A DNA stretch of 41,086 nucleotides. It comes from Acidobacteriota bacterium. Its GTDB lineage: Bacteria; Acidobacteriota; UBA4820. The notes below the pieces were generated by a model that did no database searches, was not told the origin of the DNA, and saw only the letters and a list, made by a program, of their open reading frames with translations. Below, piece after piece: positions 1-41,086 of the stretch. The first letter of the stretch is position 1; each line of letters opens with the position of its first letter. The stretch is from contig JAKQCT010000053.1 of assembly GCA_029559035.1 (NCBI GenBank), positions 1-41,086 of the forward strand, read 5' to 3'. The translations under genes and the position numbers were made by a program.

Positions 1-3000
1 CGTAATCATAGCTTTCATGGATCTCCGCGAATGTGCTCTCATCGGTTGTTTTGGCGAAGGACAATTTCCCGAGGCCCTTGTTGGATGCGCCGTCATAGAT
101 CCATTCGTTCAGTCGCGCAAGAAAATTCCCGCTTGCGTCGACTTTTTCCTTTACTGTTATCCTTCCCTTCGCGTCATAGGTGTTCTTGATCTTGTAATTG
201 CCGGCCTGTCCGTTGGCATCCTGATACTTGAGGATGTTCCCCCAAACATCGTATTCATCTATCGTTACAATTCCGTTTTCCGGATTATCGGTTTTCCTCA
301 GGAAGCCGAGTGGATCATATTCGAATTTCCTTATCTGGCCGCCGAGGTCAACTTTTATCAGCCTGTCCTGGCTGTCGTAGAAATATTCAGCGTCGGCGCT
401 GTTGGTATTGTTGTTGTTGGGAGCATCGACAAATACAAGCCTGCCGAAAGCGTCATTGGTATAGACGATTGAAGAATTGACAGAGGTGCTGCCGGGCCCG
501 TTGATCCCGTTCAAAGTGACTGCATATGTATATCCGTCATAACTCGTATCGGTATGGCTTGAATCCGGCTTGATGACCCTCATAACCCTGCCCAAGGGAT
601 CGGGGGTACCGGTGAAGGGGGCGTTGCAGGAACCCAAGGGGAATATCGTCGAGAAGGTGCCGTAGAAGCATGTTTGCCCGTCTTTTTTAGGAAGGCTATT
701 GTAATAGGAAAGATTTGAATACTGTAAAGACTCGTGCGAAAAATCCGTTGAATTGGGAGTTGATTCAGTATACGGCTCCGACACAAAGAATTCCCTTCCG
801 TTGGGGTCGTAGGCTTTTTCGACAACGGAATAAGTATCGTCCGGCATCAGCTCTTTCGACTTGATCAGCCTTCCCAGGCCGTCGAACTCGAACACCTTGT
901 GTGTAGCGCCTTCTTGAATATTGGACGGTGACTGCATGTTTGTCGACGGATCATATCCCCGTCCATATTCGATCTTTTTCGCATCGTACGGCGGGTAATA
1001 GATGTATTCTGACGCCTCGCTGTGCGTCGGCGTGATCTTGGTAAGACGCAGGAGGTTGTCGTAGGAATAGCCGGCGCCGATATTATTGGCATCCCATTCG
1101 CTCTTGATCAGACCGGTATATTTATCTATATCTCGCTCGGCCTCTTTGTAGCCGATTCCCAGGAATTGCTTTGATTTCACCACTCCATAGCTGTACTTGT
1201 ATTCGACTCCCTGTGAGCCGGAAGGGTAATTCGGACCATAGGAAAGATGAATTTTACTTATTGTGCCGGGATAGTCATCTGAAAGAGGGGGAAGAGGGGG
1301 AGGCACGGTTTCATTAAACTCTCTCGTTTCCACCCAATCCGTATCGGTAACGCTGGTAGTATCTACTCCCCAATGCGCCCAATAAAGGTTTTGGCCTATG
1401 TCTGTAACATGTAGTGCAAACGGTCCATGAGAGTTAGAAAGCGCGATCCTCTTTTTGGCGTTGCCTGTACTATTAAGTTTTGAATCTTCAGGGTGCATTT
1501 CTGGATTAGTAATCGTGTAAAACTGACTGATACCTGCCGTAACCGGCCCGATAATGCTGTTTTGTGGAATAGAGAAGCCTTCTTGTGGGTCAGGTTCACA
1601 GTCCTCGCATCCCTGGGGGGGCATCATATTTGCCGGGATTGAAAACATGTTGGTATTAAACGTTGCTTCAAATTCTTCCCTGTTTCTTAGATTTCGCGTA
1701 CCATGCGCCGCCTCGATTCTTGGGTCTTTTGGGGGGATATACTGTCTGATAGTAATCTTATTGACATCGATGGGGTCTTCAGATGTTGAATTCGCGGGAA
1801 TTTGTGTCCCATATTCTCGTGTTAACAGAAAATGGCCATACCCGTCCCAGTAATAATTCTCCTGTCGTTTTATTAAAACTTTTCCATCATCGGAATAATC
1901 CTTGGTCGTTGATTTGGTTACTTTCCAGCATTCTGTTTCTAAGTCTCCGCTGTTCGGGTCACGAAATTGATCCTGGAACAACATCCTTTTCCATTTGTTT
2001 TCTACTATCCTTTCAGGCTTTGCATTAGGGTTATACTGAGTTCCATCATACGTGCATCCGCCAATTGCCTTTTTTCCATAAATCTCATATGCCCAACGCA
2101 TAACATCAGTCCAGTCGGCACCATGATTGTAGAACAGAGTAACAACTTCGTTACCTTTTCGAAGGGAGTTCACATTCGGGGAGTCGGCAAAAATATCATG
2201 GCGAAGCTCGCAAATGTGAAGAATCTTCTGCCCGTCGGGAAGAGTTTCCTGAATTGATGCGAACGGCGCGTCTTGTTCAAAATCGGGATCTTCGTTCGGA
2301 TCATTTCTGTTCACTCTGTCAAGAATTCGGATAGTCGTATTGTTTCCGTCGTTTCTTTTTACTCTGTTGACTCCAAATCCGGTCGTTTCGTTGAGCTTAA
2401 AAGTATGCTCACCGGGGTCGTCATTGGTCGTCAGTGCCTGGGCACCTACGAATAAGAAGTAGGTATAGTGCTCGTAGTCATATTCCGTCCAGCCTCCGGT
2501 GGGATATGTTATCTTCTGCAACGCAAAGCTCTTGTCACAGGAGTCAATTTGCTCCTCCGTGTTGTTGCCGGAGCAATGGTAATAGTCATAGTACTCAAAA
2601 AGCATTTTTAATCTTGTGCTTCCGCTTGTTGGTGGAAAGGCAATCTGGGTGAGCATGGCCACTTGAGAATTATTATATCCCGTCTCAAATGTTTGAGTGA
2701 GATCATAAACTGCCGGATCTCCACCAATTTTTGGGACAGTGATAGAACTCATGTAGTATCGTCCGTCAACAGCTGACTGAGAGTAACTGTAGTCGATAAC
2801 CCTGCCGGCATCTCTAACATCATAAACCTTGTCGATCAAGGCCGGCATATTCGAGTCGTAGTCAATCTTATATCCGTTGTTGAAACGGTCATAAACCTTA
2901 GTCGTGTGCCAGTTATAATAACCCTCTCCAGGACATGGACATGGTATTGAAAGATGGTCCTCCTTTTCCACGGCATGATCCATCAATTGATAGATGCCGC

Positions 3001-3583
3001 CGGGAAAGTAGAGTGTCCATGTACCTCCGTTGCCTGGAGTGAAGACAGCATGTATGTTTGACCCGTCAATTGAGAAATAGCTTTGAGAAGCAGTATCGGT
3101 AGTTTTGAACAAGGTATGCGCGGTTCCATTTTCATCTGTGTAAGTGACAACGGCATCAACGCAAATGTTGCTTCCGCCTCCGGTCGGAGGTGTAAGGACG
3201 GGCTGAAGAGAGATCACTCCATATGACGTCGTCCACTGTCCTGCATCAACTGGGGATTTTTCAAAATCCAACGAATCATTTCCATAAGCTTTAAGAACAC
3301 CTCCACTGCCCACTCCCACATACCTCAGCTTTGCCTGGAATGAGAGTTCGGGGCCGACGGGGATGGCAGGGCCTATGGGGTAAATGACGGTCAGGTTGCC
3401 GTTGTAGATGTTGACGCTCTCGTTCTCGCTGATCGTGGCGTAGGGCATCTGCGGCACGAACCCAGGAGCAGCCGTCCAAGAATCGGAATAGGTTGGGCCG
3501 GTCGATTGCCCCAACGCCGGAATAACCGCCGCGATCAAAGTCAATGAAATGACGAGCGCCTTCAAGGAATTGGTTGTCTTCAC
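1..3583 (-). CDS. Secreted RHS/YD-repeat protein, 5' part (continues past left edge)
   Basis: One uninterrupted frame of about 1194 codons runs from a GTG at 3583 to the window edge, so the C-terminus is not visible. The GTG is chosen because AGGGGGG lies 8 nt upstream and the first residues form a signal peptide (VKTTNSLKALVISLTLIAAV, then Ala-Leu-Gly). Residues 1 to about 830 are an extracellular region without clear repeats. From about residue 835 on, YD/RHS repeats are obvious: YDNLLRLTKI, FDGLGRLIKS, YDPNGREFF, FGRLVFVD, YDSQDRLIKVD, YDPLGFLRK, YDVWGNILKY, YDAKGRITV. In this family such repeats build a hollow beta-shell that often carries a variable C-terminal toxin or adhesion tip; that tip would lie outside the window. 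A surface or secreted role is inferred. Which subclass it is (toxin, adhesin, wall-associated) cannot be told. Confidence 0.9.
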   Translation of the reverse strand, partial: MKTTNSLKALVISLTLIAAVIPALGQSTGPTYSDSWTAAPGFVPQMPYATISENESVNIYNGNLTVIYPIGPAIPVGPELSFQAKLRYVGVGSGGVLKAYGNDSLDFEKSPVDAGQWTTSYGVISLQPVLTPPTGGGSNICVDAVVTYTDENGTAHTLFKTTDTASQSYFSIDGSNIHAVFTPGNGGTWTLYFPGGIYQLMDHAVEKEDHLSIPCPCPGEGYYNWHTTKVYDRFNNGYKIDYDSNMPALIDKVYDVRDAGRVIDYSYSQSAVDGRYYMSSITVPKIGGDPAVYDLTQTFETGYNNSQVAMLTQIAFPPTSGSTRLKMLFEYYDYYHCSGNNTEEQIDSCDKSFALQKITYPTGGWTEYDYEHYTYFLFVGAQALTTNDDPGEHTFKLNETTGFGVNRVKRNDGNNTTIRILDRVNRNDPNEDPDFEQDAPFASIQETLPDGQKILHICELRHDIFADSPNVNSLRKGNEVVTLFYNHGADWTDVMRWAYEIYGKKAIGGCTYDGTQYNPNAKPERIVENKWKRMLFQDQFRDPNSGDLETECWKVTKSTTKDYSDDGKVLIKRQENYYWDGYGHFLLTREYGTQIPANSTSEDPIDVNKITIRQYIPPKDPRIEAAHGTRNLRNREEFEATFNTNMFSIPANMMPPQGCEDCEPDPQEGFSIPQNSIIGPVTAGISQFYTITNPEMHPEDSKLNSTGNAKKRIALSNSHGPFALHVTDIGQNLYWAHWGVDTTSVTDTDWVETREFNETVPPPLPPLSDDYPGTISKIHLSYGPNYPSGSQGVEYKYSYGVVKSKQFLGIGYKEAERDIDKYTGLIKSEWDANNIGAGYSYDNLLRLTKITPTHSEASEYIYYPPYDAKKIEYGRGYDPSTNMQSPSNIQEGATHKVFEFDGLGRLIKSKELMPDDTYSVVEKAYDPNGREFFVSEPYTESTPNSTDFSHESLQYSNLSYYNSLPKKDGQTCFYGTFSTIFPLGSCNAPFTGTPDPLGRVMRVIKPDSSHTDTSYDGYTYAVTLNGINGPGSTSVNSSIVYTNDAFGRLVFVDAPNNNNTNSADAEYFYDSQDRLIKVDLGGQIRKFEYDPLGFLRKTDNPENGIVTIDEYDVWGNILKYQDANGQAGNYKIKNTYDAKGRITVKEKVDASGNFLARLNEWIYDGASNKGLGKLSFAKTTDESTFAEIHESYDY

Positions 3584-3621
3584 TTTTCGTACCCCCCTAA
3601 AAATTCTGCATCTTAGATTGC

Positions 3622-3649
3622 ATTCTACTGCTAAAATCTTATTTGTCAA
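3622..3649 (-). promoter_or_regulatory. Sigma70-type promoter of the YD-repeat gene
   Basis: On the minus strand TTGACA (3649-3644) is followed after 16 nt by TAGAAT (3627-3622), about 40 nt upstream of the GTG start at 3583. The boxes match the sigma70 consensus 6/6 and 5/6. It reads only towards the YD-repeat gene. Confidence 0.6.
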
Positions 3650-3688
3650 TCCCTCTTTTTCAAAATGTAACACGATGTTTCACCGCTC

Positions 3689-3718
3689 TTGACATCCGGC
3701 CGTCTTCTGAACTATTTT
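3689..3718 (+). promoter_or_regulatory. Candidate sigma70 promoter of the gene at 3844
   Basis: A perfect TTGACA (3689-3694) is followed after 18 nt by TATTTT (3713-3718), or after 17 nt by CTATTT. It is divergent from the promoter at 3622-3649 and leaves a leader of roughly 120 nt before the ribosome binding site at 3831-3839. The -10 box is weak, so confidence is moderate. Confidence 0.4.
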
Positions 3719-3843
3719 TATAGCCTTAAGTCTTTCAACTCGGGAATGCATTTCGAATAGAAAAACATGTTCGGGCGCTTTGCGCGCCCCGCTTTCTTTC
3801 GTATTTTTGCGCCTTTTTGCGCTTTTTACCTAAGGAGGTAAGA

Positions 3844-4563
3844 ATGATCACGAACGTGTCCAAGGAGAAACTGGTCGAAGTCGGTTCAAGGTTCAGGGCG
3901 ATGTATCTTGTCGAGCAGGCGGGCTACACGCTCGGCATCGCCGCGAAGGACGGGCAGGCGCTCTGCGACCTCCTGCCAGAAGGGTTCCTGAAGGAGATGG
4001 ACGGCGTTGTCGGTGAGGTCAAGGCCGCCATGCAGGACAAGGAGCTGATGAAGGAGGAGGCGAAGGACGCCACCAGACAGCAGAACCTCGCCGCCGAGAG
4101 GGCAAAGGTGTGGCGGCGGAAAGTGGTGAGGAGGGCCACGAGGGCGATGCGCCTGGGCGAGTCCATCCCCGACGGTCTTCTAGCGGTCGGCAGGACGAGG
4201 AAGATCCCCGAGCTTCAGGGCCAGCTCGAAGTGATGATCAAGCTCTTCGAGGAGAACATCTCCAAAATGCCCGGCAAGGGGGCCGACCAGCTCCTCGCCG
4301 AAGGCAGGGATATCCTTGAGGTCTTCAGGTCGTCGGATGCCGCCCAGGAAGTGAAGCGGCTCAAATCCCTTCCGGATTCGGTCGTCAGCTTCTACGAAAA
4401 GAAGGGCCTTCTCTACACGGGGCTCAAGGCAGTCAACGACGCGGGCCACGAGCTTTGGGCCGACGAATCCGAAGCGGCCGGCAGGTACAACCTCTCCATC
4501 CTCCACCGCAACGCCGGAAAGAGGAAGGAAGAACCCAAGCCCGTTGAAGAGACGAAGAAGTAG
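3844..4563 (+). CDS. Hypothetical helical protein, 239 aa
   Basis: I do not recognise the family. The ATG at 3844 is chosen because a near-perfect TAAGGAGGT (3831-3839) sits 4 nt upstream; an earlier in-frame TTG at 3817 lacks such a site. The protein is rich in Lys, Glu and Ala and looks almost wholly alpha-helical, with a likely coiled coil around residues 45-100 (many K/E/A and RRKVVRRATRAMR). The C-terminus is a charged tail (KRKEEPKPVEETKK). There is no signal peptide, membrane segment or cysteine-rich motif apart from isolated cysteines. It stands alone with its own candidate promoter and a strong terminator at 4600-4633. Codon use is GC-rich like the host genes, so it probably belongs to the chromosome rather than to the defence island that follows. 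A cytoplasmic structural or nucleoid-type role is possible but unsupported. Confidence 0.75.
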   Translation: MITNVSKEKLVEVGSRFRAMYLVEQAGYTLGIAAKDGQALCDLLPEGFLKEMDGVVGEVKAAMQDKELMKEEAKDATRQQNLAAERAKVWRRKVVRRATRAMRLGESIPDGLLAVGRTRKIPELQGQLEVMIKLFEENISKMPGKGADQLLAEGRDILEVFRSSDAAQEVKRLKSLPDSVVSFYEKKGLLYTGLKAVNDAGHELWADESEAAGRYNLSILHRNAGKRKEEPKPVEETKK

Positions 4564-4599
4564 GGCTATAATCTAGCCATTGACACCCATTTTCCACGG

Positions 4600-4633
4600 C
4601 CCCGCCGCGTCCCCCCACGGCGGGGCGCTTTTA
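4600..4633 (+). terminator. Rho-independent terminator
   Basis: An 8-bp GC stem (CCCCGCCG at 4600-4607 with CGGCGGGG at 4618-4625) has a 10-nt loop and is followed by CGCTTTTATT. It lies 37 nt after the stop of the 239-aa gene and separates it from the defence island. Confidence 0.8.
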
Positions 4634-4683
4634 TTAAAGCTTGACGAGGGGGGTAACAAGCTTCGCTTTCATAAGCCCCCACC

Positions 4684-4729
4684 GGGGGACATGACCCGAT
4701 TCTGCCTTTTGAATCGGGATCGTGCCCCC
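4684..4729. repeat. Imperfect 46-bp palindrome upstream of the restriction-modification gene
   Basis: Outer arms GGGGG (4684-4688) and CCCCC (4725-4729) and inner arms CCCGATTC (4695-4702) and GAATCGGG (4711-4718) pair, separated by a 6-nt internal mismatch, around an 8-nt loop. It lies about 70 nt upstream of the TTG start at 4799. It is too far from any T-run to be a terminator. It could be an operator, an RNA hairpin or a repeat left at the edge of the island. Confidence 0.45.
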
Positions 4730-4752
4730 AGGCAACCAACCTGTAGCGTGGA

Positions 4753-4780
4753 TTGAACCCGAAGGGGAGTATAATATAAA
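4753..4780 (+). promoter_or_regulatory. Weak candidate promoter of the restriction-modification gene
   Basis: TTGAAC (4753-4758), 16 nt, then TATAAA (4775-4780). An overlapping perfect TATAAT lies at 4770-4775 but has no suitably spaced -35 box. The start of transcription would leave only about 12 nt before the TTG start, just enough for the GGGAGG ribosome site. Confidence 0.3.
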
Positions 4781-4798
4781 AGGAAAGGGAGGAAGTAT

Positions 4799-7700
4799 TT
4801 GTCCAAGGTTCTTATAAACCAGTATTACCAGAATCTTGACCGGACGCTTCAGTTCGGCAAAAGCGGGAACGAGCAGAGCATCCGGAACCACTTCTGGGCG
4901 CTTTTGAACTCCTACGCGAGAAATTACAATTACGAAGTTGTCCCTGAAATATCCGTCATGGGGACGAGCGGCAGAAAGGTAAAGCCCGACGGAGTTGTCA
5001 AAAACCTTTGGGGCCTTGATATCGGCCTGTGGGAAAGCAAGGATGAAAAGGATGTCATCGAGGCCGAAATTGACTCGAAGGTCAAAAAAGGCTATCCCCT
5101 AACCAACATCCTTTTTGAAGACAGTAACATAGCCGTTCTTATCCAGCGCGGCCAGGAAGTCCAGCGCGTCGAAGTCAGGGATGCCGACAAGCTCAATTCC
5201 ATCATCACCCAATTCTTCAGCTTCAAAAGCGAAACGGTCTATAAATTTGAAGACGCGATCGATAAATTCAAGGCCGACATCCCCAAGATCGTTGAAACGC
5301 TAAGGAATAGGATCGTTGCAAGCAGGGAGAGCAACCCCGGTTTCATCGCCGCGCAGAAGACATTCCTTGAGCTTTGCAAGGTCGAGATAAACCCCTCAAT
5401 CACCCTTGAAGACATCCGCGAAATGATGATCCAGCACATCCTCACAAGCGACATTTTCAACAAGATCTTTGACGATCCTGATTTCCACCGCCACAACACG
5501 ATCGCCGCCGAGCTTGAAAACCTCATCGCCAAGCTCTTCACCTACGAGGAGCGCAGGAACCTTCTGGGCAGCATCGAGCACTACTACGAGGCGATCAATG
5601 CCACAGCCGCCGGGATAACCGACCATCACGAAAAGCAGAAATTCCTCAAAGTCCTTTACGAAAACTTCTACAAGGTCTACAACCCGAAAGCGGCGGACAG
5701 GCTGGGCGTCGTCTATACCCCCAACGAAATCGTCCGGTTCATGGTGAAAAGCGCCGATCACCTGCTCCACAAGCATTTCGGAAAGACCCTTGCCGACAGG
5801 AATGTCGATATCCTTGACCCTGCGACTGGAACCGGCACCTTCATCTGCGAAGTCATAGAACACGCGATCCCCAAGGGCCAGCTTGAATACAAATACAAGA
5901 ACGAGATCCACGCCAACGAAGTGGCGATCCTGCCCTACTACATCGCCAACCTGAATGTCGAATTCACCTACAAGCAAAAGATGGGGCAATACTCCGAATT
6001 CCCCAACCTCTGCTTTGTCGACACACTCGACAATGTTTCAGGATTGGAAGCCGGCATCGGCGCGGATATGCTCCGCTACAAAAGACAGGACAGCCTTTTC
6101 GCCATCACCTCCGAAAACTCGGAGAGGATCAAGAGGCAGAACGCCAGGAAAATATCCGTCATCATAGGCAATCCCCCCTACAACGCCAACCAGCTCAACG
6201 AAAACGAAAACAACAAGAACAGGGAATACCCCTTCATAGACAAAAGGATCAAGGAAACCTACATAAAGCACAGCACTGCCCAGAAAACAAAAGTCTATGA
6301 CATGTACGCGAGGTTCTTGAGATGGGCCTCTGACAGAATTGACAAGAATGGGATCATCGCCTTCGTCTCAAACAGCTCCTTTGTTGATTCCAGAACTTAT
6401 GACGGATTCAGGAAATGCGTTTCAGCGGAATTCAACGAGGTTCACATCATTGACCTTAAAGGCAACGCCAGGACAAGCGGAGAAAGACGAAGAAGAGAAG
6501 GAGGGAATGTATTCAGCGACCAAATCCGCGTCGGGGTCGCGGTCTATTTTCTTGTAAAAAATCAGAAAGAAAAAGGATGTAAGATTTATTACAATTCAAT
6601 AAAAGACTATGCCAAAGCAGAAGAAAAGAAGGATTATCTTAAAGTAAGCGACCTTTCCGAATTGCAGTTCAATCCCATCCACCCCGATAAAACCAACAAC
6701 TGGATAAATTTGGCGGAAGATAGCGATTGGGAAGAGCTTGTGCCGCTGGCGTCAAAAGAAGTAAAATCCGGCAAAAGCAAAGAAGCTGTATTTGAACTCT
6801 TCTCTCTTGGAGTGGTCACCGCAAGAGATGAGTGGGTATATGATGACGACCCACAGCTTTTGGAGAAAAAAGTCCAGCACCTTATCGATGTCTATGACAG
6901 TGACTTAAAGAACCTCAAAGGCAAAAATAAAGAAGAGATAGCTGACGGGGTTGACTATTCTATTAAATGGACAAGGGCTGTCAAGAAAGATCTGTTAAAA
7001 GGCAAAAAATATGCTTTCAATGAAAACTTGATCATTGAAAGCCTTTATAGACCATTCGTTAAGCGGAAGCTCTATTTCAGTAAAGAATTGAATGAGATGC
7101 AGTATCAGATGTCGCAAGTATTCTCAAGCGAGAAAAAATCTAACTTAATAGGTTTCTTGCAGGGTAAAAGGCAGCCTTTTAGCATTTTTTCTGCCGACGT
7201 TATTCCAAATTACGCCATGTTCAGTTTGGATTACGCACAATGCCTCCCCCTCTACCGCTACTCCTCCTCCGGTGAACGAACCGACAACATCACGGATTGG
7301 GGTTTGGAGCAGTTCCAAAACCACTACGGCGATAAGAAGATCACCAAAGAAGACATTTTTCATTACACTTACGCCGTCTTGCACAATCCAGCTTACAGGA
7401 AGAAGTATGAGCTGAACCTGAAACGGGAATTCCCGCGGCTTCCGTTTTATTCGGACTTCAAGAAATGGGCTACTTGGGGCAAGAAGCTGATGGACCTTCA
7501 CATCAACTACGAAACGGTTGAGCCTTTTGGCCTTGAGCTGATTGAGACTGAGACAAAGGCGGCGGCGAAAAGGGAAAGAGAACTGATTTCGGAGGTTTCC
7601 GAGCCGCAGGCGCTTTACAAAAGAGAGGTCAGGATAAAGGCAAAGCTGAAAGCCGACAAGGAAAAGGGGATCATCGAACTTGACGAGCTGTCCTTCCTCA

Positions 7701-7927
7701 AGGGCGTGCCGAAAGAAGCATGGGAATACAAGCTTGGCAACCGCTCCGCCCTCGAATGGATTCTGGACCAGTACAAAGAGAAAAAGCCGAAGGACCCCAC
7801 CATCGCCGAAAAGTTCAACACCTACCGCTTCCCCGATTACAAGGATAAGGTGATTGACCTCCTACGAAGGGTGACTACCGTTTCAGTTGAGACGATGAAG
7901 ATAGTGAGGGAGATGGGAGGAGAATGA
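4799..7927 (+). CDS. PD-(D/E)xK nuclease / N6-adenine DNA methyltransferase fusion (type IIG/ISP-like)
   Basis: This 1042-aa single-chain restriction-modification enzyme should cut and methylate DNA at one recognition site. The TTG start is set by GGGAGG 7 nt upstream. In order: an N-terminal nuclease-like part with the PD-(D/E)xK pattern P63-D64 ... E79-x-K81; a helical linker (about 150-290); an adenine methyltransferase core with YTP (306-308), S-adenosylmethionine motif I DPATGTGTF (340-348) and catalytic motif IV NPPY (458-461); then a C-terminal specificity part (about 620-1042) resembling the type ISP C-terminal domain. Classical ISP enzymes are near 1600 aa and carry a helicase between nuclease and methyltransferase; here there is no Walker A or helicase motif. 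Base composition is GC-rich at both ends and AT-rich around 6490-7220, which may mark an exchanged specificity region. Methyltransferase assignment is firm; nuclease activity is inferred from three residues. Confidence 0.87.
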   Translation: MSKVLINQYYQNLDRTLQFGKSGNEQSIRNHFWALLNSYARNYNYEVVPEISVMGTSGRKVKPDGVVKNLWGLDIGLWESKDEKDVIEAEIDSKVKKGYPLTNILFEDSNIAVLIQRGQEVQRVEVRDADKLNSIITQFFSFKSETVYKFEDAIDKFKADIPKIVETLRNRIVASRESNPGFIAAQKTFLELCKVEINPSITLEDIREMMIQHILTSDIFNKIFDDPDFHRHNTIAAELENLIAKLFTYEERRNLLGSIEHYYEAINATAAGITDHHEKQKFLKVLYENFYKVYNPKAADRLGVVYTPNEIVRFMVKSADHLLHKHFGKTLADRNVDILDPATGTGTFICEVIEHAIPKGQLEYKYKNEIHANEVAILPYYIANLNVEFTYKQKMGQYSEFPNLCFVDTLDNVSGLEAGIGADMLRYKRQDSLFAITSENSERIKRQNARKISVIIGNPPYNANQLNENENNKNREYPFIDKRIKETYIKHSTAQKTKVYDMYARFLRWASDRIDKNGIIAFVSNSSFVDSRTYDGFRKCVSAEFNEVHIIDLKGNARTSGERRRREGGNVFSDQIRVGVAVYFLVKNQKEKGCKIYYNSIKDYAKAEEKKDYLKVSDLSELQFNPIHPDKTNNWINLAEDSDWEELVPLASKEVKSGKSKEAVFELFSLGVVTARDEWVYDDDPQLLEKKVQHLIDVYDSDLKNLKGKNKEEIADGVDYSIKWTRAVKKDLLKGKKYAFNENLIIESLYRPFVKRKLYFSKELNEMQYQMSQVFSSEKKSNLIGFLQGKRQPFSIFSADVIPNYAMFSLDYAQCLPLYRYSSSGERTDNITDWGLEQFQNHYGDKKITKEDIFHYTYAVLHNPAYRKKYELNLKREFPRLPFYSDFKKWATWGKKLMDLHINYETVEPFGLELIETETKAAAKRERELISEVSEPQALYKREVRIKAKLKADKEKGIIELDELSFLKGVPKEAWEYKLGNRSALEWILDQYKEKKPKDPTIAEKFNTYRFPDYKDKVIDLLRRVTTVSVETMKIVREMGGE

Positions 7928-8050
7928 GGGCTAGGATGAAGGTGGGGAGAGTTGACGGAGAAAGAAGAGAAGAGGAGAATGAGGGGGAGAGAAGGGAATG
8001 AGGGTTATTTGTCATGGAAAGAATGAAGTAGGTTCGATTGAGAAGATGAA
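7928..8050 (+). other. Purine-rich intergenic tract with GAATGAGGG repeats
   Basis: The 137 bp between the restriction-modification gene and the TIR-APAZ gene are almost all A and G on the plus strand. The nonamer GAATGAGGG occurs three times (near 7922, 7978 and 7998). There is no convincing gene here, and no clear promoter for the following operon. Confidence 0.5.
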
Positions 8051-8064
8051 CGGAGAGATAGTAG

Positions 8065-9420
8065 TTGAATCAAGTTAACGCACAAACGCGAAGAACACTG
8101 TTTGTTAGCCATGCGTCGCCAGATGACAATGATTTTACGCAATGGTTAGCACTTAAACTTATAGCTTTAGGGTATGACGTTTGGTGTGATATCTTAACGC
8201 TGCAAAAAGGGAGTGACTTTTGGCAAATTATCGAAAAGGAAATAAGGGATAACACTTGCAAGTTTTTAATCGTTTTGTCTTCAACTGCTATTAAACGACA
8301 AGGCGTACTGAACGAAATAGCTACTGCAAAGAAAGTTAAAGAGAAACTGAAGGATGGAAACTTTATAATTCCACTACTAATTGATGAGAATCTTTCTTTT
8401 GATGATATTATTATCGAATTAATACGGCTAAATGCGGTCGATTTCAAGAAGTCGTGGGCTCAAGGAATTGGGGCATTGATTGAGGCATTGGAAAATCAAA
8501 ATGTTCCTAAAGACCCTCCCAATTTCTTAAAAAGTAACATGTTATACCAGCAAATATTTCTTCACGATAAAGGAGTCATAACAAAAAATGAGACTTACGA
8601 TTCAAACTGGTTTCCTATAGTTGAATTTCCAGAAGAACTTAAATTCCATGAAATGGGGATTCAGTTGCCTATTGATATTAATTTAAAGCAACAGCCATTC
8701 CCCATAATTCAATACAAGAATTTCCTATGCACATTTGCTTCTGAACCCTTTATCAAGCAAAATATTGGTCAAATATCAAAAACCCTTCGGCTAAAAACAT
8801 CTGATATTCTGACAGGGACGTTTGTAAACGATCTAAATAATGAAAAAGATTGTAAAAGACTTTTGATTCAAATTATCAATGATGCATTTGATCTAAGTAT
8901 GGAAGCAAAAAGTTTGCGAGAATATCAAATGTCAAATAAAAAGGCATATTGGATTGAAAAGGGCAAACTAGACAAAGACAAAATGCAAAATATTCTCCTG
9001 ATAGGTAAACAAAAGAAGCTAAAATGGCACTTTGGAATTTCTGGTACAGGGAGACTTTATCCAAAGCCTGTTCTGATGATTTCATCTCATATATTCTTTA
9101 CTTATGACGGTTTTAGGTTAGTTGAATCTAAAGCCATGCAGCATTCTGCCAGAAGGCGACAAGGGAGAAACTGGTGGAATGATACTTGGAGAACGAAACT
9201 AATGTTTTTTGTAAAATATCTTTCGGAGGAGAAAGATCTTATAAATATGCCTGTTGGGGAAAATGAAAATATTTGCGTAGCAGCAGCTCCCTTAAAATTT
9301 GCAAGCGATGTGAGTTATAACACTCCCAAAAACAATAGATTGAAGGAGGAAGTTGAAATAGAGGAGTTGTGCAGTATAGATGAGCCAGAAGGCAGTGCAA
9401 CAGACTTGATTGAGGGTTAA
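8065..9420 (+). CDS. TIR-APAZ protein of a SPARTA short-Argonaute system
   Basis: This 451-aa protein is the effector half of a SPARTA pair. Residues about 8-135 are a TIR domain (TLFVSHASPDD at the first strand; VWCDILTLQKGSDFW as strand B and BB loop; VLSSTAIKRQGVLNEIATAK with E84 at the place of the catalytic glutamate of TIR NAD hydrolases). Residues about 150-425 are an APAZ domain, the partner domain of short Argonautes, with WHFGISGTG (321-329), a following HIFFTYDG, an RRR patch and WWNDTWR (370-376). Length matches known TIR-APAZ proteins (about 450 aa). The TTG start has GGAGAG about 8 nt upstream. Its TAA stop overlaps the A of the Argonaute ATG, so the two are translationally coupled. 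In the family, guide-directed recognition of invading DNA triggers assembly of the TIR domains, NAD(P)+ hydrolysis and death or dormancy of the infected cell. Composition is strikingly AT-rich, unlike the host genes, indicating horizontal transfer. Confidence 0.92.
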   Translation: MNQVNAQTRRTLFVSHASPDDNDFTQWLALKLIALGYDVWCDILTLQKGSDFWQIIEKEIRDNTCKFLIVLSSTAIKRQGVLNEIATAKKVKEKLKDGNFIIPLLIDENLSFDDIIIELIRLNAVDFKKSWAQGIGALIEALENQNVPKDPPNFLKSNMLYQQIFLHDKGVITKNETYDSNWFPIVEFPEELKFHEMGIQLPIDINLKQQPFPIIQYKNFLCTFASEPFIKQNIGQISKTLRLKTSDILTGTFVNDLNNEKDCKRLLIQIINDAFDLSMEAKSLREYQMSNKKAYWIEKGKLDKDKMQNILLIGKQKKLKWHFGISGTGRLYPKPVLMISSHIFFTYDGFRLVESKAMQHSARRRQGRNWWNDTWRTKLMFFVKYLSEEKDLINMPVGENENICVAAAPLKFASDVSYNTPKNNRLKEEVEIEELCSIDEPEGSATDLIEG

Positions 9421-10922
9421 TGATAAAACTCGCTTACTTTGATGAACCTCAGATGTTATTTGGTCACGGACAAAAATGTGCTGATCCCCGTGATGGTTTG
9501 AGCCTATTTGGTCCAGTGAATAATATTTATGGGATTAAAAGTGGCGTCATTGCTACTAAGAATGGGTTGAACATTTTTAAAAACTTCCTTGAGAGTATTA
9601 AGAGACCGATTGTTAATTCCAACAACATAACGCGGCCAACGTTCCCAGGGTTTGAAGCAGCGTATGGTTGCAAATGGGAGCCAAATGATCTCGTTTATAA
9701 AGAAGTCACATATGAAGAAATTCAGAGTTTTTTGTATAATTCGAGCAATTACCAAAGAACGTTTGATTTGGTTACACTATTTATTAATAAAATAATTGCA
9801 TCAATAAGAAATGATGAGGATAAAGTTGATATTTGGTTTATAATAGTACCTGATGAAATTTACAAATATTGTCGACCCAATTCTAATTTACCTAAGGCGC
9901 TAGTTCAATCTGAATCTTGCATTACTCGATCAAACGCAAGAATATTCTCTAGCGCCCCATCTATCTTTGAAGAAGCAAATAAAGCTGCCGTAGCTTTTCA
10001 ATATGACGCCCAATTTCATGATCAGTTGAAAGCAAGGTTGCTGGAACATACAATCCCGACACAAATATTAAGGGAAAGCACGTTAGCATGGAGAGACTAT
10101 AAGAATGCGTTGGGAGTCCCGACGAGAAATTTTTCAAAAATTGAAGGTCATTTGGCGTGGACTATCTCAACTGCTTCTTTTTACAAGGCAGGAGGAAAGC
10201 CTTGGAAATTGTCAGATATAAGAGATGGTGTTTGCTACCTGGGGCTGGTTTATAAGAAGCTTGAAAATAGCAATAGCCCACAAAATGCATGCTGTGCAGC
10301 CCAAATGTTTTTAGATAGTGGAGATGGCACTGTATTTAAGGGAGAGGTTGGTCCTTGGTATAACCCAGAAAAGGGGGAATATCACCTAAGACCAAAAGAA
10401 GCAAAAGAATTACTAACACAAGCAATAAATTCTTATAAGGAACAAAACAGATGCTATCCTCAAGAGGTTTTCATTCATGCTAAAACAAAGTTTAACAGTC
10501 AAGAATGGAGTGCCTTTCAGGAAGTTACTCCTAAAGGAACTAATCTTGTTGGCGTAACAATATATAGAGCTAAGCCTTTGAAGCTATACAAATCAGAAGG
10601 CGACTATGCGATTTTGAGAGGCTCTGCTTTTATCATTGATAACAGAAGTGCCTTTCTGTGGACAATTGGGTACGTTCCAAGGATTCAGACTGCCTTATCT
10701 ATGGAAGTTCCAAACCCATTATTCATTGAAATAAATAAAGGGACGGCGGATATTTCACAAGTATTAAAGGATATAATGGCATTAACAAAATTAAACTACA
10801 ACGCCTGCATTTATGCTGACGGACTGCCAGTTACCCTTAGGTTTGCAGATAAGATTGGTGAAATATTGACGGCAAGTGCCAATATCAAAGTTCCACCATT
10901 GGCCTTTAAATATTATATATAG
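9420..10922 (+). CDS. Short prokaryotic Argonaute (MID-PIWI), catalytically inactive
   Basis: This 500-aa protein is the guide-binding half of the SPARTA pair. The N-terminal DPRDGLSLFGP (22-32) is the hallmark opening of short pAgos. A MID region about 130-260 includes FHDQLKARLL and IPTQILRE (199-219), where 5'-phosphate contacts lie in the family. The PIWI fold follows: VCYLGLVYKK (271-280), EVFIHAKTKFNSQEW (349-363), and a C-terminal block with DIMALTKLNY (451-460) and PVTLRFADKIGEIL (470-483). At the first PIWI strand an active Argonaute has Gly-x-Asp, but this protein has GLV, in line with a dead nuclease. N and PAZ domains are absent, as expected. It starts inside the stop codon of the TIR-APAZ gene (1-nt overlap), so equimolar production of a heterodimer is likely. 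It should use a small RNA guide to sense foreign DNA and pass the signal to the TIR partner. Confidence 0.92.
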   Translation: MIKLAYFDEPQMLFGHGQKCADPRDGLSLFGPVNNIYGIKSGVIATKNGLNIFKNFLESIKRPIVNSNNITRPTFPGFEAAYGCKWEPNDLVYKEVTYEEIQSFLYNSSNYQRTFDLVTLFINKIIASIRNDEDKVDIWFIIVPDEIYKYCRPNSNLPKALVQSESCITRSNARIFSSAPSIFEEANKAAVAFQYDAQFHDQLKARLLEHTIPTQILRESTLAWRDYKNALGVPTRNFSKIEGHLAWTISTASFYKAGGKPWKLSDIRDGVCYLGLVYKKLENSNSPQNACCAAQMFLDSGDGTVFKGEVGPWYNPEKGEYHLRPKEAKELLTQAINSYKEQNRCYPQEVFIHAKTKFNSQEWSAFQEVTPKGTNLVGVTIYRAKPLKLYKSEGDYAILRGSAFIIDNRSAFLWTIGYVPRIQTALSMEVPNPLFIEINKGTADISQVLKDIMALTKLNYNACIYADGLPVTLRFADKIGEILTASANIKVPPLAFKYYI

Positions 10923-10941
10923 ATTGAATGTGTTAAGTATT

Positions 10942-10970
10942 TTGACAAAGGAACAGCGTTTTAATAAATA
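10942..10970 (+). promoter_or_regulatory. Candidate promoter in front of the TPR-HEPN pair
   Basis: A perfect TTGACA (10942-10947) is followed after 17 nt by TAAATA (10965-10970), 24 nt before the GTG start at 10994. If real, the TPR-HEPN pair can be expressed apart from the Argonaute pair. The -10 match is poor and the region is AT-rich, so chance occurrence is possible. Confidence 0.33.
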
Positions 10971-10993
10971 GTAAAGTATGGAGGTTGAATATA

Positions 10994-11518
10994 GTGGACA
11001 CTGTGGAACAACTATTTCGAAAAACGCCCCAGAACCAATTAGTTTTAAGCCGCTATATAAAGTATCTTATAGAAAAAGAACATATTATGGAAGCCAAGTA
11101 CTACCATGAACAATTAACCATGATTGACCCTGCGGGGTTAGAAAACAATAGATTAGGATATCTACTTTCAATTATGACAATGAATTCAAAGGTAGCCGAA
11201 TATGAGAAGAAACTCATTAGCGCTGGTGCTACTAAGGAACAAACATATTCACTTCAACTCTATTATTATTATACTTTTTCTGATTCACGTCGGATGCGAG
11301 ATTGTGCCGAATGTCTTTTAGATATTGAACCAACAGAAGAATTCACTTATAAGATAACTCTCACTGCGATTCTTAAACTAGAGGATTTTGAATTAGCCTC
11401 TAAATTTGTGAAATATTACCTTCCACGAATTCAAATAGCCGACAAAAACATGACAGCACTAATGAGAATAGTAAGAAAAAAACTAGTGAGAATATTTCAT
11501 TTCAGGTCAAAGCCATGA
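10994..11518 (+). CDS. Helical-repeat (TPR-like) protein, 174 aa
   Basis: I do not recognise a named family. The protein is all-helical with TPR-like pairs of helices (LSRYIKYLIEKEHIMEAKYY; YSLQLYYYYTFSDSRRMRDC; ITLTAILKLEDFELASKFVK) and a basic C-terminus (RKKLVRIFHFRSKP). The start is taken as GTG 10994: GGAGG at 10980-10984 sits 9 nt upstream, whereas the in-frame TTG at 10985 directly abuts that site and could not be used well. Its stop overlaps the start of the HEPN gene in an ATGA, so the two are coupled. The gene lies 71 nt after the Argonaute and shares its AT-rich composition, so it probably came in with it. A binding or control role for the HEPN partner is inferred from the coupling alone. 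Confidence 0.75.
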   Translation: MDTVEQLFRKTPQNQLVLSRYIKYLIEKEHIMEAKYYHEQLTMIDPAGLENNRLGYLLSIMTMNSKVAEYEKKLISAGATKEQTYSLQLYYYYTFSDSRRMRDCAECLLDIEPTEEFTYKITLTAILKLEDFELASKFVKYYLPRIQIADKNMTALMRIVRKKLVRIFHFRSKP

Positions 11519-12522
11519 ACAGTTTTTACGTTGCAAAGCTGCTAATTAATCAGGGAATATATCGTCCCGATTGCTTTGTCGTGGATGAGGTTGAGTTGCG
11601 ACCACCTAAAAGCGATTATGATGATGAATTAAAGGCTATTCAACAATCGATCAGTATCAACAAGGCTGTTATTGATCCGGCATTTAATTGTCGCATAGGA
11701 ACGATTGTTCATGCATCAGACTTGAAGGAAGCAGAGCTTCTTGCTGACGAAAAGTTTATTCAGGTTCTTGACATATTATCTTCTGAACACCCAATCAGCA
11801 AAATTGGCCTGTCGAGCTGCGGCTTTATAAAGGATCTAGAAAACGGAGAATTGATACCTATTAAGAATAACAACTTTCCCCCGAGCATGGCTTTTATCGT
11901 ATCTCATGGCGAATTTCCGACTTATGAATTTAGCCAATGGGTTGTGAAACAAAACAGTGATCTTTCAATACGCTATCTTCGCTCATTGCATTGGACAAGA
12001 AATGGTAAGTGGGAAAAAAATCTTCAAATAAAAATTCTTTTTAATTGGTTTGCTGTCGAGGCATTATTTAAAGAATCCGAAAGCGACAATGTTGGTCCGT
12101 TAATTCTTTGGTTTCTTGGTTTTCCAAATGGAGCAAAGGCATCAAACGTATCCCCTAGTCTGATTCAAAATCTTCAAAACAATACATCCTATAAAAACTG
12201 GAAAGGAAAGATAGAGGCTTCTATTGAACAGATGCGAAAATTCAGAAATGATTCAGTCCACAACGGCTTCAGAAGTGTAGACTTTTCACCATCTGACATT
12301 AGACTATATAGTTATCTAATTATGGTAGGATGTTCAAGATGCCAAGGCGCAGTGAGAAGCGCTTTAGTATCGGGTATTAAATCAGCATCGGAGTTTAAAG
12401 AATATATTAGCCTTATTTTTGAGGATAATGGCAATTTAATCAATGATATCCATAATAATATTCTTTATTCCTTGAAAAGCAACACTTACAGGGCCACAGA
12501 TGATAACATTTATGGAGAGTGA
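11515..12522 (+). CDS. HEPN-domain protein (ApeA-like), candidate RNase effector
   Basis: This 335-aa protein has two parts. The N-terminal half (about 1-130) is a mixed alpha/beta region with a pattern (IVHASDLKEAELLADEKFIQ, 65-84) also common in ApeA-like HEPN proteins. The C-terminal half is helical and carries R244-NDSV-H249, the R-x4-6-H signature of HEPN ribonucleases, after a helix with FNWFAVEALF (176-185). HEPN domains in ApeA, toxin-antitoxin and CRISPR effectors cleave RNA, so an RNase function is likely but not shown. ATG 11515 overlaps the TGA of the TPR gene by 4 nt. Codon use and A+T content match the SPARTA genes. It is the last gene of the AT-rich block; GC-rich host-like sequence resumes after 12530. 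It could be an extra effector, a regulator of the Argonaute pair, or a separate small defence module. Confidence 0.78.
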   Translation: MNSFYVAKLLINQGIYRPDCFVVDEVELRPPKSDYDDELKAIQQSISINKAVIDPAFNCRIGTIVHASDLKEAELLADEKFIQVLDILSSEHPISKIGLSSCGFIKDLENGELIPIKNNNFPPSMAFIVSHGEFPTYEFSQWVVKQNSDLSIRYLRSLHWTRNGKWEKNLQIKILFNWFAVEALFKESESDNVGPLILWFLGFPNGAKASNVSPSLIQNLQNNTSYKNWKGKIEASIEQMRKFRNDSVHNGFRSVDFSPSDIRLYSYLIMVGCSRCQGAVRSALVSGIKSASEFKEYISLIFEDNGNLINDIHNNILYSLKSNTYRATDDNIYGE

Positions 12523-12567
12523 AATCCGACTCCATCTCTTTACTCTTGAATCCCCCCTCGGCCTCTC

Positions 12568-13320
12568 ATGTCTTTTGAAGTAACCCCCATTCTCTCTCCC
12601 TCTCAGAAATCCCGACTGCAGGACCTTCTCGATCTTCAGAAGGACAGGGAAAACGGAATGAACCTTGCGGAGTTAGAAGGCTTCTTTTTCGGGCTGGCGA
12701 TAAACCCGTGGCTGATGTTGATGCCGAGCACGTGGGTGCCGATGATCCTTGAGGATGAGAACATCGTCTTCAAGACCAGGAAACAGGCGGAGGAGATGGT
12801 TCCCATCCTTCTGGAGGTTTACAACTCCTATATGAAGGCTGAAAACGAAGGCGCTTTGGCTTTCCCCTTCGACCTGAAGAAGCTGGATGTTGATGTTTTC
12901 GACGACCTTCTGGGCTGGTGCGCGGGGCTTAAGAGGGCGGTATTCATCAGGCTGTCGGCGTGGAGGCTTCGGGACATCGAGATCCCGCAGGATTTTTCCG
13001 TCCTGATGAAGAGCCCTGCTTTTTCCCTTTGCCTTATCCAGGCGATAAACGACGAGAAGCTGTTGAAGGGGCTTTTCCCCGTGAGCGACGGGGAGGCGGA
13101 AAGAAGCGACACTGAAAGCATGGGCCTTGCGATCAAGCTCCTTCCTGAAGCTGTAGGGACCATCCAGGAATACTCAAGGGAATTGCGCCGCAAGGAGCGG
13201 GAAGAAGGGATCGAGCTTCCCCCCGATGGCCCGGCACCCATGAGCGAAAAGATAGGCAGGAACGACCCCTGCCCCTGCGGCAGCGGCAAAAAATACAAGA
13301 AATGCTGCGGAGCAGGCTAA
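12568..13320 (+). CDS. YecA/YgfB (UPF0149)-family protein with C-terminal SEC-C zinc motif
   Basis: This 250-aa protein begins with a YgfB/YecA-like helical domain (about 15-190; [25 protein letters not shown] has the usual 'ELEGFFxG' opening) and ends with the SEC-C metal-binding motif [18 protein letters not shown] (about 230-248), as found at the end of SecA, where two Cys pairs bind zinc. YecA proteins bind the SecA/ribosome system, but the exact role of this one is unknown. ATG 12568 has no good ribosome site; an in-frame alternative is ATG 12658 within the domain, which seems too late. G+C content is back to host level, so this gene marks the right border of the AT-rich island. It lies 45 nt downstream of the HEPN gene and could be read through from it. 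Confidence 0.82.
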
Positions 13321-13390
13321 CCCACTTCCCCTGTGTCCTTTTTGTCTCATTTTCTTTTAAAATGTTCTGCGCTCAAGTCCTGCGTTCGTG

Positions 13391-13936
13391 TACGGAACGA
13401 ATTTTAGCGTGTACAAGCTCACCGACAGCGTGTCCGAACCCGATCCCAGCATGGAAGAATCAACCAACAGTGTGGACAAATCGGCCATCAGCATGTCCGA
13501 AGGCAATCCCGGCGCGTCCGAAGCCGATATCAGCGTGTACGAACCCACCAACGCTTCGCCCGTGAAACATCTAAGCGTGACTGAAAAGAATCTCAGGATG
13601 GCCGGACCCGTCACCAGTGCGGTCGAAACCGATCTCATCACGCCCGAAGGAATTTTCAGTCTGTCCGAATCCAATATCAGTCCGCCCGAAGCCGATATCA
13701 GCGTGTGCGAACCCGCCAACGCTTCGCCCGTGAAACATCTCAGTGTGACCGAAAAGAATCCCGGGATGACCAAACCCACCAACGATGCAGCCGGAACCGA
13801 TCCCAGCACGCCCGAAAGGAATCACAGTCTGTCTGAATCGAATATCATTCCGCCCGAAGGGATTATCAGTCTGCCCCAAGCCGCTCCCGGCGTGCGCAAA
13901 CCCGCTAACGCTTCGCCCGTGAAACAAATCAGCCTT
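13391..13936. repeat. Array of 26 degenerate 21-bp tandem repeats
   Basis: The stretch divides exactly into 26 units of 21 bp. The consensus is approximately YCCGAAnCC-RATATCAGCnTG. There is a higher-order repeat: the units at 13517-13600 recur at 13685-13768 (168 bp, 8 units, later) and in part at 13874-13936. Because 21 is a multiple of 3, each open frame encodes heptapeptides. The plus strand is open over 13388-13942 (heptads such as SEADISV, PEGIFSL, SESNISP) and the minus strand over 13571-14014 (FGRTDIG-like) and 13357-13809. No frame has a credible ribosome site or a recognised domain, so I annotate the array and not a gene. The array directly follows the SEC-C gene. Confidence 0.85.
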
Positions 13937-14030
13937 TTTTAAAGGAATTTTACAATACCCAAGCCCTGCGCCGGGATCCCTGTTGGATAATTCCCTCTCG
14001 GTCTCCCTTTCCAAAGGAAGATGAGAAAAA

Positions 14031-14055
14031 GGGCGGGTTTTGAACCCACCCCTAC
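14031..14055 (-). terminator. REP-like hairpin acting as terminator of the thrS-rplT operon
   Basis: On the minus strand GGGTGGGTT pairs with AACCCGCCC around a CAA loop and is followed by TTTTT, 67 nt after the stop of the DUF4388 gene. The left side reads GTAGGGGTGGG, so this is also a member of the GTAGGGG-type palindrome family scattered over the window. Confidence 0.6.
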
Positions 14056-14121
14056 ATTCTAATCATCAGCCTTCAGCTCTGAAAGGCAGTGCTCTTCGAA
14101 GGTTTTCTTTTTTCTGTCTTT

Positions 14122-15270
14122 CTAGTTCTGCTGCTGGGGCGAGGGCGGAAGGAAGCCGATGAGCCCCTCCTTCGCCAGCTTCTTGAAGATCATGAGGGCT
14201 TGCAGCTCCTGTATCGGCGATATCCTGATGATCGACTGCACCGATATGAACCCGTTGATCCTCGAAAGGATGTAGTTCTCCTGCGGCGTAAAATTGAACT
14301 CGTCGAGCGGCGTGATCGTCCTCTTGAGATAAGGCACATGCTCGATCGTGAAATCGCTCGATATCAGCGTTTCCTTTATCTCCGAGTATCCCTTCTGGAT
14401 CATCATCTTCGAGAAGGCGTGGTTCGGGTCGATCGAAAGGATGTGCTTGAAGATCTGTATCGACTTCTCGAACTCGCCGCTGTTGTACTCCTTCAGCGCC
14501 TGGTTCGACAGGAGGCGTATCTCCTCCTCCGTCCCCTTCTTCTCCTTCGGCACCGCAGTTTCCTCGCTCTTCTGCACTTCTATGATCCCGAGGTTGGTCA
14601 GCTCGAAGAGAGTCTTGTAAACGGCGAAATCGCCCGAGTGGAAGGAGAGGCAGACATCCTCGATCCGGCGCGGCAGTTCGAGGAGCTGGATCACCCTGTT
14701 GTAGACCGGGTCTTCGAGGATCTCCTTCGTGAGGTGGTCCGGGACGATCTTTACAATGGTGTTCGAATTGGGGAATACCACCCTGATCCTCGCCCACTCG
14801 TCCGACCTTCTCGTCCCCTCCATCAGTATCGAGGTGACTTCCATCTCGATCGGGACGTTGTTCCCTTCGGCGGTCGCGTCGTTGAAGAACTTGAATTCGC
14901 CCTTCTCGTCCCAGAGGAAGAGGTCGTAGATGGTCTCCTCGGCCTTGATCCTCAGGTACTTCTGGACCTCCGCTTCCTCGAGGAGCCCTTCGGTGACAAG
15001 GATCCTTCCCAGCTTTATTCCTGTCCGGGCCTGCTGCTGGAAGGCGGTTATCAGTTCTTCTTCCGTGAGCTTTCCGTAGGAGAGGAGGAACTGGCCGAAA
15101 TACTCGCGGGGGTCGTTCGACGACGAGGCGATTATCTTGCCCCCGCTGAAGTAGATCTCTTTGACTATCTCGCCCTTCGAGAGCAGAAGGATCCCCGTCT
15201 TCTGGCTGTAGGCCAGCCATTGAAGGAGATCGGGAAGGGGCATGGTGGCGAAATCGCCTGCCAGCGCCAT
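14122..15270 (-). CDS. DUF4388 (PatA-like N-terminal) domain protein
   Basis: This 382-aa cytoplasmic protein has a DUF4388 domain at the N-terminus (about 3-160; ATMPLPDLLQWLAYSQKTG and LLSKGEIVKEIYFSGGKIIA are typical). A middle region (about 235-300) looks like a TPR (NQALKEYNSGEFEKSIQIF, then SIDPNHAFSKMM), and a C-terminal part resembles a winged helix (NFTPQENYILSRINGFISVQ, then LAKEGLIGFL). DUF4388 proteins are common in Deltaproteobacteria and related phyla, where they sit near signalling and gliding genes; the biochemical role is unknown. The gene follows rplT by 33 nt and is the last gene of the ribosomal/thrS operon, so it is probably co-transcribed with translation genes. A terminator hairpin follows at 14031-14055. 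Confidence 0.85.
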   Translation of the reverse strand: MALAGDFATMPLPDLLQWLAYSQKTGILLLSKGEIVKEIYFSGGKIIASSSNDPREYFGQFLLSYGKLTEEELITAFQQQARTGIKLGRILVTEGLLEEAEVQKYLRIKAEETIYDLFLWDEKGEFKFFNDATAEGNNVPIEMEVTSILMEGTRRSDEWARIRVVFPNSNTIVKIVPDHLTKEILEDPVYNRVIQLLELPRRIEDVCLSFHSGDFAVYKTLFELTNLGIIEVQKSEETAVPKEKKGTEEEIRLLSNQALKEYNSGEFEKSIQIFKHILSIDPNHAFSKMMIQKGYSEIKETLISSDFTIEHVPYLKRTITPLDEFNFTPQENYILSRINGFISVQSIIRISPIQELQALMIFKKLAKEGLIGFLPPSPQQQN

Positions 15271-15303
15271 GTCAGCACCCTGCCTCGGACGGCGGGAACG
15301 GGC

Positions 15304-15663
15304 TCATTTGCCGAGGGCTGTCCTGGCTTTTTCCACGAGGGCCGAGAAGGCCGCCTCGTCCGAGACCGCCAGGTTGGCGAGCATCTTCCTGTCTATCGCC
15401 ACCTGCGCCTTGTTGAGGCCGTCGATGAACCTGCTGTAGGACATACCGAAAGGCCTGCACGCCGCGTTGATGCGGGTGATGAAGAGCCTGCGCATGTCCC
15501 TCTTCTTCTGCTTCCTTCCGATGAAGGAGTAGACCAGCGAGCGCTCGACCTGTTCCTTGGCGCTGCGGTAAAGGCGCGACTTGCCGCCGAAATAGCCTTT
15601 CGCCAGCTTCAGTATCTTTTTTCTTCTCTCTACCTTGTTGCTTCCGCGTTTGACCCTTGCCAT
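15304..15663 (-). CDS. rplT: 50S ribosomal protein L20
   Basis: This 119-aa protein matches bacterial L20 in length and sequence: MARVKRGSNKVERRKKIL at the start, GYFGGKSRLYRSAKEQV, RKQKKRDMRRLFITRINAA and YSRFIDGL. L20 binds 23S rRNA early in large-subunit assembly and in some bacteria represses its own operon. The ATG has AGGT 7 nt upstream and lies 8 nt after the L35 gene, the standard infC-rpmI-rplT order. Confidence 0.97.
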   Translation of the reverse strand: MARVKRGSNKVERRKKILKLAKGYFGGKSRLYRSAKEQVERSLVYSFIGRKQKKRDMRRLFITRINAACRPFGMSYSRFIDGLNKAQVAIDRKMLANLAVSDEAAFSALVEKARTALGK

Positions 15664-15671
15664 TTTCTACC

Positions 15672-15869
15672 TCACACGTACACGAGCATTCTCTTGACTT
15701 TTTTCTCGTTGGTCTTGTCCACTATCGCGGAGAACTCGAGGTGTTTTTTCCTCTTCCTGCTCTTCGAAGACAAGATGTGGCGGTGAAACGCGTGCGAGCG
15801 CTTCACTTTGCCCTTCGCCGTCGTCCGGAACCTCTTGGCCGCGGCCCTGTTCGATTTCATTTTAGGCAT
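15672..15869 (-). CDS. rpmI: 50S ribosomal protein L35
   Basis: This 65-aa, strongly basic protein has the L35 pattern MPKMKSNRAAAKRFRTTAKG, HAFHRHILSSKSRKRKKHL and the C-terminal KKVKRMLVYV. GGAGG lies 6 nt before the ATG. It sits between infC (9 nt upstream) and rplT (8 nt downstream). Confidence 0.97.
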   Translation of the reverse strand: MPKMKSNRAAAKRFRTTAKGKVKRSHAFHRHILSSKSRKRKKHLEFSAIVDKTNEKKVKRMLVYV

Positions 15870-15878
15870 TCGTACCTC

Positions 15879-16403
15879 CTACTTCTTTGACGGAGCGAGA
15901 ACCATTACCATGGCCCAGCCGTCCATGCCGGGGACCCGCTCTATTTTTCCGACCTTCGCGAGGTCAGTGGCAAGCCGGGAGAGCAGCTTCTGCGCCATCT
16001 CCGGATGGGAGATCTCCCTTCCCCTGAACCTCACGGACACCTTTACCTTGTTGCCGTCCTCGAGAAAGGACTCTATCTGCCTTCTCTTCACCTGATAGTC
16101 GTGCTCCTCGATCTTGGGCCTGAGTTTCATCTCCTTGACAACTATCACCTTCTGCTTCTTCTTCGCTTCCTGAGCTTTTTTCTTCTCTCCGTAAATGAAC
16201 TTCCCGTAGTCCATGATCCTGCAGACCGGAGGAGCGGCCGTCGGAGCGATCTCTATGAGGTCGAGCCTCTTGCCCGAAGCCATCCTGAGCGCCTCGTCGG
16301 AGCTCATTATCCCGAGCTGTTCGCCGTTCTCGCCGATCACGCGGACCTCGCGGGCCCTGATCTCCTCGTTGATCCTCATTTCCTTTTCAGACGATTCCCT
16401 GAT
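15879..16403 (-). CDS. infC: Translation initiation factor IF-3, probable AUC start
   Basis: IF-3 binds the 30S subunit and checks start codons. The sequence is typical: RINEEIRAREVRVIGENGEQ, ICRIMDYGKFIY-type block (VCRIMDYGKFIYGEKKKAQE) and the C-terminal domain ending in MVMVLAPSKK. An ATG at 16379 lies just before RINEEIR, but it has only a weak AAGGA site directly against it. An in-frame ATC at 16403-16401 lies 5 nt after a perfect AAAGGAGG (16416-16409). Rare AUU/AUC starts are the known basis of IF-3 self-regulation, so I place the start at ATC 16403, giving 174 aa with N-terminus (M)RESSEKEMRINEE. The ribosome site overlaps the thrS stop codon. Confidence 0.93.
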   Translation of the reverse strand: MRESSEKEMRINEEIRAREVRVIGENGEQLGIMSSDEALRMASGKRLDLIEIAPTAAPPVCRIMDYGKFIYGEKKKAQEAKKKQKVIVVKEMKLRPKIEEHDYQVKRRQIESFLEDGNKVKVSVRFRGREISHPEMAQKLLSRLATDLAKVGKIERVPGMDGWAMVMVLAPSKK

Positions 16404-16414
16404 TGGAGCCTCCT

Positions 16415-18352
16415 TTAATCCAAAGTCAGACTTTTATCCTTTATCCGGCTCTTCGCGTCCGCGAGGAACGAGTCGAGGGAGAAGCTTCCCTTGTCCCCTC
16501 CGCTCCTCGTCCTGACCGACACTGTGCCGTTCTCCTGTTCCTTGTCGCCGATCACAAGCATGTACGGGACCTTTTCCAGCTGTGCCTCGCGGATCTTGTA
16601 GTTGATCTTCTCGGCCCTGGCGTCGATCCCCGCCCTCAACCCTTCGGCGGTCAACTTTCCGAGGATCTCCTGCGCGTGCGGGATGTGCCTGTCCGCGATG
16701 GGAAGGACCCTCGCCTGCTCCGGCGCAAGCCACAGCGGGAAGGCGCCCGCGAAATTCTCTATCAGTATCCCGAAGAACCTCTCCAGGCTCCCGAGAAGCG
16801 CCCTGTGGATCATGTAGGGCCTGTGCGGCTGGTTGTCCGATCCGACGTATTCGAGGCCGAACCTCTCGGGCAGGTTGAAGTCGAACTGGACCGTGGAAAG
16901 CTGCCAGCTCCTGCCGATCGCGTCCTTGATCTTGATGTCTATCTTGGGGCCGTAGAACGCCCCGCCGCCTTCGTCTATCTGGTAGGAGATGTTGGCCATG
17001 TCGGCAGCCCTCTTGAGGGCGTTTATCGCGTCGTTCCACCGGCTCTCCTCGCCCACGGCCTTCTCCGGCCTGGTGGCGATGTAGGCGGTGAACTCGTTGA
17101 AGCCGAAAGACCTCAGGATGTGGACGGTGAAGTTGATGACTCCGATCACTTCCTCTTCCATCTTTTCCGGCGGGACGAACAGGTGCGCGTCGTCCTGCGT
17201 GAAGCCGCGGACCCTCATCAGGCCGTGGAGCACACCCGACTTCTCGTACCTGTATACGGTGCCCAGCTCCGCCCACCTTAGCGGAAGGTCCCTGTAGCTG
17301 CGCTGTTTAGACCTGTAGATCATCACGTGGAACGGACAGTTCATCGGCTTTGTGTAGAAGGTCTGATGCTCCATCTCCATCGAGGGGTACATGGATTCCT
17401 TGTAGAAATCGAGGTGCCCGGATGTTTCCCAGAGCGTCGAGCGGCCGACGTGGGGGGAGAAGACGAAGTCGTATCCGTTCTTCGTGTGCTCGTCCCTCCA
17501 GAAATCCTCGATCGTCTTCCTGATGATAGCGCCCTTCGGGTGCCAGAGGACAAGGCCGCCGCCGATCTCGTCTGCGATGGAGAAGAGATCGAGCTCGCGC
17601 CCCAGCTTCCTGTGGTCGCGGGCCTTCGCCTCCTCGATCTTCTTGAGGTGCGCGTCCAGATCTTTCTTGCCCAGGAATGACGTACCGTAGATCCTCTGGA
17701 GCATCTTGTTCTTTTCGTCGCCCTTCCAGTAGGCGCCCGCGATCGAAAGGAGCTTGTAGGTTCCTTCCTTTATCTTCGATGTGTTGGGCACGTGCGGCCC
17801 GCGGCAGAAATCGGTGAAGGCTCCCTGGACGTAGATGGAGACCGGCCCGCCCTGTCCCTTCTCGTAAGCCAGCTCGGCTTTGTAAGGCTCCCTCTCCTTC
17901 TCGAAGAGGTCCCTCGCCTCCTGCCAGGAAAGCTCGCGCCTTTCGACGGGAAAAGCCCTCTTGGAGATCTCGGCCATCTTGTTCTCGATGACGGCGAGGT
18001 CGTCCGGGGTGAAAGGCGTTTCCCTGTCGAAGTCGTAGTAGAAGCCGTCCTCGATGACCGGGCCGATGCCGATCTTCGCCTCGGGGAAAAGCTCCTTGAC
18101 GGCGCTCGCCAGGAGATGAGCGGTGGAATGGCGGTAAACGTCCAGCGCTTCCGGCGAACGGTCGGTGATAATCTCAACCTTCGAGTCTTCCGTTATGGGG
18201 GTTTCGAGATCCGCAAGCCTGCCGTCGACCTTGACGGCGAGGGCCGCTTTGAACAGTCCTTCGGAAATCGATTTCGCGACGTCTGCCCCTGACACGCTCC
18301 CAGGAAAAATCCTGGCGCTACCGTCAGGGAGGGTGATCTTCACCTCTTGCAA
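16415..18352 (-). CDS. thrS: Threonyl-tRNA synthetase
   Basis: Full length at 645 aa. An N-terminal TGS domain (1-64) is followed by an editing domain with H75-STA-H79 and C183...H187, then the class II catalytic core with MNCPFH (337-342; C339 is a zinc ligand), and a C-terminal anticodon-binding domain (about 540-640). It attaches threonine to tRNA-Thr and hydrolyses Ser-tRNA-Thr. The start is TTG 18352 with GAGAGG 6 nt upstream; a GTG two codons later is possible. The gene is 24 nt downstream of tRNA-Val and 11 nt before infC, so it is probably the first protein gene of a transcript started at the promoter at 18467-18495. Confidence 0.97.
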   Translation of the reverse strand: MQEVKITLPDGSARIFPGSVSGADVAKSISEGLFKAALAVKVDGRLADLETPITEDSKVEIITDRSPEALDVYRHSTAHLLASAVKELFPEAKIGIGPVIEDGFYYDFDRETPFTPDDLAVIENKMAEISKRAFPVERRELSWQEARDLFEKEREPYKAELAYEKGQGGPVSIYVQGAFTDFCRGPHVPNTSKIKEGTYKLLSIAGAYWKGDEKNKMLQRIYGTSFLGKKDLDAHLKKIEEAKARDHRKLGRELDLFSIADEIGGGLVLWHPKGAIIRKTIEDFWRDEHTKNGYDFVFSPHVGRSTLWETSGHLDFYKESMYPSMEMEHQTFYTKPMNCPFHVMIYRSKQRSYRDLPLRWAELGTVYRYEKSGVLHGLMRVRGFTQDDAHLFVPPEKMEEEVIGVINFTVHILRSFGFNEFTAYIATRPEKAVGEESRWNDAINALKRAADMANISYQIDEGGGAFYGPKIDIKIKDAIGRSWQLSTVQFDFNLPERFGLEYVGSDNQPHRPYMIHRALLGSLERFFGILIENFAGAFPLWLAPEQARVLPIADRHIPHAQEILGKLTAEGLRAGIDARAEKINYKIREAQLEKVPYMLVIGDKEQENGTVSVRTRSGGDKGSFSLDSFLADAKSRIKDKSLTLD

Positions 18353-18376
18353 GTTTTACCTCTCCCTAAAATGGCG

Positions 18377-18453
18377 TGGTAGGCGCTATCAGAATTGAAC
18401 TGATGACCTCTACCGTGTCAAGGTAGCGCTCTAGCCAACTGAGCTAAGCGCCT
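18377..18453 (-). tRNA. tRNA-Val (anticodon GAC)
   Basis: The 77-nt minus-strand sequence folds as a full cloverleaf: acceptor AGGCGCT with AGCGCCT, D stem GCTC/GAGC, anticodon stem CTACC/GGTAG with loop TTGACAC (anticodon GAC), T arm ATCAG-TTCAATT-CTGAT, discriminator A and an encoded CCA. It should read GUC and GUU valine codons. It lies 24 nt upstream of thrS in the same direction. Confidence 0.95.
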
Positions 18454-18466
18454 CCACGAAACGGTG

Positions 18467-18495
18467 ATTCTACAGAAACGGCCCCGTTTTGTCAA
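18467..18495 (-). promoter_or_regulatory. Strong sigma70 promoter of tRNA-Val (and probably thrS operon)
   Basis: On the minus strand a perfect TTGACA (18495-18490) is followed after exactly 17 nt by TAGAAT (18472-18467). The predicted transcript start is about 7 nt after the -10 box, some 7 nt before the tRNA. Confidence 0.8.
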
Positions 18496-18556
18496 GGGCA
18501 AATGCATACAATCAAAGGAGAAACCGGGACCCGCATCTCCCGCGATCACCGGGAGG

Positions 18557-19801
18557 CTAGTCCTGGCCTGCTTTTCCGCCGTTCCCCTCGGGCGGTGGTG
18601 CCTTGGAGACCTTCACCCTGTGGATCCTTTTCCTGTCCGCGGAGAGTATCTCCACTTCGAGGCCGTCCAGCTCAAAGGACTGGCCCGCGGCTGGGATTGT
18701 CCCGAGGCCGGTAGCGATCCATCCCGCCACCGAATCGTAATCCCCTTCGGGAAGTTCGACGCCCATCGCTTCCGACAGGTCGTAGAGGGAGGCGCGGCCC
18801 TTGGCTTCAAAAACTCCGCCGCCCATCGGCTTGACGAACTTGCCCTCGGACTCTCCCCTCTCCTCGATCTCGCCCACGATCTCCTCGACAAGGTCCTCGG
18901 TCGTCACGAGGCCGTCCACTCCGCCGTACTCGTCAACGATTATGGCCAGTTGCTCCCTCTTCGACTGGAACTCCTTCAGAAGATCCGAAATCGCCTTGTT
19001 CTCGGGAACGAACGAGACGGGCCTGACGAACTCGCGGACCTTCCGCTCCCTTTCCTTCGAGAGCGCGGCCGCGAGGATGTCTTTCACCCAGATGACCCCG
19101 ACGATGTTGTCTATGTGGTTCTCGAAGACCGGGACCCTGGTGTGCCGGCACTTCGCGAAGAGCTTCAGCGCCTCTTCGAGAGTCGCCGAGGATTCTATCG
19201 AAACCACGTCGATCCTCGGCGTCATGACCTCCCTCACGACCGTGTCGGAGAACTCCATGATACCCCTGATAAGCTCGCTCTCCTCTTTTTCGATGATGCC
19301 TTCCCTCTGCCCCTCGTCGAGGAACGCCTCGATCTCCTCCTCCCTGGTCTCCTCCCCTTCCGGCTCGGAAGTCTTCAGCGCCCTGCCCACGACATATACC
19401 GGGAAGGTGAGAGGGAACAGCACCAGCGAAAGGAACTGCATGAACGGAAGGAGCGCGAGGAACTTCTTCTCGGGCGTCCTCGCGGAAAAGATCACCGACG
19501 CCACGCAGGCGAGGGCCGTCGCCGACAGCCCGCCGGCAAGCCACGGCATCACGAGGCCCCCGTTCATTCCCGCCGCTGCGAAAAGGACCTGGGTAGCGGA
19601 GGTCGCGAGGACTGCCGTAACGAAGAAACCCGGGACATACAGGTCCCTTTTCTCTATGAAGCCCGAGAGTCTTTCCCGGTTCGATTCTTCCGCCTCCTTC
19701 ATCCTGAAGACCTGGGAGGTCGAAAGCCTCAGGAAGGACGCGAGAAAGACATACACGGCGAGGTCAAGCGCGAGAGCCGCGCCAATCGCTGGGATTATCA
19801 A
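18557..19801 (-). CDS. CNNM/CorC-type membrane protein with CBS pair
   Basis: This 414-aa member of the HlyC/CorC (CNNM) family has an N-terminal membrane part with about four hydrophobic segments (about 3-22, 55-78, 83-105, 115-140). A CBS-domain pair follows, beginning at MTPRID (193-198) and including HTRVPVFENHIDNIVGVI and IIVDEYGGVDGLVTTEDL. The C-terminus is a CorC_HlyC domain (about 325-405; LYDLSEAMGVELPEGDYDSV). The family handles Mg2+ (or Co2+) resistance and export, with nucleotide sensing by the CBS pair. It is the last gene of the long minus-strand string and overlaps ybeY by 4 nt (ATGA). The ybeY-corC neighbourhood is conserved in many bacteria. Confidence 0.92.
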   Translation of the reverse strand: MIIPAIGAALALDLAVYVFLASFLRLSTSQVFRMKEAEESNRERLSGFIEKRDLYVPGFFVTAVLATSATQVLFAAAGMNGGLVMPWLAGGLSATALACVASVIFSARTPEKKFLALLPFMQFLSLVLFPLTFPVYVVGRALKTSEPEGEETREEEIEAFLDEGQREGIIEKEESELIRGIMEFSDTVVREVMTPRIDVVSIESSATLEEALKLFAKCRHTRVPVFENHIDNIVGVIWVKDILAAALSKERERKVREFVRPVSFVPENKAISDLLKEFQSKREQLAIIVDEYGGVDGLVTTEDLVEEIVGEIEERGESEGKFVKPMGGGVFEAKGRASLYDLSEAMGVELPEGDYDSVAGWIATGLGTIPAAGQSFELDGLEVEILSADRKRIHRVKVSKAPPPEGNGGKAGQD

Positions 19802-20235
19802 CCGTTCACTCCCATTTCAACCAGAATCCTGCTCTCCTTTTTCTCCATCTCTCCCCTGTCGGTTGCGTGGTCGCATCCGTCGAGGTGAAGGAAAGCGTGG
19901 ACGAGGAGCTTCTTTATCTCCTTTTCGAGAGTCCAGCCGTGCTCGGCGGCCTGCTTTTTGGCGATCTGGACGCAGACGGCGATGTCGCCTATGTTGACGA
20001 TGCCTTCCTCCTCCTCGGTCCCCGAAGGGAAAGAGAGGACGTCGGTCGGCCGGTCCTTGCCGAGGAAATACTTGTTGAGCTCTTTCATTTTCGCGGGTCC
20101 GCAGAAGAGGACCGCCGCCCTGCCCTTCATGTTTAGCCTGTTCATGACGTCGAGCGAGAAGGCCGCGTATCTCTTTTTGGGGATGGTCCTGCCCTCGAAC
20201 CTGGATATTATCTCCACTTCCCTCACTTTTTTCAT
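19798..20235 (-). CDS. ybeY: Endoribonuclease YbeY (16S rRNA maturation)
   Basis: This 145-aa metalloenzyme acts in 16S rRNA 3'-end processing and ribosome quality control. The zinc motif H113-x3-H117-x5-H123 in HAFLHLDGCDH and the upstream RPTDVLSFP (62-70) with NIGDIAVC are diagnostic. It overlaps the 7TM-HD gene upstream and the CorC-type gene downstream by 4 nt each, so the three are translationally coupled. The order phoH - 7TM-HD - ybeY - corC is the usual one. Confidence 0.96.
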   Translation of the reverse strand: MKKVREVEIISRFEGRTIPKKRYAAFSLDVMNRLNMKGRAAVLFCGPAKMKELNKYFLGKDRPTDVLSFPSGTEEEEGIVNIGDIAVCVQIAKKQAAEHGWTLEKEIKKLLVHAFLHLDGCDHATDRGEMEKKESRILVEMGVNG

Positions 20236-22568
20236 CTTTCCGCCCCTTTGTCGAAATCGTAGTTAGGATAGGATATCCTTCTCGAAAAAACGCCGATCAG
20301 CGCGATGAAGAACCCTTCCCTCAGAAGGGCCAGTTCGCTCAGGGTGATGTCGCATTCGTCGAGCTGGTTGTCAGCGAGAGCCTTGTCGAATATCTCGTTT
20401 ATCAGCGTCTTGACCCTCTGCGGCGACGGGTCCTTGAGGAGCCTCGAGCTCGCCTCTATCGAATCGGCGAGCATTATCACCGCTGCCTCCCTCGATGCGG
20501 GCTTGGGCCCGGGATAGCAGAAATCGGCCTTGTTGATGGTCTCCTTCTCGGGGTCCACGATCGTAAGCGCCCTGTCGTAGAAGTAGGAGATGCTCCTGGT
20601 CCCGTGGTGCTGGGGGATTATGTCGACTATTATCTCCGGCAGCTTGTAGCCCCTCGCCAGCCCTATCCCGTCCTTCACGTGGGACTGGACTATCAGGGCC
20701 GACATACCCGGGTTGAGCTTGTCGTGCGGGTTCACTCCCCCGTGCTGGTTCTCAATGAAATAATTGGGCATCAGCATTTTCCCGACATCGTGATAATAGG
20801 AGGCCACCCTGCAGAAGAGCCCGTTCGCGCCGATGGTGTTCGCGGCAGCTTCAGACAGGTGCCCTATCATGATCGAGTGGCTGTATGTGCCCGGCGCGGT
20901 GAGCGCGAGACGCTGGAGGAGAGGATGGTTCAGGCTGGAAAGCTCCACCAGCCTTACATCCGAGACGATATTGTAGAAGTTCTCGAGGATCGGAAGGAGC
21001 GGCGTCACCAGCATCAGGAGCAGGGGCATCGCCGAAAGGAAACCCATCCCGGCGGGGTACAGCATGGACGACGGCCTCATCCAGGTCTCGTCGTCGGCCA
21101 GAAGCAGGAGGACGAGGACAAAGTTGCATCCCGCGACGAAAAAGCTAGTCCTGATCGGGATCCTTTTCTGCCTGAAGTTCACTCCGGCGTATATCGCTGC
21201 CAGGCAGGTAATGAAGCAGTAGACCGTCATCTTGTAATCGAGGTCGAGGAGCATCCCTACGAAAATGCTCATCAGGAATGAAAACACGGCCGCTATGTGC
21301 CTGTCCACAAGTATGGTGACCAGCAGCGCCCCCGCTGCGAACGGCACGATGAACAGCCCGAGGTCCGCCCTGTTGAGAGGGAAGGACCTCGCGTTCGAAG
21401 CGATGATCCTGAATATGGTGTCCGAAAGGTGGGTGATCACGAGGAAAAAGAGAAGCAGCACGACGATCATGTTGAAAAGGCTGACCCGTATCTTCTCCCT
21501 CTTCCTGTAGGTTTTCAGGTACATGAAGGCGAACAGCATGAGCGCGGCCGAGAGGAAAAGCAGAGCCGCAAGCCTCTTGAAATTCACCTTGTCGGCGCTC
21601 TCGGCGCGGAAGCTCTCGAGGATGTGGCGCACGTTGCCGTCCACCTCTTCGCCGGCCCTGATGACCGTCTGCCCTTTCTTCACGAACACCGCGAGCGGAG
21701 CCACCTCCTTGGCGGCGGTCTCCCGCCTGAGCACCGTCTCCTGGCTGTTGAATGTCAGCGTGGGCTTCAGGAGAAGCCTTAAAAGCTCCTCCGATGCCGC
21801 TTTCAGCTGGGGAGGGACTTCGTCGTAAGCGTCAAGGAGCTCCAGCGCGAACCTCCTTGCGGTGGAAAGGTTGATTATGTCTCCCGAGGCGGGCGACCTT
21901 ATCTCCCATTCGGCCGACCTTTTGTGGATGTCGCGCACCTTTATGACGGCGAGCTGGGACAGGTTCTCCTCATCCGACACGATCTTCTTGGAAGCGACTT
22001 TTTTAAGGACCGACCGGAGGATCTCCTCGATGCGGGGGGAGACGCCCTCCTTCTCGAACTGCAGGAGCGCGAAGCGGGTCATGTCGGGGCCGAACAGTTC
22101 TCTCAGGTCGGACCTTGTCTTCTGGTCGAGTTTCTTTTTTTCTTCCTGGTTGAGGGAGGCGTTCGCCTTCGCGTCCTCCCTCTCCTGCAGGATCACCCTC
22201 GTCCTCTGCGCGATCTGGTAGAGCCTTTCCTGAAGGCGGTCGCTCATGACCGTGTCCCAGTCGTAAACCGGGGCGACCCTGGCCCTTGCTTCCTCCCTCC
22301 TCGATTCGGTTGCAATCTCGTCGCGAACCTCGAGGTCGAAGGGGGCCCTGACCTCCTTGGAGGCCGTCTCGCCTTCGCTCCAGTCGGGCGGAGGCTGAAC
22401 GTGGAAATGTGCGGTGAAGAGCAGCATCATGACGACGAGGAACGCTGAGCCCCAGAACCACTGGTTGTCCCTCAGGAAGGCGGCGGCCCTTTCCCTGCGT
22501 CCGGCCTTGTTCTCCGCCTCTTTCTTTTCTGCCCTTTTGTCTGTCTTCTGGTTCACTGCCGCATCCAA
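20232..22568 (-). CDS. 7TM-HD (PgpH-type) membrane phosphohydrolase
   Basis: This 778-aa protein has an N-terminal cytoplasmic tail, one membrane helix (WFWGSAFLVVMMLLFTA), a large extracytoplasmic 7TMR-HDED region (about 60-325), seven closely spaced membrane helices (about 333-520) and a C-terminal cytoplasmic HD domain (about 545-700) with YSHSIMIGHLSEAA and YYHDVGKMLMPNYF. Proteins of this build (PgpH) hydrolyse cyclic di-AMP; that activity is expected but not visible in the sequence. The TTG start at 22568 has GGAAGAG 8 nt upstream; a GTG slightly further in is possible. Its stop overlaps the ybeY start by 4 nt. Confidence 0.93.
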   Translation of the reverse strand: MDAAVNQKTDKRAEKKEAENKAGRRERAAAFLRDNQWFWGSAFLVVMMLLFTAHFHVQPPPDWSEGETASKEVRAPFDLEVRDEIATESRREEARARVAPVYDWDTVMSDRLQERLYQIAQRTRVILQEREDAKANASLNQEEKKKLDQKTRSDLRELFGPDMTRFALLQFEKEGVSPRIEEILRSVLKKVASKKIVSDEENLSQLAVIKVRDIHKRSAEWEIRSPASGDIINLSTARRFALELLDAYDEVPPQLKAASEELLRLLLKPTLTFNSQETVLRRETAAKEVAPLAVFVKKGQTVIRAGEEVDGNVRHILESFRAESADKVNFKRLAALLFLSAALMLFAFMYLKTYRKREKIRVSLFNMIVVLLLFFLVITHLSDTIFRIIASNARSFPLNRADLGLFIVPFAAGALLVTILVDRHIAAVFSFLMSIFVGMLLDLDYKMTVYCFITCLAAIYAGVNFRQKRIPIRTSFFVAGCNFVLVLLLLADDETWMRPSSMLYPAGMGFLSAMPLLLMLVTPLLPILENFYNIVSDVRLVELSSLNHPLLQRLALTAPGTYSHSIMIGHLSEAAANTIGANGLFCRVASYYHDVGKMLMPNYFIENQHGGVNPHDKLNPGMSALIVQSHVKDGIGLARGYKLPEIIVDIIPQHHGTRSISYFYDRALTIVDPEKETINKADFCYPGPKPASREAAVIMLADSIEASSRLLKDPSPQRVKTLINEIFDKALADNQLDECDITLSELALLREGFFIALIGVFSRRISYPNYDFDKGAER

Positions 22569-22604
22569 AGGTTCATCTCTTCCGCTTTCTCCCTTCCGCC
22601 CGCC

Positions 22605-23570
22605 CTACTTCGGGGACGAACTTTCGTAAGCGCGGATGATCTTCTGCACGAGAGGATGCCTCACCACATCCTTCTCGGAAAAAAAGATGAAGGAAAGCCC
22701 GTTTATGCCCCTGAGGATCTCTGAGGCGTCGATCAGCCCTGATTTCCTCGACGGGTCTATGTCGATCTGCGTCACATCCCCCGTAATTACGGCCTTGGAA
22801 TTGAAGCCGAGCCTCGTCAGGAACATCTTCATCTGCTCCCTTGTCGTGTTCTGGGCCTCGTCCAGGATGATGAAGGAATCGTTGAGAGTCCTTCCCCTCA
22901 TGAAGGCTATGGGGGCCACCTCGATGACATCCGCCTCCATCAGCTTGTTGACTTTCTCGACGTCCATCAGGTCGAAGAGCGAATCGTACAGGGGCCGCAG
23001 GTAAGGATTTACCTTCTCCGCGAGGTCCCCCGGGAGGAACCCCAGCTTCTCGCCCGCCTCGACGGCGGGGCGGGTCAGGATTATCCTCTTGACCCTCTTT
23101 TCCTTGAGAGCCCAGACGGCCATGGCGACGGCCAGGTATGTCTTGCCGGTCCCTGCCGGCCCGATCCCGAAGATGCAGTCGCTCCGCTTCATCGCGGCGA
23201 TGTAACGGCCCTGGTTCAGCCCTTTCGGAAAAACGGACCTGTTGTGGTAGCACTGGATCTTCGAATCCCTGTAAAAAGCGGCGAAATCCTCGGCTGCGCC
23301 TTCCCTGTGGAGCAGCAGGGCGGTGCGAAGGTCGTCCGGAGAGACCTTGACTCCGCTCTCGTAAAGGGAGAGGAGCTCTCCGACCAGCTTCCGGCACACC
23401 TCCGCCCCTCCCTCGTCGCCCTCGACGAGAAGAAGATCCTCCCTGAAAGACACGGTTATTTTCAGCTCTTTTTCGAGGAATGAGCAGCCGTCGTCCCTGC
23501 CGCCGAAAAGTTGAGCGAGAAACTCGCCCGGGTACCTGGATTCTAGCATTTTCGCGGGAGGAAGCGGCAC
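22605..23570 (-). CDS. phoH: PhoH-like ATPase (YbeZ type)
   Basis: This 321-aa protein has Walker A GPAGTGKT (137-144) and Walker B FIILDEAQN (233-241), with the conserved ILTRPAVEAGEKLGFLPGD and VITGDVTQID blocks of PhoH proteins. It is a cytoplasmic RNA-linked ATPase that works with YbeY, whose gene is two positions downstream. The start is given as GTG 23570 (GGGGA 8 nt upstream); ATG 23549 is an alternative but has no ribosome site. It lies 36 nt before the 7TM-HD gene. Confidence 0.94.
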   Translation of the reverse strand: MPLPPAKMLESRYPGEFLAQLFGGRDDGCSFLEKELKITVSFREDLLLVEGDEGGAEVCRKLVGELLSLYESGVKVSPDDLRTALLLHREGAAEDFAAFYRDSKIQCYHNRSVFPKGLNQGRYIAAMKRSDCIFGIGPAGTGKTYLAVAMAVWALKEKRVKRIILTRPAVEAGEKLGFLPGDLAEKVNPYLRPLYDSLFDLMDVEKVNKLMEADVIEVAPIAFMRGRTLNDSFIILDEAQNTTREQMKMFLTRLGFNSKAVITGDVTQIDIDPSRKSGLIDASEILRGINGLSFIFFSEKDVVRHPLVQKIIRAYESSSPK

Positions 23571-23609
23571 GCTTCCGGTCCCCTGCCGGCCTTCGCCCTG
23601 GAGATAACC

Positions 23610-23846
23610 CTACGAGGTAGGATCAAGCAGAAGCTCCCCGACCTCGTTCGAGGGCACAGGAGGTTTAACATCCCTGGAGGTCCAGTTGAGCTTGCCGTCG
23701 TTCAGTTCCTGAATAGCCACGAAGGCTGGTTTCTGGACGTCCGTTTCGATCCTGGGCTGGGCGCCCGCCATGAGCTGCCTTGCTCTCTGGGCCGTCAGGA
23801 TTATGAATCTATACTTGCTTCCGATCTTGTCGTCAACTCTGAACAT
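23610..23846 (-). CDS. rpoZ: RNA polymerase omega subunit
   Basis: This 78-aa protein has the omega pattern DDKIGSKYRFIILTAQRARQ followed by the LMAGA and KPAFVAIQEL blocks. Omega helps assemble the beta' subunit. It overlaps the end of gmk by 14 nt, the usual gmk-rpoZ order. Confidence 0.94.
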   Translation of the reverse strand: MFRVDDKIGSKYRFIILTAQRARQLMAGAQPRIETDVQKPAFVAIQELNDGKLNWTSRDVKPPVPSNEVGELLLDPTS

Positions 23847-24486
23847 CTTTTTCCCTCAACCAGTTCTCTATCTTCCGTTTCAGTTCGTTCCTCTCTTCTT
23901 CGAGCGGGGAACATTTCTTTCCAGCAGTTCCCAGGATCTCCTTCACCTCTTCGACAGCGAGGCGGAGCTCTCCATTTTTGACATTATAATGATAACCCCC
24001 CGCGAAATCAAGTTCGTCGAGGGCGGTCCTCAGCCTCCGTTCGAGGTCGAAATGCTTCTCCCCTCTCCGTTTCGTAACCCTCGAAAGCATCTCCTCGAAG
24101 GAAGGGGGCAGTATGAATATCAGCACGGCGGACGGGTCGGAAGCCAGGACCTGGGCGCCTCCCTGCACGTCTATGTCGAGTATCAGGTCCAGCCCGGCCG
24201 CGGCTGCCTTCTCCCATTCGCTCCGGTGCGTTCCGTAGAGTTGACCGTGAACGGCGGCCCATTCGAGGAACTCACCCGCGTCAACCATCTTCCTGAAAGC
24301 ATCTTCCGTAATGAAATGATAGTCCTTTCCATCCTTTTCGCCCGGCCTAGGCTGCCTGGTCGTGTGGCTTACGGAGAATACGGCCCGGGGCAGTTCAGTC
24401 ACCAGCCTCTTGGCGATCGTCGTTTTTCCGGACCCTGTGGGCCCGGAGATCACCACGAGCGAGGGCTTTGCGCGGTCAGGCGACAT
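23833..24486 (-). CDS. gmk: Guanylate kinase
   Basis: This 217-aa protein has the P-loop SGPTGSGKT (14-22), the GMP-binding SHTTRQPRPGEKDGKDYHF and EFLEWAAVHGQLYGT segments, and LDIDVQGG. It phosphorylates GMP to GDP. The ATG at 24486 lies inside the end of yicC (11-nt overlap), and the 3' end overlaps rpoZ. Confidence 0.97.
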   Translation of the reverse strand: MSPDRAKPSLVVISGPTGSGKTTIAKRLVTELPRAVFSVSHTTRQPRPGEKDGKDYHFITEDAFRKMVDAGEFLEWAAVHGQLYGTHRSEWEKAAAAGLDLILDIDVQGGAQVLASDPSAVLIFILPPSFEEMLSRVTKRRGEKHFDLERRLRTALDELDFAGGYHYNVKNGELRLAVEEVKEILGTAGKKCSPLEEERNELKRKIENWLREKDVQS

Positions 24487-25348
24487 TGTTGACCTGCTCC
24501 CTGAGCTGTTCCACGACGCCCCTCATCTCGAGCCCCGCCCTTGTCAGCTCGATAAGCGCAGATTTGGCCAGGAGCGTGGAAACCTCCCTCTGCATCTCCT
24601 GCAGGAGGAAGTCCAGCTTCTTCCCGATCGCTTCCCCGTCCTCCCTGAGAGCCTCCGAGAAAGCCTCCAGGTGGGATATGAGCCTCGTCAATTCTTCCGA
24701 CACGTCCACCTTTTCGGCGGCAAGGACCGCCTCCTGCTCAAGCTTTGCGGGGTCGGCCACATGGACAAGGTCGGAGACCTTTTTCCTGAAGTTGTCGGTG
24801 ACCGTGTTTCGCTGGACCTGCTCGAGTCCCCTCGCCGCGCGGGCCATTTCAATGAGCGCCTCCGTCCCGCGAACGAACTGCGGCAAAAGTCTCCCGCCCT
24901 CCTCTTTCCTTCTCGACGAGAACTGGTCGAACGCCTCTTCCGCGGCCCTGAGAACCACCGATTCCAGTAGCTGTTTCGCCCCGTCGGTCGGAGAGAAAGA
25001 AAATATTTCCGAGAAAGAGAGTATGTCGCTGGGAGTAAGCTCCCGCGATACCACGCCCTCCGACGCCAGCGGCTTGAGTGCTCCGTGAAGGGCCTTGACC
25101 ACGGCTTCCGAAAAGATCACGCTGACAAGCTCCGGGGAAAGGATCTGGTAACTCGCGAACAGTTCCACCCTGCCCCTCGAAACTCTCCGCCGGCATATCT
25201 CCCTCAGCTTCTGCTCGGCCGCGAAGAGCACGGGCGGAAGCTTCATCTGCAGGTCGAGCGTCTTCTGGTTGACTCCGCGGACCTCGACGGTCGCCGAGAT
25301 CCCCCCGTCCGTCACTACCGCTCTGCCGAAACCCGTCATGCTTTCCAT
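24476..25348 (-). CDS. yicC: YicC-family endoribonuclease
   Basis: This 290-aa protein starts MESMTGFGRA, the family hallmark, and contains EVRGVNQKTLDLQMKLP and the C-terminal DUF1732 part (KKLDFLLQEMQREVSTLLAK). YicC proteins are RNases linked to small-RNA turnover. The ATG 25348 has AAAGGA 7 nt upstream; the ATG three codons later is the common start elsewhere. Only 4 nt separate it from the acyltransferase stop, and it overlaps gmk. Confidence 0.93.
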   Translation of the reverse strand: MESMTGFGRAVVTDGGISATVEVRGVNQKTLDLQMKLPPVLFAAEQKLREICRRRVSRGRVELFASYQILSPELVSVIFSEAVVKALHGALKPLASEGVVSRELTPSDILSFSEIFSFSPTDGAKQLLESVVLRAAEEAFDQFSSRRKEEGGRLLPQFVRGTEALIEMARAARGLEQVQRNTVTDNFRKKVSDLVHVADPAKLEQEAVLAAEKVDVSEELTRLISHLEAFSEALREDGEAIGKKLDFLLQEMQREVSTLLAKSALIELTRAGLEMRGVVEQLREQVNNVA

Positions 25349-25352
25349 CTTT

Positions 25353-26036
25353 TCATCCTTTCAGAAGCAGTTCCGCCGAACGCTCGGCGTCGTTGAGCGC
25401 CGATTCTATCATCCCGGCCCCGGCCTTCCTTTCGTCGTCGCCGATCATGACCGGTTTCCCGTAGCAGAAAGCGACCCTGGAAAAAGGGAAAGGGACCACG
25501 AACGAATCCCACGACTTCATCCTTAAAGCCCTTCCCGCGCTGAATCCTACCGGTATCACGGGAATCCCCGAAAGCCTGGCGAGTTCCACCACTCCCTGCT
25601 GGGCTTTTTTCGCGGGCCCCTTCGGGCCGTCCGGGGTGAACGCGATGGAATAACCCTGCCTCGCCCTCCTGACGAGGGAGAGCAGCGCCTTCACTCCGCC
25701 CCTTGTGGTGGATCCCCGCGTGGCGTCGATCCCGAACCTCTTTATCACTTTCGTTATCAGCTCTCCGTCGCGGTGAAAAGATACGAGGAAGGTCCTCTTG
25801 TCGCTCCTGAACGCATGCACCATCAGAAGGAGCGTGCCGTGCCAGAAGGCGAAGATGAACGGTTTTTTCTTTTCCAGAAAAGGCGTTATGTTCTCCTCGC
25901 CCGCGAACCTGGCGCGGACGCTCGCCCAGAGAAGCCGTATGAAAAAGTAGGCAGGCAAAGGAAGTACCGTCACCTCTAAAAACTCCCTGAGCTTTTTCGG
26001 AAAGGGACGTTTCTCGCTTTTCAGATTTCCGGCCAA
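25353..26036 (-). CDS. Lysophospholipid acyltransferase family protein (DUF374)
   Basis: This 227-aa protein has an N-terminal hydrophobic stretch (VLPLPAYFFIRLLWASV). The acyltransferase motif appears as FAFWHGTLLLMVHAF, where the second-position H of WHG replaces the classic H-x4-D arrangement, as usual in DUF374. FTPDGPKGPAKKAQQGVVEL and GIPVIPVGFSAGRALRMKSWD follow. Such proteins resemble the LpxL-like and KDO-lipid acyltransferases and probably act on membrane lipids; the substrate is not known. The TTG 26036 start is 9 nt after the upstream gene. Confidence 0.85.
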   Translation of the reverse strand: MAGNLKSEKRPFPKKLREFLEVTVLPLPAYFFIRLLWASVRARFAGEENITPFLEKKKPFIFAFWHGTLLLMVHAFRSDKRTFLVSFHRDGELITKVIKRFGIDATRGSTTRGGVKALLSLVRRARQGYSIAFTPDGPKGPAKKAQQGVVELARLSGIPVIPVGFSAGRALRMKSWDSFVVPFPFSRVAFCYGKPVMIGDDERKAGAGMIESALNDAERSAELLLKG

Positions 26037-26045
26037 CCCGCGGAC

Positions 26046-26588
26046 CTAGTGTTTCCTGATCATCGGCGAGTTGCCGACCGGCTTGACCGACCTGTCCGGC
26101 GCCATGGGCCTCGCCGGCTGCATTCCGGAAGGGTCCTTCATACGGCGGGGCGCCGGGTTCTCTTCTTCCGCGTCGTCGTCGTCGTCATCATCGTCTCCCT
26201 CGGCTTCGTCCTCTTCGTCGTCGTCATCGTCATCGGCCACCGGCGTGCGGAGCCCCGATGGCCTTCCCATGGGCTTCCTGAAACCGCCCTTGGCGTCCGT
26301 GTTGACCGATGCCTGAACCGCCGGTTCCTGGCGGGGAGGCGGTGACGGCTGCGCCTCGGAAGCGGTTCCCCTGGGGGCGTTTGATTTTCTTATTTCCTTC
26401 ACCCGCTCTTTGGGAACGGCGATCTGCCCTTCCTGAAGGGTCAGGTAGATGTAACCGCCTTTTTCCGAGTGGCTCTTTATCGACATCGCGGTGTCGTTAG
26501 TGAAGACGACCAGTTCCTGCGAGCACGCCGCTCCAGACCACGAAGCGAGAAAAATGGAAACAGCAAGAAAGAACAGAACCCTTTTCAC
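26046..26588 (-). CDS. Exported protein with Asp/Glu-rich stretch
   Basis: I do not recognise the family. The start is GTG 26588: GGAGG lies 7 nt upstream and the GTGA overlaps the stop of the GHMP kinase gene. The 180-aa product begins with a signal peptide (VKRVLFFLAVSIFLASW, cleavage near AACSQ; a lipoprotein cysteine is possible). A short beta-rich segment follows (VVFTNDTAMSIKS, YIYLTLQEGQIAVPKERVKEI), then a Pro/Gln-rich linker, a run of about 25 mostly Asp/Glu residues encoded by GTC/ATC-rich repeats on the plus strand (26175-26235), and a basic Pro/Met-rich tail. The acidic run is probably disordered and could bind metal ions or cationic surfaces. It may expand and contract by slippage. 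Confidence 0.75.
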   Translation of the reverse strand: MKRVLFFLAVSIFLASWSGAACSQELVVFTNDTAMSIKSHSEKGGYIYLTLQEGQIAVPKERVKEIRKSNAPRGTASEAQPSPPPRQEPAVQASVNTDAKGGFRKPMGRPSGLRTPVADDDDDDEEDEAEGDDDDDDDDAEEENPAPRRMKDPSGMQPARPMAPDRSVKPVGNSPMIRKH

Positions 26589-27610
26589 GGCAACGCCTCC
26601 ACGGTACAGCCTTTGTTCACAGGTTCGGCGCTCAGGATCACGGCGCCGCATTTCTCGAGGGCGAGCTCAACGGCCCTCCTGGATCCCAATTTTACCAGAA
26701 AGACCATCGACCCGCCACCGGCCGCGCCGCATCCCTTCGAGCCTACGGCTCCCGCTTCCAGAGCGGCTGCCTGCAGTTCCTCCATCTTCGGCGTGGTGAT
26801 CCGCGGGGAGAGCTTTTTCCTGTGCTCCCATTCCTCGCCCATCATTCTTCCCGCCTCGTCGAAATCTCCGTCCTTGAGAGCCCTGTAAACGCCCAGCGAC
26901 GCCGACGCGATGCCCCGCATGGCCTCCACGACATCCTTCTTTCCCTGGAGGAACGCCTGGTACACTTCGAAATTGTTCTCGGCGGAAAAATGGGATTTGC
27001 CCGTGTAGGCTATCACGAGCCTGTCGGCCAGGAACGGGAAAACGTTCCCGAGCGATTCCACGTCATCCCCGCCCGGCCTGTAATGGACGGCCAGCACCCC
27101 TCCCAGGATCGAAGGCCAGAAATCCTGCACTCCCGTGGGGATCCCGAGGTTCCTGGCTTCAAGGTCCCTGCAGACTGCCACCGTCTTATGGCTGTTCTCC
27201 TTCGCTTCCCTTATCTCCAGCAGTGTCTTCGCCATGGCGACGGAGACGGACGAGGACCCGCCCAGCCCCGATCCGGCCGGAAAATCGGACCTCACCGAGA
27301 TGTCCCAGCCTTCGGCGACAGAGTAGTGCCTGCAGAGCATCTCGAGCAGCGGAAGATCTCCGGGCGCCGCCCCTTTCGCGAAGTCGTACTCCTTGACATA
27401 GTCTTCCGAAGAAAGGTGGATGAATTTGTTCTTCGTCTTTCTCGCCTCGACCCTGGCGAACAGGCTGACGGCGCAGTTGACCGTCACGGAGCCCTCGACG
27501 ATCACGCCGACCGGCCAGAGGTCCAGTGTCCCGCCCGCGAGGTCGACCCTCGACGGGGCCTGGGCCCGGATCAGGTTCACTTTTCTTTTCGGCATCCTCA
27601 CAACGCTCAT
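26585..27610 (-). CDS. GHMP kinase (heptose/sugar kinase-like)
   Basis: This 341-aa protein has the GHMP fold. The N-terminal APSRVDLAGGTLDLWP is typical of D-glycero-D-manno-heptose 7-phosphate kinase-like and related sugar kinases. The ATP-binding motif is FPAGSGLGGSSSVSVAM (about 108-124) and the C-terminal motif is GAVGSKGCGAAGGGSMVFLV (about 290-309). A role in activating a sugar for surface glycans fits the neighbouring envelope genes; the exact substrate is open. ATG 27610 has AGGA 8 nt upstream. It overlaps the acidic exported protein gene by 4 nt. Confidence 0.88.
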   Translation of the reverse strand: MSVVRMPKRKVNLIRAQAPSRVDLAGGTLDLWPVGVIVEGSVTVNCAVSLFARVEARKTKNKFIHLSSEDYVKEYDFAKGAAPGDLPLLEMLCRHYSVAEGWDISVRSDFPAGSGLGGSSSVSVAMAKTLLEIREAKENSHKTVAVCRDLEARNLGIPTGVQDFWPSILGGVLAVHYRPGGDDVESLGNVFPFLADRLVIAYTGKSHFSAENNFEVYQAFLQGKKDVVEAMRGIASASLGVYRALKDGDFDEAGRMMGEEWEHRKKLSPRITTPKMEELQAAALEAGAVGSKGCGAAGGGSMVFLVKLGSRRAVELALEKCGAVILSAEPVNKGCTVEALP

Positions 27611-27657
27611 GTCAATATCCTATATCAAATCCCCGAAAAAACAAGGTCGGGGAGGGT

Positions 27658-29805
27658 TCATTTCGCCCTTGCGGCTTCCAGGCCGGCTATCATCTGCCTG
27701 AGCTCGCCCGCCATTTTCCCGTAAGGGTCCGCCGCAAGCGCCTTCCTGTAATAGAACACCGCCTTGGCTGGATCGTTCTTCCCGTTCAGGTAAAGCGAGC
27801 CCAGAGTGGCATAGTACTCCGGCCTGCCGGAGATCCTTGCGGCCCTCTCGAAATTGGTTATCGCCTCGTCGGTCTTGCCGGTCCTGTATGCTATGTGGCC
27901 GAGGTTGGCGAGCGCGTCGTGCCTCATCGGATCGAGGCTGACACACTTCGTGAAGCTGAACCTCGCCTTGTCGAAGTCGGATTCCGTGGCGTAAACGTAG
28001 CCGATCTGAAAATAGATGTCCGCGCTTTCGGTCTGGTTCGAAAGTGCGGTCTCCAGGACTTCCTTCGCCTCCTTCGACCTTCCCTGGGAGGAGAGCAGCG
28101 AAGCCAGGCTCGCCGCAGCTTCGGCCATCCGAGGGTTGACGGCAAGGGCCGCCCTGTATTCCTTTTCCGCGAGCTGAAGGTTCCCGAGTTTCTTGTAAAC
28201 GGTCCCCAGGTTGAGGTGCCCCCCGTCGGTGTGAGGCTTCAGCCTTATCTGCTCCATGAAGCAGACCTTGGCTTCCTCCAGCTTCCCTTCGCCCAGGTAG
28301 ATCGAGCCGAGTATCGAAAAGGCAGGGAAGTTGGCGGGATTCCTCTTTATTATCCCCGTAAGGATCTGCTTCGCTTCCTCGATCTTGCCGGAATCCCTTA
28401 CCTCCTGGGCTTTTCTGAGCTCCTCCTCGATCCCTATCCCGTCCTTCGGGTCTATCAGCCCGGCCTGGGACGGACGGACGCTTCCCCCCGAAAGGTATCC
28501 CAGGCTCATCAGGTGACGGATGTTCTCCGCGTTGGACGGGTCCTTCAGGAGGTTCTCCAGCTCCTTGATCTCGCCCTCGTCGGCGGCGGGATAATTCGCT
28601 AGGATCTTCCTCATCCTCGCGGCTGTCTTGGGTTCTTCGGAGTAGATGTTCCTTTCCTCCGAGACCCTGTACCTGTAAAGCTCGGGCCTCGGCGCGTCTA
28701 TGAACTTGTATTCATCGTCGATGATCCCCCTAAGCGGGGCCCACCCGTAGTTAAAATATCCGTGATAAGTCTCGATGTAGAAATGCCTTTCATCCCGCGC
28801 TTGATTTTTGCCGGAGAAGAGCGGAGAAAGGTCCTTTCCGTCGGAGCCGGAGGCCGGCAATCCCGCCAGCGCGCGGATGGTCGGAGCGGCGTCCGTGAGG
28901 TCGACCATCTCTAAAACCCTCGACCCCGCGGGTATCCTGCCTTCGAATACCATGATCAGCGGCACGCGGAGGGCGTACTCGTAAAGGAATATGCCGTGCT
29001 GTCTCTCGCCGTGCTCCATCAGACCTTCTCCGTGGTCCCCCGCGACAACTATGAGAGTGTTCGACAGGAGCCCCTTGTCCGAAAGCCCCCTGATGAGCCT
29101 GCCTATCTCCGCATCCATGTAGGCTATCTCGCCGTCGTAAGGCGTTTTTTGAAAATTCTCCGCGAAGGGGGAAGGCGGCCTGTAATCGTAGTGCGGGTCG
29201 TAGTAGTGGACCCACAGGAAATACGGCCCTTTCACAGCGGCCATCTCCCTGAGCGCGGCGTCCGTCGTTTCCGCGGCCCTTCTCTCCTCGGGCGGGCCTC
29301 CGCCCCTCGGGACCATGGTCATCTTGTCGTTATAAATATCGAATCCCCTCGACAGGCCCCGCGTCTTTTCAAGGACGACGGAAGAGACGGCCGCTACCGT
29401 CCTGCATCCCCTGCTCTTGAAAGCCTCCTGCAGGAGGGGGAACTTCTCGTTCAGGACGAGGCCGTTCACCCTGAGGTTGAGGGTCGAGGTGTTTTTCCCG
29501 GTGAGCAGGGCCGCGTGGCTGGGAAGGGTCAGGGGGCAGCTCGTCCTCGCCTCCTCGAAAAGGGCCCCCTTCGCCGCGAGGGCGTCGAGATTGGGCGTCT
29601 TGGCGTCCTTCGAGCCGTAACAGCCGATGTGGTCCGCCCTCGTCGTGTCGAGGGTTATCAGGAGGACGTTCGGGCTTTGCGCGGACACCGTTCCGGCGCA
29701 GACCGCGAGGAGCCACGCGGAGATGATAACATTACGGATCTTCGTGCCGATGTTGAAAATTGAAAGTTGAAAATTGAAAAATTCAAAATTAAGAATTGAT
29801 GACAA
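27658..29805 (-). CDS. Sulfatase/alkaline-phosphatase-superfamily protein with C-terminal TPRs
   Basis: This protein of about 715 aa has an N-terminal signal sequence (SAWLLAVCAGTVSAQ), a sulfatase-type domain and a C-terminal TPR array. The sulfatase part opens NVLLITLDTTRADHIGCYG and has CPLTLPSHAALLTG at the nucleophile loop, VAGDHGEGLMEHGE at the metal site, and DLTDAAPTIRALAG. At the nucleophile loop there is no C/S-x-P-x-R sulfatase signature, so a phosphate ester or other substrate is as likely as a sulfate ester. TPRs start near residue 450 (NPANFPAFSILGSIYLGEGK and four or more units). I place the start at TTG 29805, because GGAGGT lies 6 nt upstream; an earlier ATG at 29835 is possible. 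Residues 3-20 are encoded by an AT-rich interspersed repeat. Confidence 0.87.
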   Translation of the reverse strand: MSSILNFEFFNFQLSIFNIGTKIRNVIISAWLLAVCAGTVSAQSPNVLLITLDTTRADHIGCYGSKDAKTPNLDALAAKGALFEEARTSCPLTLPSHAALLTGKNTSTLNLRVNGLVLNEKFPLLQEAFKSRGCRTVAAVSSVVLEKTRGLSRGFDIYNDKMTMVPRGGGPPEERRAAETTDAALREMAAVKGPYFLWVHYYDPHYDYRPPSPFAENFQKTPYDGEIAYMDAEIGRLIRGLSDKGLLSNTLIVVAGDHGEGLMEHGERQHGIFLYEYALRVPLIMVFEGRIPAGSRVLEMVDLTDAAPTIRALAGLPASGSDGKDLSPLFSGKNQARDERHFYIETYHGYFNYGWAPLRGIIDDEYKFIDAPRPELYRYRVSEERNIYSEEPKTAARMRKILANYPAADEGEIKELENLLKDPSNAENIRHLMSLGYLSGGSVRPSQAGLIDPKDGIGIEEELRKAQEVRDSGKIEEAKQILTGIIKRNPANFPAFSILGSIYLGEGKLEEAKVCFMEQIRLKPHTDGGHLNLGTVYKKLGNLQLAEKEYRAALAVNPRMAEAAASLASLLSSQGRSKEAKEVLETALSNQTESADIYFQIGYVYATESDFDKARFSFTKCVSLDPMRHDALANLGHIAYRTGKTDEAITNFERAARISGRPEYYATLGSLYLNGKNDPAKAVFYYRKALAADPYGKMAGELRQMIAGLEAARAK
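29753..29800. repeat. AT-rich TTGAAAA-type interspersed repeat
   Basis: Nearly 50 bp built from TTGAAAATTGAAAGTTGAAAA-like units in an otherwise GC-rich region. It codes, on the minus strand, for the first residues of the sulfatase-TPR protein (SILNFEFFNFQLSIFN). Confidence 0.6.
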
Positions 29806-29838
29806 CCCGACACCTCCGTTCATGATTATTTTCACGGT

Positions 29839-29859
29839 GGCGCATCGCGATGCGCCCTA
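29839..29859. repeat. REP-like palindrome supplying a stop codon
   Basis: A perfect 18-bp palindrome, GGCGCATCGCGATGCGCC (29839-29856), is followed by CTA. On the minus strand it reads GTAGGGCGCATCG..., a member of the GTAGGGGC-type family, and its TAG is the stop of the alpha/beta hydrolase-like gene. Confidence 0.65.
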
Positions 29860-31629
29860 CCGCAAAATGAAATCGAACAGCGGTCCCAGCACGCCTTTTT
29901 CGATAAGCGCGTTCTGGTTCCCCTTTTCGTCAACGCCGGTAAGCGCGTGGCCCACCCCCTTCAGGTATGCGGGCTTGAAGGAGCCGCCGCTCTCCTTGAG
30001 GAGGATCTCCCCGTGGAAAGGCAATATCGTGTTGTCCTTGTCGGGATAGGCGAAGAACGACGGGACTTTGAGTCCTCTGATCTCCTCAGCCGGATCGAGG
30101 CCGCTCAGTTCCTTTATCACGGGGATGTAGAGCTTCGAACCCCTGAAGCTCTCCCACTCCTTCTCCCCTTTCTGGAGAGCCGACTCGAGGGCCTCCAGTT
30201 CGGAGTAGGCGGCCTGCTGCCCCTCGAGGTTCTGCATCATCGAGACCTGCTCCTTCCAGATCCTGAGGACGGGCTTCATCGGGAAGGCCACGAAGACGGC
30301 TCCGGCGGGCTTTTCCTCACGGGCCGCCCTCGCGGCCGTCCAGGAACCAAGCCCCTGCCCAAGGAAGAAGATCCTCGCCTTGTCAACCTTAGATTCGTTC
30401 CTGAAGAGAGCGGCGAGCGCCCTGACCTCCGAGACCCTTCCGCCGAGGGTCAGCATCGCGGGGTCTCCGGCGCTCTCGCCGACGCCCCTCGAATCGTACC
30501 TCAGGGTGGCTATCCCCTTTTCCGCGAAAGCGAACGCGAGCTGTTTCCACGGGTTGGCCTTCCTTATGTTTTCCAGCGGGGCGTTGCCATCCCTGTCGAC
30601 AGGCTGGAAGTCCTGTACGAGCAGGACGGCCGGAAAGGGGCCCTCTCCCTTGGGCAGGGTGAGCGTGGCGCCGATGATCCCTGCCGGGCTCTCCACCCTG
30701 ACCTGTTTTTCCTCGAAAACAACGCCTTTCAGCTCGATCGTATCCTTGTGGGCGCGCGCATCTTCCTTCTCGAATGGCTTCGGCCTGTATTCCTGCCTGA
30801 CGGCGACGACCCCCTCGGTGGGAACAGAGACCTGCACGATGACGCCCTCCGAATCGACCCAGAAGCTGGTGTAGAGCCTTTCTTCGATCAGGACGTTGTA
30901 GTGCTTCAGGATGAAATTCTCTCCGTCCACGAAGGTGCTCACCGCCCCCTCGTACTCGACCGCCCCGGGTCTCAGCCTCATGAACTGCGGTATGGCGATC
31001 GCAAACTCCCACCTCGGCCCGCCCTCCCTGATCCTGTCCAGAAGCAGCCTGTAAAGGCAGAAGCCGTAGGGTTCGAGGAGGAGCAGGTTATCAGGCAATG
31101 CTTCGTCCTTTTTCCGCGTGTTGGACATCCTCGTCTGGCTGAACCTGAGGGTCTTTCCCGCGGGGAAGAGGTAGCCCGAGTTGACGCCCAGGTCTATCCT
31201 GTCCTGCATCACGTCGTCCGTCCTCTGCTGTTCCTGGTAGAAGACGTCGCGGATCCTCATCTCCTGGTCGATCAGCTCCGTCGCGGACCGTTCCGTCTCG
31301 ACAAGGTCAGTCTTGCTGAAGTCCTCCGCCTTCGACCTGTATTCGTATTTTATAAACTGCCCGGTGGAATGGACCGCCCAGTACTCGGGATATACCTTCA
31401 GGTCAACGTAACCCCTCTTGGCCGTCTGGTAGGGATACTTGAAGATCAGCTCGGAGAAAAGCTCGTAAGTGTCCCTCTTGGTGTCGACGGCGACCTTGTA
31501 AGATTCCTTCCCCTTTTCTATGCCGTTCAGGTAGAGTTTGAAAGTCCCCCTCTCCACGATCTCCCGGCTTCCTGCCAGGGCGCAGAACGATGAAAGGAAG
31601 AAGAGCGAGACGATAAGCCTTTTTATCAT
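29857..31629 (-). CDS. Exported alpha/beta hydrolase-like protein lacking the nucleophile serine
   Basis: This 590-aa protein starts at ATG 31629 (GGAGG 7 nt upstream) with a signal peptide (MIKRLIVSLFFLSSFCALAG). Residues about 20-290 are a DUF3108-like beta-rich region. Residues about 300-590 are an alpha/beta hydrolase fold: PAVLLVQDFQPVDRDGN, IATLRYDSRGVGES, then the nucleophile elbow, PDKDNTILPFHGE with the acid and GVGHALTG with the histidine. The elbow reads FFLGQGLGSW: the usual G-x-S-x-G has Gly in place of Ser (GGG codon). Histidine and acid remain, so the protein may be a binding protein or use another residue. The stop codon is provided by a REP-like palindrome. The gene starts the long minus-strand gene string. 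Confidence 0.82.
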   Translation of the reverse strand: MIKRLIVSLFFLSSFCALAGSREIVERGTFKLYLNGIEKGKESYKVAVDTKRDTYELFSELIFKYPYQTAKRGYVDLKVYPEYWAVHSTGQFIKYEYRSKAEDFSKTDLVETERSATELIDQEMRIRDVFYQEQQRTDDVMQDRIDLGVNSGYLFPAGKTLRFSQTRMSNTRKKDEALPDNLLLLEPYGFCLYRLLLDRIREGGPRWEFAIAIPQFMRLRPGAVEYEGAVSTFVDGENFILKHYNVLIEERLYTSFWVDSEGVIVQVSVPTEGVVAVRQEYRPKPFEKEDARAHKDTIELKGVVFEEKQVRVESPAGIIGATLTLPKGEGPFPAVLLVQDFQPVDRDGNAPLENIRKANPWKQLAFAFAEKGIATLRYDSRGVGESAGDPAMLTLGGRVSEVRALAALFRNESKVDKARIFFLGQGLGSWTAARAAREEKPAGAVFVAFPMKPVLRIWKEQVSMMQNLEGQQAAYSELEALESALQKGEKEWESFRGSKLYIPVIKELSGLDPAEEIRGLKVPSFFAYPDKDNTILPFHGEILLKESGGSFKPAYLKGVGHALTGVDEKGNQNALIEKGVLGPLFDFILR

Positions 31630-31676
31630 TTCGAAACCTCCAAAAGGGGTATTATAGACCGATATCAATGTTTTTC

Positions 31677-31737
31677 GTAGGGGCACATTGCATGTGCCCT
31701 GTTTGTTTTATCGAGGGCACGCGCAGCGTGCCCCTAC
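31677..31737. repeat. REP pair downstream of the RAYT gene
   Basis: Two linked palindromes: GTAGGGGCACATTGCATG and its GTGCCC arm, a 15-nt T-rich spacer, then GGGCACGCGCAGCGTGCC ending CCTAC. The pair begins GTAG and ends CTAC, like the copies at 32447-32507 and 32559-32618. Its right end contains the stop codon of the RAYT gene. Confidence 0.85.
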
Positions 31738-32381
31738 GATGGCCGGGCGCGGCAGGGCAATATATCCATCCATGTGTTCTCATATTCATCGTTTTCAATT
31801 CGTTGTTCGTTCTCCCTGTCGAACTGCCACTGCGCGGGATTCAACTCGATGTACCGCCTTGTTTTGTTCAATTCTGCCTCGTTCCTTACAATGTGTTCGT
31901 AATAATTCCTCTGCCAGAATTCCGCTCCAGGCGTTCCCCGCAGGATGTTGATCTGTTTCGTTGATGTTGCCTTGAACAAACGAACGATCGTCGACAACGA
32001 CCCGGATCTCGGCATTCCGAATGTTTCCACCGTTGTAGGGGCACGTTGCAACGTGCCCGCATTAATTTCATCATGATTTTGGGCACGCGGCAGCGTGCCC
32101 CTACCGGTTATCGTTAAAATTCCATGTAAGTGATTGGGCATGATCACGAACGAATCAATTTTGACAACGCGCCGCAATTCACCTGTTTTTTCCCATTCAT
32201 TCCAGGCGATTATCCCGTATGCATTCAGCTCCATTTTTCCCATGATAATTCTGCCGAACAAACATTTATGGTCTTTCACGCAGATCGTCACGAAATACGC
32301 GCCGGGAGTGGAATAATCGAATCGTTTCAATCTTACGGAACGCCGTTTTAATTCGTCGTTCATGTTGTAATGATACCTCAT
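31734..32381 (-). CDS. REP-associated tyrosine transposase (RAYT, Y1/HUH family)
   Basis: This 215-aa protein matches TnpA-REP: RLKRFDYSTPGAYFVTICV near the N-terminus, the HUH motif in FVIMPNHLHGI (H84-L-H86), the conserved TKQIN segment and the catalytic tyrosine in FWQRNYYEHIVRNEAEL (Y160/Y161). Such enzymes nick single-stranded REP hairpins and are thought to spread them. The start is ATG 32381 or ATG 32363; neither has a strong ribosome site. Upstream in-frame codons are only REP sequence. REP copies lie on both sides and one lies inside the gene, coding for residues about 93-116 between the HUH motif and the TKQIN helix. The TAG stop is also REP sequence. The gene seems intact, so it may still be active. 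Confidence 0.9.
   Translation of the reverse strand: MRYHYNMNDELKRRSVRLKRFDYSTPGAYFVTICVKDHKCLFGRIIMGKMELNAYGIIAWNEWEKTGELRRVVKIDSFVIMPNHLHGILTITGRGTLPRAQNHDEINAGTLQRAPTTVETFGMPRSGSLSTIVRLFKATSTKQINILRGTPGAEFWQRNYYEHIVRNEAELNKTRRYIELNPAQWQFDRENEQRIENDEYENTWMDILPCRARPS
32035..32104. repeat. REP pair inside the RAYT coding sequence
   Basis: GTAGGGGCACGTTGCAACGT with its GCCC arm (32035-32057), an A/T-rich spacer, then GGGCACGCGGCAGCGTGCCC and CTAC ending at 32104. It has the same layout as the intergenic pairs and keeps the reading frame of the transposase open. Confidence 0.85.
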
Positions 32382-32410
32382 TTCCCACCGTCGCGACATA
32401 ATCATTGTTC

Positions 32411-32618
32411 GTAGGGGCACATCGCATGTGCCCGGGCATTGTTTTTGTAGGGGCACATTGCATGTGCCCTGTTTGTTTTATCGAGGGCACGCGCAGCGTG
32501 CCCCTACGACGCGGCCGTGCGATCATCGTAACATCCCATGCGCCCTGGCGTTGTTTTTGTAAGGGCACATTGCATGTGCCCTGTTTGTTATTAAAGGGCA
32601 CGCGCAGCGTGCCCCTAC
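32411..32618. repeat. Cluster of REP elements upstream of the RAYT gene
   Basis: A single REP at 32411-32433 (GTAGGGGCACATCGCATG...), a full pair at 32447-32507 and another at 32559-32618 with one base change (GTAAGGGC). The pairs are near-identical to the one at 31677-31737, including the tgtttgtt spacer. The region 32382-32680 holds no gene. Confidence 0.85.
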
Positions 32619-32628
32619 AATGCGGGGA

Positions 32629-32660
32629 TAAAAAAGGGGCACGCGGAAGCGTGCCCCTTT
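32629..32660 (-). terminator. REP-derived rho-independent terminator
   Basis: On the minus strand GGGGCACGC pairs with GCGTGCCCC around a TTCC loop, extended by A-T pairs and followed by six T. It lies 20 nt after the stop of the gene at 32681, and the stem is the same GGGGCACGC core as the REP family. Confidence 0.75.
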
Positions 32661-32680
32661 GAAAAACATTAAACCAAGAC

Positions 32681-33802
32681 TTAGTCGATGTTGACCCTGG
32701 TCTTGTCGTGGATGATGTTGGTGGCCTTCACGCTCGCGGGGGCGGAATAGGTCACGCTGCCGTTGGTCAGGTAGGCGCCGACCTTCACGGTGAAGGTGGA
32801 GGTGGCGGGGATCCTGACGGTGGCGGTGTAGTCGTTGCTGTTGCCGACGGGATTGATCATGCTGCCGACAGCCGAGAACTCGCCGCCCTGGGGAGCCCAG
32901 AACACCTGGTAGCCGGTGACCTGTGATTCGTCGCCGGAGGTCCAGCTGACGAGCGTGTTGAGGCCGCTCCTGGCAGCGGACAGGCCGTTGATGGCAGGCG
33001 CGCCGCTGGGATCATAGAGGACGACAGGCGTTGTAGAAACGAAAGGCAGTTCGATTCCGTCTATGACGATCGAACGGGAGAGCCACATTCCGACGCCAGC
33101 GCCGGGATCGGCGAAGGTCCAGGTCGAGGAAGCGGTTCCGGTGGAAACGCCCGCCTGCAGTAGTGTCCACTGCGAAGTGGCATAACCCGGGATCGCCGCG
33201 CCGGTGTAGGTGTAAACGTTGAAGGTTGTCACGAGAGCTGCGGGAGCCGCGCCGTTGTAAGAACCCAAGGTCACCGAAGCGGGAAGAGCGGTCCAAGTGA
33301 TGGTCGTCTGCACGTTATCAGGCGTCGAAGCGGTTCCGGTGGCCGCGGAAAGAGGCGCAGCGGCGATCGTGCCGATGGCGTCCCAGTTAGTCCAGTCTTC
33401 GGTCTGAAGCCTGCTCTGGAGAGTGTAGTTGCCGGCAGCGTCATAGGCGAGGAGAGCCGCGCGGGTAGCGCCAGCCGCAGGGCAGCCGTCAAAGGGGATC
33501 TGACTCCAGTCAGCATAAAGGTAGTAATAACCGGCGCCGAAGGCGTCAATACAACCAGCATCAGCCTGCAGAATCGAGTTGCCGGTAAAATCGCAAGCGC
33601 CGGTGACAGGAACTCCGGTGGAATCGGTTCCAGCCGCATCGGCCGCGTTATAAAGTCCGGGAACCCAGAGATACGCTGTAGGCGCTCCCAGCCCGCTTAC
33701 GCAACAAATGCTTGCGTTAGCAAGCGTGGTAGGAACTCCACAGGCCGCAAAAAGTGAACAAGATGCAAGAACGAGAATCGCTGCAAGAATGTATTTTCTC
33801 AT
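32681..33802 (-). CDS. Exported protein of unknown function, Fn3-like C-terminus
   Basis: I do not recognise a family. The start is ATG 33802 with GGAGGAGG 5 nt upstream. The 373-aa product begins with a signal sequence (MRKYILAAILVLASCSLFAA, then C), which could be a lipoprotein signal with a non-ideal -3 Phe. The rest is Ala/Gly/Ser/Thr-rich beta structure. A C-terminal fibronectin-III-like domain (about 275-365) is suggested by ARSGLNTLVSWTSGDESQVT, GYQVFWAPQGGEFSAVG and TFTVKVGAYLTNGSVTYSAP. It lies 17 nt downstream of the duplicated-domain protein at 33820, probably in one transcript that ends at the REP-derived terminator. A surface or cell-envelope location is inferred. Confidence 0.75.
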   Translation of the reverse strand: MRKYILAAILVLASCSLFAACGVPTTLANASICCVSGLGAPTAYLWVPGLYNAADAAGTDSTGVPVTGACDFTGNSILQADAGCIDAFGAGYYYLYADWSQIPFDGCPAAGATRAALLAYDAAGNYTLQSRLQTEDWTNWDAIGTIAAAPLSAATGTASTPDNVQTTITWTALPASVTLGSYNGAAPAALVTTFNVYTYTGAAIPGYATSQWTLLQAGVSTGTASSTWTFADPGAGVGMWLSRSIVIDGIELPFVSTTPVVLYDPSGAPAINGLSAARSGLNTLVSWTSGDESQVTGYQVFWAPQGGEFSAVGSMINPVGNSNDYTATVRIPATSTFTVKVGAYLTNGSVTYSAPASVKATNIIHDKTRVNID

Positions 33803-33819
33803 ATTTTCCTCCTCCAAAA

Positions 33820-34443
33820 TCAATAGTGGGCAGGTGTCCAACTACCTACAGCGGCAGTTGACACGCATTGATATGCCAGGCCAGGGGTAAGAGCAAAATT
33901 AACCTGTCCAACGCCGCCGCCCGCGTACCTTTGCCATGCCGTTCCATTCCAGTTATAAACGTTAACACCTGTACCACCCGCAGCGATAATCTCGTTGCGA
34001 AGTAATGCAGCACTGGTAGAGGTGCTGTGATAAGGTACTGCGACATATTTTGCAACCGTGGCAGACATTGTGATAGTCGTGCTTGGGTTGTGTGAGCCAA
34101 CAATAACCCAGTTGGATACGTCGGCAGTTGAAACGACCTGATATCCATCACCAGCTGCAAGAGCGAAGTTGACCTGACCGACACCGCCACCCGCGTATCT
34201 CTGCCAGGCAGTCCCGTTCCAATTGTAAACATTGACGCCAGTGCCACCTGCCGCAATGATATCATTTCTCAAAAAAGCCGCGGTCTGCGTCGAGTAACTG
34301 TTGTAGAATGGTAATGCAACATACTTGGCTACTGTAGCTGAAAGCGTCTGACTAAGCTTGAAGCCCATGTTGGACGCGCCTGATGTCAGCGCGATCGCGA
34401 GGATGAGTACCACTGCTACCGCTAAGATAATTCTGGTTTTCAT
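33820..34443 (-). CDS. Exported protein with two near-identical internal domains
   Basis: This 207-aa protein has a signal peptide (MKTRIILAVAVVLILAIALT) and then two copies of an about 85-aa module. Both open with SATVAKYVA(L/V)P(F/Y) and share a 34-residue block with no amino-acid change (from IIAAGGTGVNVYNW to GGGVGQVNFAL). The DNA of the two copies differs at many third positions, so the duplication is old and the protein sequence is held by selection. The ATG has GGGAGGAG 6 nt upstream. No known domain is recognised; a small secreted beta-rich protein is likely. Confidence 0.78.
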   Translation of the reverse strand: MKTRIILAVAVVLILAIALTSGASNMGFKLSQTLSATVAKYVALPFYNSYSTQTAAFLRNDIIAAGGTGVNVYNWNGTAWQRYAGGGVGQVNFALAAGDGYQVVSTADVSNWVIVGSHNPSTTITMSATVAKYVAVPYHSTSTSAALLRNEIIAAGGTGVNVYNWNGTAWQRYAGGGVGQVNFALTPGLAYQCVSTAAVGSWTPAHY

Positions 34444-34548
34444 TAAAACTCCTCCCTTCTTTTGAGGAAAAAACCACGAGGGAACGCCCTCACTCGAACG
34501 ATGAACACTCGATCCACACCGCGTTTTAACCGTCCACCTCCTTTCATC

Positions 34549-35139
34549 TCACCCCCTTTTGTGAAGGGGCTCGATGCGGTAATAAACTATCTTACCAGAA
34601 TTTTCGTCCTTGTCAAGATAGCTATTACCCTCAACCACTTCCATTATCGAACAACTGTCGAATTTCGGCGAATCGCACTTGTAAACCGCGAAGGTCCCCT
34701 CCCCCTCCCACTTGATGGCGACCGAATGGTCGACCTTGGAGATTTCGAGATCAGAAGCGGGCGATTCGTGAATCGCCCCTACGGGAAGCGAATTGGGCGA
34801 CGTAGTCGCGGGCTTTACGCCCGCGTTCCCTGTTTCATCCTCTGCTGCGGGAGATGCCGTAGGCTCGGGCTTTACGCCCGCGTTCCGCATTGGTTCGCGC
34901 CCGTAAAGGGCGCGGCTACCAGCCTGCGTTCCATTATCCGAAGAGCCCGCGAAAGGCGCGGTTACCTCAAGATTCCGGACCGTCATGAACGAGAATGCAG
35001 CCACGAAAAGGAAGGAACAGCAGGAAAGGGCGATCTTCTCGTTCCTTCTTCTGGCTTTTCCTCTTTTTATGGCCATTCTTGCCGCTTCAGACGCCCTTCC
35101 CTCGGGGGGGGTGAAATTTTCCGGCAGCCACTCTCTCAT
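34549..35139 (-). CDS. Single-pass membrane protein with a repeat-built linker
   Basis: I do not recognise a family. The start is ATG 35139 with GGAGG 4 nt upstream. The 196-aa product has a basic cytoplasmic part (1-35; AIKRGKARRRNEK), one membrane helix (IALSCCSFLFVAAFSFMTV, 36-54), a linker (about 55-130) and a C-terminal Fn3-like beta domain (about 131-196; VDHSVAIKWEGEGTFAVYKC, YLDKDENSGKIVYYRIEP). The linker residues 73-127 are largely encoded by palindromic repeats: RALYGREP, NAGVKPEP, NAGVKPAT and VGAIHESPA. The protein may be an anti-sigma-like or cell-surface sensor, but nothing proves this. Confidence 0.72.
   Translation of the reverse strand: MREWLPENFTPPEGRASEAARMAIKRGKARRRNEKIALSCCSFLFVAAFSFMTVRNLEVTAPFAGSSDNGTQAGSRALYGREPMRNAGVKPEPTASPAAEDETGNAGVKPATTSPNSLPVGAIHESPASDLEISKVDHSVAIKWEGEGTFAVYKCDSPKFDSCSIMEVVEGNSYLDKDENSGKIVYYRIEPLHKRG
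34759..34920. repeat. REP palindromes embedded in a coding sequence
   Basis: Palindromes lie at 34759-34782 (GGGCGATTCG then TGAATCGCCCCTAC), 34807-34829 and 34866-34886 (both CGGGCTTTACGCCCGCG), and 34896-34920 (CGCGCCCGTAAAGGGCGCG then GCTACC). The first is the exact reverse complement of the intergenic copy at 38813-38836. Confidence 0.8.
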
Positions 35140-35667
35140 AACGCCTCCAAGTTACATATACCCGCCCCACCCCCCTTTTGTTCAATCGGGGGGGGAAGGA
35201 CTAACGCCATCCAAAGAAGGGGGCGCTCCGCTCCCTCCTTAGACGCTCCGTTCGCAAAGCTCACTACGCTGATTCACCCCCTGGAGAAGTTAGCGCCTTA
35301 GCGCGAAGTAAATTCGTCGCACGGCGCGGCATTTTCTCTAATAATGAAGACGAAGAGCCGAAGCTGAAGGCTGAAGGCTGAAGAAAAGGACAAAAGCTAT
35401 TTACCACAGAGGCCACAGAGGCCGCAGAGTATAAAAGAGAAGGTGAAAGAAACCCCTTTTTCCGGTTTCTGACGAGGAAATTGCTTCGAAGAAAAAAGGT
35501 TATATTTTATGGTTTTTTTGCAAAAAGAGTCCTTCGAAGCAACGCCCCTCGCTCTGGGCTCTCTGTGACCTCTGCGGTTGAATTGATTCTTCAGTTTTGT
35601 AGAAGAATTGCCGAAACGGGCCGAAATCGGTTATTCTTCCTTTTTAAAGGAGGCCCGCATAAATAAG
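35140..35667. other. Gene-free interval between divergent genes
   Basis: No gene is supported here. It holds G/C-rich runs around 35160-35200, a 3-unit GCTGAAG tandem repeat (35363-35383), a large inverted-repeat element (35403-35579) and the nadE ribosome site (AAAGGAGG, 35646-35653). Confidence 0.6.
35403..35579. repeat. 177-bp fold-back element with CACAGAG termini
   Basis: The left end ACCACAGAGGCCACAGAG... (35403-35429) and the right end CTCTGTGACCTCTGCGGT... (35552-35579) are imperfect inverted repeats, about 21 of 27 positions. Inside lies a second inverted pair, TTGCTTCGAAG (35481-35491) and CTTCGAAGCAA (35532-35542), and a small hairpin AGAAACC/GGTTTCT (35448-35470). There is no transposase gene. 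Confidence 0.6.
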
Positions 35668-36516
35668 ATGAAAAAACAGGTCTATCCCCCGCCGCTCGAC
35701 ATCGAAACCGCCCTGACGATCATTGACCGGTTCCTCGTGTCGGAGATGAGAAAAGCAGGCAGGAAACGGCTGGTCGTAGGGATGTCCGGGGGCGTCGATT
35801 CGGCGCTTTCGGCCGCGCTTGCCGTCCGCGCGCTCGGGAAAGAGAACCTCGTCGCGGTGAAGATGCCCTATAAAAGTTCCAGCCCCCTTTCGGAAAAGCA
35901 CGCCGGCCTCATGATCGATAAGCTCTGCGTGGAAAGCGTCAGGGTGGATATCACGCCGATGGTGGATGGTTATTTTGAGCGGGAGGGAAAACCCCCTTTG
36001 TCCCCCTTTGCGAAAGGGGGAGAGCTGCAGGACAATGTCCGTAGAGGCAATTTCATGGCGAGGATGAGGATGGCCGTCCTTTACGATCTTTCGGCGAAGC
36101 TTGACGCGCTGGTCCTCGGAACGGGGAACAGGAGCGAATGGCTTTTAGGCTACACGACACTTTACGGGGATTCCGCCTGCGCGCTGAATCCCATCGGCGG
36201 CCTGTACAAGACACAGGTTTACCAGCTCGCCGCGTTCGCGGGCGTCCCCGAAGAGATCATATCAAAGCCGCCGTCTGCCGACCTCTGGCCCGGCCAGAAC
36301 GACGAAGGCGACATGGGGCTGCTCTACTCCGATGCGGACGCCGTCTTCTACCTTTCGGTGGATGAAGGCCGCGCGCCGCGGGAAGTTTCGGACATTCTCG
36401 GCATGCCTTTTCAAAAAGTGGAGAACATACTCAAAAGAATGGAGAATATGGAATTCAAGAGGCGCCTTCCGCCGGTCGCGGCCATGCCCTCCCCTCAGGG
36501 GAAAAATGAAGACTGA
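35668..36516 (+). CDS. nadE: NH3-dependent NAD+ synthetase
   Basis: This 282-aa enzyme makes NAD+ from deamido-NAD, ATP and ammonia. The PP-loop SGGVDS (40-45), RRGNFMARMRM, TGNRSEWLLGY and KPPSADLWPGQNDEGDMG are clear. No glutaminase domain is present, so ammonia is the nitrogen source. The ATG 35668 lies 14 nt after AAAGGAGG, which is long; an in-frame ATA at 35659 has ideal spacing and cannot be excluded as a start. Residues about 107-120 (GKPPLSPFAKGGEL) are an insertion relative to usual NadE and are encoded by a CCCCCTTTG-type repeat. The product feeds the NAD pool on which the SPARTA TIR domain acts, though the genes are far apart. The end overlaps the zinc-finger gene by 11 nt. Confidence 0.93.
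   Translation: MKKQVYPPPLDIETALTIIDRFLVSEMRKAGRKRLVVGMSGGVDSALSAALAVRALGKENLVAVKMPYKSSSPLSEKHAGLMIDKLCVESVRVDITPMVDGYFEREGKPPLSPFAKGGELQDNVRRGNFMARMRMAVLYDLSAKLDALVLGTGNRSEWLLGYTTLYGDSACALNPIGGLYKTQVYQLAAFAGVPEEIISKPPSADLWPGQNDEGDMGLLYSDADAVFYLSVDEGRAPREVSDILGMPFQKVENILKRMENMEFKRRLPPVAAMPSPQGKNED
35988..36021. repeat. CCCCCTTTG-type palindromic repeat inside nadE
   Basis: AAACCCCCTTTG is followed by TCCCCCTTTGCGAAAGGGGG. The core palindrome CCCCCTTTGCGAAAGGGGG matches the intergenic copies at 38861-38880 and 38991-39010, with one or two base changes in the loop. The reading frame stays open. Confidence 0.75.
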
Positions 36517-36745
36517 CGAGGGCTGTTCCGCTTTTTTCGAGATCATCTCCGACTGGACGGACGGAGAGCTTCCCGCCGCCTCGGAGAAAACTCTCCTGGA
36601 GCATCTCGACCGGTGTGCCTCGTGCCGCCGCTACGCCGAGTCGCTAAGGGCGCTGAAGAAGTGCCTTGCAAGCGGATGCGGGGAGTGTTCGGAGGCCGCC
36701 GCCCTCGTGGACGAGTGCGTCAGGAAGTTCCTGTCCGGGAAGTAG
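36506..36745 (+). CDS. Small zinc-finger protein (anti-sigma zf-HC2 type)
   Basis: This 79-aa protein begins at ATG 36506, inside the end of nadE. It has the zf-HC2 pattern: an acidic N-terminal helix (FEIISDWTDGELPAASEKTL) and HLDRCASCRRY with H-x3-C-x2-C, followed by further cysteines (KKCLASGCGECSE). Anti-sigma factors of this kind normally carry a membrane helix; this one has none, so it may be a soluble metal- or redox-sensing regulator. It abuts the CPBP gene with no gap (TAG-ATG), suggesting coupling. Confidence 0.78.
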   Translation: MKTDEGCSAFFEIISDWTDGELPAASEKTLLEHLDRCASCRRYAESLRALKKCLASGCGECSEAAALVDECVRKFLSGK

Positions 36746-37516
36746 ATGGACGACAGGCCGCCTGTCCCTCCCGAAGAAAAGCCCCACCTGATACCGCTCG
36801 ACGCGGTCCTGGCGATCCTGTTCTCGATATCCCTCGTCCTTCTCACCCTCAGCTCGGAATTCCTGATGGAAAGCCACGAGCTCTGGGAGATCATCTGCTT
36901 CCTTCTGCCCGCGGTAGTCATCCTCGGCGTGAGGCAGTCGTTCGGCGCGGTCCTTACCCGCGTGGAAAGGCCCGCATCGGAATTCCCCGCCGCGATATTC
37001 CTCGTCCTCTCGGCCGCACTGCTGGGCCTCGGACTGAGCGGGATCACGGACAACATCTTCGACCTGTCAGAACTGTCCAAGGAACTGGAGAAGGAGATCG
37101 GTTCGTACGGATTCTTCAGACAGGTGATCATCTTCGCGGTCCTTCCGGCGGTCTGCGAGGAGGCCCTCTTCAGGGGCGTCATCCTCAACTCCCTGAAAAG
37201 CATGGGGAAATGGACGGCGATAACTCTCACGGCGGCGCTTTTCACCGTTTTCCACGGCTCGGTGGAACTCTTTCTGCCGATCTTCGTCGTAAGCTTCGCG
37301 CTTTCGGTCATGGCTTACGGGAGGGGCGGGCTCCTGCTGGCGGCCGTCTGTCATTTCATCCACAATTTCCTCAACCTTCTGCTGATGAGGTGGGTGGAAG
37401 GAGACGCCTCGATGGCGGCTGCGATAGTCATGACGGCGGCCGGGGCCGCGCTGACGGCTGTTTCCCTTCTCGTTTTCCGAAAGGTCCGTCGGGACGATGC
37501 GGAAACGAAGATATAA
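36746..37516 (+). CDS. CPBP-family intramembrane protease
   Basis: This 256-aa membrane protein has about seven hydrophobic segments and the CPBP/Abi motifs: PAVCEEALFRGVIL (motif 1, EExxxR), VFHGS (motif 2 His) and VCHFIHNFLN (motif 3, HxxxN). In the family these residues coordinate a metal and cut CAAX-type or other membrane proteins. With an anti-sigma-type zinc-finger protein just upstream, a role in regulated proteolysis is a reasonable guess. Its 3' end overlaps the MFS gene by 20 nt. Confidence 0.9.
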   Translation: MDDRPPVPPEEKPHLIPLDAVLAILFSISLVLLTLSSEFLMESHELWEIICFLLPAVVILGVRQSFGAVLTRVERPASEFPAAIFLVLSAALLGLGLSGITDNIFDLSELSKELEKEIGSYGFFRQVIIFAVLPAVCEEALFRGVILNSLKSMGKWTAITLTAALFTVFHGSVELFLPIFVVSFALSVMAYGRGGLLLAAVCHFIHNFLNLLLMRWVEGDASMAAAIVMTAAGAALTAVSLLVFRKVRRDDAETKI

Positions 37517-38705
37517 CCTCTTTTCCTGGGTCCTCTACGATTTCGCGAATTCGCCGTATTCGACGATAATGACGACGCTCATATTCCCGGTTTTCTTCAC
37601 CGAGAGCATCGCTCCCGGGAAATGGGGCCTTACCGCGTGGGCGCTTCTTTACGGCGGATGCGAGGTGCTCTCGGCGGTCTTCTCTCCGCCGCTGGGCGCG
37701 ATGAGCGACATGATGAACAGGAGAAAGAGGTTCCTGGTATTCTTCACGCTGCTCGCTGTCGCGGGGACCGCCCTCACCCGCACTCTCTCTGGGGGGGAGG
37801 TTTTCAGGGCGGTGTTTTTCTTCTCCATCGCCCAGCTCGGGTTCTCCCTCGCCAACGTTTTTTACAATTCGATGCTGGCTGAAGTCTCCCCGCCCGAAAG
37901 ACGGGAGACGGTCTCGGGCATAGGCTGGGGCGCGGGCTACTTCGGCGGCATGCTTTTCATGATCGCTGTCCTTCTCCTTGCGGACATGGGGTCGCCTTCT
38001 TTTCAAAAGGACAGCTTCCTGTTCACCGCCCTCTGGTACCTCGCTTTTTCGATCCCAGTCTTTTTCTTTTTCGAAGGAAGCCTGAACTCGGGCGTGTCCG
38101 TTTCGTTCAAGGCGGGCTATTCCGAGGTGATCGGCACCATAAAGAAGATGTCGGGCAGGAAACCTCTCTTCTATTTCCTGCTCGCGAGTTTCTTCTTCAA
38201 CGACGGGGTCAACTCGGCGATACTTTTCGGAGGGATCTTCCTGAGGAAGGGTTACGGGTTCGACGACGCTTCCCTCTTCAAGGCTTTCATCGCATTCAAC
38301 CTGATCGCGGCCGCCGGGGCGTGGATCATCGGCCCGCTGGCCGACAGGCTCTCTTCGAGAAGGGCGCTCTTCCTCATGATGTGGGCGTGGATACTCTCCC
38401 TATCCCTCCTGCCGTTCCTCTCGGGAAAGGCGGCGCTGATGACGATCGCTTCGGTCGTCGGGATCCTCATCGGCGGGACCCAGTCGGTCCTCAGGGGCTA
38501 CCTGTCCAAGCTCGCCCCCGCGGGATCACAGGGGGAATGGTTCGGCTTTTACACCCTGATGGGAAAAGCCGCCGCACTTTTCGGCCCCCTCCTCTTCGGG
38601 ATTTTCTACGGCCTCATCCAGGACATAAAGCTCTCCGCGCTTTCGCTGATCCCGCTCTTCCTGCTCGCGGGGTATTTCCTCAGGAAAGTGGAGCAGAAGA
38701 GCTGA
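37497..38705 (+). CDS. MFS transporter, UMF1/Atg22-like
   Basis: This 402-aa protein has 11-12 hydrophobic segments and the UMF1 opening FSWVLYDFANSPYSTIM. It also has GAMSDMMNRRKRFLVFF (loop 2-3 motif) and LADRLSSRRALFLM (loop 8-9). The family comprises proton-linked major-facilitator exporters or amino-acid effluxers related to vacuolar Atg22; the substrate is unknown. It starts inside the CPBP gene and ends in GCTGAAG repeat sequence, which supplies its TGA stop. Confidence 0.9.
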   Translation: MRKRRYNLFSWVLYDFANSPYSTIMTTLIFPVFFTESIAPGKWGLTAWALLYGGCEVLSAVFSPPLGAMSDMMNRRKRFLVFFTLLAVAGTALTRTLSGGEVFRAVFFFSIAQLGFSLANVFYNSMLAEVSPPERRETVSGIGWGAGYFGGMLFMIAVLLLADMGSPSFQKDSFLFTALWYLAFSIPVFFFFEGSLNSGVSVSFKAGYSEVIGTIKKMSGRKPLFYFLLASFFFNDGVNSAILFGGIFLRKGYGFDDASLFKAFIAFNLIAAAGAWIIGPLADRLSSRRALFLMMWAWILSLSLLPFLSGKAALMTIASVVGILIGGTQSVLRGYLSKLAPAGSQGEWFGFYTLMGKAAALFGPLLFGIFYGLIQDIKLSALSLIPLFLLAGYFLRKVEQKS

Positions 38706-38787
38706 AGGCTGAAGGATGATGGCTGACGCCATGGCTGAAGGCTGAAGGCTGAAGCCAGAGCTGAAGGCTGATGGCGTAAGGCTGAAG
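38701..38787. repeat. GCTGAAG tandem/dispersed repeat
   Basis: At least seven GCTGAAG heptamers occur in 87 bp, some directly adjacent, mixed with GATGATGGCTGA variants. A three-unit copy lies at 35363-35383. The first unit contains the TGA of the MFS gene. The rest of the gene-free interval (38706-39028) holds the palindromes and terminator listed below. Confidence 0.7.
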
Positions 38788-38812
38788 TTCAATAGAGAAT
38801 AGATTGTTTCTC

Positions 38813-38836
38813 GTAGGGGCGATTCACGAATCGCCC
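38813..38836. repeat. GTAGGGGC-type palindrome
   Basis: GTAGGGGCGATTCACG followed by AATCGCCC. It is identical, as a reverse complement, to the copy in the coding sequence at 34759-34782. Confidence 0.75.
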
Positions 38837-38860
38837 GAATAAAACCCCAACGCTTCGCTC

Positions 38861-38896
38861 TCCCCCTTTGCAAAGGGGGATCCAGGGGGTTTTTTC
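38861..38896. repeat. CCCCCTTTG-type palindrome
   Basis: TCCCCCTTTGCAAAGGGGGA with a following CCAGGGGGTTTTTT. A second copy is at 38991-39021 (CCCCCTTTGCCAAAGGGGGA, then CCGAGGGGGATTTT). These are the intergenic relatives of the repeat inside nadE. Confidence 0.7.
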
Positions 38897-38939
38897 AATT
38901 TTAAATGGCGCGACAGCGCGCTCTGCCCCTAACGCCAAA

Positions 38940-38963
38940 GGGCGGCCTCCCGGCCGCCCTTTT
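38940..38963. terminator. Bidirectional rho-independent terminator
   Basis: GGGCGGCC (38940-38947) pairs with GGCCGCCC (38952-38959) around TCCC. There is an AAA before and a TTTT after the stem, so it can end both the plus-strand MFS transcript and the minus-strand FG-GAP transcript, which converge here. Confidence 0.8.
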
Positions 38964-39028
38964 CAACATCAGATATTCCACTTTTTACTTCCCCCTTTGC
39001 CAAAGGGGGACCGAGGGGGATTTTCCTC

Positions 39029-41086
39029 TCACGGACAGGTCGTCGCGTTACTCCTCGACGAAGAGCAGATGTTCGACGGGTTCTCGCCGTTGCACGGCTG
39101 GCCGCCGCTCGTCGTCCCCCAGTTGCTCTCCACGCCGTCCTCCACCCCCAGGATGAAGAAGAAGAGGTCGCCTCCTTCGCCGCACGGCCAGTCGAAGCTC
39201 TCAGATGTCCCGAGGGAGCAGATCCCGCCCTGCAGAAGGTAGCTCGACACCTCGGAGAGGTTCCCCCAAACGATCCCGTAATCCGCCGCCGGGCAGCTGT
39301 GCGCGTCCCAGGTAACCCTCAATTGGCTCCCGTCGTCCTGCAGTTTGGCCACTCTGACGGGCTCCGTCCCGCCGCTGCCGTCGGGAGCGGGCGGAGGCGC
39401 CGCGGGGCACGGCATGATCGTCACCAGGTGCTCCGAAGATGTCGCCGAACACCCGGCGTTCGCGAACGACACCGAGTAGCTGCCGTCCCCGCCCATCCCG
39501 ATCACGATAGTGTCCGAAATCTCCCCGTCCAACGGGCTGCCGTAGCTGTACCACTGGTAATCGCTCATCCCCGACTGCGTCGTAAGCGTGACGGTTTCCG
39601 AGGGGCATGTGTTCTCATTAGGGCCCGAGATCACGGGAATGGCGGTGTTGTTCGCATCCGTCCCGGCCACCCCCGTTGAAGCAGTGAAACAACTGTTGTT
39701 GTACGCCCTTATCGTGTAGGTGTGGGGAAGCGCGTCGGGAGCCAGATAAGTGAGCGGCGAGGAGAAAGGCCCGTGCACCGCTTCGATGCCGTCGATGTAA
39801 AGGTCGTGGCGAGTCGCGGGCGCCCCTTCGTTGAAATACACCTCTATCCCGCTCATCTGGCAGGGGTCCAGGTCCGTGATGGTAGTGATCGCCGGCTGGG
39901 TCGGGGGCGGCCACACCTCGTCGGCGTACTGCGACGGCATCGGCTGGTTGTAACAGGTGTTGTTGTAGGTTCTTATGTGGTACCAGTGCGAAGCCGTGTC
40001 GCCCGGGTCGTAGGTCACTGGGCTCGTCACGTTCGACTGGACCAGGGTAAAATCCTTGTATAGGTCGTGCCTCGTGGAAGGCGTCCCTCCAGTGAAGTAG
40101 ATCTTGATGCCGTTCTGGACGCAACCGTCAACTTCGCCGAAGCTGTCCATCGTCGGCAGAGAGGGGGCGTCGTACACCTCGGTGAAGTTCACAGGGGCCG
40201 AGGTGGTGTAACAGGAGAAGTTCTTAGCCCTCACCTCGTAGAAGTGCTGGTTTAGGTCGGGAGGGTTATGGACGAACGGGTCGGTTATCCCCGTCTCCAC
40301 CACCACCCCGTCACGCAGAAGATCGTAGCTCTCGGAAGGAGACCCGCCCGAATAGTCTATGGTGATCCCGTAAGCGCAGGGGTCGTTGTCCGTGATGCTG
40401 TCTATCGTCACAGGCCCCGGCTTGTCGTTCATATCCGCGCCCGGCTTGTACATGCTCCACTGGCTCTCGCCGCACACGTTCTTCGCACAGACCGCGTACC
40501 ACTTCGTAGTCGAATCGCCCGGTTCGTAGCTGTAGGGGCTGGTCACATTCTGCACCACCGTCCCGCCCAGGTCCACATCGTAACTCACCGCCCCCGGCAC
40601 CGCCGGCCAGGTGATCAGGACCCCGCTTAGCGCGCAGGCATCCTTGTCGGTCACAGTGTGATTAGGCATAGCCAGCGGCCTGCAGTCGGTCTTCAGGTCC
40701 GCCTCCTGCCAGCCGTTCACAGGTATCGTGAACCACCTGCTCCTCTGCTGGAAGGGCGTCGTAGAGGTCTTGTAGAGGAACCTCATCCTCCAGTGGTAAT
40801 TGGTCTCTCCCCACAGCGCCCCGTTCGTCATCGAAAGGTCCGTGCCTGAAACTCCTGTATCGGTCCACGCAGGGGTCTGGCTCATCCCCGTCGCGTTGAA
40901 AGCTGTCCCCAGGGGCTTCACCTCCCACTCTCCCTTGACGAGGCCCCTGCCGTAGGGCGTCCGCCCCGTGCCTTTCGTGTTGAAGGCCGTGTCCGAGCTG
41001 GACATCCCCAGGTGGCTGATGTTGCCCATGTCTCCAACTTGCCTCTGCATCGGTTTAAGCGAGACCCCCGGGCCCCCGTTGCCGTA
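39029..41086 (-). CDS. FG-GAP-type secreted protein, C-terminal part (5' end beyond right edge)
   Basis: The frame is open to the window edge, so at least 685 residues are seen and the N-terminus is missing. The first visible residues (YGNGGPGVSLKP, then ARTPYGRG-like GRTPYGRGLVKGEWEVKPLG and NYHWRMRFLYKTSTTPFQQR) are the region that follows FG-GAP/VCBS propeller repeats in many large secreted proteins, so propeller repeats probably lie upstream. Then come four similar Fn3-like modules of 75-85 aa, each opening with (T/G)(D/E)xDxC (VTDKDACAL, ITDNDPCAY, FGEVDGCVQ, ITDLDPCQM) and closing with a second cysteine (NVCGES, NFSCYT, NNTCYN, NNSCFT). An Ig-like module (PSETVTLTTQSGMSDYQWYS) and a final Fn3-like part follow. 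It probably acts on the cell surface. Disulfide pairing of the module cysteines is inferred. Confidence 0.87.
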   Translation of the reverse strand, partial: YGNGGPGVSLKPMQRQVGDMGNISHLGMSSSDTAFNTKGTGRTPYGRGLVKGEWEVKPLGTAFNATGMSQTPAWTDTGVSGTDLSMTNGALWGETNYHWRMRFLYKTSTTPFQQRSRWFTIPVNGWQEADLKTDCRPLAMPNHTVTDKDACALSGVLITWPAVPGAVSYDVDLGGTVVQNVTSPYSYEPGDSTTKWYAVCAKNVCGESQWSMYKPGADMNDKPGPVTIDSITDNDPCAYGITIDYSGGSPSESYDLLRDGVVVETGITDPFVHNPPDLNQHFYEVRAKNFSCYTTSAPVNFTEVYDAPSLPTMDSFGEVDGCVQNGIKIYFTGGTPSTRHDLYKDFTLVQSNVTSPVTYDPGDTASHWYHIRTYNNTCYNQPMPSQYADEVWPPPTQPAITTITDLDPCQMSGIEVYFNEGAPATRHDLYIDGIEAVHGPFSSPLTYLAPDALPHTYTIRAYNNSCFTASTGVAGTDANNTAIPVISGPNENTCPSETVTLTTQSGMSDYQWYSYGSPLDGEISDTIVIGMGGDGSYSVSFANAGCSATSSEHLVTIMPCPAAPPPAPDGSGGTEPVRVAKLQDDGSQLRVTWDAHSCPAADYGIVWGNLSEVSSYLLQGGICSLGTSESFDWPCGEGGDLFFFILGVEDGVESNWGTTSGGQPCNGENPSNICSSSRSNATTCP

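Follow-up and report, generated by a model that had tools for sequence, protein, structure and literature searches.

A cognate REP pair lies in frame within the HuH-Y loop of a RAYT gene, and REPs recur at this place in related RAYTs

REPs lying in frame between the HuH motif and the catalytic Tyr are a hallmark of tnpAREP subclass 2.4 (Quentin et al. 2018, PMC6006769). This subclass includes all 100 RAYT group 4 sequences of Bertels et al. 2017; its median HuH-Y distance is 88 aa, and it has a variable domain between beta3 and alphaC (PMC6006769). The GTAG-contact residues of the E. coli enzyme are W94, Q95, E100, H101 and R104 (PMC6006769). GTAG and CGTC REPs have also been described in frame in repair and other genes, and GTAG feet supply the stop codons of neighbouring ORFs (BMC Genomics 2013, PMC3733652).

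We analyzed a window of 41,086 nucleotides, by which we mean the whole stretch of DNA studied here. Its minus strand holds a RAYT / TnpA-REP gene of 209 aa at 31734..32363, recognized from PF01797, NF047646 and Foldseek. The most likely start is the ATG at 32363-32361 (MNDELKRRSVRLK...) and the stop is the TAG at 31736-31734. Against PF01797 (Y1_Tnp) the product scored 25.9 bits, which exceeds the gathering cut-off. Against NF047646 (REP_Tyr_transpos) it scored 62 bits (E 5.7e-17) and did not reach the curated cut-off of 80, which serves for naming and does not define the enzyme. The latter match was broken into two stretches, one on either side of the HuH-Y loop. The best Foldseek neighbour was 4er8, the structure of TnpA-REP in complex with a REP hairpin (E 1.7e-4), found with a weak AlphaFold model (mean pLDDT 56.7, built on four sequences). 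In the translation, MPNHLHG is present, and the HuH motif is H-L-H (codons 32132-32124). The recognition motif WQRNYYEHIVR begins at 31916 and matches all five of the E. coli GTAG-contact residues (W, Q, E, H, R). The catalytic Tyr lies in YIELNP (codon 31853-31851), and 93 residues separate it from the first His of HuH. The product is thus predicted to be a Y1-type transposase with HuH and a single catalytic Tyr, that is, a RAYT / TnpA-REP. Judging by its contact residues, long HuH-Y distance and in-frame REP, it is probably like group 4 or subclass 2.4.

The sequence-only reading had placed a REP pair at 32035-32104, in frame inside this gene and between the HuH and Tyr motifs. The inverted-repeat analysis returned exactly these coordinates, and the frame and the motifs agreed as well. 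The pair (minus strand, residues about 87-110) follows the HuH motif and precedes the GTAG-recognition/Tyr region, and the frame is open through it (codons GGT AGG GGC ... GCC CCT ACA). Its arms, 32035-32058 and 32081-32104, are 24 nt each and 88% complementary. Read on the coding strand, the REP GTAGGGGCACGCTGCCGCGTGCCC (32104-32081) is followed by a spacer of 22 nt and then by the inverted REP GGGCACGTTGCAACGTGCCCCTAC (32058-32035), so that two REPs face each other. Folded as RNA, the pair reached -45.5 kcal/mol (z -7.47), which was matched by none of 200 shuffles; none of 200 matched it as DNA either (z -6.26). Synonymous recoding gave a z of -6.1, and 0 of 100 recodings folded as well. The hairpin thus greatly exceeds what chance would give.

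The gene has the GTAG-REP flanks of a REPtron, with three REP pairs and one single REP within about 260 bp. Downstream, a pair at 31677..31737 (minus) contributes a GTAG foot that gives the RAYT its TAG stop (31734-31736). Upstream, repeat analysis revealed the single REP at 32411..32433 (plus), a pair at 32447..32507 (minus) that is 99% identical to the downstream pair, and a second pair at 32560..32618 (minus), one foot of which is degenerate (GTAAGGGC). A perfect-armed palindrome without a GTAG foot, AAAGGGGCACGC/GCGTGCCCCTTT, lies at 32633..32660 with no strand assigned; it may be a REP relic or terminator-like. The internal arms belong to the same GTAG family as the flanking REPs. The internal pair forms a 70-nt inverted dimer whose sequence has moved slightly away from that of the flanking pairs (21-nt vs 20-nt hairpins). 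The element at 32035-32104 is a copy of the RAYT's own cognate REP pair (REPIN), carried in frame. As the stop of the gene uses the REP in one phase and the insert uses it in another, a single REP motif plays both parts.

We found 17 matches to the pattern GGGGCAC-N3-14-GTGCCC in the 2.86-Mb assembly and one to its reversed control. Most of the matches were at the RAYT locus and a few were single copies elsewhere. One dispersed copy, on contig C54, was identical to an internal arm (GTAGGGGCACGTTGCAACGTGCCC). A comparison of the window palindromes with Rfam gave sub-threshold chance matches only. An adjoining ORF (33820-34443, minus) resembles an exported protein that contains an internal duplication, in which NVYNWNGTAWQRYAGGGVGQVNFAL occurs twice.

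We then compared 63 distinct RAYTs from about 45 genomes, all having both the HuH and W-Q motifs. A scan of genome contigs with the window protein found four weak relatives only, so whole-genome searches in the phylum were used, and the set comes from these searches and that one scan. Searches of plasmids and phages gave five distant matches, which were left out. With an automated scanner for GT[AG]GG and a subsequent stem of 7 or more pairs, we detected a strict GTAG-REP between the HuH and W-Q motifs in 46 of the 63 RAYTs. Inspection of the other 17 revealed relics or variants in four more (L096, L112, L128 and L140); in L140, a 28-nt palindrome, GTAGTGACAGGTCGCGACCTGTCACTAC, is common to loop and flank. 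The REP site is fixed after beta3 in most relatives, including the Bacillota loci L042 and L043, each of which has a second REP site at another place in the CDS. The contents of the loops vary from single REPs to pairs and double-foot palindromes, with up to four REPs per loop. In the 63 RAYTs, REP density was 5.38/kb in the HuH-Y loop vs 5.15/kb in the flanks at 0-150 bp. It was 0.82/kb at 150-300 bp, 0.09-0.20/kb beyond 300 bp and 0.34/kb in the remaining CDS, than which the loop is 16 times denser. Measured by its REP content, the HuH-Y loop is like a third flank to the gene. In ten RAYTs, an internal REP is present and no REP was detected in the flanks; others have flanking REPs without an internal one (L133, L101, L099, L088, L098, L103, L141 and L147).

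Loop lengths indicate that the internal pair is an insertion and not a family loop, because REP-free relatives have shorter loops. At loci without any REP the HuH-Y loop measures 35-53 aa (setting aside L096 and L140, which carry variant REPs), vs 69 aa in the window RAYT. RAYTs with internal REPs have a median loop of 72 aa, which falls to 48.7 aa once the REP span is subtracted. The same comparison led us to reject the view that the loop belongs to the protein irrespective of REPs. It had been stated beforehand that the pair was an insertion and that a similar loop in REP-free RAYTs would argue against this. We looked for such a loop and found none in the sample of 63, and the insertion itself was borne out. 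The accompanying figure of 23 extra residues needs a small correction, as it is the translated REP span, in which 24 codons are touched. Among all relatives, loops span 35-366 aa. The longest is at L107:1789-2728 (same gene in L038), where a 366-aa loop occupies the same site and the whole gene is a single open frame (534 aa). This loop is built from a 12-bp tandem repeat (38 copies) and a 27-bp tandem repeat (about 17 copies), with a REP palindrome between them.

A GTAG-REP can be read without a stop in two of its three phases. Among coding-strand REPs, 25 were in phase 0, 10 in phase 1 and none in phase 2, where GTAG makes a stop. The inverted REPs were found in phase 2 (24), phase 1 (12) and phase 0 (4). 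On a tree of the core protein, built without the loop, presence and absence of the internal REP changed 13 times, and at least 8 of the changes were forced by well supported branches. One loss can be seen by comparing sister genes, as the hairpin has gone from L112 with its ORF intact and the REP of L137 is still whole. In L112, an extra in-frame insert of about 60 nt, which looks palindromic itself, interrupts the tip of the coding-strand REP. Among the RAYTs compared, there was no near-identical gene pair with and without a clean insert. Flanking REPs were oriented as the internal pair in 29 cases vs 12 (P = 0.012). We did not accept this bias as evidence, since the cases are not independent and several loci are opposite.

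Internal REPs resembled the flanks of their own gene (mean similarity 0.75) far more than the flanks of other genes (0.31). None of 20,000 permutations gave a match as high (maximum 0.45, P ≤ 5e-5). The own flank was the best match in 18 of 36 RAYTs and among the top four in 30 of 36; the window RAYT had rank 1 of 36. Where core identity was below about 60%, the own flank won in 602 of 616 pairs. Over 0.6, the internal and flanking REPs of sister genes were interchangeable, and a test on disjoint pairs gave 10/14 (P = 0.09). Shared ancestry therefore accounts for part of the cognate match. The related L108 and L110 differ in their internal stems (GCGAATAAATATTCGCC vs GCGAAAAAATTTTCGCC), and each has the same variant in its own flank. 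In the set L036/L108/L110, one internal stem of L110 has a complementary double change that is mirrored in the flanks. Internal REP types are also dispersed in genomes with many RAYTs, e.g. GTAGGGGCGACCGGCCGGTCGCCC in G088. At L139, two adjoining RAYT genes carry different internal REPs, one of them identical to the REP beside it. Given the cognate match, an internal REP can hint at the specificity of a RAYT from the gene's own sequence when the flanks are missing.

It seems that the disordered loop between beta3 and alphaC is a place where cognate REPs land and are tolerated, the copy having little function of its own. We put the probability of this reading at roughly 0.7. The internal pair would sit in a long disordered loop between beta3, just past HuH, and the next helix; in the weak model, residues 88-120 are coil with pLDDT < 50. 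REPs may reach the gene or its vicinity because the RAYT itself acts on single-stranded DNA, or else through REP-REP recombination, and we infer that the RAYT itself placed the internal REP. Inside the gene, copies would persist almost solely in the HuH-Y loop, because a surface loop can accommodate about 20-30 additional residues and two GTAG-REP phases lack stops; the TAG of GTAG would have to be out of frame. A landed copy would then be kept like the flanking copies or exchanged with them, and selection against frame breakage and core disruption may have shaped the pattern. Apart from keeping a copy of the substrate linked to the enzyme, the insert most likely has little function or none. 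The ten RAYTs with internal REPs only count against this reading, as they are more than a pure landing site predicts. So do the interchangeable REPs of close sister genes, and the result that no near-identical pair with and without a clean insert turned up.

The alternative that survives best departs from the landing-site reading in history, not in function. REPs might have entered the ancestor of group 4 by a single ancient insertion, been lost later in some lineages, and stayed in step with the flanks through gene conversion or co-evolution of specificity. The position after beta3, shared even with the two Bacillota loci, and the joint change of internal and flanking copies agree with such a history. 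It is doubtful, however, in view of the two phases on the coding strand and three on the other, the range from single REPs to four in one loop, and the changes that supported branches force.

It appears unlikely that the internal REP is under selection as a cis element in group 4 RAYTs. In that case, the enzyme would recognize the hairpin within the gene or mRNA that encodes it, and so limit expression or bias mobilisation to linked REPs. If true, this would explain both a loop as rich in REPs as the flanks and the RAYTs with internal REPs only. A self-limiting device is also unlikely. Here, the RAYT would bind the internal hairpins in its own gene or mRNA, or the hairpin would slow ribosomes or alter mRNA decay, and expression would be damped. 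The whole pair does form one long mRNA hairpin of the stability given above, the contact residues are all matched, the internal REPs are cognate, and in 34 of 43 relatives 0 of 100 synonymous recodings folded as well. However, this recoding test is partly circular, as the genes were picked for having a hairpin. RAYTs with flanking REPs do without an internal one, L112 lost its hairpin and kept its ORF, and flanking REPs would be bound equally. The known substrate of TnpA-REP is single-stranded DNA, with which the structural and biochemical work deals (PMC6006769, PMC8266576), and the paper examined on this point reports no RNA binding. Finally, a useful protein module encoded by the REP (VGA...APT, GRG...APT), with the palindrome as a by-product, is very unlikely and was rejected for the variety of phases and peptides: 36 of 40 inverted REPs do encode APT or VPL, but the peptides vary freely among relatives and phases, the loops differ about tenfold in length, synonymous recodings keep the peptide and lose the hairpin, and complementary changes preserve the stem and not the residues.

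Among known systems, the Rickettsia palindromic elements (RPE) are palindromes inserted in frame in many protein genes, and they have no link to RAYTs. They resemble the present case in this respect, and it is a resemblance only. E. coli TnpA-REP (PDB 4ER8) shares with the window RAYT the fold, the HuH/Y core and the W-Q-E-H-R positions that contact GTAG, but it has no insert, and a short linker separates its HuH and WQ motifs. The intragenic REPs of PMC3733652 are likewise in-frame dimers coding for 20-30 residues, and a TAG stop supplied by GTAG is found there as it is here at 31734-31736; however, their host genes are unrelated to REP mobilisation. Subclass 2.4 is the nearest. It shares the REP between HuH and Y in tnpAREP with the frame kept, REPs of like kind in the flanks, long canonical REPs with G-C pairs at the start of the stem, and the variable loop between beta3 and alphaC. 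The window RAYT differs from the published members in its host lineage and in its internal 70-nt inverted dimer, slightly diverged from the flanks. In-frame REPs in subclass 2.4 RAYTs are already published (PMC6006769), and the pair described here is a well preserved further case. A transposase CDS holding its own substrate is a natural test case for the question whether REPs are passengers that the gene tolerates or belong to a control loop. As far as the literature examined shows, the figures for REP density and cognate match add to the published record: the comparison puts numbers on a published remark, with loop and flanks equally dense in REPs and internal copies matching flanking ones gene by gene.
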